DNA of 59,326 nt from a virus, in IMG/VR virus record IMGVR_UViG_3300025133_000114, positions 1 to 59,326 of that record; one strand, written 5' to 3'. Each line of letters begins with the position of its first letter. Positions within the stretch are counted from its first letter, which is position 1. The notes below the pieces were generated by a model. The model had not been told where the DNA came from and ran no database searches. It worked only from the letters and a program-made list of their open reading frames with translations. Shown here one piece after another: positions 1 through 59,326 of this stretch. The position numbers and the translations under genes were made by a program.

Positions 1-1089
1 GTCCTTGACGATTTATTGCAGAGCTTAGACTACTTGGATAGGGAAGGGAACAGGGAACCAGTTATCGGTGGCGATCCAGGCACTGATCCTCCTGGCACTG
101 ATCCTCCTGGCACTGATCCTCCTGGCATTCAGCCACCCCCGCCCCCGCCACCACCCGGCGTGCCGGAATTTAAGATTCCTGTTCTTATTCGTTTCGACGA
201 CGATGATATAAAGTATTACAAGCTTAACGCGAGGTATCTCAACAAGCAAGGAAATAGGGAAAAAGCGGAGGAAGCCCTCAAGGCTATGGAAAACAGCACA
301 GTGATAGGGCGTGAATTGCAGGAGAGCGAGGCATTTATGCAGTTATTCGAGCTTTCGTCCGACCTTCACGAAGAGGAAGCAGGCAGCCTTCAGAACACAG
401 ACAGCTTTGAGAGAGAATTTGGTCGCGGCACCCGTGCTGATAATCTGAAGATTGCCATTCAAAAGACGGGTCGTCGGCGTAAGCTGAGGAGCGGTGCCAG
501 AACAAAACCAGTCTTCTACTATGTCTTCGACAAATCAATCCAGGGTGATCTAGATAAGCTGGGCACAGGGGCTAAGTTTAATCACTTCGTTAGTCGTGTT
601 CTTAGAAAGGCGATTGCGGCAGTTAAGAACAAAGGCAACAAGGCTTTAACTCCAGAAGAAGCATACTACGCCATCAAGAGGAAGGGAGGCGGAGGCACTG
701 GCATGAAGGGTCTCAGCATCAAGGAGGCAATCGAAATTTTAAGAGCGTATAAGGTTGTTGAAGGCGAACTTGCTCAGGTAGCGAAGAAGAAGACGAAGAA
801 GACAGTGAAGAAGGGTAAGAAGCCTGGCAAGAAAGCTTCGGCTAAGCCACATGGTCCCGTCTGGTCTCCAGAGACTGGCAAGGAGGGGGAGCCCGTTAAG
901 GCTTCGGCGGCTAAGCCACGCAGTTCCGGCTCCAAGCTTGATAGACGCCAAAGGCAGCGCGACCGTCGAGACCAAAAATCAGCCAAGGGGTTCGGTCGAA
1001 TGGGCGAATCAGTGGATGAATCAATTCAAGAATGCCGCTCGAAGGCAAGCGAAGAGAAATTTGAAAAACTTATTAATGGACTTTTCTAG
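1..1089 (+). CDS. Virion-region protein with proline-rich linker, 5' end cut off
   Basis: I do not recognise this protein. The frame is open from base 1, so the gene probably starts upstream; the first possible start inside the window is a TTG at 16. A low-complexity stretch near residues 20-50 holds three Gly-Thr-Asp-Pro-Pro repeats and then a run of prolines, which looks like a flexible linker. The middle part is mixed alpha/beta. The C-terminal third is very rich in Lys and Arg (about residues 250-330) and could bind nucleic acid or be a disordered virion tail. It lies upstream of small late genes and the head module. A structural or head-associated role is inferred from context only. Confidence 0.6.
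   Translation, partial: VLDDLLQSLDYLDREGNREPVIGGDPGTDPPGTDPPGTDPPGIQPPPPPPPPGVPEFKIPVLIRFDDDDIKYYKLNARYLNKQGNREKAEEALKAMENSTVIGRELQESEAFMQLFELSSDLHEEEAGSLQNTDSFEREFGRGTRADNLKIAIQKTGRRRKLRSGARTKPVFYYVFDKSIQGDLDKLGTGAKFNHFVSRVLRKAIAAVKNKGNKALTPEEAYYAIKRKGGGGTGMKGLSIKEAIEILRAYKVVEGELAQVAKKKTKKTVKKGKKPGKKASAKPHGPVWSPETGKEGEPVKASAAKPRSSGSKLDRRQRQRDRRDQKSAKGFGRMGESVDESIQECRSKASEEKFEKLINGLF
79..123 (+). repeat. Three tandem 15-bp repeats inside a coding region
   Basis: The unit GGCACTGATCCTCCT occurs three times in exact tandem and encodes Gly-Thr-Asp-Pro-Pro. Because the unit is a multiple of three, copy number can change without breaking the frame. It forms the start of the proline-rich linker. 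Confidence 0.9.
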
Positions 1090-1100
1090 CAGGAGTAGTG

Positions 1101-1511
1101 GTGAAGAAGGCAGAATTAAAAAGGCTCTTGAAGCCATTGGTTAAAGAGTGTATCAAAGAATGCCTTCATGAAGAAGGCGTTCTTTCTTCCGTCATATCAG
1201 AGGTTGTAAAAGGTATGAATGGCGCTGTCATACAAGAGAGGGCTACACCTGTTGTGTCTGTTGCGCCCTCCCCGCCCCCCAGAAGAAATAATGTTCTTAG
1301 GGAGCAAAAGCGTAAATTGCTCGATGCGATTGGGAAAGATTCATATGGTGGCGTCGATATTTTTGAAGGTATGGCACCCCTACCTCCGCAGTTATCGCCA
1401 CAGGACGCGGCGTCGAATCCGTTAGGGGGTGTGGCACCCGCTGACCCCGGTGTGGATATCTCTGGTATTGTTGCGCTTGGAGGAAAAAAATGGAAAGCTT
1501 TCATGGGCTAG
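1101..1511 (+). CDS. Hypothetical protein with basic N-terminal helix
   Basis: This is a protein of about 136 residues of unknown function. The AGGAG ribosome-binding site at 1091-1095 is only 2 nt from a GTG at 1098 but 5 nt from the GTG at 1101, so I prefer 1101. The first 25 residues form a basic amphipathic helix (KKAELKRLLKPLVKECIKEC) that resembles the N-terminal leaders of other accessory proteins in this window. The rest is Pro/Gly-rich and probably disordered. It follows the preceding gene by about 10 nt and is probably cotranscribed with it. Confidence 0.6.
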   Translation: MKKAELKRLLKPLVKECIKECLHEEGVLSSVISEVVKGMNGAVIQERATPVVSVAPSPPPRRNNVLREQKRKLLDAIGKDSYGGVDIFEGMAPLPPQLSPQDAASNPLGGVAPADPGVDISGIVALGGKKWKAFMG

Positions 1512-1513
1512 GG

Positions 1514-1522
1514 ACTATTTAA
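1514..1522 (+). promoter_or_regulatory. Putative late promoter box ACTATTTAA
   Basis: This matches 8 of 9 bases of the recurring ACTATTTAT box and ends 15 nt before the start codon at 1538. That gap is the shortest of the set, so this copy is less certain. Confidence 0.4.
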
Positions 1523-1537
1523 AAGAAAGAGGAAAAA

Positions 1538-1984
1538 ATGTCAACATTTAATAAATACACCGTCGGCTTAAACCACGTCGGCTCATATCAGGCGAGTTCG
1601 AGACCTTACACCACGGCTTCGTGTGACGTTCCGGCATCAGGCACTAATATGGCACTTGCCTTTGAGGTATCGCTTCCAAGTGTTAGCAGGTTTGTAACTA
1701 TTAGGCACGATGGCAATGATACATATTCTGATGCGAATATGTCGGATATGCGCTTTGCGTTTTCCTCGGGAGGTCTCGGACCATCGAGCAACTATGTAAC
1801 CCTGGAGCCTTCTTCTTCTTACACTGCCGACTTCAGGGTAACTAAAATTTATCTTATGAATCACGGTAACGGTGCAGGAAACTATATTGGCAAAGCTACT
1901 GTTATTGCTGGTTTGACTAACATCTCTTCTTCGCACCTTGTTGATAGCTGGGAAGGCTGGGATGGTGTTGGACCTTCTGACTGA
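1538..1984 (+). CDS. Putative virion structural protein
   Basis: This 148-residue protein is rich in Ser, Thr, Gly and aromatic residues, with alternating hydrophobic stretches that suggest an all-beta fold. It has no signal peptide or membrane segment. An AGAGGAAAAA ribosome-binding site precedes the ATG. The stop overlaps the next start as TGATG, so the two are translationally coupled. Composition and place at the start of the head module suggest a surface or decoration protein, but I cannot assign a family. Confidence 0.6.
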   Translation: MSTFNKYTVGLNHVGSYQASSRPYTTASCDVPASGTNMALAFEVSLPSVSRFVTIRHDGNDTYSDANMSDMRFAFSSGGLGPSSNYVTLEPSSSYTADFRVTKIYLMNHGNGAGNYIGKATVIAGLTNISSSHLVDSWEGWDGVGPSD

Positions 1985-2688
1985 TGCCACAGAACTCTTT
2001 TACACCGGCAGGGGATTCTTCCTTTGCTGCCCTTCTCAGACAGGGCGCTCCCTGGGCTACAGTCACCGGGTTTAATAAAGCATCATCCGTGGTCGATGCA
2101 GGAACTACGGATATTATGTTTCAGGCGCGTTTGCAGGGATCTACTTTTCATTGCAGTCGCGGTTTTATGTACTTTGATCTCGAAGGGACTGCTTTACCAT
2201 CTTATACAAAATTTATTAAGCTAAGAAAAGCTCGGCTAACCTTAACTGTTTCTTCTAAAAGCGGATCACAAGCCAATGCTCATAAGTTCAGAATCTTTGC
2301 TATGGATCCCGCCACCGCCGGCTTCAACCCTCATATCAATGATTACGTTAATTTCCACAACAACGTGTCCTCTGCTGATTTCGAAGTAACTGGTACCGGA
2401 ACACTAAACTGCGATATTATCGGTGGCAGGCTCCTCAAGTGGATTGAAACAAAGATTAAAAGAAGAGAAGATCTGTATCTAATGATACGGAACTTCAATG
2501 ATGTCGGCGGCACTGACCCTTCTGGGAACAACTATGCTGCATGTCGGAGCCCGACATACGGCACACCGGCACTGAAGCCCGAGTTTACTCTATCATATAC
2601 ACTCCGTCAAGGGCGCAAGGCTCTCGGCGGCGGATTCAGCAACGGGAGTGTAAAAGCAAGAGGAACAAACGGATTTGGTAATTTTTAA
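1984..2688 (+). CDS. Putative virion structural protein, beta-rich
   Basis: This 234-residue protein begins inside the stop codon of the preceding gene (TGATG). The sequence has long beta-prone stretches and a region around residues 60-150 that reads like a jelly-roll or carbohydrate-binding sandwich, ending in a Gly/Ser/Lys-rich tail. I know no catalytic motif in it. Coupling to the 1538 gene suggests the two products work together in the virion. A decoration, head-fibre or adhesin-like role is possible. Confidence 0.6.
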   Translation: MPQNSFTPAGDSSFAALLRQGAPWATVTGFNKASSVVDAGTTDIMFQARLQGSTFHCSRGFMYFDLEGTALPSYTKFIKLRKARLTLTVSSKSGSQANAHKFRIFAMDPATAGFNPHINDYVNFHNNVSSADFEVTGTGTLNCDIIGGRLLKWIETKIKRREDLYLMIRNFNDVGGTDPSGNNYAACRSPTYGTPALKPEFTLSYTLRQGRKALGGGFSNGSVKARGTNGFGNF

Positions 2689-2699
2689 AAGGAAGAATA

Positions 2700-2942
2700 A
2701 TGTCTTATAGAGATAGGAAGTTCGTGGCAAACGGCAACAAGCCGTCTCATGTTACGGTCACCCCAAAGAGAAATGAGCATCCTGAAAGATTAATAAAAAG
2801 GTTTTTAAGAAAGGTGAAGAAATCACGCATTCTAGAAGAGGTGCGAGACAGGAGATTTTATGAAAAACCATCTGCCAAACGAAGAAAAAAACGACTACAG
2901 CGTGAAAGAGTTTTGAAAAAATTGGCTGATCAGGCAGCTTAA
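2700..2942 (+). CDS. rpsU: Ribosomal protein bS21 homologue
   Basis: This 80-residue basic protein closely matches bacterial small-subunit protein S21. The core covers about residues 25-70: NEHPERLIKRF, then EEVRDRRFYEKPSAKRRKK, equivalent to the cellular NEPFDVALRRF and AEVRRREFYEKPTTERKR. bS21 sits near the 3' end of 16S rRNA beside the anti-Shine-Dalgarno region, so a phage copy could bias host ribosomes toward phage mRNAs. The N-terminal 20 residues are an extension relative to cellular S21. An AAGGAAG site precedes the ATG. It lies between virion genes and the scaffold gene, so it is probably expressed late. Identification is from visible sequence similarity; replacement of host S21 is inference. 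Confidence 0.88.
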   Translation: MSYRDRKFVANGNKPSHVTVTPKRNEHPERLIKRFLRKVKKSRILEEVRDRRFYEKPSAKRRKKRLQRERVLKKLADQAA

Positions 2943-2962
2943 GGTGTACGAGAGTGAAAACA

Positions 2963-3037
2963 ATGAGATTAATACGGGAATTTGTAATTTTTACATACTA
3001 CTTATTTGTGAAAAAGAATCTTCTTTTGGAGAAATAG
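2963..3037 (+). other. 24-codon ORF with N-terminus like prohead protease gp21
   Basis: This ORF begins MRLIREFVIF and ends after 24 codons. The M-(R/K)-L-I-R-E-(F/Y)-V start resembles, as I remember them, the first residues of T4-type prohead proteases, whose gene normally lies directly upstream of the gp22 scaffold gene, exactly as here. It could be the remnant of a lost or moved protease gene, a leader peptide, or chance. The late-promoter-like box at 2997 lies inside it. Confidence 0.25.
2997..3005 (+). promoter_or_regulatory. Putative late promoter box ACTACTTAT
   Basis: This differs from the ACTATTTAT box at one base. It lies 36 nt before the scaffold start and is the only candidate late promoter close ahead of the scaffold and major capsid genes. 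Confidence 0.5.
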
Positions 3038-3041
3038 ATAA

Positions 3042-4385
3042 ATGTCAGCACTATTAGAGCAAGCGATTATAGATGCAACAGCTTTGAAAGAAGCCGCACT
3101 TAAAAGCGCAGAGAATTCCATTCTTGAGAAGTATGCTCCCGAAGTCAGGAACGCCGTGGCTTCTTTACTGGAACAGGACGAAGCTTTGGATGATTTCGAT
3201 ATGGAAGCTGGCACCGAAGAGGGCTCTGAACATGACCTTAGCCTTGGAGCCGAAGAAGGCGAGAAGCTTTGCCCGTGCCCTGATGACGATGAGGTGGTCA
3301 ACGTCGATTTCGAATACCTTCAAACTCTGATGGACGAGGTGCCCGAGGGCGATCCTGTGGACTTAGGGAGCGAAGTAGCAGAAGAAGGGGGCGACGAAGA
3401 CGAACTTGAGTTGACAGAGGCGCTTCTGGAAGCCATTGAAGAAGCCGCACGCTGTGATGATCGCCGTCGCGGCACCACCATCAACGAATATGGGTACCGC
3501 AAGCGCCCCGACTATGACGAAGAATGCGTTGAGCGGGCGTACAACGACGCAGGGATGACCTGGGAACAAGCCGAAAAGTTCTGTCAGAAACGCGGTCGCG
3601 ATGGGCGGCGTCCCTCGTTTGACGAGATTCCTTCTACCTTCGATGAAATTGACCCAACACTGGATGAAGAGGTGCTGGAGGAAGAGGGATCCGATTGTGT
3701 CAAGGAATACAGAGCCGGTGGGCTGACTGAAAAGGAGTACCTGGAATGCCTTAAAAGAGCGAGGCGTTACAACGAACAGACCGAAGTCGAACTCACCGAA
3801 GAGAACATCGATGCAATCCTTGAAGAATTGGTCGTGGATATCAGACCAGAAAAGAGCGGTTGGGCAGGAACACCTGCAACCGTTTCGAACCATTATGCTG
3901 AGCTTGAACTCGCCCGTCTGGCGTCTACTGAAGCTCAGGAAGAAATTAAAATTATGAAACAAGCTCTTGGTAATATCAAGAAGGATTATGCCCAAATGAA
4001 CGAAAGTTTGAAGAAAGCACATTCCAAAAACAAGAAGCTTGTTAAAACACTTTCTAGTATGAAGGGGAAACTTGAAGAAGTACACCTTTCTAATGCTAGA
4101 TTATTTTACACGAATCGTGTACTGAGTAGTAGCTCCCTGAATGAGCGGCAAAAGTTAAAAATTGCCGAAGCTATTTCGGATTCTCGTTCTGTAAATGAGG
4201 CGAAGATCGTTTATGAGACTCTTCAAAACGCAGTGGGTCCTTCTTCTACAAAGAAGGGACCAAAATCACTGAGTGAAGCAATTAATCGAAATTCCCCTTT
4301 GATGGCTCGCAGAGAGTCGTCAAGCAGTGCTGATACGTCTGCTGTCCAGCGTATGCAAAGATTAGCAGGCATTTCTAAAAAATAA
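3042..4385 (+). CDS. Prohead core scaffold, T4 gp22-like
   Basis: This 447-residue protein is strongly acidic in its first half (long Glu/Asp runs, about residues 40-270) and coiled-coil in its second half (about residues 280-400). The C-terminal part contains ARLFYTNRVL followed by SLNERQKLKIAEAISDS, a segment I recognise from T4-type prohead core proteins. It is longer than T4 gp22 (about 270 residues) because of the acidic N-terminal insertion, which itself contains a short Cys-bearing segment (LCPCPDD). It sits directly upstream of the major capsid gene, as in T4. Scaffold proteins fill the prohead and are degraded by the prohead protease before packaging. Confidence 0.8.
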   Translation: MSALLEQAIIDATALKEAALKSAENSILEKYAPEVRNAVASLLEQDEALDDFDMEAGTEEGSEHDLSLGAEEGEKLCPCPDDDEVVNVDFEYLQTLMDEVPEGDPVDLGSEVAEEGGDEDELELTEALLEAIEEAARCDDRRRGTTINEYGYRKRPDYDEECVERAYNDAGMTWEQAEKFCQKRGRDGRRPSFDEIPSTFDEIDPTLDEEVLEEEGSDCVKEYRAGGLTEKEYLECLKRARRYNEQTEVELTEENIDAILEELVVDIRPEKSGWAGTPATVSNHYAELELARLASTEAQEEIKIMKQALGNIKKDYAQMNESLKKAHSKNKKLVKTLSSMKGKLEEVHLSNARLFYTNRVLSSSSLNERQKLKIAEAISDSRSVNEAKIVYETLQNAVGPSSTKKGPKSLSEAINRNSPLMARRESSSSADTSAVQRMQRLAGISKK

Positions 4386-4403
4386 AAAAGGAGGACTAAT
4401 AAA

Positions 4404-6188
4404 ATGTCTATTTTAGAAAAATTAACAGAAGGTATTGTTAGTAGAGATCTCCGTCAAGAAGGTACTGCTCTTCTCTCCAAGTGGGAAAGAACAGGACTTC
4501 TGGAAGGTCTCGGCGATGACCGTAAGAAAGAAACGATGGCACGTTTGCTGGAAAACCAAGCTAAGCAGCTTCTCAAAGAAGCCGCTGGGTCTTCGATGGC
4601 TCAGGGTGATGTTGAGGGCTTCGCAGCAGTGGCGTTCCCAATCGTTCGTCGCGTTTTCGGTGGTTTAATTGCCAATGATCTGGTCAGTGTGCAGCCTATG
4701 AGCTTGCCGTCTGGTCTGATCTTTTTCCTTGACTTCACGTTTGGTGATACCAAGCTGGGTCAGGATCTCGGTGACTCGTTATATGGTGGCGGGGTTGTCG
4801 GTCAGCAGTTAACTGGCGGCGTCTCTCTTACCGGCGATAGCATCGACAAGGGACCGTATAACCTCAATAACGGGTTTGCTTCCGCAACAGGTAGCGCCGT
4901 TATCACGACCATGGAGCTTGTTGCTTCTGGTACCGTTGGTGCCGCAGGTGCAGGCAGCTACCCGATTACGCAGACGGCTATGGACACCCTCAACAAGCTC
5001 ACTCGGTGGGATCCTGATCTTTCCGGTTCGGATGTTGTTGTTGTCATTGCCACCGGTTCGGGTGATCTAGGGCAGTGGAACGTGCGTGACTTTGTTGGGT
5101 TTGCTTCGACTGATGGTGCTGCGGCTCCTGGTCGGCTTGTCCGCCACTTGACCCAGATTAACTCTGGCTCGGTTGGTGCTGCCCCTGGCAGTACTTCCTA
5201 CAAGGTACAGCTTGTCTTCGAAGCAACTGGTTCGCAGGTTCTCGATGCTGGCGCGGCTGGTGCAACTTCTCTCTTGAGTATAGTCACCGGTTCGCACGTT
5301 AAGAACTTTGGCTTCGTCATTGGAGACAACTTCACTGGAACGGCAACGGCTGGAGCGTCTCAAGCTGTTGGTGCAGTGAGAGCGACCACCACCTGGGGTC
5401 TTGAGGACCAATCTGCCATTCCCGAGATCGACATCAAGGTTGACTCTGTGAGTGTCACGGCTATGACCAAGAAGCTGAAAGCCAAGTGGACGCCTGAGTT
5501 GGGACAGGATCTGAATGCCTATCACAACTTGGATGCCGAGGTTGAGCTTACAAGCATCCTGTCTGAGCAGATTGCCCTTGAGATCGACCGTGAGATTCTT
5601 GAGGATCTCATTAAGGGTGCGACTGCTGGTACTTACTACTGGTCTCGTTCGCCGGGTCTGTTCGTTAATCGAACTACTGGTGCCGAGGTTGGCGCAAGTG
5701 CGGCTGCTCCGGACTTCACGGGTACTGTTTCTGAGTGGTATGAGACTCTTGCCGAGACGATCAATGATGTGTCGGCTCAGATCCATCGGAAGACTCTCCG
5801 TGGTGGTGCTAACTTCGTGGTGGTTTCACCCGAGGTTGCCAACATCCTTGAGTTCACTGCTGGATTCCGCGCTAGTGTCACTGCTGATCAGGACAAGGGT
5901 TCCATTGGTGCTGTGAACACCGGTTCTCTCTCTAAGAAGTTCGACGTGTTCGTCGACCCCTACTTCCCACGGAACGTTGTTCTTGTTGGTCGTAAGGGTG
6001 GTAGCTTCCTTGAGAGCGGCTATGTTTACGCTCCGTATGTACCCCTCCAGGTCACGCCGACTATCTTCGGTGTCGAGGACTTCGTGCCCCGTAAGGGTGT
6101 CATGACTCGGTACGCCAAGAAAATGGTGCGCCCTGACATGTACGGTCTGGTCATCGTTCGCGGATTGCTTGGTGAGTCTGGAGCTTAA
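4404..6188 (+). CDS. Major capsid protein, T4 gp23-like
   Basis: This 594-residue protein carries the gp23 hallmark near residues 75-110, AFPIVRRVFGGLIANDLVSV followed by QPMSLPSGL and a hydrophobic FFLDF. The C-terminal RPDMYGLVIVRG motif is also typical. Length is near T4 gp23 (521) with an extra Gly/Ser/Thr-rich insertion at about residues 120-330. The first ~65 residues are helical and probably form the propeptide removed by the prohead protease, as in T4. A strong GGAGG site precedes the ATG, and a strong terminator follows, consistent with very high expression. Confidence 0.95.
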   Translation: MSILEKLTEGIVSRDLRQEGTALLSKWERTGLLEGLGDDRKKETMARLLENQAKQLLKEAAGSSMAQGDVEGFAAVAFPIVRRVFGGLIANDLVSVQPMSLPSGLIFFLDFTFGDTKLGQDLGDSLYGGGVVGQQLTGGVSLTGDSIDKGPYNLNNGFASATGSAVITTMELVASGTVGAAGAGSYPITQTAMDTLNKLTRWDPDLSGSDVVVVIATGSGDLGQWNVRDFVGFASTDGAAAPGRLVRHLTQINSGSVGAAPGSTSYKVQLVFEATGSQVLDAGAAGATSLLSIVTGSHVKNFGFVIGDNFTGTATAGASQAVGAVRATTTWGLEDQSAIPEIDIKVDSVSVTAMTKKLKAKWTPELGQDLNAYHNLDAEVELTSILSEQIALEIDREILEDLIKGATAGTYYWSRSPGLFVNRTTGAEVGASAAAPDFTGTVSEWYETLAETINDVSAQIHRKTLRGGANFVVVSPEVANILEFTAGFRASVTADQDKGSIGAVNTGSLSKKFDVFVDPYFPRNVVLVGRKGGSFLESGYVYAPYVPLQVTPTIFGVEDFVPRKGVMTRYAKKMVRPDMYGLVIVRGLLGESGA

Positions 6189-6221
6189 TAGCTACTAATT
6201 CATAAAGTACGAACAAAACCA

Positions 6222-6250
6222 ACCCGCTCTCTTCGGAGGGCGGGTTTTTT
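6222..6250 (+). terminator. Rho-independent terminator after major capsid gene
   Basis: ACCCGCTCTC pairs with GAGGGCGGGT (10-bp stem with one G-U pair) around a TTCG tetraloop, followed by six T residues. It lies 34 nt after the capsid stop codon and upstream of the next late promoter box. Confidence 0.93.
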
Positions 6251-6280
6251 ACTTTTAATTGTTTAGTTGGAACATTGAAA

Positions 6281-6289
6281 ACTATTTAT
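6281..6289 (+). promoter_or_regulatory. Putative late promoter box ACTATTTAT
   Basis: An exact copy of the recurring box lies between the capsid terminator and the gene at 6321, with 31 nt to the start codon. Confidence 0.7.
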
Positions 6290-6320
6290 AATATCCATTT
6301 AGAATTATGAGGAGACAAAC

Positions 6321-6584
6321 ATGGGAAAGAAAAGAAGAATGATCGCACATCCGGAGAAATACGGAAGAAAGTTTGCGTCACATCCCGCTTTGAGCAGAGT
6401 TACTAATCAGGAACAAGCAGAGGAATTGCCTGCCGTTGTTGCCGAGACTCCCACTCCGGTGTTAAAAGCCGCGAAAGAGGAGTTGGCTCCTAAGCCCAAG
6501 ACAGCCGCTGTTCCCAAGAAGAGGGTTGCTACCAGATCTAGGACTGTTAAGCCGAGAGCTAAAAAGACAACTTCTAAGAAGTAG
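6321..6584 (+). CDS. Small Lys/Ala-rich basic protein
   Basis: This 87-residue protein starts MGKKRRMIAHPEKYGRKFAS and ends in an Ala-Pro-Lys-rich tail that looks like a histone H1 C-terminus. I know similar small basic proteins placed after the major capsid gene in aquatic T4-like phages, but no function. Charge and late promoter suggest a DNA-binding internal head protein or assembly factor. GGAGA precedes the start. Confidence 0.7.
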   Translation: MGKKRRMIAHPEKYGRKFASHPALSRVTNQEQAEELPAVVAETPTPVLKAAKEELAPKPKTAAVPKKRVATRSRTVKPRAKKTTSKK

Positions 6585-6605
6585 CGCTCTTTTGTGGTGT
6601 GGCTG

Positions 6606-6614
6606 ACTATTTAC
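6606..6614 (+). promoter_or_regulatory. Putative late promoter box ACTATTTAC
   Basis: The box matches 8 of 9 bases and lies 17 nt before the neck-protein start at 6632, just upstream of its AGGAGG site. Confidence 0.55.
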
Positions 6615-6631
6615 GATAGGAGGAACCCTGC

Positions 6632-7909
6632 ATGGCTATACCTAAATTAAGCCCCGTAAGCCAGACGAGTGCGGTTGTACTTCCATCTGTTGGTACAACT
6701 ACCGATGTTTCGTCTGCTTGCCCGTTAGGAATCTATACTGGATCCACTGACTTCTTGTCAGGGGCTTCTGATCAGGTCGCCTACACGTATCAGAAACTTG
6801 GCGGGGATATTCTGGATATTGAGGTTACGTCTGGCTCTGTTTATGCCAACTACGAAGAAGCCTGTTTAGAATACTCCTACATCATTAACACACATCAGGC
6901 TAAAAACATCATTGGTGATGTTCTGGGGCACGCCACAGCCAGCTTTGATCATAACGGGATTATGACGGGCGGCGATACTTTAAGCGGGAGCAACATAGAG
7001 TTAAAGTATCCCAAATTTGATCTGAGATACCCCAAACGTGTCGGACCCGCCGTGGCTGGCTACGCTGGCTTCGGAGGGATGAAACCTTTCTATTCAGCTT
7101 CCATAGCTCTGCAAAACGGGGTCCAAGATTATGACCTACAGACTCTTATTTCAAGCTCTGCTGCGGTTTCGGACTCTGGGAAGCCTTATGCGTTACAGGT
7201 CGGCAACAATAGGCTTACAATTGAGAGAGTCTTCTATAAGACACCTCAGTCTATGTGGCGTTTCTTTGGCTACTATGGCGGATTAAATGTTGTCGGCAAC
7301 GGCTCCATTTATGGCTATGGGCAGTATACGGATGACTCTACCTTCGAGATTGTTCCAGTATGGCAGAACAAGATGCAGGCTGCGGCTTATGAAGACCACC
7401 TTTATACTAGGTTGTCACACTATTCTTATGAGATACACAATAACAAATTAAGAATATTTCCTGAGCCCGATGCTGATATCGTTGAAAACATATGGGTTAC
7501 TTTCACAATAAATAATCAGGAAAACGCTTGGGATGATCAAACGGGGCAGGATACCGGGACAAGAGGCATCAACAATATGAATACGATCCCGTTCACAAAC
7601 ATCCCTTATAGCTCCATAAACTCAATAGGTAAGCAATGGATTCGAAGATTCGCGCTGGCGCTCACAAAAGAAACCTTGGGTCAAGTAAGGAGTAAGTTCG
7701 GCAGTATACCGATTCCCGGAGAGACAGTTAACTTAAACGGTTCGGATTTGCTCTCACAATCTAAAGATGAGCAAGAAAAGCTGAGGGAAGAGCTTAAAAC
7801 AACCTTGGATGAGATGACTTACGCGAAGATAGCGGAACAGGAAGCTAATTTAATGTCGAGCGTCAACACCTCCAACAAATATGTGCCGCTCTTAATCTAT
7901 CAAGGCTAA
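6632..7909 (+). CDS. Neck protein, T4 gp13-like
   Basis: This 425-residue head-completion protein has the signature EEACLEYSYIINTHQAKN near residue 75 and, toward the C-terminus, LGQVRSKFGSIPIPGETVNL followed by NGSDLL, both typical of T4-type gp13 neck proteins as I know them. In T4, gp13 and gp14 bind the portal after packaging and form the site where the tail attaches. It is longer than T4 gp13 (309) through a central Gly/Tyr-rich insertion. The gp14-like gene follows after 6 nt, conserving the T4 pairing. Confidence 0.7.
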   Translation: MAIPKLSPVSQTSAVVLPSVGTTTDVSSACPLGIYTGSTDFLSGASDQVAYTYQKLGGDILDIEVTSGSVYANYEEACLEYSYIINTHQAKNIIGDVLGHATASFDHNGIMTGGDTLSGSNIELKYPKFDLRYPKRVGPAVAGYAGFGGMKPFYSASIALQNGVQDYDLQTLISSSAAVSDSGKPYALQVGNNRLTIERVFYKTPQSMWRFFGYYGGLNVVGNGSIYGYGQYTDDSTFEIVPVWQNKMQAAAYEDHLYTRLSHYSYEIHNNKLRIFPEPDADIVENIWVTFTINNQENAWDDQTGQDTGTRGINNMNTIPFTNIPYSSINSIGKQWIRRFALALTKETLGQVRSKFGSIPIPGETVNLNGSDLLSQSKDEQEKLREELKTTLDEMTYAKIAEQEANLMSSVNTSNKYVPLLIYQG

Positions 7910-7915
7910 AACAAC

Positions 7916-8407
7916 ATGTCTACGAACAATAAATGGTCACAGCCTGCACAGCCTCCCCCTCCGCTTTTCACAGGGAAAAAGGAGAGGGACTTAGTAAAGC
8001 AAGTAAACGACGAATTAATTGAAAAAGTAATAGGTCAGGCTGTTGTCTACTACCCTATCGACGTTGATAGAACGAATTTTCATGATTTATACGGGGAAGC
8101 GATAGTAAAAAACTTTTTGCCACCCGTCCGTGTAATGGCTCTTATCGAGATGATAGATTACCAGACATCATACACGGATAATATTGGTTTAGATTTCGAA
8201 GCAAACATTAATATTCACTTCCATCGCAGAAGGTTGACAGAAGATCAGGATTTGTATGTTCGTCAGGGTGATTTCGTCTTGTATGGGGATATATACTATG
8301 AGATCGTCAAGTTAACTGAATCTCGGCTATTCGGTCAGATAGACCACAGAATGGAAATAGCTGCACACTGTACAGCGGTTAGGGAGGGGACTTTTAATGC
8401 CCAGTGA
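7916..8407 (+). CDS. Neck protein, probably gp14-like
   Basis: This 163-residue virion protein contains ERDLVKQVNDELIEKVIGQA, then YYPIDVDRTNFHDLYGEAI and a Pro-Pro-Val, a pattern I associate with the second neck protein of aquatic T4-like phages. It is shorter than T4 gp14 (256). It follows the gp13-like gene and overlaps the next gene by 11 nt. The gp14 assignment rests on order and pattern, so it is moderate. Confidence 0.55.
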   Translation: MSTNNKWSQPAQPPPPLFTGKKERDLVKQVNDELIEKVIGQAVVYYPIDVDRTNFHDLYGEAIVKNFLPPVRVMALIEMIDYQTSYTDNIGLDFEANINIHFHRRRLTEDQDLYVRQGDFVLYGDIYYEIVKLTESRLFGQIDHRMEIAAHCTAVREGTFNAQ

Positions 8408-9263
8408 TGAAACTACAGCAGGGGTCGACAACAAACGTGTTCGTGATATCACGATGCTTCCGTCCACCATTGAGACGATTGACTACGCCCTTCACAACTG
8501 GGTTGATGAAATTGTTAACCCATTCGCAACCACAAATAAGGGGTGGGAGAAGGTTGATGTTCGCTGGGTCAGCGGTGAAAGAAGTTGGCAGATTAAGGAA
8601 GACCGAGATATCAGAGATGGAAGTAGCCGAATCATTCTGCCTATGATAACCATGTACAGAACAGGGTTTCAGAAAGACCCCGCCATGAAGGGCGTTGCAT
8701 GGGCACACATCCCCAGCGTCAATGACGCGAAAGGAGGGGTTAGAAGCCTTACTGTTTCTCGTCGAATAGAGCAAGTAAAAACCTCTAAGTTTGCAAATGC
8801 AACTGCTAAGCGTCTTTACAATCAGTCAACTTTTCCATTTGGCAACAAGAAAGTTGTTTACCAGACAAAGACTTTCCCTATTCCGGTTTACATCGTCGGA
8901 TCTTACACAGTATCGATCAGAACCGAGTATATTCAGCAGATGAACGAGATTGTTCAGCCCTTCCTGACGAGAACTGGGCAAATTAATAACTTTTTTATGA
9001 CCAGGGATGGACATAAGTACGAAGGGTTTGTACAAAATGAGATAACAGACAGCAGCAACTCGGTCAACATGGGGGAAGAGCGTCGTTTCTACTTAAACAA
9101 CTTTGATATCAAGGTTCTTGGGTATCTCATAGGCGAAGGAAAAAATGATGCTCGCCCAAAGATAGCAATTAGGGAGAATGCAGTGGAAGTTAGGATCCCT
9201 CGTGAACACGTTGTCTTTGGAGATATAAACGAATACTTAAAGAAAGGATTTTATAGATCGTAA
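8397..9263 (+). CDS. Tail completion or sheath-terminator protein, possibly gp15-like
   Basis: This 288-residue protein starts inside the preceding gene behind a strong GGGAGGGG site. The N-terminal part reads LPSTIETIDYALHNWVDEIV, followed by a GWEKVDVRWVSGERSWQIKED segment that recurs in tail-completion proteins between neck and sheath genes of T4-like phages. T4 gp15 (272 residues) caps the tail sheath and tube and joins them to the neck; length and position agree. The family assignment is inference from position and pattern. Confidence 0.5.
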   Translation: MPSDETTAGVDNKRVRDITMLPSTIETIDYALHNWVDEIVNPFATTNKGWEKVDVRWVSGERSWQIKEDRDIRDGSSRIILPMITMYRTGFQKDPAMKGVAWAHIPSVNDAKGGVRSLTVSRRIEQVKTSKFANATAKRLYNQSTFPFGNKKVVYQTKTFPIPVYIVGSYTVSIRTEYIQQMNEIVQPFLTRTGQINNFFMTRDGHKYEGFVQNEITDSSNSVNMGEERRFYLNNFDIKVLGYLIGEGKNDARPKIAIRENAVEVRIPREHVVFGDINEYLKKGFYRS

Positions 9264-9285
9264 AGAGAGATTCGTCTTTTGATAC

Positions 9286-9294
9286 ACTATTTAT
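9286..9294 (+). promoter_or_regulatory. Putative late promoter box ACTATTTAT
   Basis: An exact copy lies 48 nt before the tail sheath start. A TATAAT at 9317-9322 with a poor -35 (TTTACG, 17 nt upstream) overlaps the region and could be an additional sigma-70-like start. Confidence 0.65.
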
Positions 9295-9342
9295 TTACGA
9301 AACTTGGAATCTTTGTTATAATTCTAAAGGAGACCAGAAGTA

Positions 9343-12300
9343 ATGTCAGAAGTAAGAAAATTTAAGTTTGTTTCCCCCGGCATCTTTCTAAGAGAGATTG
9401 ACAATTCGCAACTGCCGTCAGTTGCGCCGGAAGTCGGTCCTGTTTTTGTCGGGAGAGCACGCAAAGGTCCAGCCAACAGACCATATAAAGTTGAATCATT
9501 CAGCGAGTTTGTTGATGTGTTTGGAACGCCAGTCGCCGGGGGAAGCGGCGGTGATTATTTCCGCGAAGGAAACATCGCTGGTCCCACTTATGCGGTTTAT
9601 GCTGCACAAGCTTATTTAGACGCACAGGTAGGTCCCGTTACATATGTTCGTATGCTTGGCGAACAGAATTTTGATCAGGATGGTACAACCAACGCACAAG
9701 CTGGCTGGAACACACTGACCGAATTTGATAGCGATCAGAACGTTAACCTGAGAGCCGCTAAAGGCGGCGCTTATGGTCTCTTCGTCATTCAGTCTGGCTC
9801 TGCGACTGGCGTAAGAACTACGGCTACGATGACAGGCTCTTTGGCAGCGATTTGGTATTGTAATTCCGGCTCAAGCCTTGTATTGTCCGGCAATGCGATT
9901 CCAGATAACAACTCCGATACACCATTCGCTGTTTCTGGCGCGGCAATTGTGATCGCTTCGGATTCAAGTATGACATTTACAGCCGAAGTCATAGGAAGTG
10001 GTTCTACGGCTGGGCTTTATACGGCACAGTCGCTTCTCAAAACCGAATTTAACTTTAACCGCGATAGCGACAATTATATTCGTAAGGTCTTCAACACGAA
10101 CCCTACGACGGTCAACAGCACTATTTCAAATCAGTCTTTAATGTCAGAGGGTGAATCTAAGTATTGGCTTGGTGAGACTTATGATTCTTATCTTTTCGAG
10201 AAGCTCGGCACTGACACAGGCACAACCTATGGCTTCATCGCCGCAATCAACTCTGGTTCGACGGGTCACCTGAACGCCGGTTCCAACCATTGGGGTGACA
10301 GGAAAACAAGCCTGATCAACCCAAGAACGGGGTGGTTCTTCTCACAGGACATCCTTACTGTCGGCGGTGCAGGTCGTGCTACTTATGACGCGACCAACAT
10401 GACAAAGCTCTTCCGATTCTACGGAAGAGACGGTGGCGAGTATATCCAAGAAAATTATAAAATCTCCATTCAAGACATCAAGTCTTCCACCACTAACTAT
10501 GATAGCTACGGCTCTTTTACAGTGCTTGTCCGCGCTGCGAACGATTCTGATGCTAAGCCGGTAATCATCGAGAGGTTCTCCGAATGTAACCTTAACCCCC
10601 AATCGCAGAATTATGTTGCAAGAAAGGTTGGTGATCGTTATGTTGAGTGGGATTATCAAGATTCTCGCATGAGAGAGTATGGCGAGTTCTCAAATCGGTC
10701 TGAAATCGTTCGTATCGAGATGAATCCCGATATCAATGGTATCGATGCCCGCCTCCTTCCGTTTGGCGTCTTTGGACCACCTAGACCTCCGGGCTTTATG
10801 GTCCTCTCGGGCTCTTCGAAGGCATCTGCGTTTTCCGCAGCCACAAGAAATGTTGTTCCGCTCCTTGGGAATGCGTGGCAAACTGTTGCGCTGACGGGCA
10901 CGGCGGGGCAGGCTGCTCCTTCTTACTCGTATATTGAGGGTTCTGGCTCCGTTGCATCTCCTTGGGCTGCAACACAGGGTCTTTATATCGCAGCCGGGAC
11001 ACAGGGCATGATGATTCAGACACATGTATCTGGTGCCGCCCCGTTGGAGACAGCCCCTGGTACTTGGGCAAGCGGGATGCAGTTTACTGCCTCGTGCTAC
11101 TTCCCATCTACTCTCACGCGACTTTCGGCTTCCGACCACGGTGTCGCTTCGCCCAAACAAGCTTACTGGGGTCTCCAGACCCACTACTGGACAAGCGGAA
11201 AGACTTCCACCTCGTTTGACCGTGGCTATCGTGATTATCTCCGTGGGCTCCCGTTGGGCGAATCTGCTAGATTCGGCTCCCTGACAGGTCCGCCGACAAA
11301 TAATGAATATTCTTGGATCTTCACCTTGGACGACCTTGTTGTCCCAGGTGGGAATCTCGGAAAGACATATTGGTTATCGGGCTCTCGTAACGGTCACGTT
11401 GCCACCACCACGGTGGGAGATTCGGTGACCTCGGCATCCTATCAGGCTGCTCTTGATTCGGGCTTGAATCGTTTCACCTCGCCTTTATTCGGCGGCTTTG
11501 ACGGCTGGGATATTAAAGAGAAAGACCCTCTTCGTGACGGCTTCTTGACCAACGCCACTACGACACAGACTGCCATCAATAACTACGGGCATAACACTGT
11601 TGAAAAGGCTATTAATACCGTAGCGGATCCTGAGTTTGTTGAAATGAATATGCTTAGTGCTCCCGGTATCGTGAATGAGCAGCTTACAGAAAAGGTTCTG
11701 AATGTCTGCGAAGATCGTGGCGATGCTATCGGGGTTATTGACTTACGCGGGGTGTATCAGCCCTTTACGGAGAACTATAACGACTTTAAGACGCGAGTTA
11801 CTCAAACATCTTTAGATAGCTGTATTACAAGCCTAAGAGATCGAAATATCAACTCTAGTTACGGCTGTACCTATTATCCTTGGGTCCAGATTCGCGATAG
11901 TCTTACGGGTCAGTTCCTTTGGGCTCCGCCTTCGGTTGCAGCGATTGGTACTTTCGCAAGCTCTGAGCGTGCATCGGAAGTTTGGTTCGCACCTGCTGGT
12001 TTCAACAGGGGCGGCTTAAGTAAGAGCGGTGCTGCTGGTCTCCCGGTCATCGCGGTGACAGAGAAGCTTACTTCGGTTGAACGGGATAAGCTTTATGAGG
12101 CAAACATCAACCCGATTGCTACTTTCCCAAGCGAAGGAATCGTCATCTTCGGTCAAAAGACCCTTCAGGTTACACCTTCCGCTCTGGACCGTATCAATGT
12201 CCGCCGTCTGATGATCTTTATTAAGAAAGAGATCTCCCGGATTGCTTCGGGCATCCTGTTTGACCAGAATGTTCCAGCTACTTGGCTACGCTTCACAGGT

Positions 12301-12504
12301 CAGGCTGAGCCTCTCCTCGCGAGTGTCAAGGCTAGAATGGGTCTCACAGAGTTCAGGGTTGTCTTGGATGAAACCACTACTACGCCAGACTTAATTGATC
12401 GTAACATCCTGTATGCCAAGATCTTCCTCAAGCCTGCTAGAGCAATTGAGTTCATCGCAATCGACTTCAACATCGCGAGATCGGGAGCATCGTTTGCTGA
12501 CTAA
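9343..12504 (+). CDS. Tail sheath protein, T4 gp18-like, enlarged
   Basis: This 1053-residue protein forms the contractile sheath. The N-terminus has the sheath signature VSPGIFLREIDNSQL and GPVFVGRARKGPANRPYKV. The C-terminal domain (about residues 760-1053) contains NVRRLMIFIKKEISRIASGI, NVPATWLRFTGQAEPLL and AKIFLKPARAIEFIAIDF, typical of contractile sheaths. T4 gp18 has 659 residues, so about 400 extra residues lie in the middle (roughly 140-700), rich in Gly, Ser, Thr and Ala. In T4 the middle domains face outward, so the extra sequence is probably surface exposed. The tube gene follows, as in T4. Confidence 0.93.
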   Translation: MSEVRKFKFVSPGIFLREIDNSQLPSVAPEVGPVFVGRARKGPANRPYKVESFSEFVDVFGTPVAGGSGGDYFREGNIAGPTYAVYAAQAYLDAQVGPVTYVRMLGEQNFDQDGTTNAQAGWNTLTEFDSDQNVNLRAAKGGAYGLFVIQSGSATGVRTTATMTGSLAAIWYCNSGSSLVLSGNAIPDNNSDTPFAVSGAAIVIASDSSMTFTAEVIGSGSTAGLYTAQSLLKTEFNFNRDSDNYIRKVFNTNPTTVNSTISNQSLMSEGESKYWLGETYDSYLFEKLGTDTGTTYGFIAAINSGSTGHLNAGSNHWGDRKTSLINPRTGWFFSQDILTVGGAGRATYDATNMTKLFRFYGRDGGEYIQENYKISIQDIKSSTTNYDSYGSFTVLVRAANDSDAKPVIIERFSECNLNPQSQNYVARKVGDRYVEWDYQDSRMREYGEFSNRSEIVRIEMNPDINGIDARLLPFGVFGPPRPPGFMVLSGSSKASAFSAATRNVVPLLGNAWQTVALTGTAGQAAPSYSYIEGSGSVASPWAATQGLYIAAGTQGMMIQTHVSGAAPLETAPGTWASGMQFTASCYFPSTLTRLSASDHGVASPKQAYWGLQTHYWTSGKTSTSFDRGYRDYLRGLPLGESARFGSLTGPPTNNEYSWIFTLDDLVVPGGNLGKTYWLSGSRNGHVATTTVGDSVTSASYQAALDSGLNRFTSPLFGGFDGWDIKEKDPLRDGFLTNATTTQTAINNYGHNTVEKAINTVADPEFVEMNMLSAPGIVNEQLTEKVLNVCEDRGDAIGVIDLRGVYQPFTENYNDFKTRVTQTSLDSCITSLRDRNINSSYGCTYYPWVQIRDSLTGQFLWAPPSVAAIGTFASSERASEVWFAPAGFNRGGLSKSGAAGLPVIAVTEKLTSVERDKLYEANINPIATFPSEGIVIFGQKTLQVTPSALDRINVRRLMIFIKKEISRIASGILFDQNVPATWLRFTGQAEPLLASVKARMGLTEFRVVLDETTTTPDLIDRNILYAKIFLKPARAIEFIAIDFNIARSGASFAD

Positions 12505-12530
12505 AAAAAGGGGGTAATTTAATTTACCCC
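12505..12530 (-). terminator. Hairpin terminator oriented to the minus strand
   Basis: GGGGTAA (12511-12517) pairs with TTACCCC (12524-12530) across a 6-nt loop. The T run needed for termination lies on the minus strand (A7 on + at 12504-12510), so this would stop leftward transcription. On the + strand it is only a hairpin right after the sheath stop. No minus-strand gene is evident nearby. Confidence 0.5.
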
Positions 12531-12531
12531 G

Positions 12532-12540
12532 ACTATTTAC
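12532..12540 (+). promoter_or_regulatory. Putative late promoter box ACTATTTAC
   Basis: The box matches 8 of 9 bases, abuts the hairpin at 12511-12530, and lies 22 nt upstream of the tube start. Confidence 0.55.
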
Positions 12541-12562
12541 TATACAAGGGAGAGAACTAATA

Positions 12563-13165
12563 ATGGGATTCTGGACAGACGCAACATTGCAAGATCCAAA
12601 GAGAGCATATAGATTTTTAGTCACACTGGGGACCATGGAGAATGGCGCACAGTGGTATGCCAAGGCGGTTACAAAGCCTAGCTTTAAAATCGGCACTGCC
12701 GAGCATAAGTTTTTAAATCATACTTTCTACTACCCTACTCGTACAGAGTGGGACGAAGTTACTGTCACATTAGTCGATCCCGTTACTCCCGATGCAGCGA
12801 ACTCTACTTTAGCCATTGTTAAAGCGTCTGGCTATGATCCCTCTATTTTAACCGCTGCGGCTTATGGAACCACAACTTCTAAGTCTGCTGCGGTCTCTGC
12901 CCTTGGCGGTCTCAAAATCCAGCAAATTGATTCGTTGAGTCAGCCAATCGAGACATGGACTCTTTGGAACGCTTTCCTGACAGGAGCTAAATTTTCTGAT
13001 CTCGCATACGATAGCGACGATATGACGACGGTTGAGCTTTCAATTAGATATGACTGGGCTTACCTGGAAGTTCCCAACGGTGCCCAGGTTGGTCCGATTA
13101 CAAATGAGATTGTCGGTGAAAACGCGACGATGGACTCGAACACGTACTTCAAGCCGGGTACGTGA
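12563..13165 (+). CDS. Tail tube protein, T4 gp19-like
   Basis: This 200-residue protein forms the inner tail tube through which DNA passes. The N-terminus FWTDATLQDPKRAYRFLVTL and the motif NHTFYYPTRTEWDEVTVTLV are characteristic of T4-type tubes. T4 gp19 has 163 residues; the extra residues lie mostly at the C-terminus. It directly follows the sheath gene, and its own late promoter box allows tube and sheath to be made in similar amounts. Confidence 0.88.
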   Translation: MGFWTDATLQDPKRAYRFLVTLGTMENGAQWYAKAVTKPSFKIGTAEHKFLNHTFYYPTRTEWDEVTVTLVDPVTPDAANSTLAIVKASGYDPSILTAAAYGTTTSKSAAVSALGGLKIQQIDSLSQPIETWTLWNAFLTGAKFSDLAYDSDDMTTVELSIRYDWAYLEVPNGAQVGPITNEIVGENATMDSNTYFKPGT

Positions 13166-13196
13166 TACAGAGACAATTTTTTAACTAGAGGTGTGA

Positions 13197-14048
13197 ATGG
13201 CTAGAAATAATGGAGATCGCTTAGGCGTTCCGACTACGCAAGTGTCCGGCGCTCCGATCAGTGAAGCTCCACCCAATCCGGCAATGGCATTTGCCACGCC
13301 GACGACCTTCGTGGAGTTACCTTCCAAGGGAACTCTTTATCCGGAGGGTCATCCTCTTTTTGGGCGTGAGCAGATAGAAATCCGTTTTATGACGGCAAAA
13401 GAAGAGGATATCTTAACTTCGGAGGCGCTTCTCAAGAAAGGCATTGCGATTGACAGAATGGTCCAGAGTGTTATTCTTGATCCGAGAGTCAAAGTTGAAG
13501 AGCTTGCCGTTGGTGACAAGAATGCTATTATTGTTGCTGCCCGTATCAGTGGATACGGAAAGGAATATGAAGTTGGCGTAAATTGTCCCAATTGTGGCTC
13601 TAGAACGGACTATTCTTTCGACCTTGAAAAGGCAAAGATCCACGATGGGCAAGATCATAGCGACTTTGATGTCGAGAAGACGGAGGGTGGAACTTTTGTT
13701 ATCACTACCCCGGCTTTGAAGGCTCAAGTAGAGATGCGCCCGATGTACGGCATTGACGAAAAGTACCTGACACAGCTTGCAGCTAATAGGAAAGCCAAAA
13801 AGCTTCCTTCTACGACCACAACCGACCAGTTACGTCGCCTTGTGGTCTCGGTGAACGGCAACACAGACTCGGCATATAGGGAATCATTTATAAGTAATGC
13901 TACCGCTATAGACACGAGATACCTTCGTCAGGCATATCGTCAAATTATGCCAAATATTGACCTAACACAAGAGTTTTTGTGTTCTTCCTGCGGTGTAGGG
14001 TCCGAAATGGCGGTGCCCTTGACAGCCAAATTTTTTTGGGCTCAGTGA
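13197..14048 (+). CDS. T4 gp26-like protein, probable tail-assembly chaperone (unshifted form)
   Basis: This 283-residue protein has a conserved VELPSKGTLYPEGHPL segment followed by a region with TAKEEDIL, and a zinc ribbon made of CPNCG (near residue 125) and CSSCG (near residue 265). These are features of the gp26-like family I know from T4-like phages. It sits between the tube and tape-measure genes, the position of tail-assembly chaperones. The frame ends about ten codons after the second Cys pair at ...FFWAQ. A downstream coding stretch in another frame has no start codon and is probably reached by ribosomal frameshifting on a T7 run (14031-14037), giving a longer product. Chaperone role is inference. 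Confidence 0.7.
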   Translation: MARNNGDRLGVPTTQVSGAPISEAPPNPAMAFATPTTFVELPSKGTLYPEGHPLFGREQIEIRFMTAKEEDILTSEALLKKGIAIDRMVQSVILDPRVKVEELAVGDKNAIIVAARISGYGKEYEVGVNCPNCGSRTDYSFDLEKAKIHDGQDHSDFDVEKTEGGTFVITTPALKAQVEMRPMYGIDEKYLTQLAANRKAKKLPSTTTTDQLRRLVVSVNGNTDSAYRESFISNATAIDTRYLRQAYRQIMPNIDLTQEFLCSSCGVGSEMAVPLTAKFFWAQ

Positions 14049-14253
14049 ACAATATATAGAGAGCGTATATGAGCAGTTTTTCCTGCTTAAGTATCATGGT
14101 GGGTGGAGCTTCTACGAGGCTTACAATCTCCCCGTTCAGATTCGCTATTGGTTCTTGAAAAGACTAGAAAAACAACTTAAATCTGAACAAGAACAGATGG
14201 AAAAAGCTAGGGATAAAGGAAAAGGTGGTGGGAGACCTCCACCCCCAAGGTAA
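14023..14253 (+). CDS. Frameshift extension of the tail-assembly chaperone, no start codon of its own
   Basis: This frame opens after a TGA at 14020-14022 and runs to TAA at 14251. It encodes GLSEQYIESVYEQFFLLKYH, then GGWSFYEAYNLP and a basic helix, a well-formed protein segment, but contains no ATG, GTG or TTG before the TTG late in the segment. The overlapping 13197 gene runs through AAATTTTTTTGGG (14028-14040) in the adjacent frame. A tRNA-Phe on TTT can re-pair perfectly after a +1 or a -2 slip, and either move enters this frame, adding about 71 residues. Tail-chaperone G/GT-type frameshifts (-1, -2 or +1) are known in many tailed phages. A homopolymer sequencing error is the alternative. 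Confidence 0.7.
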   Translation, partial: QPNFFGLSEQYIESVYEQFFLLKYHGGWSFYEAYNLPVQIRYWFLKRLEKQLKSEQEQMEKARDKGKGGGRPPPPR

Positions 14254-14278
14254 GGTCGGATGCGAAAGCTTCGACCTT
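14252..14278 (+). other. Stem-loop after the tail chaperone gene
   Basis: AAGGTCG (14252-14258) pairs with CGACCTT (14272-14278). Inside the loop a GC-GAAA-GC mini-hairpin can form. The following CTCTGTT is not a clean U-run, so this may be a weak terminator or an mRNA-stabilising structure just before the next late box. Confidence 0.5.
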
Positions 14279-14291
14279 TCTCTGTTAAGGG

Positions 14292-14300
14292 ACTATTTAT
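14292..14300 (+). promoter_or_regulatory. Putative late promoter box ACTATTTAT
   Basis: An exact copy lies 32 nt before the start at 14333. Confidence 0.7.
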
Positions 14301-14332
14301 ATCATGAGAGTCTAATCGGGAGACAATTGTAA

Positions 14333-14677
14333 ATGTTAAACGAAGATAAACTGGATAATCTTGTTATAGATTTTGCCGAAATAAGAGAGAAAAAGCTTAA
14401 CGAATCATTTTTGGCAGCATTTGGTAATTGGGTCAAGCTTATCCTCAATAGAACTTTTGGTCAAGGGAAAGGCTCTTCTGGTCCCTATGTCTCCGTGAAG
14501 GGAACCCCGACAGAGATTAAGGCGTTCGCTCAAGCACTCGGCAACGAGAAGAGGTATATCGAGGCTATCAGGAAACATGGTCTCGACGACCCTCGTGTTA
14601 CGTCGAACAAAGCGAGGCTCAAAAAGGCTGTTTCGTCTTTTGAGAGGTCGACCGGCATTAAGTGGCCGTTTAAATAG
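14333..14677 (+). CDS. Conserved late protein between tail chaperone and tape measure
   Basis: This 114-residue protein of unknown function starts MLNEDKLDNLVIDFAEIREK. A conserved-looking middle section reads YVSVKGTPTEIKAFAQALGN followed by EKRYIEAIRKHGLDDPR. It ends in FERSTGIKWPFK. I have seen the same architecture in other T4-like aquatic phages but know no role. The first 25 residues are helical and end with L-N-E, which could be a prohead-protease type site. It is preceded by its own late box and is followed after 11 nt by the tape measure gene. Confidence 0.65.
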   Translation: MLNEDKLDNLVIDFAEIREKKLNESFLAAFGNWVKLILNRTFGQGKGSSGPYVSVKGTPTEIKAFAQALGNEKRYIEAIRKHGLDDPRVTSNKARLKKAVSSFERSTGIKWPFK

Positions 14678-14688
14678 GAAACTTATAA

Positions 14689-17055
14689 ATGGCACCAAGA
14701 GAAACCAAAGAAGAAAAACTTAGAAGGGAATCCGAGCAAGCCACAGCCGCAGTCACAAGACTAAGCGATGCCGTTGAGGGCTTGAGAGAACGCACAGCGG
14801 GTTCCGCCGAGGAGCTTTCCCAGTTCATTGACGCGGAACTCGACGCAGCAAAAGCTGCTTTGGCTCTTTCCAAGCAACTCAATGATACTGCTGGAATTAT
14901 AGAGCACACCGAACATATAAGGAAACTCAGTAGAGAGAGTGAAGCGTATGCAGAGGCTGCCAAGAAAGCTGAAGACAGGGCGAAGGCGTTTGCTAGTGCA
15001 GGCGAAGACTTAGGGCAAGAGTTAGCGGGCTTGATTCCAATAATCGGCGGTAACGTTGATTATATGGACACATTCGGCGGCAAGCTTGCCATGGCTTCTG
15101 CTAACGCAGGAGGGTTTGTAGACGGGCTTGGTGATGTAGCAGGCGGTTTCGCGGCTATGTTCAACCCCACCCAGTTGGCTACAAACATGCTCAGCTTTGC
15201 TACCGAAGGGGTGATGGCATGGGTTGGCTCAGCCGTTGAAATGAGCATGGCTACGCAGGCAGCTACAGCAAACTTCAATAGAGCCACCGGTATGATGGGT
15301 CAATACAACGGCGCTATGATGGGTGCGTTTCGTTCGACTACACAAGCTGGTGCTTCTTATGAAGACGCGGCAGAATCATTCGAGACGCTTATTCTCACAA
15401 CTTCTAGATTTACAGATATGGTACCAGCGCAACAGCAAGCTTTAGCTGAGACTTCTTTGGTATTGGATAATCTGGGTATTGATTTGTCGACAAGCGCAGC
15501 AAATCTACATATTATGACCACAAGTCTTAATATGACAGCCGGCGAAGCAGAAACTACTTCGAGAAGGCTCGTTTCAGCCGCACATGCTATGGGTGTTGCC
15601 CCAGCCGAGATGGCGGCTGATTTCGCGTCAGCAGGTGCCCAATTCGCATCCTTTGGGGACCAGGCAGTCGATGCTTTCATCGACCTTAAGGAGGTCGCCA
15701 AGAAAACCGGAATTGAGTTGCAAGGTCTTTTAAGTATTACTGAAAAGTTCACAACGTTCGAGGGTGCAGCAGACCACGTTGGCAAGCTTAACGCTCTTCT
15801 TGGCGGCTCTTTCCTCAACACCGTTGATATGGTCACCCTTAGCCTGGAAGATCCAGCAGCAGCCATGCAGGAAGTTAGAAATGCTGTTCTTGATGCAGGC
15901 TTATCGTTTGAATCCATGAATCCGGCAATGCGCCGAGCAGTTGCTTCCGCTGCCGGTCTTGAAGATGCTGGTCAACTTGCGGCTCTTATGAGCGGCGAGC
16001 TAGATGGTCTCGGGAGTGCGTCAAGCGCAACCGCTGATCAGCTTGAGGACCTCAAAGAAGCTACAAAATTTACTCAAACTCTGTCTGATGAACTGGAGGC
16101 TACGAGGTTGGCATTCACAGCCAATTTTAGTCCTATTATCGAAGGTATTATTATTCCGGTGTTGGACAAACTTCAGGGACTTGCTTCGTTCTTAAATGAC
16201 ACATTTCACCCAAACGCTGCGGCTTTTATTTCTCTGGCAGGGTTTATGCTGATGGGGAAATTGGCTTTCTGGCAGTTATCAAAAGCGATTGCCACCACGA
16301 CGGCTCCCATCACCGCCCTCACCGGTGAGATGGCAGCCCTTAATGGCACCTTGGGCAGCTTGGCTCTCGAAGCCGTTCCAGCATCCGGCGGAATAAAAAC
16401 AGTTGGCACAGCAGCAGCCACAGCAGGCACTGGCTTGATGAGCATGGCATTGGCTGTTCTGGCGATTGGGGCTGGTATTGGAATAGCAGCAGCAGGACTG
16501 GCTTTGTTCGTATACTCCTTCTCATTTTTGACTGGTGATCAACTGTTTTATGCAGCCGTAGGGCTCGTCGCCTTGGCGGCTGGTTTTGCAGTGCTGATAG
16601 GGACAATGATGTTCTTTGCACAGCCTCTTGGCGCTGCTGCCGTCGCCGGTCTGCTTGCTGTTGGTGGTGCCGTGGCACTGATAGGTATAGGTATCGCAGC
16701 GGCTGCTGCTGGGATGGCGCTCCTTGTAGCATCCATCGGTACTCTGGCGGCAACTGCTGAAGATTTTGCGATGATCGGCGAAGCATTCGAGAATTTGAGT
16801 ATTCCAAAAATGATTGTGTACACGACCGCGATGACTGCTACCGCTATGGCTGGGATGACACCCGCTGGCGTCGTTGTCGCTGCGATGGCGGGTGCTGCTG
16901 GAGGAGGCGGTGGTGCTGCAACCACCGCCGCTGCAACCAAAGTTGAAGTTAAGATAAACGGCAGTTTAAGAAAACTGTTCAAGGTGTTGGACAAGCGATA
17001 TGTGCAAGGCAAGAGTGTAGCCCCTGGCAAAATTTCAAATAACCAATATCAATAG
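14689..17055 (+). CDS. Tail tape measure protein
   Basis: This 788-residue protein has the usual tape-measure layout. The N-terminal third (about 1-110) is a charged coiled coil. A helical middle part rich in Ala, Met, Ser and Thr follows. Several long hydrophobic segments lie between about residues 510 and 690 (for example MALAVLAIGAGIGIAAAGLA). The end is a Gly/Ala stretch and a short basic C-terminus. Tape measure proteins set tail length and may help DNA cross the inner membrane. T4 gp29 has 590 residues; the greater length here predicts a longer tail. The preceding chaperone and following baseplate genes fit. Confidence 0.85.
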   Translation: MAPRETKEEKLRRESEQATAAVTRLSDAVEGLRERTAGSAEELSQFIDAELDAAKAALALSKQLNDTAGIIEHTEHIRKLSRESEAYAEAAKKAEDRAKAFASAGEDLGQELAGLIPIIGGNVDYMDTFGGKLAMASANAGGFVDGLGDVAGGFAAMFNPTQLATNMLSFATEGVMAWVGSAVEMSMATQAATANFNRATGMMGQYNGAMMGAFRSTTQAGASYEDAAESFETLILTTSRFTDMVPAQQQALAETSLVLDNLGIDLSTSAANLHIMTTSLNMTAGEAETTSRRLVSAAHAMGVAPAEMAADFASAGAQFASFGDQAVDAFIDLKEVAKKTGIELQGLLSITEKFTTFEGAADHVGKLNALLGGSFLNTVDMVTLSLEDPAAAMQEVRNAVLDAGLSFESMNPAMRRAVASAAGLEDAGQLAALMSGELDGLGSASSATADQLEDLKEATKFTQTLSDELEATRLAFTANFSPIIEGIIIPVLDKLQGLASFLNDTFHPNAAAFISLAGFMLMGKLAFWQLSKAIATTTAPITALTGEMAALNGTLGSLALEAVPASGGIKTVGTAAATAGTGLMSMALAVLAIGAGIGIAAAGLALFVYSFSFLTGDQLFYAAVGLVALAAGFAVLIGTMMFFAQPLGAAAVAGLLAVGGAVALIGIGIAAAAAGMALLVASIGTLAATAEDFAMIGEAFENLSIPKMIVYTTAMTATAMAGMTPAGVVVAAMAGAAGGGGGAATTAAATKVEVKINGSLRKLFKVLDKRYVQGKSVAPGKISNNQYQ

Positions 17056-17060
17056 TTAAA

Positions 17061-17069
17061 ACTATATAT
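17061..17069 (+). promoter_or_regulatory. Putative late promoter box ACTATATAT
   Basis: The box matches 8 of 9 bases and lies 30 nt before the start at 17100. Confidence 0.5.
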
Positions 17070-17099
17070 CGTTCTAATTATTACAAGGAGGCAATAGTA

Positions 17100-18065
17100 A
17101 TGGGTTTTTTCGAAAATGTATTTGGGGCACCACAAGATCCTAACGCATCTGATGGCGGGGCTATTGAAGCGGCAACAGCCGCAGGAAAAGCCAAACTTTC
17201 AGCAACACCGGGATACTCTGACCCAGCCATTGAATATGCCTCACGGGGCAGTATAACCCAATTGGGGTTTCGGCATGTTCCGACCGGGAAGGAAACCTAT
17301 TTCATGGCTTTTGTGACGGAATATTCCGATCAGTTCACATCAGAGTGGAACGAAGAAAATGTCTATGGCAGAATGGACCCAATTCCAACTTTTCAGAGGA
17401 CTGGGAGAAAAATTAGTGTTAGCTGGGAGATCCCTGCTGATTCATATTCGGCAGGGTACATAAATTTGGTAAAATGCCAAGGTTTGATAAAATTCTTATA
17501 TCCAGTTTATAATTCACACGATAATGCTAATTCTATTTCACAGGCTCCTATTATCAGAATGAAGTTCGCCAATTTAATCGCAAAAAGCCGAGGACCCTCT
17601 CTCCGGGAAAATGGTCTCTTGGGATATCTGGGTGGTATCACTTTTACTCCTGATATGGATGCTGGGTTTTTTGATGGCACATCCGGCGGCGGCGGAGCGG
17701 CGATCCAGGCGACCGACAACGCTTGGATGAAATATGTCGGGGCTCTAAGTGACCCAGCTATCGCGCCCAAAGTTATAAAATTGAGTTGTGATTTCACTGT
17801 TCTGCATGAGCGCAGTCTTGGATGGAGCACAGGCAAGGAGTGGATAGACAACCACAACGAGGCTTTTTTCCCGTATCAAATTCCGAGCGGAGACCCGGAT
17901 GACGAGATCATTACTGGAGGCGGTGCGTTTGGCGACGATTCCAAGTTGGCAAACATTCTTGGTTCTGGTGGAGGGGCACGCGACCTTGCTGTTAACAGAT
18001 TTGTGGGCGGTGATGATGATCCCGACGCAGATGCCGATGCCGATGCCGTGGTGGAGGGTAAATAA
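17100..18065 (+). CDS. Tail tube/baseplate junction protein, possibly gp48/gp54-type
   Basis: This 321-residue protein follows the tape measure gene. A conserved block from about residue 45 reads LGFRHVPTGKETYFMAFVTE, then YSDQFTSEWNEENVYGRMDP and an IPTFQRTGRKISVSWEIPA stretch, which looks like a tube-like beta-sandwich domain. The last 40 residues are Asp/Ala/Gly-rich and probably disordered. In T4, gp48 and gp54 are tube-like proteins that cap the baseplate and start tube growth; fold type and position fit but similarity is not obvious. A strong AAGGAGG site precedes the ATG. Its stop overlaps the gp53-like start (TAATG). Confidence 0.5.
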   Translation: MGFFENVFGAPQDPNASDGGAIEAATAAGKAKLSATPGYSDPAIEYASRGSITQLGFRHVPTGKETYFMAFVTEYSDQFTSEWNEENVYGRMDPIPTFQRTGRKISVSWEIPADSYSAGYINLVKCQGLIKFLYPVYNSHDNANSISQAPIIRMKFANLIAKSRGPSLRENGLLGYLGGITFTPDMDAGFFDGTSGGGGAAIQATDNAWMKYVGALSDPAIAPKVIKLSCDFTVLHERSLGWSTGKEWIDNHNEAFFPYQIPSGDPDDEIITGGGAFGDDSKLANILGSGGGARDLAVNRFVGGDDDPDADADADAVVEGK

Positions 18066-18403
18066 TGCCAGATAGATACCAAAGAAGAGGACGACGTAGG
18101 AACAATGAAGAACTCTATGAAAACGCTTTCGAAGAAAGAGGCGTCAAAGGAATCCTTCAGTACACAACCCCACGTTTTCGAACAATAACTCCAGAGATGC
18201 GCTCCCAGTTAAACAGAGAAAAATACATCTGGAAAATTAGCGACTCATACCAAAAGCTGGCACAAGCCTATTATGGTAATCCACGTTATTGGTGGGTTTT
18301 GGCGTGGTATAACAGAAAGCCAACAGATGCACTTGTAAAGGTGGGCGATACAATCAGAATTCCAAAACCGCTAGAGCGTGTATTAGAATTCATGGGGGTA
18401 TAA
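18065..18403 (+). CDS. Baseplate wedge protein with LysM-like domain, gp53-like
   Basis: This 112-residue protein carries, over its last 60 residues, YQKLAQAYYGNPRYWWVLAW followed by YNRKPTDALVKVGDTIRIP, the LysM-type pattern found in baseplate wedge proteins related to T4 gp53 and in phage tail X-type proteins. In T4, gp53 joins baseplate wedges together and holds a LysM fold. T4 gp53 is longer (196), so the N-terminal part is reduced here to a short basic region. It is coupled to the upstream gene by a TAATG overlap and is 3 nt from the next gene. Confidence 0.7.
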   Translation: MPDRYQRRGRRRNNEELYENAFEERGVKGILQYTTPRFRTITPEMRSQLNREKYIWKISDSYQKLAQAYYGNPRYWWVLAWYNRKPTDALVKVGDTIRIPKPLERVLEFMGV

Positions 18404-18406
18404 AAG

Positions 18407-20968
18407 ATGTCAGGGCAGCCCAGTGCCAATACATATAACGAATCAAGTGCGTCAGCCCAGCTTGCTCTTGAGCAGGCTTTTCTTCTGAAGATATATCCAT
18501 ATTTGTACGAGAAAAATATGGTTCCATATATACCGAAGAACCTCATACTATCAATTCTCAACGCAGAGACCCCAGAGTATGGCGATATGGGATTCCTGAA
18601 TAAATTGACTTACGTCAAGGGCGCTTTTGATTTCATGGAGTTAACCCCGGATCAGATGGGGCAATTAGTCCCCCAGATAAGAATCTTTAAACAGATCTAT
18701 AAGGACGGTCAGCCCACCACAGAAATTGAGTTCGAAGTGCCGGACAAGATCAATCCCGATATTCTTAGCGATACCACCGATCAGGGCTTGGGAATCAAGA
18801 ACTTTCAATATAGATATGTAGGCTCCAACCCAGCTACGGTTCGTAACGATATTGAAGCAAAATTAACTCTTTATTTCCAAAATTTTTCTGAACTCTTGAG
18901 ACCAAGGACGGCTCCTGATAACACCACATACGCTTTTGTGGATTTATTTAGCAGATCAAGAAAACTTATAGACGGGGAAGTCGACCCGCCCCCCCCAGAC
19001 CCTCCCAGTGGCGCTGAATACCAGCTTACCGGCGGCGTGCTGACCCAAGAGGCTAAAGAATACCGAGATGTGGTAGGCAACCTCAGTTCTCCCCCCGACA
19101 AAGATCAATACCTCGGACCTATCGAGTACGAAATAAAAGTAGTCGTTGGGTGGGCTGTCCCGCCAGGTCTGTCTACACTGACATCAAAGCAGAAGGAGGC
19201 TATCGAGGAAAGTAGCCAAGCATTCTTTTTGACACTTATAGATCATGAATTTGATTTTGGGCAGGATGGGACATTTACACTTGAGCTTAATTATAGGGCA
19301 AGACTGGGAGCGATTCTGGAATCCCCTCAGTTGGATATTCTGAGGCTGGACAAGCTTAACACCGATAATCCCTACACCACCACCGAAGACTGGCTTAGTG
19401 ATTCTGGCATGAGTAAAATCTTTGAGGGATCTATAACAGAAATAGTTACCCAGATAAAGAAAGACTTGAAGAGTGCCATATATTCTTGTGACAAAGAGGC
19501 GGAGGAGTTCCTTCGAGGTCGGTTAGCCCGACTAATGGATAACATTCGAGGGGCAAGATACGCAAAAATAGGAAATTATATGGTTGGGAAGGAACGTTTA
19601 TATTCTGAATGGGTGGAAGCCAGTACGCTCAACGCTTGGGCGAATTCGCCAGCGGTTCCCGCCGAGTTTGGCAAAAGTGGTCGCGGTACCCGAGATCCAT
19701 ACGACCCCGGCGCTCACAGTGGGGGAACGGGTCAAGAAGAGGTCGATGGAGATATCGTGAATAACATAGACGCCTCAATGAGCCAACTGGCAAAAGACAC
19801 CGGAGACACCGCCCCCGATGGGAGGAAACAGGCGTGGGAGGAACTTAAAGAAACTCCAAAAGAGACCAAGCTGGGCGACAGCGGACTCCACGGAGTCACT
19901 ATAACATATTTTCTTTTTGGAGACCTGCTTGATTACGTTGTGGGCGAAGCTATCACGGGCACAGAAGATCAGGAAGGCGTGACAACGGAGGATCTAGAAA
20001 GGCTGAAGTTGATTGTGGGTTCTTGCTTTTTTGGCGAAGGTCTGTATCCAATTAGCAATATACCGATATCGTGGGACACGTTTCGTAGTTTCTGGAACAA
20101 GAAGGTTATACAGCCGAGAAGAGAAAAATATCCACTTTTACAGTTCATCAGAGATGTGATGAGGGATTTGTTGTTCGGTGCGCTCAACGGGCAGTATTAC
20201 AGCTTAAAGCCAGGGAAGAAACAAGTGTTCAAAAGTGCTTTCGTTAGCCTCCCGTCTGCCGGTGAGGACCGCGAGGATCCATTAGTTGCCGCTTCGTTTG
20301 CTCAGGGCTTGCGCGGATACGATCTTGTCTTCTCGGCGTTTACTGAGGACAACCCGCTCGCTCTCATGAATTCTCGGGGAACATCGTCTGATATGTATCA
20401 TTATATGTGTATATTTGTTGATAGCGGCGGAAAGGGACCGTTTACTTATGAAGCGGTGAGCAACTCTGGCATGGGTCGTCGCGCATATAACAGAAAGATG
20501 TTGAATATACATCATTTTGGCTTTGGAGAAGATAGTGGTATCCTCAAAGAGGCAAATTTTTCCAAGACAGACCAGCCCTATTTAAGAGAGAGTAGGTATC
20601 TAGAGAAAGGAGGAGATCCGTGGGTTCAGTTATCTAATGTTTACAATGTGGACATAACAGCCTATGGCGCACCATTTTTTTATCCCGGTCAATTTTTGTG
20701 GATTAGCCCGTTTGGTCTAAGCAAAAGTAGAAATGTCAGCTACCGGCTTGGAAGCCCTGATGCCTCCCCGCCCGACTCCAACGGCGCGGGGAGCTTTTCA
20801 AATCTTATGGGCTTGGGCGGATATCATATAATTATCGAGGTGGCTGGCATCTTTGAAGATGGGCTATATGAAATAAAAATAAAGTCCCGTTACGATAACA
20901 GTGGTGGCGACCTCGGGGATCGGGCGGGTTATGGCAGCGATAACACCAAAAGGTGTGAAGACAAGTGA
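18407..20968 (+). CDS. Large baseplate or tail structural protein
   Basis: This 853-residue protein is unassigned. A Pro/Gly/Ser-rich linker lies at about residues 200-215, and the middle (about 410-480) is a Gly/Asp-rich low-complexity region. The C-terminal third has beta-rich segments (YHYMCIFVDSGGKGP and FFYPGQFLWISPFGL) like those of large tail hub or baseplate proteins. It has no membrane segment and no peptidase or lysozyme motif that I can see. It lies in the baseplate operon between the gp53-like gene and another unknown virion gene. A hub-like role is possible but not shown. Confidence 0.6.
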   Translation: MSGQPSANTYNESSASAQLALEQAFLLKIYPYLYEKNMVPYIPKNLILSILNAETPEYGDMGFLNKLTYVKGAFDFMELTPDQMGQLVPQIRIFKQIYKDGQPTTEIEFEVPDKINPDILSDTTDQGLGIKNFQYRYVGSNPATVRNDIEAKLTLYFQNFSELLRPRTAPDNTTYAFVDLFSRSRKLIDGEVDPPPPDPPSGAEYQLTGGVLTQEAKEYRDVVGNLSSPPDKDQYLGPIEYEIKVVVGWAVPPGLSTLTSKQKEAIEESSQAFFLTLIDHEFDFGQDGTFTLELNYRARLGAILESPQLDILRLDKLNTDNPYTTTEDWLSDSGMSKIFEGSITEIVTQIKKDLKSAIYSCDKEAEEFLRGRLARLMDNIRGARYAKIGNYMVGKERLYSEWVEASTLNAWANSPAVPAEFGKSGRGTRDPYDPGAHSGGTGQEEVDGDIVNNIDASMSQLAKDTGDTAPDGRKQAWEELKETPKETKLGDSGLHGVTITYFLFGDLLDYVVGEAITGTEDQEGVTTEDLERLKLIVGSCFFGEGLYPISNIPISWDTFRSFWNKKVIQPRREKYPLLQFIRDVMRDLLFGALNGQYYSLKPGKKQVFKSAFVSLPSAGEDREDPLVAASFAQGLRGYDLVFSAFTEDNPLALMNSRGTSSDMYHYMCIFVDSGGKGPFTYEAVSNSGMGRRAYNRKMLNIHHFGFGEDSGILKEANFSKTDQPYLRESRYLEKGGDPWVQLSNVYNVDITAYGAPFFYPGQFLWISPFGLSKSRNVSYRLGSPDASPPDSNGAGSFSNLMGLGGYHIIIEVAGIFEDGLYEIKIKSRYDNSGGDLGDRAGYGSDNTKRCEDK

Positions 20969-20993
20969 GATACGAGTCTAGGAGGTTTTAACA

Positions 20994-22304
20994 ATGGCAG
21001 ATAAATTTTTAGCTACAAACAAAAAAACAAGCCGAGAACTGTTTGAAGAAAGAACAGTTTATAAATTAGAAGCTTTTACGGTGAAGCCGGGCTCGGTTGT
21101 CGGCAATGAAGCTATAAGAGATTTTTGGGAGCTTGACAACATCTATTACGGCAGGATGGATTTGGATAATCGTCCAATCTTGCCAAAAGCTTCTCGTTTG
21201 CGTAACTTGGCTAACTCAGATAATAAAACGATTTTTGCTCTGGATTTTGTGGCAGATGCGTTCAATAGTTTAAAAAAGACTGCAAAAAACAGGATTGACG
21301 ATGGCTGCTTGGCGATGGAAAATAGGGATGGCTCCAGTGAAAGCTATATAGGTCTTTTTGAGCCGGTGAGGGCTTTTGTAAGTTTGCCCGCAACATACAG
21401 AAGAAACTTAAAGATATATTTTCATCTTTTTAAGGAAAGATACCTTAAAGACGGAGCCAATTACGGCAACGTTTTAGGTTTAGACGACTTTTTGGTATCA
21501 TTTAAGTATTTTATGGTCAATGCCGTCGGTGGCAGGCTTCCTTTTACTCTGTCGAACACGGTGGTGTCACCATATGGTTCACCTTTGAACACGGGGATTG
21601 CGGTTGATATCGCTGCTCTTGGTGCGGGTAGTGATCCCGAAAAAGAAGACGATTTTATAAATAACCCAAGGCTGAATTTCTACAAAAATATTGCTCAAGA
21701 ATATGGGTTCTATATAGACAAAAATGTTCCATGGAGGCTCGTAGCAAATCTAAAGTCCCCCTTAATGGAGCCCTACATTGTCAACCGATTCCCAAAATAC
21801 AATGGGCTGGAATCTCTTTTTGATGAATACTACGAACCAGCTACGGCGTTGGATGTAGAGCTTTTGAAAAGCAGCTTGCTGAAGTTCTATAATCGTTTTG
21901 CAGCCCAGCGACGGATAGAGGTAATCGAGGTCAGAAAAGGCGCTTGCAAGACGACCGTTGCCAAGAGAAGAGAGACAATTTCTAGAGAATCTATGGATGA
22001 GATTTATGGCAACCAATTTTGGCTTGATATGTATATCACTTTCAGAAACCTGGAAGGGACACTGGGTTATGAGCCCCAGGCTCTGTCCAAGATTATAAAA
22101 AATGCACAAGACTTGGAAAAAGCAGTTGACATCGATAGGGCAATCGCTTATATTGATTATAAGTTCAAGGGAATGACGAGTATTCCGAGGTCTTTTGCTT
22201 ACGATAGCCTCACTTCTTCTTTGGCGGAGAGTGGGCTTACGGTAAGGGAAGAGACAAGGACTATTCAACAGGCTGCCCAGTTGGAAAACCTTATCGTGTA
22301 TTGA
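20994..22304 (+). CDS. Putative virion protein, last gene of the tail module
   Basis: This 436-residue protein of unknown function has mixed alpha/beta composition with many aromatic residues (for example RRNLKIYFHLFKERYLKDG and NNPRLNFYKNIAQEYGFYID). It has no signal peptide, membrane segment or catalytic motif. The AGGAGG ribosome-binding site is strong. It follows the large tail protein after 25 nt and precedes the DNA polymerase gene by 7 nt, so it ends the structural block. A baseplate or neck accessory role is a guess. Confidence 0.55.
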   Translation: MADKFLATNKKTSRELFEERTVYKLEAFTVKPGSVVGNEAIRDFWELDNIYYGRMDLDNRPILPKASRLRNLANSDNKTIFALDFVADAFNSLKKTAKNRIDDGCLAMENRDGSSESYIGLFEPVRAFVSLPATYRRNLKIYFHLFKERYLKDGANYGNVLGLDDFLVSFKYFMVNAVGGRLPFTLSNTVVSPYGSPLNTGIAVDIAALGAGSDPEKEDDFINNPRLNFYKNIAQEYGFYIDKNVPWRLVANLKSPLMEPYIVNRFPKYNGLESLFDEYYEPATALDVELLKSSLLKFYNRFAAQRRIEVIEVRKGACKTTVAKRRETISRESMDEIYGNQFWLDMYITFRNLEGTLGYEPQALSKIIKNAQDLEKAVDIDRAIAYIDYKFKGMTSIPRSFAYDSLTSSLAESGLTVREETRTIQQAAQLENLIVY

Positions 22305-22311
22305 GGCGTGG

Positions 22312-23496
22312 ATGCTTTTTCAGACATTAGACAATAAGCAAGAGTGCATCGGAGTCTACAGGGATGGAACACTATTATTTGGCGAGGACGGGATATCTGA
22401 CGGATTCAGTGGTTCCCGTACATGGACATACGCAGCCTACCTGGAAGGACACGAAGTTGAATATGCTTATCTGTACTGTGGGCGTAGTTTGGACGATATT
22501 TGTCCTGATGTTCTTCGGGCTGACTGGGAGTTCATAAATAAGAAATTGCAGGCTTACCTGCGCTCCCTCATTGAGGCTAAGATATCTCTAGATGATGTAT
22601 GTTTCTTTGATCTTGTGCCAGAAAAGTTCCTTATTGATTATTGCTACATGAAAGATCAAATTTGTAATTTTGTCTTCGATAACTTTGAGAAGCCAGATAA
22701 CTATGATTATCTCGTGAGTACGACAAAGCTGATTCATAAGATGGGTCTCCAGAGACTAAACTTAAACTGGTCCAACCTTCGCAACCAGATGCACAGGGAA
22801 TCTGTCCGTGACCAAGTTCGGAAACTCAAGAGTGTTGAGCCGTTCTGTAAGTACAACATATTCGGCACCAAAACCGGCAGGCTGACAACGAGGAAAAACA
22901 GCTTCCCTATCCTGACCCTCGCCAAGGAGATGCGACCAGTGATACAACCAAAAAACGACTTTTACACTAGTTTCGACTTCAATGGAGCAGAACTGAGAAC
23001 GTTGCTTGCTCTGGGAGGCTCTGAGCAGCCCTTACAGGACGTTCACGAGTGGAACCGGGTCAATGTATACCGTAATTTCGGGACACGAGAAGAGGCTAAA
23101 AAACGGCTTTTTTCTTGGCTCTATAATCCAGATTCAAACGACTTTTTATCGGCACGCTTCTATGACAGGGAAAGTTTGGTCGAAAAGCACTGGAACGGCA
23201 CACATGTGAGCACCCCGTATGGGCGGCACATTGAGGTCGACAGGCGCAAGGCTTTAAATTACCTGATCCAGAGTACAACCTCTGATATGGTGCTCGAACA
23301 GGCAGCAAAGTTGGATAATTTTCTTGAAGGCTATAAAACTCGGATTGCCTTCGTCATTCATGACGAGGTGGTCTTGGACGTGGACAAGAGTGAGGCTCAC
23401 CTTTTGCCTCAGCTAGAAGAGATCTTTGCCGATACACGATTTGGAATTTTTCTTATCGGCTCGAAAGAAGGTTCCGATTACGGCGTTGCAGCCTAA
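22312..23496 (+). CDS. Short family-A DNA polymerase, no exonuclease domain visible
   Basis: This 394-residue protein has the polymerase core of family A (Pol I-like). Motif A is SFDFNGAELRTLLAL near residue 221, with Asp-Phe-Asn in place of the usual Asp-Tyr-Ser. The O-helix region is TREEAKKRLFSWLYN, keeping the Lys and a Tyr-Asn in place of Tyr-Gly. A later block reads NYLIQSTTSDMVLEQAA, and motif C is VIHDEVVLD near residue 350. The N-terminal 180 residues do not show exonuclease motifs, and the protein is far shorter than T7 gp5 (704) or Pol I. It could be a repair, priming or auxiliary polymerase, because a full DnaE is also present. It starts the replication block. Confidence 0.8.
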   Translation: MLFQTLDNKQECIGVYRDGTLLFGEDGISDGFSGSRTWTYAAYLEGHEVEYAYLYCGRSLDDICPDVLRADWEFINKKLQAYLRSLIEAKISLDDVCFFDLVPEKFLIDYCYMKDQICNFVFDNFEKPDNYDYLVSTTKLIHKMGLQRLNLNWSNLRNQMHRESVRDQVRKLKSVEPFCKYNIFGTKTGRLTTRKNSFPILTLAKEMRPVIQPKNDFYTSFDFNGAELRTLLALGGSEQPLQDVHEWNRVNVYRNFGTREEAKKRLFSWLYNPDSNDFLSARFYDRESLVEKHWNGTHVSTPYGRHIEVDRRKALNYLIQSTTSDMVLEQAAKLDNFLEGYKTRIAFVIHDEVVLDVDKSEAHLLPQLEEIFADTRFGIFLIGSKEGSDYGVAA

Positions 23497-23520
23497 TTAT
23501 AGATTAGGAGATATAGAAGA

Positions 23521-24591
23521 ATGGGACATACCAGATCATGGCAAAACTTCTTAATTTGTGAAGGCGGCATCAAGTCGGCTAAAACAGAAGCAAGATTGAC
23601 GCCCGAAATTGTTATTAGGGCTATCGATGTTTATAAAAGGGTGGTGGCTGATTTCAATAACTGGCTCAAGACGAAGGGAGAATTGCCGATTCGTGCTGTC
23701 CAGCCGGTTGGTTCCGTTTCTTACGCCCAAAGAGATTTACAAGATAGGAGTGAAGTAATTTATGGTGATGTTGATTATTTGGTTGAGTTCCCTATACCGC
23801 CATCAGCGGCTGAAGAGTATACGGAAACAAGAAAAGTAGAAAACTCAACAAAAAGGAAATATCGCGGTCTGTTTACAGCATTTTTAAGCTCCCCGGCGGT
23901 GACGCCTGAAATTGATGTTGATGAGACTCTAAAGGACGGAGGCGATCCAATGATGGTCATTTTGGAAGCTCATCCTGGCGTTCTGGTTCAGGTCGACACT
24001 GTGATTACGTTCCCTGACTATTCAGAATGGATGGCTACGCGCTACACCCCTCAAAGAGGCTTGAAGGGCTACACCATGGGCAAGCTTTATAAAGCTTTGG
24101 GGGATGTGTTCCCGGTAACGATTGGCACCGAAGGGATAATAGCCAGGACAAAAGACGGTCGGCTGGTAACGGGCAGGATGAGAAAGGGTGTCGAACTTCG
24201 AATTATTTCTAAGAATCCAAAATCCTTTCTTATCGATTTGGCGCGATACATCACAAAGGATGAAAACCTCTCCATTCATTCTGATTTGTCGACCCACGGG
24301 GGCATGACAGGAGAGATCACTCTTCGGAAATTGGCTCAAGGAATCCGAGGCTTGGCTCTGACACTGGAGACGGGTGGGTTCATGAGCGCTCAAGATATGT
24401 TGGCGAAAATCCTCAGCAATTACGAAGAAGGCTTGGAAGAGCACAGGGTAAGGACAACAAAAAGAATAGAAAATAAGATTTCTCAGTTGCAAGACTCTTC
24501 ACAACGTGATAAGTTAGAGAAGAAGATTAAAGAGATTGATGAAATTAATGCCAAGGCGTTAAAAGCAGTCTCTCCAGCCTTGAGGGTTTAA
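23521..24591 (+). CDS. Nucleotidyltransferase-like protein (Pol beta superfamily)
   Basis: This 356-residue protein shows the nucleotidyltransferase pattern: Gly-Ser (VGSVSYAQRD, near residue 63), an acidic pair (GDVDYLVEF, near 82), and a third Asp in LVQVDTVIT near 156. Its C-terminal 60 residues are a charged coiled coil. The substrate cannot be deduced; the superfamily includes CCA-adding enzymes, poly(A) polymerases, antibiotic adenylyltransferases and toxin-type enzymes. The start TRSWQNFLICEGG resembles the short Trp-x-x-Phe-Leu leaders of other accessory enzymes here and holds an I-C-E-G sequence that would suit a T4-type prohead protease. The next gene starts in its stop codon region (TAATG). 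Confidence 0.6.
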   Translation: MGHTRSWQNFLICEGGIKSAKTEARLTPEIVIRAIDVYKRVVADFNNWLKTKGELPIRAVQPVGSVSYAQRDLQDRSEVIYGDVDYLVEFPIPPSAAEEYTETRKVENSTKRKYRGLFTAFLSSPAVTPEIDVDETLKDGGDPMMVILEAHPGVLVQVDTVITFPDYSEWMATRYTPQRGLKGYTMGKLYKALGDVFPVTIGTEGIIARTKDGRLVTGRMRKGVELRIISKNPKSFLIDLARYITKDENLSIHSDLSTHGGMTGEITLRKLAQGIRGLALTLETGGFMSAQDMLAKILSNYEEGLEEHRVRTTKRIENKISQLQDSSQRDKLEKKIKEIDEINAKALKAVSPALRV

Positions 24592-25421
24592 TGAATGTTG
24601 TTGGTCTAGGTAAGGCTGGTTGTGCGATTGCCGATGCTCTGGGCGAATATTCAGAGTATGTCGTCTACAAAATTGACAATGGTCTCAAAGGAGAAAGGTG
24701 TTTCAGCATTCCTGAACTCGATCACCCCGAAAAATATGAAACGAACCCTTTAGAGATGGAGGGCTTTTTCCGAGAAATTGATGAAGAAGTGGTGTTCATT
24801 CTCTCGGGAGGTTCGAAGATCGCTGGAGCAGCATTGACAATTCTCAGGCAGTTGAGACATTGTAAAATCACGATCTTGTATATTAAGCCCAACCTAGACA
24901 CGTTAGAAGATATGAAGATCAAAATGCATCGTGTGTGTTTCGGGGCGCTACAAGAGTATGCACGTTCTGCTGTCTTTGATAGGTTTATTGCAATCGACAA
25001 TGACGTGGTTGAAACAATCCTGGGCGACGTACCCATCATCGGCTATTACGATAAGCTCAACGAACTTATTGTCTGGGTATTCCACATGTTGAATGTTCTT
25101 AAAAACTCAGAGCCCGTCATGGGGAGGTCCAGCGAGACAAAAGAAACGTCCCGTATAAGCACGATTGGAACTGTAGACTTTGAGAGCGGGGAAGAAAAAA
25201 TGCTTTTCCCCCTTGACAGCGTGAGAGAGAAGGGTTACTTTTATCTTCTGAGGAATGAGGACTTGCTATCAAGCGGAAGCCTGCTTAGGAAAATAAGCCA
25301 GCAAGTCAAGAATTTGGAAACAGAAGATGCACGCTCTTCATACACAATCTATTCTTCCGACTACGATCAAAATTTTGTTTTTTGTATGTTTCACACACCA
25401 TATGTTCAAAGGAGTATTTAA
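24591..25421 (+). CDS. Divergent tubulin/FtsZ-superfamily protein (putative)
   Basis: This 276-residue protein opens with a nucleotide-binding pattern NVVGLGKAGCAIADAL. Near residues 65-85 comes VFILSGGSKIAGAALTILRQ, then ITILYIKPN, the arrangement of the FtsZ signature loop (GGGTGTGAAP...), next helix and following strand ending in Lys-Pro. Then comes FDRFIAIDNDVVETILGD, parallel to the FtsZ I-P-N-D region that contacts the nucleotide, and a long helix. The G-box is degenerate (GGSKIAGA), so GTPase activity is uncertain. Phage tubulins such as PhuZ centre and move DNA or capsids. This reading is by pattern and needs structure comparison; a Rossmann-type enzyme is the alternative. Confidence 0.5.
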   Translation: MNVVGLGKAGCAIADALGEYSEYVVYKIDNGLKGERCFSIPELDHPEKYETNPLEMEGFFREIDEEVVFILSGGSKIAGAALTILRQLRHCKITILYIKPNLDTLEDMKIKMHRVCFGALQEYARSAVFDRFIAIDNDVVETILGDVPIIGYYDKLNELIVWVFHMLNVLKNSEPVMGRSSETKETSRISTIGTVDFESGEEKMLFPLDSVREKGYFYLLRNEDLLSSGSLLRKISQQVKNLETEDARSSYTIYSSDYDQNFVFCMFHTPYVQRSI

Positions 25422-25676
25422 ATGATAGGCTATCAAGCGACCTTCACCAAAAAAGACGGCTCACAACGAGAAATCCGCTTTATCCGTACTGATGAGATGC
25501 CCAAGGATCTGCTTGCCCCGCACATCAAGGGCACGGGCAAGAAGCGTACTCTCAAGGAGGGCATGGAGCTTGTTTGGGATATTGACCAGGAAGGGTTCCG
25601 AGTCTTTAACTGGGACACCATTCAGGGTGACGTAGAAAAGTTTGATTATTTTCTTGACAAAACCAAGAACGCATGA
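25422..25676 (+). CDS. Small SH3-barrel-like conserved phage protein
   Basis: This 84-residue protein has the pattern GYQATFTKKDGSQREIRF, then LVWDIDQEGFRVFNWDTI, which I know from small conserved proteins of T4-like aquatic phages often predicted to form an SH3-like barrel. The function is unknown. It starts 1 nt after the FtsZ-like gene and lies upstream of the ssDNA-binding protein. The promoter for the latter is embedded in its 3' end. Confidence 0.65.
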   Translation: MIGYQATFTKKDGSQREIRFIRTDEMPKDLLAPHIKGTGKKRTLKEGMELVWDIDQEGFRVFNWDTIQGDVEKFDYFLDKTKNA

Positions 25677-25682
25677 TACATT
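25654..25682 (+). promoter_or_regulatory. Sigma-70-like promoter TTGACA-17-TACATT
   Basis: The -35 TTGACA (25654-25659) and -10 TACATT (25677-25682) are 17 nt apart. The site overlaps the end of the 25422 gene and would drive the ssDNA-binding protein gene with a leader of about 50 nt. Confidence 0.75.
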
Positions 25683-25739
25683 ATATACAGCAGAATGGGA
25701 GATTAGCTATTCTGTCTTTAACAATAATAGGAGAGAAAA

Positions 25740-26501
25740 ATGGGTATTAATATCGAAAAAATGCGAGCCAAGCTCGCTGCACTAAACAACAAGGGCGGAA
25801 AGAGCAATATGTTCTGGAAGCCACAAGACGGGGAACAGACGATTCGTATTGTTCCGACTGCGGACGGCGATCCTTTCAAGGATTATTGGTTCCACTATAA
25901 CCTCGGAAACAACAACGGCTTCCTGAGCCCGAAGAAGAACTTCGGAGAGGGCGACCCTCTTGACGACTTCATTCGTAACCTCTTCAACGAGGGCACGGAG
26001 GACAGCATCAAGATGGCGAAGAACCTCATGGCTCGGCAGCGCTTCTTTGCCCCCGTTCTGGTTCGAGGAGAAGAGGACAAGGGTGTCCGTATTTGGGGCT
26101 TCGGCAAGATGGCTTATCAACAGCTTCTTGAGTTGGTCCTGAACCCCGATTATGGGGATATTACGGATACAGAGGATGGCACCGACCTCACTATCAAGTA
26201 CGGTAAGCCCGCTGGGGCGCAGTTTCCGGTGACTACCATTACGCCACGTCGCCGTACATCACCGCTGTGTGACGAAGCGGTTGGTGGTTCGGGAAGGTGT
26301 GCAGAGCTTCTGGAAAACATTCCCGAGTTCGGCTCCTTGTTCGAGCGTAAGACGCCAGAGGAAGTTGGCAAGATGTTGGACGAGTGGCTTGAGGAAGACA
26401 GTACGAATACTGACCAGGCGACTGAGACTGCCAAGTATTCGACATCTGGAACCGATCAGGTCAAGAAAGCCTTCGACGACCTTCTTCAGCAGAGCGCATA
26501 A
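25740..26501 (+). CDS. Single-stranded DNA-binding protein, T4 gp32-like
   Basis: This 253-residue protein has a gp32-type N-terminus: a short basic helix with LAALNN, then NMFWKPQDGEQTIRIVP, where the binding face starts. The C-terminal 35 residues are acidic, as usual for single-stranded DNA-binding proteins that contact replication partners. A segment CDEAVGGSGRC could hold part of a metal site, but the full T4 zinc motif is not evident. It is shorter than T4 gp32 (301). It coats single-stranded DNA in replication and recombination with the nearby UvsX, nuclease and helicase. AGGAGAG precedes the start. Confidence 0.88.
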   Translation: MGINIEKMRAKLAALNNKGGKSNMFWKPQDGEQTIRIVPTADGDPFKDYWFHYNLGNNNGFLSPKKNFGEGDPLDDFIRNLFNEGTEDSIKMAKNLMARQRFFAPVLVRGEEDKGVRIWGFGKMAYQQLLELVLNPDYGDITDTEDGTDLTIKYGKPAGAQFPVTTITPRRRTSPLCDEAVGGSGRCAELLENIPEFGSLFERKTPEEVGKMLDEWLEEDSTNTDQATETAKYSTSGTDQVKKAFDDLLQQSA

Positions 26502-26740
26502 AGCTCCCGCGACAGTTTAACGATAGGTAATCTTTTGATGTTAAAACTCAAAAGAAGTTTGTAAAAGTAGCGTAGCGCACTGCCTATTAAAATTGTCACA
26601 CAGTGGACCCCGCAGATCAGAGTGGGGGGGCGCGTATTGTTTCTCGGTTAGAGCGATGCGTCCGAAATTATAGCCGACGCGCAGGTTGGGGCATGGCGTT
26701 ACAGATGCCCCTATTTTTTTTTCAAGGGAGAGAAAACAAC
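26502..26740 (+). other. 239-bp intergenic region, possible structured leader
   Basis: I see no gene here. The stretch contains several self-complementary GC-rich pieces (GTAGCGTAGCGCAC near 26567, GCGATGCG and CGACGCGC near 26650-26682) and ends in a strong terminator hairpin. The structure may be part of the 3' end of the ssDNA-binding mRNA or a small RNA. Confidence 0.4.
26688..26722 (+). terminator. Rho-independent terminator
   Basis: GGGGCAT (26688-26694) pairs with ATGCCCC (26705-26711) across a 10-nt loop, followed by TA and a run of nine T. It ends 18 nt before the lipoprotein start codon, so the lipoprotein gene would depend on read-through or on a promoter I cannot see. Confidence 0.85.
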
Positions 26741-26989
26741 ATGAATATGTTTAGATATATCAACCGAGTCCACTTTATTGGTGCTCTCGCAGCGGTAGCA
26801 CTTTTAGTGGGTGCTTCGTTTCTAACAGGGTGCAGTTCAGCATCTGATGAGGAAACAGGCGACACGTCAGTTGTGGAAACAACGGATACGAGTGATACTG
26901 ACACAGGGACGGATACCGGCTCTGAAGACACAGGGACGGATACCGGCTCTGAAGACACAGGGACGGATACAGGTGAAGGAGGAGAATAA
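26741..26989 (+). CDS. Small lipoprotein with acidic Thr-Asp-Thr-Gly repeats
   Basis: This 82-residue protein starts at the ATG behind AAGGGAGAG. The first 34 residues are a signal peptide: a positively charged start, a hydrophobic core (FIGALAAVALLVGASF) and a lipobox LTGC, so the mature N-terminal Cys would be lipidated. The mature part is almost entirely Asp, Thr, Gly, Glu and Ser, built from nine-residue repeats (DTGTDTGSE). Such a chain is disordered and negatively charged. It might alter the host surface (superinfection exclusion), or serve as an outer spanin-like partner of the next gene, though it lacks the usual spanin coiled coil. GEGGE ends the chain. Confidence 0.75.
   Translation: MNMFRYINRVHFIGALAAVALLVGASFLTGCSSASDEETGDTSVVETTDTSDTDTGTDTGSEDTGTDTGSEDTGTDTGEGGE
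26900..26980 (+). repeat. Three 27-bp tandem repeats in the lipoprotein gene
   Basis: The 27-bp unit from 26900 is repeated exactly at 26927, and a third, slightly diverged copy starts at 26954. The unit encodes DTGTDTGSE and keeps the reading frame. Confidence 0.92.
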
Positions 26990-26990
26990 T

Positions 26991-27227
26991 ATGAAGACAA
27001 ATCGTAATTATATCATTGGTGCGTTTGCGGCTATTGCAGTCGTGACATTCGGGTACTTTTCGTTTTCGTCGGGCTTATCTGACGGGAACGTAGGAGCATC
27101 CAGCGTTGAAACCCTTGAGGTCGTTGTCTCAAACCCTACTGATATTGTAGCAGGCGAGAATAACGATAACCACGAGGTGATCCACGCGGTTGAAAAGAGC
27201 ACATCCAACGATAGCTCTACCGAGTAG
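26991..27227 (+). CDS. Small membrane-anchored protein
   Basis: This 78-residue protein has an N-terminal basic stretch (MKTNRNY) and one hydrophobic segment (IIGAFAAIAVVTFGYFSF, residues 8-25), then a polar region predicted outside the inner membrane. The start at 26991 is chosen because of the AAGGAGGAG site, which overlaps the end of the lipoprotein gene. It is therefore translated together with the lipoprotein. An inner-membrane/lipoprotein pair resembles a two-component spanin, but the sequence after the membrane segment is not coiled coil, so an envelope-modifying or exclusion role is equally likely. Confidence 0.65.
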   Translation: MKTNRNYIIGAFAAIAVVTFGYFSFSSGLSDGNVGASSVETLEVVVSNPTDIVAGENNDNHEVIHAVEKSTSNDSSTE

Positions 27228-27241
27228 CCAAACCCCACAGG

Positions 27242-27266
27242 GAGGCACAGGGTTATCAGGTGCCTC
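27242..27266 (+). other. Stem-loop upstream of uvsX
   Basis: GAGGCAC (27242-27248) pairs with GTGCCTC (27260-27266), followed by TTCCCTTTC. It may be a weak terminator or a structure that tunes translation of the recombinase gene, whose start codon lies 26 nt downstream. Confidence 0.55.
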
Positions 27267-27292
27267 TTCCCTTTCAAATAACGGAGATCACG

Positions 27293-28414
27293 ATGGCTAA
27301 ATCAGTAAAGGCGGGCAAACTGTCTATCGACAAGATGCGCGACCTCATCAATCGCAAAGCGGGGATGTCCGTGGCGCATAATCTGAAAAACGAAAACCCT
27401 ACCGAAGTCAAGGAGTGGATTCCTACGGGGTCTAGGTGGCTTGATTCAATGGTCTGTAAAGGTAAGCTCGCTGGCATTCCCGTGGGCAAAGTTACAGAGA
27501 TTGCAGGTCTCGAAGCCACTGGCAAGAGCTACCTTGCAGCACAGGTTGCCGCAAATGCCCAGAAGATGGGCATTGATGTGGTCTACTTTGATTCCGAGTC
27601 TGCTATCGACCCTGCTTTCCTAAAGCGGACTGGTTGCGACCTTGAGAGCCTTTTGTACGTGCAGGCTACTTCCGTGGAGTTTGTGCTAGAGACCATCGAA
27701 GAGTTAATGGGGAGCAGTGAAAATCGTATGCTCTTTATTTGGGACTCCCTTGCTCTGACCCCCGCTGTATCAGATATCGAAGGGGATTTCAACCCTCAGT
27801 CTTCTATGGCTGTGAAGGCTCGTATTCTAGCGAAAGGTATGTCTAAGTTGACGGTGCCGATTGCGAACAGCCAGTCTACTTTTTTGGTCCTTAACCAACT
27901 GAAGACAAATATCACACGCTCTCCATCTGAAGCCATGACGACCCCGTATATGACACCGGGCGGCAAAGCCATGATCTATGCCTATTCCCTGCGTATTTGG
28001 CTGACTGGGCGCAAGGCTAAAGCCAGCTTCGTGCTGGACGACAGGGGCTACCGTATTGGCTCAGAAGTCAAGGTAAAGTTGGAAAAATCTCGGTTCGGGA
28101 CGCAAGGGAGACGGTGTAGTTTTAAAATCCTGTGGGGTGACGAGATTGGAGTCCAAGATGAGGAATCGTGGTTCGAGGCGATCAAAGGGTCTAAGCATCT
28201 TAGCAATTCTGGCTCTTGGTATTCTTTGACGCACGAGGATGGCACTGTAGACAAGTTTCAGCCTTCTAAGTGGATTGTTGCTCTGGAGAGTGACAAATTT
28301 AGGGCTCGTGTTTTACAGATTATGGACCGCGAAGTTATCCAGAAGTTTGACAATCGCGAAGGCGATGCAAAAGACTTTTATAATATGGATGAAGAGTCGA
28401 ATAATGCGGGTTGA
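27293..28414 (+). CDS. uvsX: UvsX/RecA-type recombinase
   Basis: This 373-residue strand-exchange protein has a Walker A loop GLEATGKSYL near residues 72-81, a Walker B-type segment MLFIWDSLALTP and the RecA-core sequence FLVLNQLKTNI followed by TPGGKAMIYAYSLRIWL. Length is close to T4 UvsX (391). I chose the ATG at 27293 (ACGGAGATCACG upstream) because the earlier in-frame start would add residues not expected for this family. It binds ssDNA and drives recombination-dependent replication together with the ssDNA-binding protein, helicase and nuclease in this block. A clear terminator follows the gene. Confidence 0.93.
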   Translation: MAKSVKAGKLSIDKMRDLINRKAGMSVAHNLKNENPTEVKEWIPTGSRWLDSMVCKGKLAGIPVGKVTEIAGLEATGKSYLAAQVAANAQKMGIDVVYFDSESAIDPAFLKRTGCDLESLLYVQATSVEFVLETIEELMGSSENRMLFIWDSLALTPAVSDIEGDFNPQSSMAVKARILAKGMSKLTVPIANSQSTFLVLNQLKTNITRSPSEAMTTPYMTPGGKAMIYAYSLRIWLTGRKAKASFVLDDRGYRIGSEVKVKLEKSRFGTQGRRCSFKILWGDEIGVQDEESWFEAIKGSKHLSNSGSWYSLTHEDGTVDKFQPSKWIVALESDKFRARVLQIMDREVIQKFDNREGDAKDFYNMDEESNNAG

Positions 28415-28431
28415 GCCTCTGTCTAACCCGC

Positions 28432-28464
28432 TGGCACACCGGTTTATAGTGTGCCATTTTTTTT
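28432..28464 (+). terminator. Rho-independent terminator after uvsX
   Basis: TGGCACAC (28432-28439) pairs perfectly with GTGTGCCA (28449-28456), 9-nt loop, then eight T residues. Confidence 0.93.
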
Positions 28465-28466
28465 GC

Positions 28467-28495
28467 TTGACAGACCGAATGATGTACGATAAGTT
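28467..28495 (+). promoter_or_regulatory. Sigma-70-like promoter, weak -10
   Basis: A perfect TTGACA (28467-28472) lies just after the uvsX terminator. The best -10 at 17 nt spacing is TAAGTT (28490-28495). It would drive the SET, nuclease and perhaps helicase genes. Confidence 0.5.
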
Positions 28496-28515
28496 GTTCT
28501 CACAAGGGAGGAAAA

Positions 28516-28869
28516 GTGATATATTTGAAGAATACTGCTGGCTTTTGGGGTGTCTATGCGCGTGGTCCTATTAGCCAGGGCGAAACCGTTTATGTTCTGA
28601 GACCCTTCGCGAGTCGGGCGACACCGACACGCACCTCGATTCAAATCAGTGAAGGCTTACATGCCGAGGACGAAGTAGGTCGATATATCAACCATTCTTT
28701 CGAGCCCACATGCGAAATTGACGGCGGTACGGTTCGAGCCTTAAAGGATCTTGCCTTTGGCGAAGAAATCACTTTTGATTACACAATAAACGAAAGCTAT
28801 ATCTCCTCCCCCTTTACCTGTATGCACACCGGCAGACCGGTTGGCTTGACTGAAGAGAGCGGCGAATGA
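28516..28869 (+). CDS. SET-domain protein (putative lysine methyltransferase)
   Basis: This 117-residue protein is a minimal SET domain. It has GFWGVYARGPISQGE at the N-terminus (SAM-binding side), RYINHSFEPTCEI near residues 55-67 (the NHSxxPNC motif that forms the pseudoknot) and FGEEITFDYTI near 82-92, with the catalytic Tyr in the F-D-Y triplet. A late Cys (FTCMHT) may replace the post-SET zinc residues. SET enzymes methylate lysine in proteins using S-adenosylmethionine. Size matches the small viral and bacterial SET proteins. It starts at GTG behind AGGGAGG and overlaps the nuclease gene by ATGA. The target protein is unknown. Confidence 0.85.
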   Translation: MIYLKNTAGFWGVYARGPISQGETVYVLRPFASRATPTRTSIQISEGLHAEDEVGRYINHSFEPTCEIDGGTVRALKDLAFGEEITFDYTINESYISSPFTCMHTGRPVGLTEESGE

Positions 28870-29828
28870 AGAGGCTACTGGTCATTGATGCCCTGAATAT
28901 GTATTTTAGGGCGTATATCGTGGATCCTTCTTTGTCTACCAATGGGCAACCAATTGGTGGGCTGAAAGGGTATCTAAAAATTCTTCAAAAGCTTATTCGA
29001 GAAACCAGCCCTGACGAGGTGATTGTTTGCTGGGATGGCGCTGGAGGCTCACGTCGCCGCAAGGCTAAGAACAAGAACTATAAGGCAGGTCGTTCGCCAA
29101 TCCGTCTTAACCGGGACATACGAACACTGTCCGAGGCTGAAGAGTATGAAAACAAACTATGGCAACAGCAGAGGCTGTTTGAGTATCTAAACAATATGCC
29201 GATAATCCAGTTGGTATTGGATGCAGTTGAAGCTGATGATTTGATATCCTATGTCGTACAGGATAAGAACTATAAGGGTTGGGAAAAGATTATCGTCTCC
29301 AGCGATAAAGACTTTTTTCAGCTATGCGACAACGAGACAGTGGTATACCGACCTATTCAGAAAAAGGTGGTGAATCGCAACACAATCCTTCAAGAATACA
29401 GCATTCACCCTGTTAACTTTGCACTAGCAAGAGCTATGGTAGGAGATCGTTCGGATAACCTTGAGGGTGTCCGTGGCGTCGGGTTGGCTTCTGTCGCCAA
29501 GCGCTTTGAGTTCTTGAGTGAGGACAAGGCTTACTTGGTTTCAGACATCATGAAGCGGTGCGTGGAAGTCGATAGCAAATTGAAGATTTATAAAAATGTA
29601 ATGGAAAATCAAGATCTTGTCATTCAGAATTATAGATTGATGCAACTCTATTCTCCGTCGATTTCCCCGCAAGGGAAGATGAAGATGAGATATGCTCTCG
29701 ATAATTTTGTTCCCGAGTTTAATCAGACGGGGACTAAAGCAATGATGATCCGGGACGGATTTGGCGTATGGGATTGCACAGATCTGTTCGCCTTCTTCAA
29801 ACGCATTGTCGCCAACAAAAATACTTAA
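28866..29828 (+). CDS. 5'-3' exonuclease/flap nuclease (T4 Rnh-like)
   Basis: This 320-residue member of the FEN/5'-3' exonuclease family starts MKRLLVIDALNMYFRAYI with the first metal-binding Asp. Further acidic clusters are VCWDGAGGSRRRK, AVEADDLISYVVQ and IVSSDKDFFQL. The helix-3-turn-helix DNA-binding motif DRSDNLEGVRGVGLASVAKR lies near residue 195. In T4 the related Rnh removes RNA primers from Okazaki fragments; here the same job is likely. Its ATG overlaps the stop of the SET gene (ATGA), so the two are co-translated. Confidence 0.88.
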   Translation: MKRLLVIDALNMYFRAYIVDPSLSTNGQPIGGLKGYLKILQKLIRETSPDEVIVCWDGAGGSRRRKAKNKNYKAGRSPIRLNRDIRTLSEAEEYENKLWQQQRLFEYLNNMPIIQLVLDAVEADDLISYVVQDKNYKGWEKIIVSSDKDFFQLCDNETVVYRPIQKKVVNRNTILQEYSIHPVNFALARAMVGDRSDNLEGVRGVGLASVAKRFEFLSEDKAYLVSDIMKRCVEVDSKLKIYKNVMENQDLVIQNYRLMQLYSPSISPQGKMKMRYALDNFVPEFNQTGTKAMMIRDGFGVWDCTDLFAFFKRIVANKNT

Positions 29829-29833
29829 TTTTC

Positions 29834-29862
29834 TCGACAGCGCGACACAAGTAGGCTATAAT
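29834..29862 (+). promoter_or_regulatory. Sigma-70-like promoter TCGACA-17-TATAAT
   Basis: The -35 TCGACA (29834-29839) and perfect -10 TATAAT (29857-29862) are 17 nt apart, located between the nuclease and helicase genes and giving a leader of about 20 nt. Confidence 0.75.
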
Positions 29863-29889
29863 ATAAGGACACTGTGAGGGGGGTGGTAC

Positions 29890-31245
29890 ATGTCGGAAAA
29901 GACTGACTTTGGTCGTTTCGGAAAAGCATTTCAAGAAAGTCTATGTCAGTTAATTCTGTTGGACCGACCATTTTCAGATCAGATTTCTGAAGTGCTGGAT
30001 TTGAATTTTTTGGAGCTTAAATATCTCCAGGTTTTTGTCAAGAAGATTTTTGAATATCGGCAGAAATACAGCGTTCACCCAACCACCAAGATCATGATTA
30101 CCCTCTTGCGGGTGGAACTGGATGAAGAGAACGAAGCCGTACAAAAACAAATTCGTGACTACTTTGGAAGAATCTTCAATGCAGAGGTTGAGGGTTCCGA
30201 ATACATCAAGAACACAGCTCTTGACTTTTGTAGGAAACAAAAGTTAAAGGAGGCGATGCTTCGCTCTGTCGGGTTGTTGCAGACCGCATCTTTCGATGAA
30301 ATTTCTAAAGAGATCAACGACGCTCTGAAGCTGGGTGCTTCAAACAATTATGGGTATGACTACCTGAAGGACTTTGAGCAAAGATTTGAAATTAAATCGC
30401 GTAATCCAATTTCTACTGGCTGGAAGGAGGTGGACGCTGTTTCTAAGGGAGGTCTCGGCAAGGGAGAATTAGGGGTTGTTATTGCTCCTACGGGAGCCGG
30501 CAAATCGATGGTGCTTGTTCACTTGGGAGCACAGGCAGTAAAGAGCGGGAAAACAGTTATCCACTACACTCTGGAACTCTCCGACACAATAATCGGGACT
30601 CGCTACGATAGCTGTATCACGGGGGTGCCACTTAACGATGTCTATTCCTTTAAAGAGAACATTTACGAGAAGGTGTCGGAGTTGGAGGGTTCTCTTATCA
30701 TCAAGGAGTACCCAACAAAATCAGCCACCACAAACTCTATCAAAATGCACCTTGAGAGGCTAAAAACTAGAGGCATCGAGCCCGATATGATAGTCGTAGA
30801 CTATGCCGACTTATTACGACCAATTTCAAACTTAAGAGAGAAAAGACATGAGTTGGAAACTATTTATGAACAGCTAAGAGGATTAGCCCAAGAGGCAGAA
30901 TGTCCTGTCTGGACAGCATCGCAGACAAATCGCAGTGGTCTAAACACCGAAGTGATTACGATGGAATCTATCTCGGAAGCATTTAATAAGTGCTTCGTTT
31001 CAGATTTCATTTTTTCGGTTTCTAGAACCGCTGACGATAAGGTCGCAAATACAGGGCGCATGTTCATAGCAAAAAACAGAAACGGACCAGATGGAATTAT
31101 TTACCCAATGATGATGGACACAAGCAATGTAAAGATTAAAGTCTTGCAACAGATTTCAAGAGAAGAAGTCGAGCTAAGCATGAGGTCACAGGCAGATAGT
31201 CTCCGGGAGAAATACAAGAAATTCAAAGATAAAGGGACAAATTAA
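29890..31245 (+). CDS. Replicative DNA helicase, DnaB/T4 gp41-like
   Basis: This 451-residue hexameric helicase has an N-terminal helical domain (about 1-150) followed by a RecA-type motor. Walker A is APTGAGKSMVL near residue 198; Walker B is MIVVDYADLL near 300; WTASQTNRSG is the DnaB-like segment after it. RNGPDGIIYPMMMD near the end is the usual arginine-bearing region. Length matches T4 gp41 (475). It unwinds DNA at the fork and normally works with a primase, which I do not find in this window. A sigma-70-like promoter lies just upstream. GGGGGGTGG is the likely ribosome-binding region. Confidence 0.9.
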   Translation: MSEKTDFGRFGKAFQESLCQLILLDRPFSDQISEVLDLNFLELKYLQVFVKKIFEYRQKYSVHPTTKIMITLLRVELDEENEAVQKQIRDYFGRIFNAEVEGSEYIKNTALDFCRKQKLKEAMLRSVGLLQTASFDEISKEINDALKLGASNNYGYDYLKDFEQRFEIKSRNPISTGWKEVDAVSKGGLGKGELGVVIAPTGAGKSMVLVHLGAQAVKSGKTVIHYTLELSDTIIGTRYDSCITGVPLNDVYSFKENIYEKVSELEGSLIIKEYPTKSATTNSIKMHLERLKTRGIEPDMIVVDYADLLRPISNLREKRHELETIYEQLRGLAQEAECPVWTASQTNRSGLNTEVITMESISEAFNKCFVSDFIFSVSRTADDKVANTGRMFIAKNRNGPDGIIYPMMMDTSNVKIKVLQQISREEVELSMRSQADSLREKYKKFKDKGTN

Positions 31246-31247
31246 AA

Positions 31248-33107
31248 ATGGAATTGGCGACACAGATCTTATCAAATATTGCTGTTCACATGAAGTATGC
31301 TAGGTTTTTACCGGAGAAGAGTAGACGCGAGCTTTTTGTAGAGTTGGTGGATAGAAACAAAAAGATGCATATCAAGAAATACCCGCAGTTAAAAGACGAA
31401 ATAGAGCGGGCGTATCAGTACGTGTATGATAAGAAGGTTCTTCCATCCATGCGTTCGATGCAGTTTGGGGGCAAGCCGATTGAGGTAGCCCCAAATCGAA
31501 TCTTTAATTGTGCCTACCTGCCTATAGATGATGCCCGAACCTTTGGGGAGATTATGTTCCTTCTGCTTGGGGGGACCGGTGTTGGGTACTCTGTTCAACG
31601 TCATCACATTGAAAAACTTCCAGAAATTCTTAAGCCGAGCGGAAAGCGTACTTACCGATACTTGGTGAGCGACTCTATTGAGGGGTGGGCTGATGCTGTG
31701 AAAGCGCTTGTAACCTCTTATTTTCGTGGCACATCAAAGCTGCGTTTCGATTTCTCGGATATCAGACCGAAGGGGAGCCGTTTAGTAACTTCTGGTGGGA
31801 AAGCTCCTGGTCCACAGCCTCTTAAAGAGTGTCTTCTGAAACTTGAGGGGATGCTTGAGATCAAAGAGAATGGAGACAAATTAAGTACCTTGGAAGTCCA
31901 CGATATGGTCTGCCACATTGCAGATGCGGTTTTAGCTGGAGGCATTCGTAGGGCTGCACTTATTTCGTTGTTTTCGGCTGGGGATGATGAAATGATTGGG
32001 TGTAAGGCTGGTGCGTGGTGGGAAAAGAACCCACAGCGAGGTCGAGCAAACAATTCCATTGTTCTGATGCGACATATAATTACTAAAGAATTCTTTATTG
32101 ATTTATGGGAGCGTGTCCGAGCCAGCGGTGCTGGTGAACCGGGATTCTATTTCACCTATGATAAGGACTGGGGAACGAACCCTTGTTGCGAAATTGCCTT
32201 ACGCCCGTATCAGTTCTGTAATTTGACAGAAGTTAACGTTTCAAACATCGAAACTCAAGAAGAATATGAAGCCCGAGTGAAAGCAGCCGCTTTTATTGGG
32301 ACTCTCCAAGCTTCCTATACTGATTTCCATTACCTGCGTCCGGTGTGGCAACGTACAACCGAGAGGGATGCTCTGATTGGGGTTTCTATGACTGGCATTG
32401 CTTCGGGGAAAGTCCTGAGTCTAGACATGAAAGCTACTGCTAAAATTGTAAAGGAGGAAAATGCTCGTGTCGCTGGGATTATTGGCATCAATCGCGCTGC
32501 TCGTTGTACTTGCGTTAAGCCTGCCGGAACCACTTCGTTAGCTCTTGGAACTTCGTCGGGCATCCATGCTTGGCACGCCCCTTATTATATCCGTCGTCTT
32601 AGAGTGGGTAAGAGTGAGGCAATTTATAACTATTTGGCGGAATACCATCCCGAGTTGGTAGAAGATGAATATTTTCGACCCCACGACACCGCAGTTATCT
32701 CGGTCCCGCAAAAAGCTCCGGAGGGGGCTATCTTGCGCTCGGAAAGCGCACTAGATCTTCTTGAGAGGATTAAGCGCGTTAGTTCGGAGTGGGTGAAGCG
32801 CGGACACCGAAAGGGACAGAACACACACAATGTCAGCGCAACCATCACCATCAAAGAGGACGAATGGGATGAGGTTGGGGAATGGATGTGGGATAACAAG
32901 GAGTCTTACAATGGATTATCAGTGCTCCCTCGCGACGGCGGAACTTATATTCAGGCACCATTTGAGGAGTGCGATGAGTTGACTTACAGGAGGATGATGA
33001 AGAGTCTAGAGATGGTGAATCTTGAAAACGTAACAGAGAGCCACGACAACACTGATCTCCAAGGCGAGTTGGCATGTGCTGGCGGAAGTTGCGAAATTAA
33101 TATTTAA
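31248..33107 (+). CDS. nrdJ: Class II (B12-dependent) ribonucleotide reductase
   Basis: This 619-residue enzyme reduces ribonucleotides to deoxyribonucleotides using adenosylcobalamin. Visible features include LLLGGTGVGYSVQ, the active-site segment NPCCEIALRPYQFCNL near residue 307 (the N-P-C-x-E-I motif with catalytic Cys and Glu), CVKPAGTTSLALGTSSGIHA, and the C-terminal redox pair in CAGGSCEI. There is no NrdB partner, so this is the monomeric class II type. The enzyme works with or without oxygen but needs host or environmental B12. Nearby thioredoxin and glutaredoxin could reduce the C-terminal Cys pair. It starts 2 nt after the helicase gene. Confidence 0.9.
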   Translation: MELATQILSNIAVHMKYARFLPEKSRRELFVELVDRNKKMHIKKYPQLKDEIERAYQYVYDKKVLPSMRSMQFGGKPIEVAPNRIFNCAYLPIDDARTFGEIMFLLLGGTGVGYSVQRHHIEKLPEILKPSGKRTYRYLVSDSIEGWADAVKALVTSYFRGTSKLRFDFSDIRPKGSRLVTSGGKAPGPQPLKECLLKLEGMLEIKENGDKLSTLEVHDMVCHIADAVLAGGIRRAALISLFSAGDDEMIGCKAGAWWEKNPQRGRANNSIVLMRHIITKEFFIDLWERVRASGAGEPGFYFTYDKDWGTNPCCEIALRPYQFCNLTEVNVSNIETQEEYEARVKAAAFIGTLQASYTDFHYLRPVWQRTTERDALIGVSMTGIASGKVLSLDMKATAKIVKEENARVAGIIGINRAARCTCVKPAGTTSLALGTSSGIHAWHAPYYIRRLRVGKSEAIYNYLAEYHPELVEDEYFRPHDTAVISVPQKAPEGAILRSESALDLLERIKRVSSEWVKRGHRKGQNTHNVSATITIKEDEWDEVGEWMWDNKESYNGLSVLPRDGGTYIQAPFEECDELTYRRMMKSLEMVNLENVTESHDNTDLQGELACAGGSCEINI

Positions 33108-33121
33108 ACTTGGGAGAAGAC

Positions 33122-33349
33122 ATGAACTTTAATCACCTTGTCCCTGGGCACGACCTCATGGAGGAGTGTACCAAGGGCAATCACGCTTACTACCCATCAG
33201 GTCATATAGAGGCTATGGTGGGGGACAATATAGCAGTTCGATTTAGGTGCAAGAATTGTGGCAAGATTTGCACTTCATTTTTAAGCCACGATGAGTTTTA
33301 TATTCATCAAAATATTTTAGAAAAACACATTAACGACGGGAGGCTTTGA
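33122..33349 (+). CDS. Small zinc-ribbon-like protein
   Basis: This 75-residue protein of unknown function contains RFRCKNCGKICTSF, a Cys-x-x-Cys followed by another Cys, plus several His residues (GHDLMEECTKGNHAYYPSGH), so metal binding is plausible. The ATG at 33122 follows GGGAGA at good spacing. The stop overlaps the next start as TGATG. Confidence 0.6.
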   Translation: MNFNHLVPGHDLMEECTKGNHAYYPSGHIEAMVGDNIAVRFRCKNCGKICTSFLSHDEFYIHQNILEKHINDGRL

Positions 33350-33627
33350 TGCGCTTACGGGGAAAGAACAGGTATATGGTTGTTGATCTTTACGAGCAAG
33401 AGGGGCAAGCACAAGAAACAATTGTCTTATTGCCTGACGATTACAGGGCGCAAGACAGCATTCACGCTGTGGGCACAATTAAAGAGTCAGACTCTTGTTC
33501 GACAGAATATTCAGAGGGAGATGTAGTTGTTTTCCCTAGACACTTGCTTCAAGAATTTGTCTTTAAAAGCGAGACATCCTATTTAGTGTTGGAGAACCAC
33601 ATTTTGTGTTCAATTGAAGGAGACTAG
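33349..33627 (+). CDS. GroES-like co-chaperonin (putative)
   Basis: This 92-residue protein has the layout of GroES: an initial strand RYMVVDLYEQE, a variable middle with ETIVLLPDDY (position of the mobile loop IVL segment), AVGTIKES, then EGDVVVFPRHLLQEF followed by a last strand pair with TSYLVLENHILCSIEG, matching GroES V-G-D-I-V-I-F and the E-(I/V)-L-I...D-I-L-A-I-V end. T4 encodes its own GroES-type cap (gp31) to fold the capsid protein, and a GroEL homologue is encoded at 48699. Similarity is by pattern only. The start overlaps the upstream gene. Confidence 0.55.
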   Translation: MRLRGKNRYMVVDLYEQEGQAQETIVLLPDDYRAQDSIHAVGTIKESDSCSTEYSEGDVVVFPRHLLQEFVFKSETSYLVLENHILCSIEGD

Positions 33628-33633
33628 CTGAAA

Positions 33634-34386
33634 ATGACTTTTGAAAAGACCCTGAGACGCCTAATCAGGGAGGTAAAATCCCAAAGATATATGAATTTGG
33701 TAAATGAATCTGGATTTGCCCGTGTTCGACAAATGATGACAGGTATGGTGCCAGCTATTGGCACAATGGGAATTCTGACAGCAGAAAATCCAGATGGTGA
33801 GCGGGCTCCTGACAGCTTCAACAAGGAAGCCAATCAGAAATTGGCTGCCAAACTCGCATCCCTCAACTATGGATTTATCCCGATACAGGGTAAGTTTGGA
33901 ACTCTAGAAAATTCTTTTATTATTCCAAATATGACTCGTGACGATGTAGTTTTTCTTGGAAAGAAGTTTGGTCAGGAGGCTGTGATCTGGGGATCTAAAA
34001 TTGTTGAAGAAGTAGGTGAGCCGTTCTTTCGATTCGAGTATATTGAAGGCGATACAACCATCCAGACAAGGGATGTAAGTCTCGGTGGCGCAGCAGCGCA
34101 AGAAAGAGAAGATTTTTACTCTTCAAAGAAGGGGCGAAAGTTCTACATTCCGTTCTTTGATGATGATTATGGGGGAGCTAAGCCCGTAGACGGCGGCAGA
34201 AGAATTAGTTTAGCGAAGGATGAGTTGCCTGAAGACGAAAGGGTCAGCGAGCTTGCAGAAGAGATTAATTTTCATGTCAAGGCATCGCTACAAGAGGAGA
34301 GGACCCCCAGATCAAGGTGGCATCACCGAGGAGTTATTAAAGAATACAGAAAAATGCTTGATGAGGTGTTAAGTGAAATCGATTGA
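33634..34386 (+). CDS. DUF3293-like protein with basic N-terminal leader
   Basis: This 250-residue protein starts with a basic helix (TLRRLIREVKSQRYMNLVNE) that resembles the leaders of other accessory proteins here. Then follows ILTAENPDGERAPDSFNKEA with an NQKLAAKLASLNYGFIPIQG and later ENSFIIPNMTRDDVVFLGKK and FGQEAVIWG. This pattern matches what I know as DUF3293, found in bacteria and many phages and without a known function. The C-terminal 60 residues are charged and include a RSRWHHRG patch. The gene overlaps thyX by 14 nt. Confidence 0.6.
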   Translation: MTFEKTLRRLIREVKSQRYMNLVNESGFARVRQMMTGMVPAIGTMGILTAENPDGERAPDSFNKEANQKLAAKLASLNYGFIPIQGKFGTLENSFIIPNMTRDDVVFLGKKFGQEAVIWGSKIVEEVGEPFFRFEYIEGDTTIQTRDVSLGGAAAQEREDFYSSKKGRKFYIPFFDDDYGGAKPVDGGRRISLAKDELPEDERVSELAEEINFHVKASLQEERTPRSRWHHRGVIKEYRKMLDEVLSEID

Positions 34387-35086
34387 ACTGTATGGAGATG
34401 GAATTGGGTATATTAACTACGTGGACCATATGGGTACAGACCTTACTATTGTTAACAGTGCTCGTGTTAGCTTTGGTAAAAACAAGGAGGAAATAGATGA
34501 GCGAGATGTTAAACTTATCAATTACCTTGTCCGAAACAAGCATACCTCCACATTTGAGCATAATCTGGTTACTTATCGCTTTACCGTGCCTCTATTCGTT
34601 CGTTCACAGCATCATCGCCATCGCACTTGGTCTTATAACGAGATCTCCAGACGTTACACTGATGTTGCTATTCGGTTCTATGAGCCCAGCGAGTTCAGAA
34701 CCCAGCACAAGTCAAACAGACAGGCGAGCAACGCCGAAGAACTAATCAACCCTGTTGTCAGGGTGCCTTATGGACCATTTGGCTATCGAGGCGAGGCAAG
34801 CAAGGTTGTTGAGGACTGGCACGAAAAGTCTCTGGAACTCTATAACAGCCTCATTGACGGCGGCGTTTGCCGAGAACAAGCAAGGGGTGTTCTACCTCAA
34901 AACATGTACACCGAGTATTATGGCACAGTCAACCTAAGTAATCTTCTAAAGTTCATTGACCTCCGCACACACGAAGGGGCACAATGGGAGATTCAAAAGG
35001 TTGCCGAGGCTTGCTTGGAGATTGCAGAAGGGCTATGGCCTGTTGCCGTAGGTGCTTATAGGAGAGCGAAGAATGAGAAAGTTTAG
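34373..35086 (+). CDS. thyX: Flavin-dependent thymidylate synthase ThyX
   Basis: This 237-residue enzyme makes dTMP from dUMP using methylene-tetrahydrofolate, FAD and NADPH. The ThyX motif RHRxxSxNExSxRY is present as RHRTWSYNEISRRY near residues 81-95. Upstream, TSTFEHNLVTYRFTVPLFVR contains further FAD/dUMP contacts. Near the C-terminus, LRTHEGAQWEIQ gives the conserved active-site region. GTG start, with a GAGG inside the end of the preceding gene; the ends overlap. It belongs to the nucleotide-supply block with NrdJ, glutaredoxin, thioredoxin and dUTPase, giving a full path from ribonucleotides to dTTP. Confidence 0.95.
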   Translation: MKSIELYGDGIGYINYVDHMGTDLTIVNSARVSFGKNKEEIDERDVKLINYLVRNKHTSTFEHNLVTYRFTVPLFVRSQHHRHRTWSYNEISRRYTDVAIRFYEPSEFRTQHKSNRQASNAEELINPVVRVPYGPFGYRGEASKVVEDWHEKSLELYNSLIDGGVCREQARGVLPQNMYTEYYGTVNLSNLLKFIDLRTHEGAQWEIQKVAEACLEIAEGLWPVAVGAYRRAKNEKV

Positions 35087-35339
35087 GATTTATTCTGCGA
35101 ATTATTGCCCTTATTGTAAGGAAGCAGCTCTACTTTTGCTTTGTAAGGGGGTGAGCTTTGAAGTAATAGACGTAACGAACGATGATGAAGCCCGTGCCAA
35201 ACTATTTGAAAGCACGGGGATGAGCACGGTACCACAGATTTTTTTAGATGATGAGTTTATCGGTGGTTGTACCACCCTTTTAGCCCACGAAGAAAGCGGG
35301 GAACTAGATAACATGATTAAAGGAGAAGATAATGATTGA
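35073..35339 (+). CDS. Glutaredoxin
   Basis: This 88-residue glutaredoxin has the redox motif CPYC at residues 12-15 (FRIYSANYCPYCKEA), a TVPQIFLDDEFIGGC segment with the cis-Pro and glutathione-binding Gly-Gly pair. I chose ATG 35073 after GGAGAGCG, overlapping the end of thyX; an earlier in-frame start would add unneeded residues. It may donate electrons to ribonucleotide reductase. It overlaps the thioredoxin gene by 8 nt. Confidence 0.9.
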   Translation: MRKFRIYSANYCPYCKEAALLLLCKGVSFEVIDVTNDDEARAKLFESTGMSTVPQIFLDDEFIGGCTTLLAHEESGELDNMIKGEDND

Positions 35340-35649
35340 AATTTTAAATGAGAATAACTTTAGTGCGAAGACTGCTAGTGGAATCAGCATTGTTGATTTT
35401 TATGCCGACTGGTGTGGTCCTTGTAAGATGATGGTTCCTATTCTGGAGAGAGTATCAGAAAAGGCTAAAGCTAGGATTTGCAAGGTTAATGTAGATGATA
35501 GTCGGGAGTTGGCACAACGATTCGGGGTAAAGGGAATTCCTTTTATAGTCGTCTTGAAAGATGGCAAACCCGTTGAGCAGTCTGTTGGTCTGAAGGACGA
35601 GAAGACAATTCTTGAAATGATTGATCGACATGCAAATACACAGGTCTGA
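35332..35649 (+). CDS. Thioredoxin
   Basis: This 105-residue thioredoxin has the active site ADWCGPCKMM (Cys28, Cys31), VKGIPFIVVLKDGKPVE with the conserved cis-Pro and the usual length. It overlaps the glutaredoxin gene, so both are co-translated. The likely role is reduction of the phage ribonucleotide reductase; thioredoxin also serves as processivity factor for T7-type family-A polymerases, but nothing here shows that for the short polymerase at 22312. Confidence 0.93.
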   Translation: MIEILNENNFSAKTASGISIVDFYADWCGPCKMMVPILERVSEKAKARICKVNVDDSRELAQRFGVKGIPFIVVLKDGKPVEQSVGLKDEKTILEMIDRHANTQV

Positions 35650-36547
35650 GGCTGAAGAGGTTGTAATCGGCTCTACGCTTTCAGGACTCCTGTACGGATA
35701 TTACACAGGCGCTTCTATAGTCTATACCGAACTTAAGATACCTTTTAGGTTTGATCGCTTTGGTGCATACTTTGACTTGGACAAGGTTGTTCGACAGCCA
35801 GAGCCAAGACAATTTGTAACTTTAGATCGCAAAGAAATGGCGGGCTTGCCTAAACGAGATATGTGGGAAAAGCTGTTTTTCATACTGTCGATGTCGGGTC
35901 AGATTCCTTTCGCGGATAAAGTAAAGTCGATCAGAGTGGAAGATACCTTAAAAGTGGTTACTAGAAAAACGAATGAGATTAATTTTAACAAGTTGAGGAT
36001 ATTTGATGACACTGAAATATGGGGGATACCATCGTTGGGGACGCCGGACAAGACGACAGCGTTTCGCGTCTACGATTGGATTAATGTCCATTCTGGTACC
36101 ACTCATGGTCTGGATTATATTGCTGACATTGCTGGGTCTGTTATAGAGAAGGTTATTTTCTACCCCTCGGATAGAGTTGACGGGAACCACAACAAGAAAG
36201 ATATTGTATGCATCTCTAACATGTCAGAAAATCAGTTAAACGATTATCGTTTTTCGGATACCTATGTTCGCTTCAAGATTGAAAAACTGATGAAAGAAGC
36301 TGGGATCAGAGGGAGAAGGAACGGGAGAGACCAGCTTAACCCAGAAAAATACAAATATTATGCCCTCAAGCTTGAGTCTGCCGAAAGACAGATCGAAAGA
36401 ATAGGGTTCAGCCACAGGAGTGATATTAAGAATGTTGTTCTCGATTCGAGAACTCCAGAAGAAATCATTAGACACTTTCGTGGGACAAGACCCACGGGCT
36501 ATCTGGGGAAAATCGCAAAATGCCTGCAAACACATACTTCCATTTAG
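35630..36547 (+). CDS. Conserved hypothetical protein, possible nucleotide-binding fold
   Basis: This protein of about 305 residues is unassigned. The N-terminus EAEEVVIGSTLSGLLYGYYT looks like a Rossmann-type beta-loop-alpha with the G-S-x-x-S-G turn, hinting at an FAD/NAD-binding start as in UDP-galactopyranose mutase-like proteins, but no second dinucleotide motif is clear. The ATG at 35630 lies inside the thioredoxin gene (20-nt overlap). It overlaps the next gene by 28 nt, so the two are probably functionally linked. Confidence 0.5.
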   Translation: MQIHRSEAEEVVIGSTLSGLLYGYYTGASIVYTELKIPFRFDRFGAYFDLDKVVRQPEPRQFVTLDRKEMAGLPKRDMWEKLFFILSMSGQIPFADKVKSIRVEDTLKVVTRKTNEINFNKLRIFDDTEIWGIPSLGTPDKTTAFRVYDWINVHSGTTHGLDYIADIAGSVIEKVIFYPSDRVDGNHNKKDIVCISNMSENQLNDYRFSDTYVRFKIEKLMKEAGIRGRRNGRDQLNPEKYKYYALKLESAERQIERIGFSHRSDIKNVVLDSRTPEEIIRHFRGTRPTGYLGKIAKCLQTHTSI

Positions 36548-37407
36548 CTGGGATCATCCCCGTCGCGGGACAAATGCTCGACTTCCGGATGGAGTGGGCA
36601 GATTGTCTTATGCCACTCGCACCCAATTATACTGCGGTTGAGAGGTCAGTGGTGGAGTGCGCATATGCTGGCTGTGAAACTATCTGGATTGTCGCCAACG
36701 ATGATATGGCTCCTCTCCTCCGACATCGAATTGGAGAATACGTGCAAGATCCGGTGATGTTCGGGAGCCAGCCGGGTCGCAATTCTTCCCTCGCACAGAA
36801 GAGAATCCCTATTTTCTATGTCCCACTTGCCATTAAGGATCACGGTAAGCGGGATTGTTTAGCGTGGTCGGTGGTCCACGGTTCACTGGCGGCATTTCGT
36901 ATCGGCTCCAACCTTTCTAAATGGGCGGCTCCTAATAGATATTATGTGTCCTTTCCTTTCGGAGCTTATAACCCAGAGGTCGTTCGAGCGCATCGTAAGA
37001 TAATTTCAAGCCTAACTCCTTTTGCTCTGTCTCATGAAGACAAAACCGTTGCAGATGGTGGGTACTTGGGCTTTACGTTCGGGAAAGAAGATTTTCTTGA
37101 ATTCCGTCGAGAGATTAGGAAGGGTACGGGCATGTATAGTGCAGAAAACCTGAAGGATGGCAAATATCCCACGACCAAACTACCACTTGAAAAAAGATAT
37201 TCGGCACGCTATTTTGACCTTGCAAAAGTTTTCAGGCACGTTATATTAGAAGAGATAAAGGAAGTTCCTTGGTATTATGCCATAGACAACTGGGACGGGT
37301 ATTGTAACTTTCTAGGCTCGCCAGATAGGCACAAGCTTGAACGTCCACCAAACTATATATTGAACTATAGAGAATGGAATCTCGTGGGGGAAGATGATGA
37401 AAAATAA
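36520..37407 (+). CDS. Nucleotidyltransferase/GT-A-like conserved phage protein (putative)
   Basis: This 295-residue protein begins TYFHLAGIIPVAGQMLDFRM, then ERSVVECAYAGCETIWIVAN DDMAPLL, which resembles the start of sugar-phosphate nucleotidyltransferases and other GT-A folds: glycine-rich NTP loop, then a helix and an Asp-Asp strand end. The classical G-x-G-T-R-L loop is not present, so the activity is uncertain. I recall similar proteins in aquatic T4-like phages annotated as hypothetical. It is nested between the Rossmann-like gene and dnaE, overlapping both. Together the two could make or modify a sugar nucleotide, for DNA or surface decoration; this is inference. Confidence 0.45.
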   Translation: MPANTYFHLAGIIPVAGQMLDFRMEWADCLMPLAPNYTAVERSVVECAYAGCETIWIVANDDMAPLLRHRIGEYVQDPVMFGSQPGRNSSLAQKRIPIFYVPLAIKDHGKRDCLAWSVVHGSLAAFRIGSNLSKWAAPNRYYVSFPFGAYNPEVVRAHRKIISSLTPFALSHEDKTVADGGYLGFTFGKEDFLEFRREIRKGTGMYSAENLKDGKYPTTKLPLEKRYSARYFDLAKVFRHVILEEIKEVPWYYAIDNWDGYCNFLGSPDRHKLERPPNYILNYREWNLVGEDDEK

Positions 37408-40400
37408 CGATGAACGCATTCCTTTTGTTGGCTTACACGCACATAGCGTGGCAGGCTCTATCTTTGATGCGATTGGCTATCCGCAACAGCATATGGACTA
37501 TGCGTATGCAAATGGGTCAAAGGCTTTGGCACTGACTGATCACGGCAACATGAATGGGCTTGCCCATCAAGTCTTGCACGCAAAGAAGATGCAGGGTGAG
37601 GGGAAAGAGTTTAAGCCCATTTTTGGGATCGAGGCGTATTTTATTCCTTCGACCAAGGATTGGAAGGGTGAGTATGACCGCGTAAAGACAGAGAAAAAGC
37701 TCAAGAAGGAGAGCGCCAAGGGCGCAATGGTCGAGGATGAAGCAGCTTCTAAGAAGGCTGTCAAGAGCCTACTTAACCGTCGTCGACACCTCATCTTGTT
37801 AGCCCAGAACCAAAAGGGCTTGAACAATTTGTTCAAGATTGTTTCAGAGAGCTACAAGGGCGACCACTATTACCGTTACCCTCGTGTCGACTATGATTTG
37901 CTTTCACGTTATTCCGAGGGCGTCATAGCCGCATCAGCCTGTCTTGGAGGGGTGTATGCGGGGGATTACTGGGAGAATCGGGATGAGGGACCAGAAGCCG
38001 TCCTGAGCGCCATGCGGACCACGACGCAAAGAATGATTAGTATCTTTGGCAAGCGGTGGTATGGAGAACTTCAGTGGAACAACATTCCTGAACAGCACAA
38101 ATTGAACCAGCATATTATTGAAATGCATAAAGAGTTTGGTATTAAGCTGATTTCGACAGCAGATAGCCATTATCCTGGTCCTGATGCCTGGAAAGATAGA
38201 GAGCTATACAAGCGTTTGGGATGGCTGGGCAAACGTCCTGAGTATTTATCCGAGGAACTCCCAAACGAGGAAGACTTGAAGTGCGAACTGTATCCGAAGA
38301 ATGGCGAACAGATGTGGGAGTCTTATCACCGGTACAGTAAACTTCAAGGGGCTGAATATGACGACGATCTCGTTATGGAGTCCCTGAAGGAAACTCATAA
38401 GATTGCTTTTGAACTCATTGAAGACTTCATGCCAGATAACAAGGTGCGTCTCCCTGACTTTGTTGTTCCAGAGGGCGCTACTGCCACACAAGCGTTAGCT
38501 CGTTTGAGCATCGATGCGCTTCGTACAATGGGACTGCACACCGATGAAGAGTATATCGAGAGGCTTAAGGCTGAACTCTATACGATTGATGACCGAGGCT
38601 TCTCAAAATACTTTCTAACTATGAAAGCCATTGTGGATCGAGCCAATAAACTAATGCTCACTGGTCCGGGTCGAGGTTCCGCCGCAGGCTCTTTGGTGGC
38701 TTATGTACTGGGCATCACACAGATCGACCCACTGAAGTACGGGCTTCAGTTTGCTCGGTTCCTTCGAGCGGACGCCACAGACTACCCTGACATCGACTAC
38801 GACGTGGCAGAGCCCATGAGACTGAAGGAGGCTCTGATTGAGGAATGGGGAGACGATACGGTCGTGCCTATCTCTAACTGGAACACCTTGCAGCTTAGAA
38901 GCCTTGTGAAAGATATTTCTAAGTTTTACAACATTCCGTTTTTGGAAGTGAATAAGGTCACCGGAGCTATGATTAGCGAAGCGACCGCACCAGCAAAGAA
39001 AGCTCATGGCATCAAGGCTGGTCTATATGTCCCTACCTTCAAAGAGGTGATGGAATACAGCCCAACTTTGAGAGAGTTCTTGCAGCAGTATCCCCACGTC
39101 AAGACCCACATCGAGGCGCTCCATGGTCAGGTTCGTTCGTGTTCCCGACATGCTGGCGGCGTAGTGATTGCGGAGAACTTAGACCAGTACATGCCGCTTA
39201 TTAACAGCGGCGGCGTTCGGCAAACCCCATGGAGCGAGGGGCAGAACGTGCGCCACCTGGAGCCAATGGGATTTATTAAGTTTGATTTACTGGGGCTCTC
39301 CACTCTTCGTATGATCGAGGGTGCGATTAGGCATATCTTGCGTCGTCACAAGGGCATTGAGGAGCCAACATTCAAAGATGTGAAGCAGTATTATGATGAC
39401 AACTTACACCCCGATGTTATCCGCTTGGACGATCAGCAGGTTTATGAAAACATCTTTCAGAAAGGTAAGTGGGCTGGAATCTTCCAGTTCGCCGAGGATG
39501 GGGCGCAGAATTTGTGCATGATGGCTAAGCCAACAAGCATTATTGACATTGCTGCTGTCACCAGCATCTTCCGACCGGGACCGTTGTCGGCAAAGGTTGA
39601 TCGAAATTATGTCGAGGCGAAGTCGAACCCTCAATACATCCAGTATCCCAACGAGGATTACAGAGAAGTCACTGAAGAAACTTATGGATTCCTAATCTTT
39701 CAGGAGCAGATTTCGGCTCTGGCACACCGCTTGGGCAAGGACTTATCTTTGGATGAAGGTAATATGCTCCGAAAGGTGCTCACGAAGAAGGGGACTGGTA
39801 AGGCAGCTAAAGTTAAGAAGGCGCTCTATACTAAGTTCGTTGACGGATGCACAGAGAAGGGGATGACAACCAGACAGGCGAACGCCTTGTGGGAGAAGTT
39901 TGAGTATTTTTCAGGCTATGGCTTCAATAAGTCACATGCTATTTCCTATTCGATGCTCTCCTTCCAGTGTGCTTGGTTGTTGAACTACTATCCCGAATGT
40001 TGGATGGCTGCGTTTTTGGACAAAGAACCCGAGACTCGTAAGGCTAAGGCTATCACAATAGCCAAGAAGTACGGGTTTAAAATTGCCAAGCTTAATATCA
40101 ACACATCAGGTAACGTTTGGGAAATTTCAGACGATGGCGAGACCCTCATACAGCCTCTGACGGCAATCAAGGGGTTAGGGGAAGCCGCGATTAAGCAGGT
40201 ATTAGACAACCGTCCGTTCGCAAATGTTGAAGAGTTTTTATTCAACGAGAACATAACTTACAGCAAACTGAACAAGAGAGCACTGGATGTGCTTATCCGT
40301 AGCTCCGCGCTTGACCCGTTAAGGGATGAGAGATTCACAGGTGCAAAGCACTTTTGGTCTGCTATCGCGGTGGATAGACCAAGAAAGTTGAAGAATCTTG

Positions 40401-40813
40401 AGCAGAACATTATAACTTATGCACCTGAAGGTGATTTCACCGAGGAAGAAGAGATACAGTTTCTTATTGACCTCACAGGGGAATTTCCTATGGACCGCGT
40501 GATGAGCGATGGCATAAGGGGCAGGCTCGAAAAGATGTGTGTCCCCCCTATCAGCAGGTTTGATAGAGACTTGATGGTGGTGTGGTTTATCCCGAGAAAG
40601 CTTATTAAAAAGAAGACGAGGACGGGAAAAGATTACTGGATCATAGAGGTTACAGATGAGCATAACACAGCTACCAGCATTCGGTGCTGGGGCGTCGACC
40701 CGAAGAGAGATGATGTTGCACTGAACCGCCCCTACATGGCACGCCTCGATTACAGCGAGCAGTGGGGGTTTAGTACACGTTCTTTGCATCGAAGTTTCAA
40801 GGTTCTGGGATAA
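37394..40813 (+). CDS. dnaE: DNA polymerase III alpha subunit (DnaE type)
   Basis: This 1139-residue replicative polymerase starts with a PHP domain (FVGLHAHSVAGSIFDAIGYP, later LALTDHGNMNGL), whose His/Asp pattern looks intact. The family-C palm has GPGRGSAAGSLVAYVLGIT near residues 423-441 and YPDIDYDVAEP near 464-474 with the two catalytic Asp. A helix-hairpin-helix-like segment (ITAIKGLGEAAIKQVLDN) lies near 920, and a C-terminal OB-type region (KKTRTGKDYWIIEVTDEHN) near 1070. Length is like bacterial DnaE (about 1160). T4-like phages normally use a family-B polymerase (gp43), so this is a marked departure. It overlaps the preceding gene by 14 nt. Confidence 0.93.
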   Translation: MMKNNDERIPFVGLHAHSVAGSIFDAIGYPQQHMDYAYANGSKALALTDHGNMNGLAHQVLHAKKMQGEGKEFKPIFGIEAYFIPSTKDWKGEYDRVKTEKKLKKESAKGAMVEDEAASKKAVKSLLNRRRHLILLAQNQKGLNNLFKIVSESYKGDHYYRYPRVDYDLLSRYSEGVIAASACLGGVYAGDYWENRDEGPEAVLSAMRTTTQRMISIFGKRWYGELQWNNIPEQHKLNQHIIEMHKEFGIKLISTADSHYPGPDAWKDRELYKRLGWLGKRPEYLSEELPNEEDLKCELYPKNGEQMWESYHRYSKLQGAEYDDDLVMESLKETHKIAFELIEDFMPDNKVRLPDFVVPEGATATQALARLSIDALRTMGLHTDEEYIERLKAELYTIDDRGFSKYFLTMKAIVDRANKLMLTGPGRGSAAGSLVAYVLGITQIDPLKYGLQFARFLRADATDYPDIDYDVAEPMRLKEALIEEWGDDTVVPISNWNTLQLRSLVKDISKFYNIPFLEVNKVTGAMISEATAPAKKAHGIKAGLYVPTFKEVMEYSPTLREFLQQYPHVKTHIEALHGQVRSCSRHAGGVVIAENLDQYMPLINSGGVRQTPWSEGQNVRHLEPMGFIKFDLLGLSTLRMIEGAIRHILRRHKGIEEPTFKDVKQYYDDNLHPDVIRLDDQQVYENIFQKGKWAGIFQFAEDGAQNLCMMAKPTSIIDIAAVTSIFRPGPLSAKVDRNYVEAKSNPQYIQYPNEDYREVTEETYGFLIFQEQISALAHRLGKDLSLDEGNMLRKVLTKKGTGKAAKVKKALYTKFVDGCTEKGMTTRQANALWEKFEYFSGYGFNKSHAISYSMLSFQCAWLLNYYPECWMAAFLDKEPETRKAKAITIAKKYGFKIAKLNINTSGNVWEISDDGETLIQPLTAIKGLGEAAIKQVLDNRPFANVEEFLFNENITYSKLNKRALDVLIRSSALDPLRDERFTGAKHFWSAIAVDRPRKLKNLEQNIITYAPEGDFTEEEEIQFLIDLTGEFPMDRVMSDGIRGRLEKMCVPPISRFDRDLMVVWFIPRKLIKKKTRTGKDYWIIEVTDEHNTATSIRCWGVDPKRDDVALNRPYMARLDYSEQWGFSTRSLHRSFKVLG

Positions 40814-40948
40814 ATTCTTGACAACCCCAGTAACGCATGATATGTTATAGTGGAAGCAAGAGGCAACCAATGACTGCGTACATAAGTTTCGCTTGTGGGA
40901 ATACGCGGGAGTTATGAAAACTAGTTTATAATGCTGAAAGGAGCAAGA
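40814..40948 (+). other. 135-nt promoter-leader region
   Basis: No gene is seen. The region contains a sigma-70-like promoter near its start and then about 100 nt of leader with short inverted repeats (GCGTAC near 40876 and GTATTC/ACGCGG nearby), ending in AAAGGAG before the ATG at 40949. A regulatory leader is possible. Confidence 0.4.
40818..40846 (+). promoter_or_regulatory. Sigma-70-like promoter TTGACA-17-TATGTT
   Basis: The -35 TTGACA (40818-40823) and -10 TATGTT (40841-40846) are 17 nt apart. It lies directly after the dnaE stop and would drive the 40949/dUTPase/glutamine synthetase/IMPDH-like group. Confidence 0.65.
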
Positions 40949-41224
40949 ATGATTTTCGATAATAATGAAGTAGCAATTGTGGAAACAGTTCGTGACGAAA
41001 CGGTAGAAAGGATGATCGAGTATATTCGATCTGTAAAGACGATTGAGGAAGCAATGGAGCCCTATAAGGAGCAAAAGCGCGAACTTCGCGAAGAATACAA
41101 GGAGCAGGGCTGGCTCACCAAGGACGAGATTAGTATGGCTGTCAGAGCCTACCGCATGATGAAGAGCGACGTGGACATCCAGCAATTTGTAACTGTTTTC
41201 AACTCGATTAAGGGGGCAAAATAA
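40949..41224 (+). CDS. Small helical protein, possible DNA-binding
   Basis: This 91-residue, mostly helical, charged protein has a coiled-coil start (RDETVERMIEYIRSVKTIEE) and then KRELREEYKEQGWLTKDEIS with AVRAYRMMKSDVDI. The overall pattern is a little like small nucleoid proteins of the GapR/DUF2312 type, but I would not assign it. ATG 40949 chosen for its AAAGGAG site; an upstream ATG at 40931 has no such site. One base pair separates its stop from the dUTPase start. Confidence 0.55.
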   Translation: MIFDNNEVAIVETVRDETVERMIEYIRSVKTIEEAMEPYKEQKRELREEYKEQGWLTKDEISMAVRAYRMMKSDVDIQQFVTVFNSIKGAK

Positions 41225-41689
41225 ATGATGATCGAGTATACTCGCGTTCGAGAAAGTGCAAAACCACCAGTCCGTGCCAATCCGAGCGATGCAGGTCTTG
41301 ACGTATTCTTCAGTCCTGACGACGGCGAGGTGGTAGGCTTGGTCATTAAGCCTGGGAGCAGTGCCATTGTGCCTACTGGCTTGAAGTTTGGCGTTCCGCA
41401 CGGCTATATGCTTCAGGTGATGAACCGTTCTGGTATCGCGGCAAAGCGCTCTCTTGTCGTCGGGGCACATGTGGTAGATTCCGGCTACAATGGAGAGGTG
41501 TTTGTAAATCTCCATAACATTGGAGAAGAGTTTCAGGTTGTAAAGCCTTACACGAAGATCGCTCAACTTGTGATGATTCCGGTGGTACCATTTCGGGCTG
41601 TGGAATCGCCAGGTGACGATTTGTATAACTGGTATCCTATCACTATAAGCGACCGTGGTGCTGGAGCACTCGGTTCAACAGGAGATTAA
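41225..41689 (+). CDS. dut: dUTPase (trimeric type)
   Basis: This 154-residue enzyme converts dUTP to dUMP and pyrophosphate, keeping uracil out of DNA and feeding ThyX. The five motifs of trimeric dUTPases are visible in order: SDAGLDVFF, VMNRSGIAAK, VVDSGYNGEVFV, KIAQLVMIPV and the C-terminal RGAGALGSTG arm. Length is normal (about 150). It immediately follows the small helical gene and precedes a zinc-binding small protein by 1 nt. Confidence 0.95.
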   Translation: MMIEYTRVRESAKPPVRANPSDAGLDVFFSPDDGEVVGLVIKPGSSAIVPTGLKFGVPHGYMLQVMNRSGIAAKRSLVVGAHVVDSGYNGEVFVNLHNIGEEFQVVKPYTKIAQLVMIPVVPFRAVESPGDDLYNWYPITISDRGAGALGSTGD

Positions 41690-41690
41690 A

Positions 41691-41978
41691 ATGAACAGAG
41701 AACAACGTAGAAAGATGGAAAAAGAAGCCAAACAGCCGGGACAAGAAGAGCTTGCCAGCAAGATTGCCCTCTTTGGTATGATGCCGGATGAATGCCTTAC
41801 TTGTACGAAACCGTTCGACAAGGGGAATAAAGACATGGTGCTAACGTGGAGTGTTGTGGTGCATGGCGAAGAAGAAGTCGTTCGTCTGTACTGCCCAGAA
41901 TGTTGGGACAAGGCTGTCAAGATCGCCGAGGGATTCAGAGAGCATCTAGAAGCAAAGTATGGAGGAGTAGAAGAATGA
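41691..41978 (+). CDS. Small zinc-finger-like protein
   Basis: This 95-residue protein begins with a basic helix (MNREQRRKMEKEAKQ), then DECLTCTKPFDKG and, after a short strand pair, RLYCPECWDKAVK. Two Cys-x-x-Cys pairs 40 residues apart suggest a treble-clef or ribbon zinc site. I have seen such proteins in T4-like aquatic phages with no known role. GGAGA precedes the ATG at 41691. The glutamine synthetase ATG overlaps its stop (ATGA). Confidence 0.65.
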   Translation: MNREQRRKMEKEAKQPGQEELASKIALFGMMPDECLTCTKPFDKGNKDMVLTWSVVVHGEEEVVRLYCPECWDKAVKIAEGFREHLEAKYGGVEE

Positions 41979-43012
41979 TTAAAGCTGAATATATTTGGAT
42001 AGATGGCACAGTGCCATCGCCACAGTTGCGTAGCAAGACAAGAGTGGTTGAGGCAGATGACGCCACCGAGGTACTTCGTTCGCCGTGGGGTCTATGGGGT
42101 TTTGACGGATCCTCGACAAATCAAGCCGATGGATCGAGTTCTGACTGTGTGCTAAAGCCAGTTGCCTTTTTTCCGGACCCTTTGAGGGGAGAGCGTGATA
42201 TCTTGGTTTTATGCGAAGTCTTGAATGTAAACATGAGTGTGCATGATAGCAACACAAGGTCTATTTGCGGAGCCATCGACGAAACATACTCGAAAGAGGA
42301 ATGCTGGTTCGGGCTGGAGCAAGAGTATACTCTATTGAAGGATGGTCGACCACTTGGGTTCCCCAAGAGTGGGTACCCAGAACCACAAGGACCGTACTAT
42401 TGCAGCGTAGGAGCCTCTAATGCTCACGGGCGTCAGATTGTGGAGGAGCACTTAGACCTTTGCCTTTCAGCAGGGCTTAAGGTGGGAGGCATTAACGCAG
42501 AGGTAATGCCGGGACAGTGGGAGTTCCAGATTGGTCCCCTTGGACCTCTCGAAGTGTCAGACCAGCTATGGGTGGCAAGATATCTCCTTGAACGAGTGGC
42601 TGAAAAGTATGGAGTGACTGTTTCGCTGGACGGGAAGCCTCTTAAGGGAGATTGGAACGGCGCTGGATGTCATACCAATTTTAGCACTCTTTCGATGCGT
42701 ACCGAACGTGATGTTTATAAACAGGCGGCAGAGGCGCTTGGGGAGAAAGCGCAGCAGCATATTATTAATTATGGGCACGGGATAGAGGAGAGGCTGACTG
42801 GTCAGCACGAAACCTGTTCTCACGAGGAGTTCAGATGGGGAGTCTCAGACCGTGGAGCCTCTGTTCGCATTCCTTGGCAGGTAGCAGTAGACGGGGTGGG
42901 GTATATTGAGGACCGACGACCTAACGCCAACTGCGATCCATATTTGGTTACGAGGATGATAACCGAGACGGTCTGCACTAGGTTAAGAGACCATCAATCT
43001 TCTGGAGCCTGA
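41975..43012 (+). CDS. Glutamine synthetase, GSII (eukaryotic-like) type
   Basis: This 345-residue enzyme joins ammonia and glutamate to glutamine using ATP. GSII features are clear: WGFDGSSTNQADGSSSDC, then VAFFPDPLRG; FGLEQEYTLL near residue 112 with the metal-binding Glu residues; NAEVMPGQWEFQIGPLGP; GDWNGAGCHTNFST near 225; RGASVRIPW near 292 and YIEDRRPNANCDPY. Length matches GSII (about 350) rather than bacterial GSI (about 470). No adenylylation loop is visible, so it should escape host GlnE control. Glutamine feeds purine, CTP and GMP synthesis, in line with the IMPDH-like gene next to it. ATG 41975 overlaps the upstream stop. Confidence 0.93.
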   Translation: MIKAEYIWIDGTVPSPQLRSKTRVVEADDATEVLRSPWGLWGFDGSSTNQADGSSSDCVLKPVAFFPDPLRGERDILVLCEVLNVNMSVHDSNTRSICGAIDETYSKEECWFGLEQEYTLLKDGRPLGFPKSGYPEPQGPYYCSVGASNAHGRQIVEEHLDLCLSAGLKVGGINAEVMPGQWEFQIGPLGPLEVSDQLWVARYLLERVAEKYGVTVSLDGKPLKGDWNGAGCHTNFSTLSMRTERDVYKQAAEALGEKAQQHIINYGHGIEERLTGQHETCSHEEFRWGVSDRGASVRIPWQVAVDGVGYIEDRRPNANCDPYLVTRMITETVCTRLRDHQSSGA

Positions 43013-43014
43013 AA

Positions 43015-44052
43015 ATGAGTCGGATTAATGAAGCTGTGAGCTTCGATGACGTGTTACTCGTCCCCCGGTATTCTGAAATTGTGTCGCGGTCTGAAATAGA
43101 AGTTAAACAATGCTTGAAAAATGTGGGGAATTTTTCACTTCCTGTCATTTCGAGCCCGATGGACACGATCACTGGTGTCGATATGGCTATCTCTATGCAT
43201 AAAGCGGGGAGCCTTGGTGTAGTTCATAGGTATAACACCATTAAAGAACAAGTAGACATGGTTTTGAATATTGGCGGGGAGGGAGCCGTTGCTGGGGCGG
43301 CTATTGGAGTAAACGGCGATCTCATAGACAGAGCACAGGCTCTAGTAAAAGACGGTTCTGTTAGTCTTCTGTGCATTGATGTGGCTCACGGTCACCATTC
43401 CAGTGTTAGATATGCGCTGGAAACGCTAAGGAAGACGTTTGGCGATAACATACACATTATGGCGGGGAACGTGGCAACCCGGCAAGCCTTCGATGACCTC
43501 GCAGACTGGGGGGCTGACTCTATTAGGGTGGGAATAGGCGGCGGCTCTATCTGCTCTACCAGAGTTCAAACAGGTCATGGTGTCCCCACGTTTCAGTCGG
43601 TATTAGATTGTGCTATGTCTGATAGAGACACGACCCTTATCGCAGATGGCGGTATACGCAATAGTGGGGACATGGTGAAAGCCTTAGCGGCAGGAGCCGA
43701 CTTTGTTATGGTAGGTTCGCTACTGGCTGGGACAGATGAGGCTCCAGGGGAAGTCTTCAACGTGGGCGGACACCGAGGTGAACAGCGGAAGGTTTATCGA
43801 GGAATGGCAAGCAAGGAAGCTCAAAGTGCTTGGAGAGGCAGGGTATCTTCTATTGAAGGCATATCTCACAGCGTCCCGTGCAGAGGCTTGGTAAAGGAGG
43901 TTTTACATGATTTGGGGGTTGGTATACGCAGCGGCTTATCTTATTCTGGCGCAAGAAGCGTTCCGGAACTTCAAGCAAAAGCACAATTTATCCGCCAGAC
44001 TAGCGCTGGTGCCATCGAAAGTTCCACTCATATCAAGGAAAGATTCAGATGA
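43015..44052 (+). CDS. IMP dehydrogenase/GMP reductase family enzyme without CBS domains
   Basis: This 345-residue TIM-barrel enzyme has SFDDVLLVPRYSEI at the start, LPVISSPMDTITG, a catalytic loop GGGSICSTRVQTGHGVP near residues 175-190 with the active Cys, then TLIADGGIRNSGDMVKALAA and VYRGMAS. The C-terminus VPCRGLVKEVLHDLGVGIRS and GARSVPELQ ... TSAGAIESSTH is closer to IMP dehydrogenase than to GMP reductase. The usual regulatory CBS pair (about 120 residues) is missing. IMPDH makes XMP, the first step to GMP; the next step uses glutamine, which the neighbouring enzyme provides. GMP reductase activity (the reverse branch) remains possible. Confidence 0.85.
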   Translation: MSRINEAVSFDDVLLVPRYSEIVSRSEIEVKQCLKNVGNFSLPVISSPMDTITGVDMAISMHKAGSLGVVHRYNTIKEQVDMVLNIGGEGAVAGAAIGVNGDLIDRAQALVKDGSVSLLCIDVAHGHHSSVRYALETLRKTFGDNIHIMAGNVATRQAFDDLADWGADSIRVGIGGGSICSTRVQTGHGVPTFQSVLDCAMSDRDTTLIADGGIRNSGDMVKALAAGADFVMVGSLLAGTDEAPGEVFNVGGHRGEQRKVYRGMASKEAQSAWRGRVSSIEGISHSVPCRGLVKEVLHDLGVGIRSGLSYSGARSVPELQAKAQFIRQTSAGAIESSTHIKERFR

Positions 44053-44384
44053 GTGGAATTAAGTATGGTCGGGAGGGCAAGAAGGTTGTTTTTTACGACA
44101 GCGACAAAAGGCACGCAGAATTAAAAATACGACTCAAGCACGACCAACTGACACAAGCCGAGTTTTTTCGTAGCTTGATTACTGGATATCTAGAAAAGGA
44201 TGAGAATATTTTATTTTATTTGGATAAATATGTGTCTGAAAATGGTAAACAAAGTAAAAAGAATCTAGTTAAAAGCAGAAAGTTAACGGAACAAGGAAGA
44301 GAGAACGAGCGAAGATTTGCCTTAAACCAGGATGAGATAGAGAATATCTTTGACCTTTTAGAGGAAGAACATCCAGAACTTTAG
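44049..44384 (+). CDS. Ribbon-helix-helix-like small regulator (putative)
   Basis: This 111-residue protein has KKVVFYDSDKRHAELKIRLK followed by LTQAEFFRSLITGYLEKDE, which fits a strand-helix-helix unit (MetJ/Arc type) with Thr-Gln at the helix start. The C-terminal half is basic then acidic (ENIFDLLEEEHPEL). I recall conserved homologues in T4-like aquatic phages without known function. It overlaps the IMPDH-like gene by ATGA. DNA binding or translational repression are both possible. Confidence 0.6.
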   Translation: MSGIKYGREGKKVVFYDSDKRHAELKIRLKHDQLTQAEFFRSLITGYLEKDENILFYLDKYVSENGKQSKKNLVKSRKLTEQGRENERRFALNQDEIENIFDLLEEEHPEL

Positions 44385-44403
44385 GCTATTTGAACTTGGG
44401 CAT

Positions 44404-44412
44404 ACTATTTAT
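44404..44412 (+). promoter_or_regulatory. Putative late promoter box ACTATTTAT
   Basis: An exact copy lies 41 nt before the acidic protein start at 44454, in a region otherwise made of early or middle genes. Confidence 0.68.
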
Positions 44413-44453
44413 ATTTGTAACCATCAAAGGGAACATTAGGAGATTAAAGAGCA

Positions 44454-45041
44454 ATGAGCAAGCTATTAAAAGAGAGGCAAATTCGTCGCATGATGAAACT
44501 CGCCAGCATTGGACCTCTTGCAGAGAACTTCATGACTGAATACGAGGGAGACGTTGCACCGGAAGATGACGAACTGGACTTAGAAGATCCGCCCGTAGAT
44601 GACGCCGCTGCTGGCGCTGGCGAAATCGATGACCTCGCAGCCGAGGATGAGCTTGACGGCGCGGCAGAGCCTGCTGTTCTTGACATTGTTTCCACGATCA
44701 CTGATGCCTTAGCTCACGAGTATGATCTCGACATTGATGTTCAAGGCGATGCCGGCGCTCCTTCCGATGAGGGAGACTTAGAAATTGATGATGTTGACCC
44801 CGAAGTCGATGCCGAAGTCGATGCCGAAGTCGATGCCGATGTTGAGGCTGCTGACGACGACGATGAGTTAGGTGATGTTGAGGTTGTTGACGACGACGAG
44901 GTGATTTCAGAGATTCTCCGTCGGGTGACAAGACGCCTCCGTTCGGCTCTCAAAGAGAGCAAGAAAACAAAAGTGAACCCTAGAGTCCGAAAGAACCCTA
45001 GAGTCCGAAAGAACCGAAGAGTCCGAAAGAACCGAAAATAA
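44454..45041 (+). CDS. Acidic late protein with basic repeat tail (prohead core-like)
   Basis: This 195-residue protein has three parts. Residues 1-30 are a basic helix (LLKERQIRRMMKLASIGPLA) that ends in M-T-E, similar to a prohead-protease site. Residues 30-150 are extremely acidic (Asp/Glu/Ala/Val), partly built from short Val-Asp-Ala-Glu repeats. The last 30 residues are basic repeats (R-V-R-K-N). The composition resembles small prohead core proteins (T4 gp67/gp68) or internal head proteins. A late promoter box upstream supports a virion role. The coding sequence ends 15 nt before a terminator/promoter element. Confidence 0.65.
   Translation: MSKLLKERQIRRMMKLASIGPLAENFMTEYEGDVAPEDDELDLEDPPVDDAAAGAGEIDDLAAEDELDGAAEPAVLDIVSTITDALAHEYDLDIDVQGDAGAPSDEGDLEIDDVDPEVDAEVDAEVDADVEAADDDDELGDVEVVDDDEVISEILRRVTRRLRSALKESKKTKVNPRVRKNPRVRKNRRVRKNRK
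44802..44837 (+). repeat. Three tandem 12-bp repeats
   Basis: GAAGTCGATGCC occurs three times in tandem and encodes Glu-Val-Asp-Ala in the acidic middle of the late protein. Confidence 0.9.
44982..45035 (+). repeat. Three tandem 18-bp repeats
   Basis: The units start at 44982, 45000 and 45018 with AGAGTCCGAAAGAACC and encode the basic RVRKN(P/R) tail. Copies two and three are identical; copy one differs in its last two bases. Confidence 0.9.
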
Positions 45042-45054
45042 TATAAAATATAAC

Positions 45055-45083
45055 TTGTAAAAGCCGCATAAGGATGTTATAAT
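45055..45083 (+). promoter_or_regulatory. Sigma-70-like promoter inside a terminator hairpin
   Basis: TTGTAA (45055-45060), 17-nt spacer and TATAAT (45078-45083). The -10 lies in the loop of the hairpin at 45057-45100. Expected transcription would begin near 45090, in the right arm, so the new RNA cannot form the hairpin. It drives the membrane-protein gene at 45116. Confidence 0.7.
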
Positions 45084-45106
45084 TCTTATGCGGCTTTTAC
45101 TTTTTT
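45057..45106 (+). terminator. Long rho-independent terminator with 16-bp perfect stem
   Basis: GTAAAAGCCGCATAAG (45057-45072) pairs perfectly with CTTATGCGGCTTTTAC (45085-45100) around a 12-nt loop, followed by six T. It terminates transcription from the acidic late protein. The A-rich left arm could also support termination in the other direction. Confidence 0.92.
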
Positions 45107-45115
45107 GGATAGGTT

Positions 45116-45499
45116 ATGACATATATTCTTTATTTCCTCTTTTTCGTGCTTGGGGTTACTTTTACTAAGGCATTCGGGTTCCTAACGACCGTCGGCTACT
45201 CGGTGCGGATTCTAAAAGGGGCTGAAATAGTATCACTAAAGCTCGTTGCAGGGCTGGTTGATGATATTAACTTCATAAAAGAATTCAAGTATCGTTCCAT
45301 GAGGGAGCACGATCTGATGCAAGACCACGTTGCTATGGCTAAGGAAATAGACGAGCAAGTGCTGAAATCTTGGAAAGAATCGGTGATAAACAAGATGATT
45401 CAGGTCTATCCAGATAGTTATAGAGAGCGATTAGAGTATGATGACTGGTCGGGAGCTTTAAAGTATCTTGAGAAGCTGGCAAAGCAAAAAAGAATTTGA
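45116..45499 (+). CDS. Membrane-anchored hypothetical protein
   Basis: This 127-residue protein has one hydrophobic N-terminal segment (YILYFLFFVLGVTFTKAFGF) and then a mostly helical, charged cytoplasmic or periplasmic part with WKESVINKMIQVYPDSYRER. The function is unknown. It is the first gene after the terminator/promoter element, with a short leader and AGG as the only weak ribosome-binding site. Confidence 0.55.
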   Translation: MTYILYFLFFVLGVTFTKAFGFLTTVGYSVRILKGAEIVSLKLVAGLVDDINFIKEFKYRSMREHDLMQDHVAMAKEIDEQVLKSWKESVINKMIQVYPDSYRERLEYDDWSGALKYLEKLAKQKRI

Positions 45500-45523
45500 C
45501 TTCCCGCCAGAGGGGGTTATATT
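45496..45523 (+). promoter_or_regulatory. Sigma-70-like promoter TTGACT-16-TATATT
   Basis: The -35 TTGACT (45496-45501) and -10 TATATT (45518-45523) overlap the end of the 45116 gene. The ATG at 45524 directly abuts the -10 box and would lie before the expected transcription start, so the GTG at 45542 is the better start for the next gene. Confidence 0.7.
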
Positions 45524-45541
45524 ATGGTAAAGGAGGCAGAA

Positions 45542-45817
45542 GTGGTAGCTTATGTTTGGAAACAGATGCGCGGGGGCAAGAGGTATTCTCTTCAGGTCGA
45601 AGCAAATAAGAGAGGTGTGAGAATCGCCAATAAAATCAGCAAACTTGCCGAGGGTGCCAACTGGCGTTTCTCTGGCGAGAGTCTAGGAGGGTCGAGTACA
45701 GTCATGTTTTTTGATCGGGAATTCGAAACCGAATCGGAACTTAAGAAGTGGGCTACGGAATTTCCTTACAACGTTATTTATGAGGGGACAAATGGCAAGC
45801 AAAGACCTATTGGTTAG
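45542..45817 (+). CDS. Hypothetical protein
   Basis: This protein of about 91 residues starts VAYVWKQMRGGKRYSLQVEA. The GTG at 45542 follows a perfect AAAGGAGGC site, and the alternative ATG at 45524 lies within the promoter region. The sequence reads as a small alpha/beta domain with FFDREFETESELKKWATEFP near the end. No function is recognised. It overlaps the ClpP-like gene by 26 nt. Confidence 0.55.
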   Translation: MVAYVWKQMRGGKRYSLQVEANKRGVRIANKISKLAEGANWRFSGESLGGSSTVMFFDREFETESELKKWATEFPYNVIYEGTNGKQRPIG

Positions 45818-46502
45818 TAGAGGAGGCGAAGTGCCAGAACCAGAACCAGAAAGTGACAATCACACTGATGACAAGGCTGTCGACACGAGTCAAATAGTGT
45901 CGTTGGGCGATGTCTTTGGAGACCTAATGGGGGAGAAACCTTCTATTCGAAAGCTGGGCATAATCGGGGATATTGCTGAAGAGAAGACAAGCGATATTAT
46001 CTACGGTATGCTCTTGCTACATGATAGCCGAGAGCAGGAGCGGCTGAAGGATCCGACGGATCCTAAATCTGAAATTGAAAAGGTTGTCGAACCTTTTGAG
46101 GTCATCATCTCAACAAATGGAGGCGATGCAAGAGAAATGTTTGCAATTTATGATATGATGCGTCATATTCGTAAGGATTGCGAGATCGCCACCCTCGGCA
46201 TTGGCAAAGTCATGTCGGCGGGCGTGCCTCTCTTGGCGGCGGGGACGAAGGGCAAGCGGCGTATCGGAAAGTATTGTCGTATCATGCTCCATAACGTTTC
46301 GGCGGGCACCATTGGTGCTATTCCACAGATGCAGAATGAGATGAAGGAGGTCGAGAAGATTCAAAAACAGTACATTGAAATTCTCGCAACAGAAACCAAT
46401 ATGACCGAAAGACAAATAAAGAAACTAATTAATAAGAATGTAAACGTTTATTTGTCGGCTGAAGAAGCACTAGAGTTGGGGATCGTTGATGAAATCATTT
46501 GA
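45792..46502 (+). CDS. ClpP-like serine protease
   Basis: This 236-residue protein has a disordered acidic start (about 1-45) and then the ClpP fold: FEVIISTNGGDAREMFAIYD, LGIGKVMSAGVPLLAAGTKG with the catalytic Ser near residue 141, and CRIMLHNVSAG with the catalytic His near 166. C-terminal NVYLSAEEALELGIVDEI is the usual ClpP ending. Phages use ClpP-type proteases as prohead proteases (HK97 type) or as host-like ClpP. The T4-type protease gene is not in this window, so a role in capsid maturation is possible but unproven. ATG 45792 (M-A-S-K) follows GAGGGG. Confidence 0.85.
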   Translation: MASKDLLVSRGGEVPEPEPESDNHTDDKAVDTSQIVSLGDVFGDLMGEKPSIRKLGIIGDIAEEKTSDIIYGMLLLHDSREQERLKDPTDPKSEIEKVVEPFEVIISTNGGDAREMFAIYDMMRHIRKDCEIATLGIGKVMSAGVPLLAAGTKGKRRIGKYCRIMLHNVSAGTIGAIPQMQNEMKEVEKIQKQYIEILATETNMTERQIKKLINKNVNVYLSAEEALELGIVDEII

Positions 46503-47766
46503 GCAATTAGTAAAAGAATACTATGAACCTGCATCAAAAGAGGGTGTAAGCTCTCCTTTGTTTGAGATGGTCGAAAAGGTGATGAAAGAAGTCGAAACTT
46601 TTCCCCGACCGGGAACTCCTCGCATAAGCATGGGGAGACCATCCTCCCTCCAAGATCCGCCACAGGGGGAGCCTGAAGTTCCCGAGGAAAAACTAAAAAC
46701 TGTAGAGATCTTAAAGAACTTTTTAAGACAAAAAGGATATTCTGACGAGAACTTCGCCGTGAAGGCAAAATCTGGCATTTCAACAGAATTTAAGCTCTTG
46801 GTGCCCTTGGGTGTTGATGGGCGTCGAGAAATAGTAGACGCATTAGCTTCTGAGTTGGATTTTCTTGGCTATGAATACGACTTTACTTATGGGAGGACGG
46901 GGAGGTTTGCTAATATAACGTCCCCGGTTGATAAAGTATATTTTCTCATTAAACCATCGGGAGCCGCCCGTACTGGTCCACAGTATACGGGAGAGCAATA
47001 TGAAAAAGATTTGGAAGCGTCGATTTCAAATGTTTTGGGGGATACCTTCGAGGTGGTGACGGCAGGCTTTGGTCACGGCTCCGATATTGTTGTAAAGAAG
47101 GCTGGTAGCACAGACAAACTTTCTATAGAGGCAAAGTCTAATGTTGGAACCGATTATGGTCAGGCGTCGGCAAGAATTGATCCTGTGACGGGTGAGTGGG
47201 AAATGAATCCGACGCGGCAACTATTGGGCAACAAAGATAGGCATGGATTATTTTTGGTGATCTTGCAAAAGCTCAAAGAGGCGGGTCTTCTGCCCTCGTT
47301 TAAAGGAGCCGAAGAGAGAGGCTTTGGTCCATCGGCATACCCAGACATTTATTCAAAAAAGGGAGAGCACATTTATGGTCTGAGGCGTTCGGCTACTACG
47401 GCATCGATTGCTTCGCGGCTAAAGTCTGATTGGTTTGGTGCGAGGAATAAGGAAAGCCTGTATCTAGAGTACCGTGTCGACAATATCGTTCAGTATTATA
47501 GAAGCAAGGGAGATGACTTGATGCAAATAAGAGGGTATGGTCTTTATGCACTAACCGAGGAAATGGCTGAAACGTTTGACATTCCAATGTTTGGCGAGGG
47601 GGTGACGGGTCAGATTAGGTTTAGATTAAAACCTCATGGTGGTCCGCATGGAATACATAGTTTTACAGTAGCCAATAATATAAGGGGAAGGTTGAAGCGT
47701 AGTCGCTTAAGTTTGGATAATGAAGAAGGAATTCTTGCTGTGGCTGATTATTTGAGGCGAGCTTGA
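46489..47766 (+). CDS. PD-(D/E)XK-like nuclease with short N-terminal leader
   Basis: This 425-residue protein starts MKSFEQLVKEYYEPA, very like the T4 internal-protein capsid-targeting leader (MKTYQEFIAE as I remember it). A Pro-rich linker follows (about 35-75). In the middle (about 170-230) the sequence reads EQYEKDLEASISNVLG ... GFGHGSDIVVKK ... KLSIEAKSNVGTDYGQAS, with the spacing of PD-(D/E)XK enzymes: an early Glu, an Asp ending one strand and Glu-x-Lys on the next. It might be a restriction-like, repair or DNA-processing nuclease. ATG 46489 overlaps the ClpP-like gene end by 14 nt. Confidence 0.6.
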   Translation: MKSFEQLVKEYYEPASKEGVSSPLFEMVEKVMKEVETFPRPGTPRISMGRPSSLQDPPQGEPEVPEEKLKTVEILKNFLRQKGYSDENFAVKAKSGISTEFKLLVPLGVDGRREIVDALASELDFLGYEYDFTYGRTGRFANITSPVDKVYFLIKPSGAARTGPQYTGEQYEKDLEASISNVLGDTFEVVTAGFGHGSDIVVKKAGSTDKLSIEAKSNVGTDYGQASARIDPVTGEWEMNPTRQLLGNKDRHGLFLVILQKLKEAGLLPSFKGAEERGFGPSAYPDIYSKKGEHIYGLRRSATTASIASRLKSDWFGARNKESLYLEYRVDNIVQYYRSKGDDLMQIRGYGLYALTEEMAETFDIPMFGEGVTGQIRFRLKPHGGPHGIHSFTVANNIRGRLKRSRLSLDNEEGILAVADYLRRA

Positions 47767-48698
47767 AAGAAGAAGTTTATAACCGCTTCAAAGATTACAG
47801 CGGTTCTCATTGTTGGCAATACGAAGTGAGTCGACAGAACCGTACTGAAGATTTGCAGATGGCTGGCATCACGAGGGAAGAGAGCAGCGTTCTTTCTGTT
47901 GCTGATTTCTCTTTTGATTTTGTTCCGAAGGAGGACAAAAAGCAAAGCCAAGAGATAAAGGATTTTATTGAACGTCATGAATGGCTGGGCAAGATGCCAA
48001 TCTGGGTCACTCACAGATTTGTTGCAAGACTTAAGAGCACAAATAGACTGGCTGGGGTGATAGTAATGGCGACACCGAATGCATTCTCCAATCTTCTTGG
48101 GAAAGAGAATCGAGGGCTGGAAAAGTTGATTGCTCGTGGAGCTTGTATCTCGTGGTCCCCAAAGAATCTTGCTTCGTGGCTGGTGATGAAGTCGATTCGC
48201 TGGATGGTTGAGAACACAGAGTTTAGATACTTTACGGCTTACAGTGATCCAGAAGCGAAGGAGCTAGGAACGATTTACCAGGCTTGTAACTTTTATTATT
48301 TGGGTCAGAAGTTCGGCGCGGGCAAACAATATCTGGATCCTGAAAAGCCAGCACGAGGCTGGTTTGGTTCTGCCGGGTTCAGCGACCGTAGCCAGATTGT
48401 TCGCTATGCTAAGAAGTTAGGAATTGAATGGCAAAGCGAATGGTATAAGATGGTGGGTTCCAAGAAGAACTATCGAAAAGTGAACTGGAAGGCTATACCT
48501 GACGATGTATCGGCTCGGCTGAAACAGGAGCGGGAGGAGCATAAGGCGAGGTGCCAACAGCGGCAGTCTCCTTCGAAGCACAAGTATTGCTATATCATCG
48601 GGAGAAGCAAGAGAGAAACAAAGGCTCTGAAGCGCAGGTTTTCTGAGGTGAATCCTGCGTTGGCTGGTCTACCATATCCAAAAGAGAGAGGTATTTAG
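47763..48698 (+). CDS. Mom/GNAT-like protein (putative DNA modification)
   Basis: This 311-residue protein carries a central acyltransferase-like region: MPIWVTHRFVARLKSTNRLA with GVIVMATPN, then RGACISWSPKNLASWLVMKS and YFTAYSDPEAKELGTIYQAC followed by NFYYLGQK. The Glu-Leu-Gly-Thr-Ile-Tyr-Gln-Ala-Cys-Asn stretch recalls Mom-type proteins of phage Mu, which modify adenine in DNA and have a GNAT fold. The C-terminal part is basic, with CQQRQSPSKHKYCYI, and could bind nucleic acid. TTG start at 47763 overlapping the upstream stop, behind GAGGCG. Modification of phage DNA against restriction is plausible, not shown. Confidence 0.55.
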   Translation: MKEEVYNRFKDYSGSHCWQYEVSRQNRTEDLQMAGITREESSVLSVADFSFDFVPKEDKKQSQEIKDFIERHEWLGKMPIWVTHRFVARLKSTNRLAGVIVMATPNAFSNLLGKENRGLEKLIARGACISWSPKNLASWLVMKSIRWMVENTEFRYFTAYSDPEAKELGTIYQACNFYYLGQKFGAGKQYLDPEKPARGWFGSAGFSDRSQIVRYAKKLGIEWQSEWYKMVGSKKNYRKVNWKAIPDDVSARLKQEREEHKARCQQRQSPSKHKYCYIIGRSKRETKALKRRFSEVNPALAGLPYPKERGI

Positions 48699-50246
48699 AT
48701 GAAGTATTATGATTCAGGTATGGCGCTTCGACAGAAGATTCTGTCCGGCATTGATGTTTTGACCGACAATGTGGCATCCACACTTGGACCGAGGGGTCGT
48801 AACGTAATTTTACAAGGAGCCGAGGGTAACCCTATCATCACCAAAGATGGTGTCACCGTTGCCAATTTTGTTGAACTGGACGACCCATTCGAAAACGCGG
48901 GAGTTCAGGTTATTAAGCAGGCTGCGGCTCGGACAAACTCGATGGCAGGTGATGGGACTACGACGGCTACTGTTTTGGCTCGTGCTATTTATAAAAATGC
49001 ACAAAGCCATATCCAAGTCGGCTGCTCGCCTATCGTTCTTAAGCGCGAGATCGATGAGGCAGTTGAACAGGTCGTCAACAGCTTGGAATCTTTGTCGCGC
49101 CCCATCGAGAGTGAGGATGATATCCTCCACATTGCGACCATCTCCGCGAACAACGATGAAAAGATCGGGAAACTCGTGGCGATGGCTATCAGCAGTGCCG
49201 GTAAGGATGGTTCCATCACGGTCGAGGAGGCTCGTTCCATTGAAACTTCGCTCGACTTGGTTGAAGGCTTCAGGTTTGATGGTGGATATGTCTCCCCATC
49301 ATTTATAAATAATGAACGCCGTGGTGCCGTTGTCTATGATGAGCCGCTCATTCTGGTAACAGATGAGAAGATCGAGAATGTCCAAAACATCCTTCCGGTG
49401 CTCGAACAGGTCGCTCGCGAAGCACGCCCATTTGTAATTGTTGGGTCGGAATTTGAAGGTCAGGGTTTGGCTGCTCTGATCATGAACGCTATTCGAGGAT
49501 CGATGAGGATTGCTGCGGTTAAGGCTCCTCGCTATGGTGAGGAGCGGAAGAACATTCTTAAAGACCTGGCTCTGTCGGTGGGTGCCACTTTTATTTCGCG
49601 TGAAACGGGAATTCGCCTCAAAGAAGCTCGCCTTGAGCACTTGGGGACATCTCGTAAGGTTGATATACTTAAGGGAGGTACGACTATCATCGGAGGCAAA
49701 GGCGATTCCGAAGAGGTTGTGAAGAGGATGGACGCACTCCGGGTCGAACTTCAACAAACAGATTCGCTATATGAGTGCGAAAGAATCCAAGACCGTATTA
49801 GTCGCTTGAATAGTGGTGTGGCTGTTATTCGGGTCGGAGCAGCAACTGAGATTGAAATGGTCGAGAAGCGACACCGTATCGAGGACGCGCTGGAGGCAGT
49901 CAAGTCAGCCCAACAAGAGGGTATTTTGGCAGGCGGTGGGGTGTCTTTGGTGCGTGCATCTCAGAAACTTACTCTAAAAACGAAAGGCGCTCATATTGTT
50001 CGGGAAGCAATTCTTGAGCCGGTACGCCAAATGGCTAGAAACGCTGGAGATAGCCCAGATGTGGTCGTTGAGAAAATCCTCAAAGGAAGGGGTTCTAAGG
50101 GGTGGGATTTTACTAAGGGTAGAATGACAGATATGTTCGCAGAAGGCGTTGTAGACCCCTGTAAGGTGACAAGATGTGCCCTTCAGAACGCTGCTTCTGC
50201 TGCTTCGACCCTGATAACCACCAATCACGCTATTGTGCAAAGATAG
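48699..50246 (+). CDS. groL: GroEL chaperonin
   Basis: This 515-residue chaperonin has GPRGRNVILQGAEGNPIITK, the ATP-binding GDGTTTATVLARAI near residue 84, the apical FDGGYVSPSFINN, and LNSGVAVIRVGAATEIEM near 376 with the next AGGGVSLVRA. The C-terminal Gly-Gly-Met tail of bacterial GroEL is missing and the protein is about 30 residues shorter, as in other phage chaperonins. It could fold the phage capsid, with the GroES-like protein at 33349 or the host GroES. It starts directly after the Mom-like stop, behind GAGAGAGG. A sigma-70-like promoter follows for the next operon. Confidence 0.95.
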   Translation: MKYYDSGMALRQKILSGIDVLTDNVASTLGPRGRNVILQGAEGNPIITKDGVTVANFVELDDPFENAGVQVIKQAAARTNSMAGDGTTTATVLARAIYKNAQSHIQVGCSPIVLKREIDEAVEQVVNSLESLSRPIESEDDILHIATISANNDEKIGKLVAMAISSAGKDGSITVEEARSIETSLDLVEGFRFDGGYVSPSFINNERRGAVVYDEPLILVTDEKIENVQNILPVLEQVAREARPFVIVGSEFEGQGLAALIMNAIRGSMRIAAVKAPRYGEERKNILKDLALSVGATFISRETGIRLKEARLEHLGTSRKVDILKGGTTIIGGKGDSEEVVKRMDALRVELQQTDSLYECERIQDRISRLNSGVAVIRVGAATEIEMVEKRHRIEDALEAVKSAQQEGILAGGGVSLVRASQKLTLKTKGAHIVREAILEPVRQMARNAGDSPDVVVEKILKGRGSKGWDFTKGRMTDMFAEGVVDPCKVTRCALQNAASAASTLITTNHAIVQR

Positions 50247-50249
50247 TGG

Positions 50250-50278
50250 TTGACAATTTGTGCCGCAAGGGCTATATT
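50250..50278 (+). promoter_or_regulatory. Sigma-70-like promoter TTGACA-17-TATATT
   Basis: The -35 TTGACA (50250-50255) and -10 TATATT (50273-50278) have ideal spacing. It lies directly after groL and drives the small-gene cluster beginning at 50296. Confidence 0.8.
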
Positions 50279-50295
50279 AATATAAAGGAAAAAGC

Positions 50296-50688
50296 ATGAG
50301 AGTAAATATAAGCTATTCTGTTGACCTCGACGATATTCCAGACAAAGTTCTCGAATTCCTAGACGGGGTGAAGGAGCAGCAAAGAAACGAGTTAGCAGAG
50401 GCACTAGAGTCGATCACTGGGGCGATGGAACACAGGAATTATGTTGTCGCCACAGAACAAATAGCCGCCATGAGAGACACCCTCGCAGCGATGGATATCT
50501 GTCTTGACGACTGTATGCATATTCTTGCTGGCTACTCGAAGACTCTTGCCGATATAGCTAACGGCAAGAAAGGAGAAGAGGGAAAGATGGAACACCCTCC
50601 AGAGATGGTCGCAGCCTTAGAGCAAGAACTTATCAGGATGCAGGAGAAAAGAAATGAACTTAACTCGAAAAAAGAGGATGGTGGGTGA
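50296..50688 (+). CDS. Conserved hypothetical helical protein
   Basis: This 130-residue protein begins with a strand (MRVNISYSVDLDDIPDKV) and then is fully helical and acidic, with a likely coiled coil near the C-terminus (ALEQELIRMQEKRNELNSKK). I have seen similar starts in small early proteins of aquatic T4-like phages; the function is unknown. Promoter directly upstream; AAAGG ribosome-binding site. It overlaps the following gene by 35 nt. Confidence 0.6.
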   Translation: MRVNISYSVDLDDIPDKVLEFLDGVKEQQRNELAEALESITGAMEHRNYVVATEQIAAMRDTLAAMDICLDDCMHILAGYSKTLADIANGKKGEEGKMEHPPEMVAALEQELIRMQEKRNELNSKKEDGG

Positions 50689-50887
50689 TTTAGTTTACAT
50701 TCCAGCGAACACCCCTTTGTGCCGAGAAGGGCGTGTGATAGAACTGGAAAGCCCAATGCACCTAATCATTGCCGAAACCGATGCCCTCGACGAAGGCTCT
50801 CTTCCGGTGAATGATTTGTGTTCAGTCGTGTTTGGTGGCAGTGTTTGGTGGGTTCCAGCACGAAGTGTTTACACCCCAAGGAGGTAA
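50654..50887 (+). CDS. Small SH3/KOW-like VGDLV protein
   Basis: This 77-residue protein has MVGDLVYIPANTPLCREGRV and ends with VWWVPARSVYT. The G-D-L-V-x-I start, a turn, then a second strand and a final W-x-P strand are typical of small SH3-like or KOW-type barrels. Five other small proteins in the window share the pattern. Function unknown. ATG 50654 has AGGAG inside the upstream gene. Confidence 0.55.
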   Translation: MNLTRKKRMVGDLVYIPANTPLCREGRVIELESPMHLIIAETDALDEGSLPVNDLCSVVFGGSVWWVPARSVYTPRR

Positions 50888-50891
50888 TGTG

Positions 50892-51170
50892 GTGGTTAAA
50901 TTTGTTGAAATAGTGAAACTGGGTAACGATATAGGGAGTCGTTCTGATTATATGCTGAGAGAGGTATTTGTAAATCCTAAGCAGGTGACGATGTTGCGAG
51001 AAAACAGCGTGATGAAGAATCTCCTTAGAGAAGGTAGATTGCCGTCTGAGCTTGACGACCGAATAGAATTTACTAGAATCTACTTGAACACAAATATAGA
51101 TTTAAACGTAGTCGGCTCACCAGTCGTGGTGGAGTCCAAGTTAAACACGAAACAACTCTTGAGAGGTTAG
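50892..51170 (+). CDS. Hypothetical protein
   Basis: This 92-residue protein starts VKFVEIVKLGNDIGSRSDYM, then LREVFVNPKQVTMLREN, and ends with a strand-rich region. GTG 50892 is chosen because AAGGAGG (50878-50884) is at the best distance; GTG 50889 is possible. The pattern of an initial strand, then N-P-K-Q-V, suggests a small Sm/SH3-like regulator (carbon-storage-regulator-like order), but I would not assign it. Part of the small early-gene cluster. Confidence 0.5.
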   Translation: MVKFVEIVKLGNDIGSRSDYMLREVFVNPKQVTMLRENSVMKNLLREGRLPSELDDRIEFTRIYLNTNIDLNVVGSPVVVESKLNTKQLLRG

Positions 51171-51172
51171 GG

Positions 51173-51571
51173 ATGTCAGAATTACAATTTAAGTGCAGCT
51201 TTAAGCCTGTAGGGGAGTGGTCGGGGCTGAGCTTTGAGGACAAGGAGAAAACAAAGAGTGGGCGCTACACGGTCTCTGTTTTACCGGTGAGGGGCTACGG
51301 CTCTAAAGTCTGGGCTGTAGTCGCTTACATTGATGTGGACTATAAATCACTCAGGTCCGAGGGGTACTCTGATAAACAGATTGTTGAAGGGTGTGTGAAC
51401 TTCTTGAACAAGCCATTGACGAGGAGGCATCGCAAGCCTCGCTACGGGGAGCTTGCTCCAAACTGGACGTGCGTCCTTGAAGATAAAGATTTGATTTCGG
51501 TATGCTTGCTGGTCGACCAAAAGAACAATAAGAACTTTTGGGGAAAGGGATGGAAGGGATGGAGAAAGTAA
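51173..51571 (+). CDS. Hypothetical protein
   Basis: This 132-residue protein of unknown function starts SELQFKCSFKPVGEWSGLSF and has a central SVLPVRGYGSKVWAVVAYID strand pair, then KPLTRRHRKPRYGEL, a basic patch. The C-terminus is Lys/Trp/Gly-rich (FWGKGWKGWRK). It is tightly packed between neighbours (2 nt upstream, none downstream), so it belongs to the same operon. Confidence 0.5.
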   Translation: MSELQFKCSFKPVGEWSGLSFEDKEKTKSGRYTVSVLPVRGYGSKVWAVVAYIDVDYKSLRSEGYSDKQIVEGCVNFLNKPLTRRHRKPRYGELAPNWTCVLEDKDLISVCLLVDQKNNKNFWGKGWKGWRK

Positions 51572-51991
51572 ATGAACTTCCAAGAAGATATAAACCACCT
51601 GGAAGCTTATTTGGTAGAGAGACACGATGTTCATGTTTCTTTTTCGTACAATGAGCCCAATGGCAGTTCTAAAGATTCTAAAATAATAACCATAAACTCC
51701 AGACAAACAAAACAAAACCAGTTATTGACACTGTTGCACGAAGCGGGTCATTCTGTTCTATATGACGATGGCGACTATGGAACTACATTTTCAGGTATAA
51801 TCTACCAACCTTTTAAGCGGCGATTCTCCAGGGCAAACGCCGTAAGTGTACTGAGAAATGAAGTTATGGCTTGGGAGGAGGGATACCGATTAGCGGCTAT
51901 GTTGGGTATTGAGGTTGATCTTATGAGGTGGAGTAAACTAAGGGACAAGTGTCTTTACAACTACATGAAATGGGCACTAGGGGAATTATAA
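51572..51991 (+). CDS. HExxH metallopeptidase-like protein (ImmA/IrrE type)
   Basis: This 139-residue protein has TLLHEAGHSVLYDDGD near residues 53-68, the zinc-binding HExxH motif, followed by NEVMAWEEGYRLAAMLG, whose Glu could be the third ligand. Size and motif order fit the ImmA/IrrE (M78) type, which cleave regulators such as phage repressors. Here it could inactivate a host defence or regulatory protein. GGAGAAAG precedes the ATG, which follows the upstream stop directly. Active-site match is visible; the target is unknown. Confidence 0.65.
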   Translation: MNFQEDINHLEAYLVERHDVHVSFSYNEPNGSSKDSKIITINSRQTKQNQLLTLLHEAGHSVLYDDGDYGTTFSGIIYQPFKRRFSRANAVSVLRNEVMAWEEGYRLAAMLGIEVDLMRWSKLRDKCLYNYMKWALGEL

Positions 51992-51994
51992 AAA

Positions 51995-52351
51995 ATGGAT
52001 TATCAAAAGTTGTTTCTAGCTTGCTTATTTTTTTTGATGGGTCAGATAGGCGTATGGTTCGGCTGCAACTCTCAATTAGTGTGGAAGTGGTGGGAGGATA
52101 AGCCCATCACCGCAGCCTTAATCTTTGGCGTCCCTACTACCATTTGTATCTGGTACGGAACCAAGTATGCTTATGCCGCCATGGGGGAGTTATGGGGTCC
52201 ACGATTTTTGGGGTTCGGGATGTCGTATATTTCGTTCCCGATTTTGACATGGTGGTTTCTTAACGAAAGCATGTTCACCCCTAAGACGATGGCTTGTGTG
52301 TTTCTTTCTTGTTCGATTATTTTAATTCAAATTATGTGGAAAACCGCTTGA
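51995..52351 (+). CDS. Four-helix membrane protein
   Basis: This 118-residue protein has four hydrophobic segments: LFLACLFFLMGQIGVWFG, ITAALIFGVPTTICIWYG, a third starting with FLGFGMSYISFPILTWWF and the last ACVFLSCSIILIQIMW. I remember similar four-helix proteins as conserved in pelagic T4-like phages, with unknown role. The topology is like half a DMT/small multidrug transporter. It ends just before the promoter for the Hsp20 gene. Confidence 0.65.
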   Translation: MDYQKLFLACLFFLMGQIGVWFGCNSQLVWKWWEDKPITAALIFGVPTTICIWYGTKYAYAAMGELWGPRFLGFGMSYISFPILTWWFLNESMFTPKTMACVFLSCSIILIQIMWKTA

Positions 52352-52375
52352 CATCGTTTTGGAGGTGGTTATATT
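52348..52375 (+). promoter_or_regulatory. Sigma-70-like promoter TTGACA-16-TATATT
   Basis: The -35 TTGACA (52348-52353) overlaps the end of the membrane-protein gene and the -10 TATATT is at 52370-52375. It leaves a leader of about 65 nt with a repeated ACAACGTG (ACACAACGTGACACAACGTGG, 52404-52424) before the Hsp20 start. Confidence 0.75.
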
Positions 52376-52448
52376 AGATATGTGGTAAGACACACTCACG
52401 TTTACACAACGTGACACAACGTGGATACACTTTTTAAGGAGCACACAT

Positions 52449-52898
52449 ATGCCATTTGTCAATCATAATTCCATTAAACCGTTTCGTTATAACACGAAGC
52501 ACTTCTTCAACGAAATTGAAGATATTTTCGATCTCATGGACCCTATGAAGAATAATACTTTTCTTGAGCGTCTTAGAGGCACTAGCCTTGGAGGTCAGCC
52601 ACAAACAAATGTAGAGAGCTACGAAGACAAGTGCGTTATTACGATGGCTGTTCCAGGCATCTCACGCGATGATATCAAAGTCGACGTGGAACGCGACACG
52701 CTATCTATTTCATACGAGGAAGACGATTCGGAAAATTCAATTTTCGACTTTCAGCCTTCTTTCCGAAAATCTTGGACAGTTAACAGCAGCATCGATCTTG
52801 AGACGATCAATGCGGATTATAACAACGGTGTTCTAATCGTGGAATTGCCAAAGAAGAGCGAAAGTGGGTCTATCGCCCGCCGTGTTGAAATCAAGTAA
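52449..52898 (+). CDS. Small heat shock protein, Hsp20/IbpA family
   Basis: This 149-residue alpha-crystallin chaperone has NVESYEDKCVITMAVPGISR DDI, then RDTLSISYEEDD and the C-terminal A-x-x-x-N-G-V-L pattern as ADYNNGVLIVELPK. The N-terminal 45 residues (with FNEIEDIFDLMD) are the usual variable arm. It binds partly unfolded proteins and keeps them soluble; T4-like cyanophages carry similar genes. It has its own promoter, an AAGGAG site and a terminator, so it is a single-gene unit. Confidence 0.92.
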   Translation: MPFVNHNSIKPFRYNTKHFFNEIEDIFDLMDPMKNNTFLERLRGTSLGGQPQTNVESYEDKCVITMAVPGISRDDIKVDVERDTLSISYEEDDSENSIFDFQPSFRKSWTVNSSIDLETINADYNNGVLIVELPKKSESGSIARRVEIK

Positions 52899-52922
52899 AG
52901 GCTCTAAGCTGGGTGTGAAATA

Positions 52923-52952
52923 AAAAGGCACCCACGTATGGGTGCCTTTTTT
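52923..52952 (+). terminator. Rho-independent terminator after Hsp20
   Basis: AAAAGGCACCCA (52923-52934) pairs with TGGGTGCCTTTT (52939-52950) around CGTA; two more T follow. A late promoter box lies 10 nt further on. Confidence 0.92.
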
Positions 52953-52962
52953 CATTTGCAAA

Positions 52963-52971
52963 ACTATTTAT
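52963..52971 (+). promoter_or_regulatory. Putative late promoter box ACTATTTAT
   Basis: An exact copy lies between the Hsp20 terminator and the ADP-ribosyltransferase-like gene, 25 nt before its preferred TTG start. Confidence 0.7.
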
Positions 52972-52996
52972 ACTGATAACAGAGAGGGACGTGATT

Positions 52997-53776
52997 TTGG
53001 AAAGTTGGAAAAGGTTCGTGTCTAGCGCTCAGCAGCGATCACCGCGCTTATATTATCATGTGACGAGCGCGAGCAACAGAGAGAACATTGAGGTTCACGG
53101 CATTTATGGATCGACCAAAGCCGGTGATCGTGACTATACATATAGTGACGGCGACGAAGATGTGAAAGAGAAGAGAATTTATCTCTTCTCCTCCCAGAAC
53201 TCCGCTTTCATGGCTGCGTTTTCAAATCTTGACTCTGGCGTGTTCGGAGGAGCACAACCTCCTTTTATATTTGTAAAAGTTAATCTCGCAAAGGCTGGAA
53301 GAGAGATGGCGGTTCATGCCGATCTTGAGTTACCGGACTTTGACGCTTACTATGTCACAGGCGATTTGCCCTCTCGTGCTGTCGTTGGGGTTGAGACGGA
53401 AGCAGAGGTCACAGAGAGACTAGAGAACGAAGAAAACGACGAATATAATGTTGAGGTTGATGGTGCCGAGCTTTACGAAGAGATAGACAAAATAAGAGTA
53501 TTCGAAATTGAGATGATGCTTAAAATCAGTGGTGGCATTGATGACACCCTCACCGACATTCGGTCAATCAAAGGTGTCACTATTGTTTCTACACGGGATA
53601 CACAACGTCATGGGCGAAGCTTCTTAACGAGGGCTACTATTAAATTCCACCCATCTAAAGAAGCCATGACCGGACAAACATATGTTAAGCAGATACTTGT
53701 ACCAACAATAAATAGCAGGGACATACCAGGCTGTATTGTTCTAAGGCAGGTGCCGCACAGCCTGAAGATGCTATAG
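52997..53776 (+). CDS. ADP-ribosyltransferase-like two-domain protein with N-terminal leader (putative)
   Basis: This 259-residue protein starts MESWKRFVSSAQQ when TTG 52997 is used; GTG 52991 is too close to the GAGGG site. From residue 17 it reads LYYHVTSASNRENIEVHGIY GS, then RIYLFSSQNSAFMAAFSN and AYYVTGDLPSRAVVGVE, an arrangement like ART/KptA-type folds (initial His, later Tyr and Ser-x-x, end strand). The C-terminal domain (about 165-259) has GGIDDTLTDIRSIKGVTIVS and TRATIKFHPSKE with LVPTINSRDI, a small ferredoxin-like unit I have seen in other phage proteins. T4 packages the ART enzyme Alt in its head; a similar role is possible here. A late box upstream supports this. Confidence 0.45.
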   Translation: MESWKRFVSSAQQRSPRLYYHVTSASNRENIEVHGIYGSTKAGDRDYTYSDGDEDVKEKRIYLFSSQNSAFMAAFSNLDSGVFGGAQPPFIFVKVNLAKAGREMAVHADLELPDFDAYYVTGDLPSRAVVGVETEAEVTERLENEENDEYNVEVDGAELYEEIDKIRVFEIEMMLKISGGIDDTLTDIRSIKGVTIVSTRDTQRHGRSFLTRATIKFHPSKEAMTGQTYVKQILVPTINSRDIPGCIVLRQVPHSLKML

Positions 53777-54453
53777 TGTTAAACGAGTGGAGAAAATTTC
53801 TTGTTGAGGAGCACAACAATCACTTGCCGCAGATTTACTGTGATATGGACGGCGTGCTTGTTGACTTTGAAGGGGGGGTTGTCAGCCAGATCAACCGCGA
53901 CTTGCTTGACGGCACAATCGAAGATTTCAAGCCCACCGGAGGAATAACCCCAATGGGACGACTGCGACGAGCTTTGTTGGCACTCCGCTCAGAGCCGCAA
54001 ATTGACAAGGCGGACCTAAGCAAAGGCGGGGGAGGCAATAGCCGAGCAGTGCGTAGGTACATGTATGACCGCGTTGAAGAAGACACAAAGTTCTGGACTG
54101 ATCTTCCCTGGATGCCGGGTGGTCGGAGGCTATGGAACTTTATTGCTCCTTACACACCCTATATTCTTACTTCCCCGATGGGAGAAGGGTCGAAAGTGGG
54201 CAAAACTAATTGGCTGGCAAAGCATAAACTGAACTACAGGAGGTGCGACGGCGGACCCTGCTTTAGCCATGATAAATGGAAGTGGGCGACCACAGATGGG
54301 AAGCAAAATATTCTCATTGATGATTGGGATAAGAACCTGATTCCTTGGGCGACACTGTTCGATGGCAGCCCCGGTGGTATCGCCATCAAGTGTGCTTTTG
54401 GTGATTCAGCTTCAGCCATCGAAGAGTTAAAAGAATTAGGATTTGGGGAGTAG
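53776..54453 (+). CDS. HAD-type phosphatase (5'-nucleotidase-like) with N-terminal leader
   Basis: This 225-residue protein begins MLNEWRKFLVEEHNN, then QIYCDMDGVLVDFEGGV, HAD motif I (D-x-D-G) near residues 22-28. PYILTSPMGEGSKVGKTNWL gives motif II (Thr/Ser) and the following Lys; NILIDDWDKNLIPWA is the acidic motif near residue 175. The layout is closest to the small 5'-deoxynucleotidase family of phages and bacteria. Start codon GTG overlaps the upstream TAG (TAGTG), so it is translated with the ART-like gene. The leader F-L-V-E-E fits a T4-type protease site. Confidence 0.7.
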   Translation: MLNEWRKFLVEEHNNHLPQIYCDMDGVLVDFEGGVVSQINRDLLDGTIEDFKPTGGITPMGRLRRALLALRSEPQIDKADLSKGGGGNSRAVRRYMYDRVEEDTKFWTDLPWMPGGRRLWNFIAPYTPYILTSPMGEGSKVGKTNWLAKHKLNYRRCDGGPCFSHDKWKWATTDGKQNILIDDWDKNLIPWATLFDGSPGGIAIKCAFGDSASAIEELKELGFGE

Positions 54454-54458
54454 TGAAC

Positions 54459-54467
54459 ACTATTTAT
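54459..54467 (+). promoter_or_regulatory. Putative late promoter box ACTATTTAT
   Basis: An exact copy lies 20 nt before the start of the 54488 gene, just after the HAD gene stop. Confidence 0.7.
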
Positions 54468-54487
54468 AAGTATTGGAGGAATCTTAG

Positions 54488-54928
54488 ATGAAAATGACAT
54501 CGAAAGATATTAAACGGATTATTAAGGAAGAAATGACTATGGTGCTGGAGGCTTACGAGATCACGGACCTCGTTGGCGATCTGGGCAGTGACGCCTTCGA
54601 TGCGCCCACGACCGAAAAGGAGCGCCATATTGACAAGGAGGGTTTTAAACTCCAAGAAGCTTTCTTTGATAGCTTGGTGAGGTCCGAGGGCATAGCGTTG
54701 CCAACAGGCGAAGAACATGACCTTGAATCCTGGTTTTCTGTTGTAGGAAACATGGTGGCGACCGGCGGGATCCACGAAAAGGAGGCGTTGTCGCTGGTTC
54801 ACAAGCTTGCTGACGCAGCAGGCGCTGCACTCCACACAGCAAGCGCCGGACTGGTTGACCAGGATCACCTTGACGATAAAGAGTGGGATGCACAGACCGA
54901 GATAGCAGCGAGGAAGAATGCCTTGTAG
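54488..54928 (+). CDS. Late hypothetical protein with I-I-K-E-E-M leader
   Basis: This 146-residue protein starts MKMTSKDIKRIIKEEMTMVL EAYE, a basic amphipathic helix. The body is mostly helical and acidic (for example HEKEALSLVHKLADAAGAAL). I cannot assign the body. Late box, GGAGGA site and leader suggest a virion or capsid-packaged protein. It overlaps the small coiled-coil gene by 11 nt. Confidence 0.6.
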   Translation: MKMTSKDIKRIIKEEMTMVLEAYEITDLVGDLGSDAFDAPTTEKERHIDKEGFKLQEAFFDSLVRSEGIALPTGEEHDLESWFSVVGNMVATGGIHEKEALSLVHKLADAAGAALHTASAGLVDQDHLDDKEWDAQTEIAARKNAL

Positions 54929-55115
54929 CAACTGTAAAACCCTTGAAACGACTCTTCAGAAGTTGAGGGACTTGGAAGAGGAAGTGACTCGGCTCAACGA
55001 TGAGAACGAGTCGTTGTGGTTTATGCTCAGAGAGCTTAGAGAAGCCGATGAAGCGCTCATGGACGCTTTATCAGAAATTGCTTTAGAGGGCATGACACCG
55101 AAAGCCGAGGCGTAA
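54918..55115 (+). CDS. Small coiled-coil protein with Cys-x-x-Cys start
   Basis: This 65-residue protein starts MPCSNCKTLETTLQKLRDLE and is then a continuous acidic coiled coil (EEVTRLNDENESLWFML). The Cys-x-x-Cys may bind zinc or form disulfides. Function unknown. It overlaps the upstream gene and its stop abuts the phosphomannomutase-like start. Confidence 0.5.
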   Translation: MPCSNCKTLETTLQKLRDLEEEVTRLNDENESLWFMLRELREADEALMDALSEIALEGMTPKAEA

Positions 55116-55841
55116 ATGAAGAGGGTGTATTTGTTCGACATTGATGGCACCCTTACGCCTCCGCGCCAGTTAATGGATGAGAGCTTTGCGGAGTTTTTTC
55201 TCTCATTCGCCAAGAATAACCTTGTTTACTTAACGACAGGGAGCGACCGAGCAAAGGCTTTGGAACAAGTGGGGCACGAAATTCTTACAACATGCCTCGG
55301 AGTTTTTACTTGTTGCGGTAATGAGTTTTGGGAAGGAGACAAACGAGTCTATAGCCGAGAGTTCTGCCCCAATATAGAATTAGTAACTTTTCTCGAACAG
55401 TGCGTCAAGGGTTCAAAGTTTCCAGTGAAGACGGGCAACCATCTTGAGCATCGGAGGGGGATGCTTAATTTTTCAGTTGTTGGGAGAAACGCAACCACAC
55501 AAGAACGGTCTCGGTACAGCGAGTGGGATGAACGAAAACACGAGAGAGAAGAGATAGCCTATACAATCCTCGCCGAGAGGGAGAGGTTTGGGAATGTCGA
55601 TGTGTCCATCGGGGGGGAAATAAGCATTGATATCTATCCCGCTGGACGAGATAAATCGCAGTCTGTCAGAACAATCCGCCAGCTTCACGCAGGCTTGCCC
55701 ATCGTATTTGCAGGCGACAAGATGAGCCCCAATGGAAATGACTACGCCGCTGCTAAAGCCTTGAAGGAAGGGGACATAGCCTGTGAAGTTAACGGTTGGG
55801 GGATGACGGAACTACTTATAAAGAGCTACACGGAGAATTAA
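55116..55841 (+). CDS. Phosphomannomutase-like HAD enzyme (eukaryotic PMM type)
   Basis: This 241-residue protein has HAD motif I in LFDIDGTLTPPRQ near residue 8. The middle reads NHLEHRRGMLNFSVVGRNAT followed by TQERSRYSEWDE, equivalent to the PMM segment with F-R-N-G-M-L-N-x-S-P-x-G-R and E-R-x-x-F. Later come VSIGGEISIDIYPAGRDKSQ, the PMM-type G-G-x-I-x-x-D-x-x-P-x-G-x-D-K motif, and FAGDKMSPNGNDY with the last Asp. Length matches PMM (about 245). PMM interconverts mannose-6-phosphate and mannose-1-phosphate, leading to GDP-mannose. A plain sugar phosphatase is the alternative. It directly follows the coiled-coil gene. Confidence 0.8.
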   Translation: MKRVYLFDIDGTLTPPRQLMDESFAEFFLSFAKNNLVYLTTGSDRAKALEQVGHEILTTCLGVFTCCGNEFWEGDKRVYSREFCPNIELVTFLEQCVKGSKFPVKTGNHLEHRRGMLNFSVVGRNATTQERSRYSEWDERKHEREEIAYTILAERERFGNVDVSIGGEISIDIYPAGRDKSQSVRTIRQLHAGLPIVFAGDKMSPNGNDYAAAKALKEGDIACEVNGWGMTELLIKSYTEN

Positions 55842-55842
55842 A

Positions 55843-56151
55843 ATGGTCGAGGAAGAGGAAAAGAAGGATGATCTGAAGCCCAAGCACCCGCCAAGGCTGG
55901 CACCACAGGGTATTCGTACATTCACAATTTATCGGGGACACGACGGCACAGGCGTGTCGGGCGAAGGTATTGTGATTGAGGGCGTTCAGTTAGCGACAGG
56001 TCAGGCTATCGTACACTGGCTCTACCCGCCACCGAGAGGTTCCATCGCCGTGTTTGACTCAATGGCGGATTTCTTAAAGGTCCATATTAAGCCACATCCA
56101 GAAAATAAGACAATTCTTACATGGGATGACGGCGAGAAAGAAGAATATTAA
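55843..56151 (+). CDS. Hypothetical protein
   Basis: This 102-residue protein has a charged start (VEEEEKKDDLKPKHPPR), then a beta-rich domain with TFTIYRGHDGTGVSGEGIVI and GQAIVHWLYPPPRGSIAVFD. The pattern of strands and a W-L-Y-P-P-P turn is common in small phage proteins of unknown function. It starts 1 nt after the phosphomannomutase-like gene, so they are in one operon. Confidence 0.5.
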   Translation: MVEEEEKKDDLKPKHPPRLAPQGIRTFTIYRGHDGTGVSGEGIVIEGVQLATGQAIVHWLYPPPRGSIAVFDSMADFLKVHIKPHPENKTILTWDDGEKEEY

Positions 56152-56160
56152 ACTATTTAT
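56152..56160 (+). promoter_or_regulatory. Putative late promoter box ACTATTTAT
   Basis: An exact copy immediately follows the 55843 gene and lies 19 nt before the ATG at 56180. Confidence 0.7.
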
Positions 56161-56179
56161 TAAAAAGGAGATAGCCCCA

Positions 56180-56431
56180 ATGAACATCACAAAGGGAAGA
56201 ATTAGGCAGATAATCAAAGAGGAGCTTGAAGCCTTGAACGAGTCTGAAACAGATGGGTATGAATGGTCTTCTTCATTCGACCAAGCGATGGGCGATATTG
56301 AAAGAATATATGGCGATATTGAGAACGAAGCGCAAGCGACTCTTTTTATGGAAGAGCTTCCGAAGCGCGTTGACGAAATGATTAAAGCTTGGAAGGGAGA
56401 TCGCGGAGCAGTACAGCCGTATCACCGGTAA
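56180..56431 (+). CDS. Small late protein with I-I-K-E-E-L leader
   Basis: This 83-residue protein starts MNITKGRIRQIIKEELEALN ES, clearly like the 54488 start, then an acidic helical body (FDQAMGDIERIYGDIENEAQ). ATG 56180 is preferred over an upstream in-frame start at 56126 because it follows the late box and an AAGGAG. The leader ends in L-N-E-S, which fits a (L/I)-x-E protease site. Function unknown; likely a capsid-associated protein. Confidence 0.6.
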   Translation: MNITKGRIRQIIKEELEALNESETDGYEWSSSFDQAMGDIERIYGDIENEAQATLFMEELPKRVDEMIKAWKGDRGAVQPYHR

Positions 56432-56443
56432 TAAGGATTGAAC

Positions 56444-57388
56444 ATGAGCGAGTTCGAAACATACTGGAATGATTTTGTAAGTTTGCACGAGATAGCAGAG
56501 CCCACTCCGTTTAAGAGTGCAGCACAGCAAAGATACAAAAAGTCACGGGAGGAGAATTCACTCACCCACCAAGGCGGCATTGCAAACAAGAAGTCGGGTC
56601 CGCCCTTCACGGGCAAGATGAAGAGGACAGGGACCGACAGACTTCGATTTGAAGAAGAGGTCGACCCCGAAAGCGTAGATTTATCCAGCTTTGTCGACCA
56701 CGATATGCTGGACCGTAAAGTCTGGAACTCCGATGACAAGCTGGACCCCACTGTGCGAGATCGATTGTTACAAATTGCCCAACAGTTTTATGGGAACTTA
56801 GAGGTAAAGGCAGAAATAAAGGATATTACACTTACAGGTTCACTCGCGAACTACAATTGGTCGAAGTTCTCTGACCTGGACACGCATATTATCATAGATT
56901 TCACGGACGTGGATGAGAATGGTGAGCTTGTAAGGGAACTATTCCAGCAAACGAAGTCAAACTGGAACAGGCGACACGGAATTATGGTCAAGGGGTATGA
57001 GGTCGAGCTTTATGTTCAGGACGTGAACGACGCACATTTCTCAAGTGGAGTCTATTCCTTACTTAATGACGAGTGGGTTACGAAGCCCACTCACGACGCA
57101 CGGGAGATAGACCGTGAAGCCGTAAAGCAAAAGGCTGCTTCTATGATGGATATGGTCGACGACATCCAGAGGCTACACGACGAGGGCGACCACGAAGGCG
57201 CGTTGGAGTACGGCGATAAAGTAAGAGGCAAAATCAAGAAGGCTCGCTCTGCTGGCTTAGAGAGAGAAGGAGAATACTCCTTTGAAAACTTGGCTTTCAA
57301 AGTTCTTCGAAGAAACGACTACCTTGAGAGGCTGTCGAAACTCCGCGTTGATGCTTACGATTCGCAGATGTCGCTGGCGCAGCAGTAG
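56444..57388 (+). CDS. Nucleotidyltransferase (Pol beta superfamily) with N-terminal leader
   Basis: This 314-residue protein starts MSEFETYWNDFVSLHEIAE, a helix ending in L-H-E. Residues 20-75 are a basic linker. The catalytic motif is LTGSLANYNWSKFSDLDTHI near residues 128-147 (Gly-Ser, then Asp-Leu-Asp), with a third acidic position in YEVELYVQD near 185. The C-terminal 90 residues are helical and charged. The substrate is unknown; such folds add nucleotides to RNA, proteins or small molecules. It follows the 56180 gene after 12 nt and is probably transcribed from the same late box. ATG 56444 has AAGGA upstream. Confidence 0.72.
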   Translation: MSEFETYWNDFVSLHEIAEPTPFKSAAQQRYKKSREENSLTHQGGIANKKSGPPFTGKMKRTGTDRLRFEEEVDPESVDLSSFVDHDMLDRKVWNSDDKLDPTVRDRLLQIAQQFYGNLEVKAEIKDITLTGSLANYNWSKFSDLDTHIIIDFTDVDENGELVRELFQQTKSNWNRRHGIMVKGYEVELYVQDVNDAHFSSGVYSLLNDEWVTKPTHDAREIDREAVKQKAASMMDMVDDIQRLHDEGDHEGALEYGDKVRGKIKKARSAGLEREGEYSFENLAFKVLRRNDYLERLSKLRVDAYDSQMSLAQQ

Positions 57389-57417
57389 CGCTTGACACTC
57401 TCTTGACACGCCCGTGC

Positions 57418-57446
57418 TTGACTTAGCCCAAGGGGCGAGCTACATT
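57418..57446 (+). promoter_or_regulatory. Sigma-70-like promoter TTGACT-17-TACATT
   Basis: The -35 TTGACT (57418-57423) and -10 TACATT (57441-57446) have ideal spacing. It lies in the gap before the small-protein cluster. Another TTGACA at 57403 lacks a fitting -10. Confidence 0.72.
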
Positions 57447-57469
57447 GTACATGTAAAAGGGGGAGAGCC

Positions 57470-57685
57470 GTGTCATCACCGTATCTTAGCGTGGATCAGA
57501 TAAAACCCGGTACGCTGCTACGTTCCAGAAAGGATGGCTCTCTGACCTTGGTTCTCGGTGACCCAGGCGTCCCGCATGGGCTCGGATGGACTGGGTGGGT
57601 AGAGGCTTACGACTTCAAGAGGGGGCAGCGCATCCAGTTGCATGTAGGCTACATCCACGCAGAGATTGTCGGAGGTAGAGTATGA
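57470..57685 (+). CDS. Small hypothetical protein, SH3-like pattern
   Basis: This 71-residue protein starts at GTG behind GGGGGAGAG. It reads VDQIKPGTLLRSRKDGSLTL VLG, then GWTGWVEAYDF and a final strand. The K-P-G-T-L-L-R start resembles the V-G-D-L-V proteins that follow. Function unknown. It overlaps the next gene by 4 nt (ATGA). Confidence 0.5.
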   Translation: MSSPYLSVDQIKPGTLLRSRKDGSLTLVLGDPGVPHGLGWTGWVEAYDFKRGQRIQLHVGYIHAEIVGGRV

Positions 57686-57921
57686 CACAGAATGCGTGGA
57701 TACCTGGCAGTTGGGCGAAAGTGGGCGACCTTGTGCGCGTGTTCAACGGGCTGCGACAGGTGTTGGGCATGGGGATTGTTGCCAAAAGGGACCGCAAACA
57801 GCGTGTGTACGTGGCACTTCCGGGCGGCAACAGCAGATGGATGGCTGACCACCATGTCCAAGCCTATAGACCCAATTTTGATTATGACAGCGAGGTGAGC
57901 AATGGACGAATACGGACGTAA
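57682..57921 (+). CDS. Small VGDLV barrel-like protein
   Basis: This 79-residue protein has SWAKVGDLVRVFNGLRQVLG, then GIVAKRDRKQRVYVALPGGN, an SH3/KOW-type strand order. ATG overlaps the upstream stop. It overlaps the tiny membrane protein gene at 57902. Confidence 0.55.
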   Translation: MTQNAWIPGSWAKVGDLVRVFNGLRQVLGMGIVAKRDRKQRVYVALPGGNSRWMADHHVQAYRPNFDYDSEVSNGRIRT

Positions 57922-58003
57922 GGAAGAGGTTAGAGACGCGATTGGGTGCCTGTTTCTGGCTCCATTAGCTTACGCTGTACTGGTGTTGGCACTATGCCTG
58001 TAG
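57902..58003 (+). CDS. Tiny single-helix membrane protein
   Basis: This 33-residue protein is MDEYGRKEEVRDAIG followed by a hydrophobic segment CLFLAPLAYAVLVLALCL up to the stop. GAGGTG lies 7 nt before the ATG. It overlaps the genes on both sides, as in the rest of the cluster. Function unknown. Confidence 0.45.
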   Translation: MDEYGRKEEVRDAIGCLFLAPLAYAVLVLALCL

Positions 58004-58212
58004 GCAAAGAGGAACGCTGGGCTACTAAACCTAAAGCCCCGCAAGTCGGTGACTTAGTGAAACTTAATAAAAACACTCGAACTAAGGCGCAGCGTTTTGG
58101 AGTTGTGGTGGAGAAAAGAGGAATAGACGTGCGCGTCTATTGGTTTTTATCCCATGCTGTGCTCTGGTTCCGCCGGACTTCTGTTAAAATTATGAATCGA
58201 GGTGTAATGTGA
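57994..58212 (+). CDS. Small VGDLV barrel-like protein
   Basis: This 72-residue protein has KAPQVGDLVKLNKNTRTKAQ, then FGVVVEKRGIDVRVYWF, and a basic end. ATG 57994 lies inside the tiny membrane-protein gene; an in-frame alternative at 57946 has no better ribosome-binding site. It shares the SH3/KOW-like pattern with its neighbours. Confidence 0.5.
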   Translation: MPVGKEERWATKPKAPQVGDLVKLNKNTRTKAQRFGVVVEKRGIDVRVYWFLSHAVLWFRRTSVKIMNRGVM

Positions 58213-58517
58213 AAGTCGGAGATATGGTAACTTTATCGGCAGCGGCACAGAAGCGGGACACAATGTATCCGTGGAGTGAGCTTGCTCGTCGTTATGGCTA
58301 TGGCAAACCTAAGCCGGTGGGCATTGTGGTCGAGGTTATGCCTATGCACAAAATCGGCTTTAACTCAAAAGAGAAGGACGCTTACGTCATCAAATGGATT
58401 AGCCCCGATGCACCGAAGAGTCGAGACTATCAGTTTGGCTACTACGTAGGTCGATTCCCAAACCAGTTCTGGCGCACAGACTTGAAGTTCGTTAGCAAAC
58501 GGAAGGTCAAGAAGTAA
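58209..58517 (+). CDS. Small VGDMV barrel-like protein
   Basis: This 102-residue protein starts MKVGDMVTLSAAAQKRD, followed by a helix insert (WSELARRYGYGK), then GIVVEVMPMHKIGFNSKEKD AYVIKW and a basic end. GTG overlaps the upstream stop (GTGA). It is the last of the local barrel-like group before the tRNA genes. Confidence 0.55.
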   Translation: MKVGDMVTLSAAAQKRDTMYPWSELARRYGYGKPKPVGIVVEVMPMHKIGFNSKEKDAYVIKWISPDAPKSRDYQFGYYVGRFPNQFWRTDLKFVSKRKVKK

Positions 58518-58562
58518 TTTGTAACTCTTAACCGTCAGGATTCATCTTGTCAAAAATCCTTG

Positions 58563-58591
58563 TTGACAAAGAGAGTAAGTTATGCTACATT
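58563..58591 (+). promoter_or_regulatory. Sigma-70-like promoter TTGACA-17-TACATT for the tRNA genes
   Basis: The -35 TTGACA (58563-58568) and -10 TACATT (58586-58591) are 17 nt apart, ending 17 nt before the tRNA-Leu 5' end. Confidence 0.75.
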
Positions 58592-58608
58592 AACTTAGTG
58601 AGGATTAT

Positions 58609-58690
58609 GGCTGAGTGGTGGAATTGGTATACACACAAGACTTAAAATCTTGCGCCCATGGGATTGAGGGTTCGAGTCCCTCCTCAGCTA
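58609..58690 (+). tRNA. tRNA-Leu (anticodon UAA)
   Basis: An 82-nt class II tRNA. The acceptor GGCTGAG pairs with CTCAGCT (G1-U72 wobble plus six normal pairs), discriminator A. The anticodon stem CAAGA/TCTTG encloses loop CTTAAAA with anticodon TAA. The variable arm and the T arm GAGGG-TTCGAGT-CCCTC are in place. CCA is not encoded. Confidence 0.93.
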
Positions 58691-58697
58691 CTTTTTC

Positions 58698-58771
58698 GCT
58701 CCCATCGTCTAGTCAGGTCAGGACACCGGGTTTTCATCCCGGCAACACGGGTTCGAATCCCGTTGGGAGTA
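58698..58771 (+). tRNA. tRNA-Glu (anticodon UUC)
   Basis: A 74-nt tRNA, 7 nt after tRNA-Leu. The acceptor GCTCCCA pairs with TGGGAGT (again G1-U72 wobble), discriminator A. The anticodon arm CCGGG-TTTTCAT-CCCGG gives anticodon TTC. The T arm is ACGGG-TTCGAAT-CCCGT. CCA is not encoded. Confidence 0.93.
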
Positions 58772-58798
58772 TTTACACCAATATAAAGGGAGACCAAA

Positions 58799-59011
58799 AT
58801 GTCGATGGCAGATGGATTAGAATGGGAGCGGCGTGAGCGTGAGGAGCGTGAGGCTCGCGAAAGACGCAAAGCTGCCATAGTTGTTGCAAGCTATCTAAAG
58901 GAAGACCTCCATCTCCCGGATGAAGTTTCAATAGCCTTTCATAAGCTTCTAGAGCTTTCTAACGTCAGTACTGACGTTTTCCCCGGCGCTCACATTTTTT
59001 TGACACTTTAA
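58799..59011 (+). CDS. Small highly charged hypothetical protein
   Basis: This 70-residue protein starts MSMADGLEWERREREEREAR, a strongly charged helix, then a hydrophobic-polar mixed segment. AAGGGAGACC precedes the ATG. An 18-bp perfect palindrome (AACGTCAGT/ACTGACGTT, 58961-58978) lies inside its 3' part. Function unknown; the coding call is moderate. Confidence 0.45.
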   Translation: MSMADGLEWERREREEREARERRKAAIVVASYLKEDLHLPDEVSIAFHKLLELSNVSTDVFPGAHIFLTL

Positions 59012-59014
59012 GTG

Positions 59015-59043
59015 TTGACCTAGCCCGCCAGAAGGGCTATAAT
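59015..59043 (+). promoter_or_regulatory. Sigma-70-like promoter TTGACC-17-TATAAT
   Basis: The -35 TTGACC (59015-59020) and perfect -10 TATAAT (59038-59043) have ideal spacing. It drives the gene at 59068. Confidence 0.82.
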
Positions 59044-59067
59044 GTATATAGACAGGGAGAACGAAGA

Positions 59068-59283
59068 ATGAAAGTTCGCATTGACTACTCACACTATGAC
59101 TACTCACACTACGTTATTGTAGATGTGCCGGACAGCATCATTAAGCAGGATGAAAACGGATACTTTGGCGATTTGCCATTTGAGTTTGATGAAATGTTTG
59201 AGGTTCTAAAAGCCTATGTCCCAGAAGGGGCAGAGATAGAAGGATGGGAACATCCAGACCTTCCAGCAGAGAACGAAGAATGA
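59068..59283 (+). CDS. Small acidic hypothetical protein
   Basis: This 71-residue protein begins MKVRIDYSHYDYSHYVIVDV with a direct repeat D-Y-S-H-Y, then an acidic alpha/beta part (FEFDEMFEVLKAYVPEGAEI). AGGGAGAACG precedes the ATG. Its stop overlaps the next start (ATGA). Function unknown. Confidence 0.55.
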   Translation: MKVRIDYSHYDYSHYVIVDVPDSIIKQDENGYFGDLPFEFDEMFEVLKAYVPEGAEIEGWEHPDLPAENEE

Positions 59284-59326
59284 GTACATTGACTGTTGCC
59301 AGCGTTGTAACAATTATGCTAAAGTC
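59280..59326 (+). CDS. Start of a gene running off the window
   Basis: ATG at 59280 overlaps the upstream stop and opens MSTLTVASVVTIMLK, which looks like the hydrophobic start of a membrane or small protein. Only 15 codons are in the window, so nothing more can be said. Confidence 0.45.
   Translation, partial: MSTLTVASVVTIMLK

Follow-up and report, generated by a model that had tools for sequence, protein, structure and literature searches.

A probable +1 programmed frameshift in the tail assembly chaperone gene of a group of T4-related phages

In phage lambda, a short and an extended tail assembly chaperone (gpG and gpGT) are made from one gene that lies just before the tape measure gene (PMC5009743). 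Tailed phages show −1, −2 and +1 shifts in such genes, with T4 being an exception (general review), and among the phages that use −2 and +1, HSTV-2 has been described as 'very likely +1' (PMC5009743). For the T4-like phages, two reports (PMC10885494 and PMC12846349), citing Vladimirov, Gautam and Davidson (2022), give gp26 and gp51 as the tail assembly chaperones, and the latter (PMC12846349) also describes poly-T −1 signals in T4-like chaperone genes. Since T4-type chaperones and −1 poly-T shifts have both been described already, the kind of system reported here is known. A preliminary description of the locus, which proposed a +1 or −2 shift, knew of no such case in this T4-like group; −1 shifts have been described there, and for the +1 direction we likewise found no description in a literature covered incompletely, and the +1 clade looks undescribed.

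Here, we analysed a window of 59,326 nucleotides (the whole stretch of DNA, positions 1 to 59,326 of the IMG/VR virus record IMGVR_UViG_3300025133_000114), in which one locus is very probably, judging from its sequence and that of its relatives, the tail assembly chaperone pair of a T4-related myovirus encoded as one gene with +1 programmed frameshifting. All features of the locus are on the plus strand. The short chaperone (TAC-N, T4 gp26 family; 13197 to 14048), assigned by Pfam and PHROG, has 283 amino acids and ends in KFFWAQ, and its last codons are AAA TTT TTT TGG GCT CAG TGA. The +1 frame is open over 14023 to 14253, and the −1 frame hits a stop at 14059, which bears out the earlier statement that a −1 shift leads to an early stop. 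Since a TGA at 14020 to 14022 closes the second frame upstream, any shift is confined to 14023 to 14048. The predicted slip site, TTT_TTT_TGG (14031 to 14039), has TTT in the P site and TGG as the next codon, which a +1 shift would replace by GGG; it is marked by an invariant slip codon and a preceding base that is never T. The gp51-like second-frame domain (14038 to 14253; 71 amino acids starting GLSEQYIESV) is predicted to be made only as a C-terminal extension of the short form, and translation across the shift (13197 to 14036 joined to 14038 to 14253) gives a predicted long form (TAC-NC; 13197 to 14253) of 351 amino acids.

This arrangement has the traits of a G/GT-type gene, namely, a short ORF overlapped by a start-less ORF in another frame and a conserved slippery sequence at the overlap, and it sits between the tube gene and the tape measure position. 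Sheath and tube genes (tube, phrog_4542) precede the chaperone gene, and downstream there is an ORF of 114 amino acids (14333 to 14677) followed by a candidate tape measure gene of 788 amino acids (14689 to 17055), neither of which has a family match in Pfam or PHROG. The preliminary placement just before the tape measure gene holds by position, and both Flavobacterium phage immuto and Listeria phage LIS04 have an annotated tape measure gene in the equivalent location; however, in the window the 114-amino-acid ORF intervenes, and the 788-amino-acid ORF is a tape measure gene by position only.

The second frame carries a clear coding signal. Between the window and its nearest relatives, the differences fall mostly at the third positions of this frame, and the comparison with the relative L005 counted 14 at the third position, 2 at the first and 1 at the second, with 1 amino acid change over 44 codons. 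When viral contigs were searched for the second-frame domain, 80 relatives were recovered, each of which carries it in +1 relation to a gp26-type gene, with TTT TTT TGG or TTC TTT TGG at the junction, even though the first protein is commonly just 37 to 50% identical. The third-position bias and the 80/80 conservation corroborate the proposal of a start-less coding stretch running to 14253 past the gene end at 14048, and the alignment of relatives suggested earlier found both frames and the site kept throughout. The two parts were related by the +1 frame in 82/82 loci analysed.

In a wider sample of about 360 classified loci, obtained by adding three scans that used distant members, one that used a huge-phage member and one that used the cyanophage form, 258 loci had the +1 relation. 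TTT TTT TGG was found in 187, TTT CTT TGG in 38, TTC TTT TGG in 24 and TTT CTA TGG in 4, and the remaining five site types were seen in one locus each: TTT CTA TTC (huge phage LR756508), TTT CTT TAC, TTT TTT CAC (Bacillus phage SP-15), TTT TTT AGT (LIS04) and TTC TTT CGT (Streptococcus phage GXN1). All sampled site types contain UUU followed by a pyrimidine, so that tRNA-Phe could move +1 onto UUU or UUC; in LIS04, good +1 re-pairing is offered from the first TTT only. The isolated phages with the +1 relation include immuto, Microcystis phage Mel-JY01, SP-15, LIS04 and GXN1, and the +1 group appears to be a large, mostly uncultured set of T4-like viruses of bacteria. The short form had no match in the bacterial genomes searched. 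The second domain with the same +1 site was found in two metagenome-assembled genomes (L368 and L369, binned as Actinomycetes and WOR-3), possibly as phage contigs in the bins or as proviruses.

The slip site itself is under selection. Of 208 dereplicated sequences, 37 have CTT or CTA in the P site; in the others, the Phe codon there was TTT in 171/171. At other Phe positions, TTC made up 24%, and the base preceding TTT TTT in the +1 loci was T in 0/154, with 76 expected from codon usage; these and the other slip-site counts are raw and ignore kinship. The count of changes on the 208-sequence tree, which alone allows for shared descent, gave 0 TTT/TTC changes at the slip codon compared to 17 to 34 in other conserved Phe columns. 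The second frame, once entered, does not read the third position of the slip codon, and overlapping coding therefore offers no explanation for its invariance. Asp codons preceding TTT TTT in the +1 loci were GAC in 88/88, and the base preceding the run in the −1 loci described below was T in 74/74. With no T before TTT TTT, the −1 heptamer T_TTT_TTT is removed in the +1 loci. These data demonstrate two kinds of selection in the +1 group, one preserving the slip codon and one acting against the −1 heptamer.

The comparative data strongly support the proposed programmed frameshift in a tail assembly chaperone gene, which would be a +1 shift. The preliminary description left open a −2 shift, which would place one extra Phe in the fusion, as in phage Mu. 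Perfect −2 re-pairing is permitted by TTT TTT TGG, the window included, but there is no good re-pairing in TTC TTT TGG (24 loci), TTT CTA TGG (4 loci) or TTC TTT CGT, where the frame relation is unchanged. This favors +1, and we regard −2 as very unlikely.

A Shine-Dalgarno-like element lies upstream of the slip site, as GGAGGTG in most relatives and as the variant GGCGGTG (14009 to 14015) in the window, 15 nucleotides from the T-run; in the +1 loci, this distance is 15 and sometimes about 20 to 24 nucleotides. An element of −8 kcal/mol or lower within 30 nucleotides was present in 94% of window-type loci, compared to a background of 4.4%, and the Glu codon within it had a GAG:GAA ratio of 110:3 against a background of about 1:2. 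The synonymous selection on the element is strong. In the −1 lineages, the corresponding peak is 8 to 10 nucleotides upstream of the site, which is the classical place. To our knowledge, the spacing in the +1 group (15 to 24 nucleotides) is longer than in the prfB and dnaX cases and fits no known stimulator. No conserved downstream RNA structure was found (RNAalifold gave 0 pairs for 36 sequences; mean z about −0.5), and the frequency of UGG in the window, 12 per 1,000 codons, is not particularly low.

Such an element could also point to the second domain being a separate protein, made from an internal start in the first gene or by re-initiation. The annotation of cyanophage gp51 as separate is in line with this, as are the relatives L270 and L274 on the immuto branch, where the second domain has a clear ATG of its own after the first stop. 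An ordinary start codon for the second frame had been named in advance as the finding that would speak against a frameshift, and it was present in these two loci only, which are exactly those that have lost the slippery site; they are a natural escape from frameshifting. In the window, by contrast, ATG, GTG and TTG are absent from the +1 frame ahead of the conserved domain and in its first part, there is no start codon ahead of the domain in the window's own subclade and none conserved elsewhere, and no second-frame start codon lies at initiation spacing from the Shine-Dalgarno-like element of the +1 group. Moreover, T4 gp51 is one long protein that is co-linear with the fusion, and a separate protein would leave the synonymous freezing of the slip codon unexplained. 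We find separate synthesis quite improbable, more so than a −2 shift.

The frames could also be fused without a ribosomal shift if RNA polymerase slipped on the seven T's to yield some mRNAs with six U's. The window and most of its relatives have seven T's, but E. coli-type transcriptional slippage usually requires longer runs, and the runs are interrupted in many relatives (TTCTTTTGG, TTTCTTTGG and TTTCTATGG) with an unchanged frame relation, which argues against slippage and makes it very improbable as the source of the long form. Homopolymers are prone to sequencing errors, and a true run of six T's would make the gene a direct fusion; this reading was rejected and has next to no probability, since seven T's are found again in metagenomes of independent origin, and the frame relation is shared by about 250 loci from separate assemblies and from isolated phages, several of them with interrupted runs or no long T-run.

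The two domains stand in a −1 relation instead in cyanophages, Vibrio phage R11Z, Sinorhizobium phage phiM7, Pseudomonas phage pf16 and a group of huge phages. Their sites are T_TTT_TTC (72 dereplicated sequences) or T_TTT_TTT (2; phiM7 and pf16). These phages resemble the +1 group in having the two domains in the same order with an overlap at a Phe-Phe site, and they differ in the −1 frame, in a heptamer that the +1 group avoids and in the closer Shine-Dalgarno-like element. The fused +1 and −1 profiles aligned over 279 columns, with the second domain included (hhalign E 2.9e-14, 98.2%), and the tree demands at least two switches of shift direction, without fixing which direction came first.

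The −1 fusion profile in turn matched T4 gp51 along its length (columns 7 to 246; hhalign E 1.3e-11), and T4 gp26 matched its first part (hhalign E 1.6e-13). The direct match between the +1 fusion and gp51 was weak (probability 33%, E 4e-4), and the likeness of the second domain to the C-terminal part of gp51 is established via an indirect chain from the +1 fusion to the −1 fusion to gp51. Since gp51 aligns to the whole fusion and gp26 to its first part, T4 devotes two genes, one short and one long, to what other phages would achieve by a shift: gp26 is the homologous short form and gp51, co-linear with the fusion, the long form. By the model, both chaperones would be needed in T4 as in the +1 group, but T4 encodes them in two separate genes and the +1 group in one gene with a frameshift. 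One homologous chaperone gene has thus found three solutions, a −1 shift, a +1 shift and two genes (T4), with a few members using a separate start, and with these natural variants a change in shift direction can be tested directly.

The short form belongs to T4_baseplate (PF12322; Pfam E 7e-15) and matches PHROG 150, 'baseplate hub' (E 1e-18). Of 28 members of the second domain, 27 match DUF6760, a Pfam family of unknown function, with a best E of 6e-5, and DUF6760 was absent from 14 control genomes; the link may give that family a role as a tail chaperone. The short form, modelled with AlphaFold2, and the second domain were folded apart. The short-form model had a pLDDT of 87, and the HK97 tail assembly chaperone 2ob9 was its top row in VIA-align (Z 5.9, under the tool's caution level; rmsd 5.5, 88 aligned; next 4.5). 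In Foldseek against the PDB, 2ob9 also had the best probability, 0.47, yet with an E of 0.98, and a PDB sequence search with the short-form profile gave nothing credible. The modelled likeness to the HK97 chaperone is a hint and not proof. The second domain was predicted to be helical with modest confidence.

That shifting occurs, and with what efficiency, we infer from these comparisons. The majority of ribosomes would terminate at 14048 and release the short form, and in the others the P-site tRNA-Phe would re-pair +1 on UUU_Y, which works in nearly all sites; the predicted transframe peptide, ...TAKFFGLSEQYIESVYEQ..., has two Phe residues. On the model of lambda gpG/gpGT, and by homology, coating of the tape measure protein would fall to the short form, and the long form would bring in tube subunits through its tail. 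Lambda shifts −1, whereas the +1 group would shift +1, and the proteins are not detectably related by sequence.

The closest parallel to the slip itself is influenza A PA-X (UCC_UUU_CGU; PMC3498833), in which tRNA-Phe in the P site likewise slips +1 from UUU to UUY; GXN1 even has the same UUU_CGU. PA-X differs in the eukaryotic ribosome, in being an unrelated gene and in the A-site codon, which is mostly UGG in the phages. The phages would hence provide a bacterial example of a UUU_Y +1 slip otherwise known from PA-X. The E. coli prfB (RF2) site CUU_UGA is similar to the immuto-type sites, where CUU_UGG is preceded at a short distance by a run rich in G, but the phage +1 site is not autoregulatory. 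It is possible, though we would put it somewhat below even chances, that these sites constitute a new class of bacterial +1 signal, in which UUU_U (or UUU_C) is followed by a sense codon, the preceding base blocks −1 and a Shine-Dalgarno-like element 15 to 24 nucleotides upstream helps at a spacing outside that of prfB and dnaX, with the direction at one homologous site having switched between −1 and +1 in evolution.

The findings also put right the records of many phages that overlook the second domain or list it as a hypothetical protein in its own right. In Mel-JY01 (L082, 3734 to 3970), immuto (L083, 3833 to 3943) and SP-15 (L085, 3755 to 3874), it is entered as a hypothetical protein that is separate or truncated, and these annotations miss the frameshift. 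Elsewhere in the window, we noted two separate DNA polymerase-like genes (22312 to 23496 and 37394 to 40813; a partial phrog_17 match and phrog_405, respectively), a GroEL-like chaperonin gene (48699 to 50246; phrog_5725, E 1e-142) and, near the window end, a tRNA-Leu(taa) and a tRNA-Glu(ttc) gene at 58609 to 58771.
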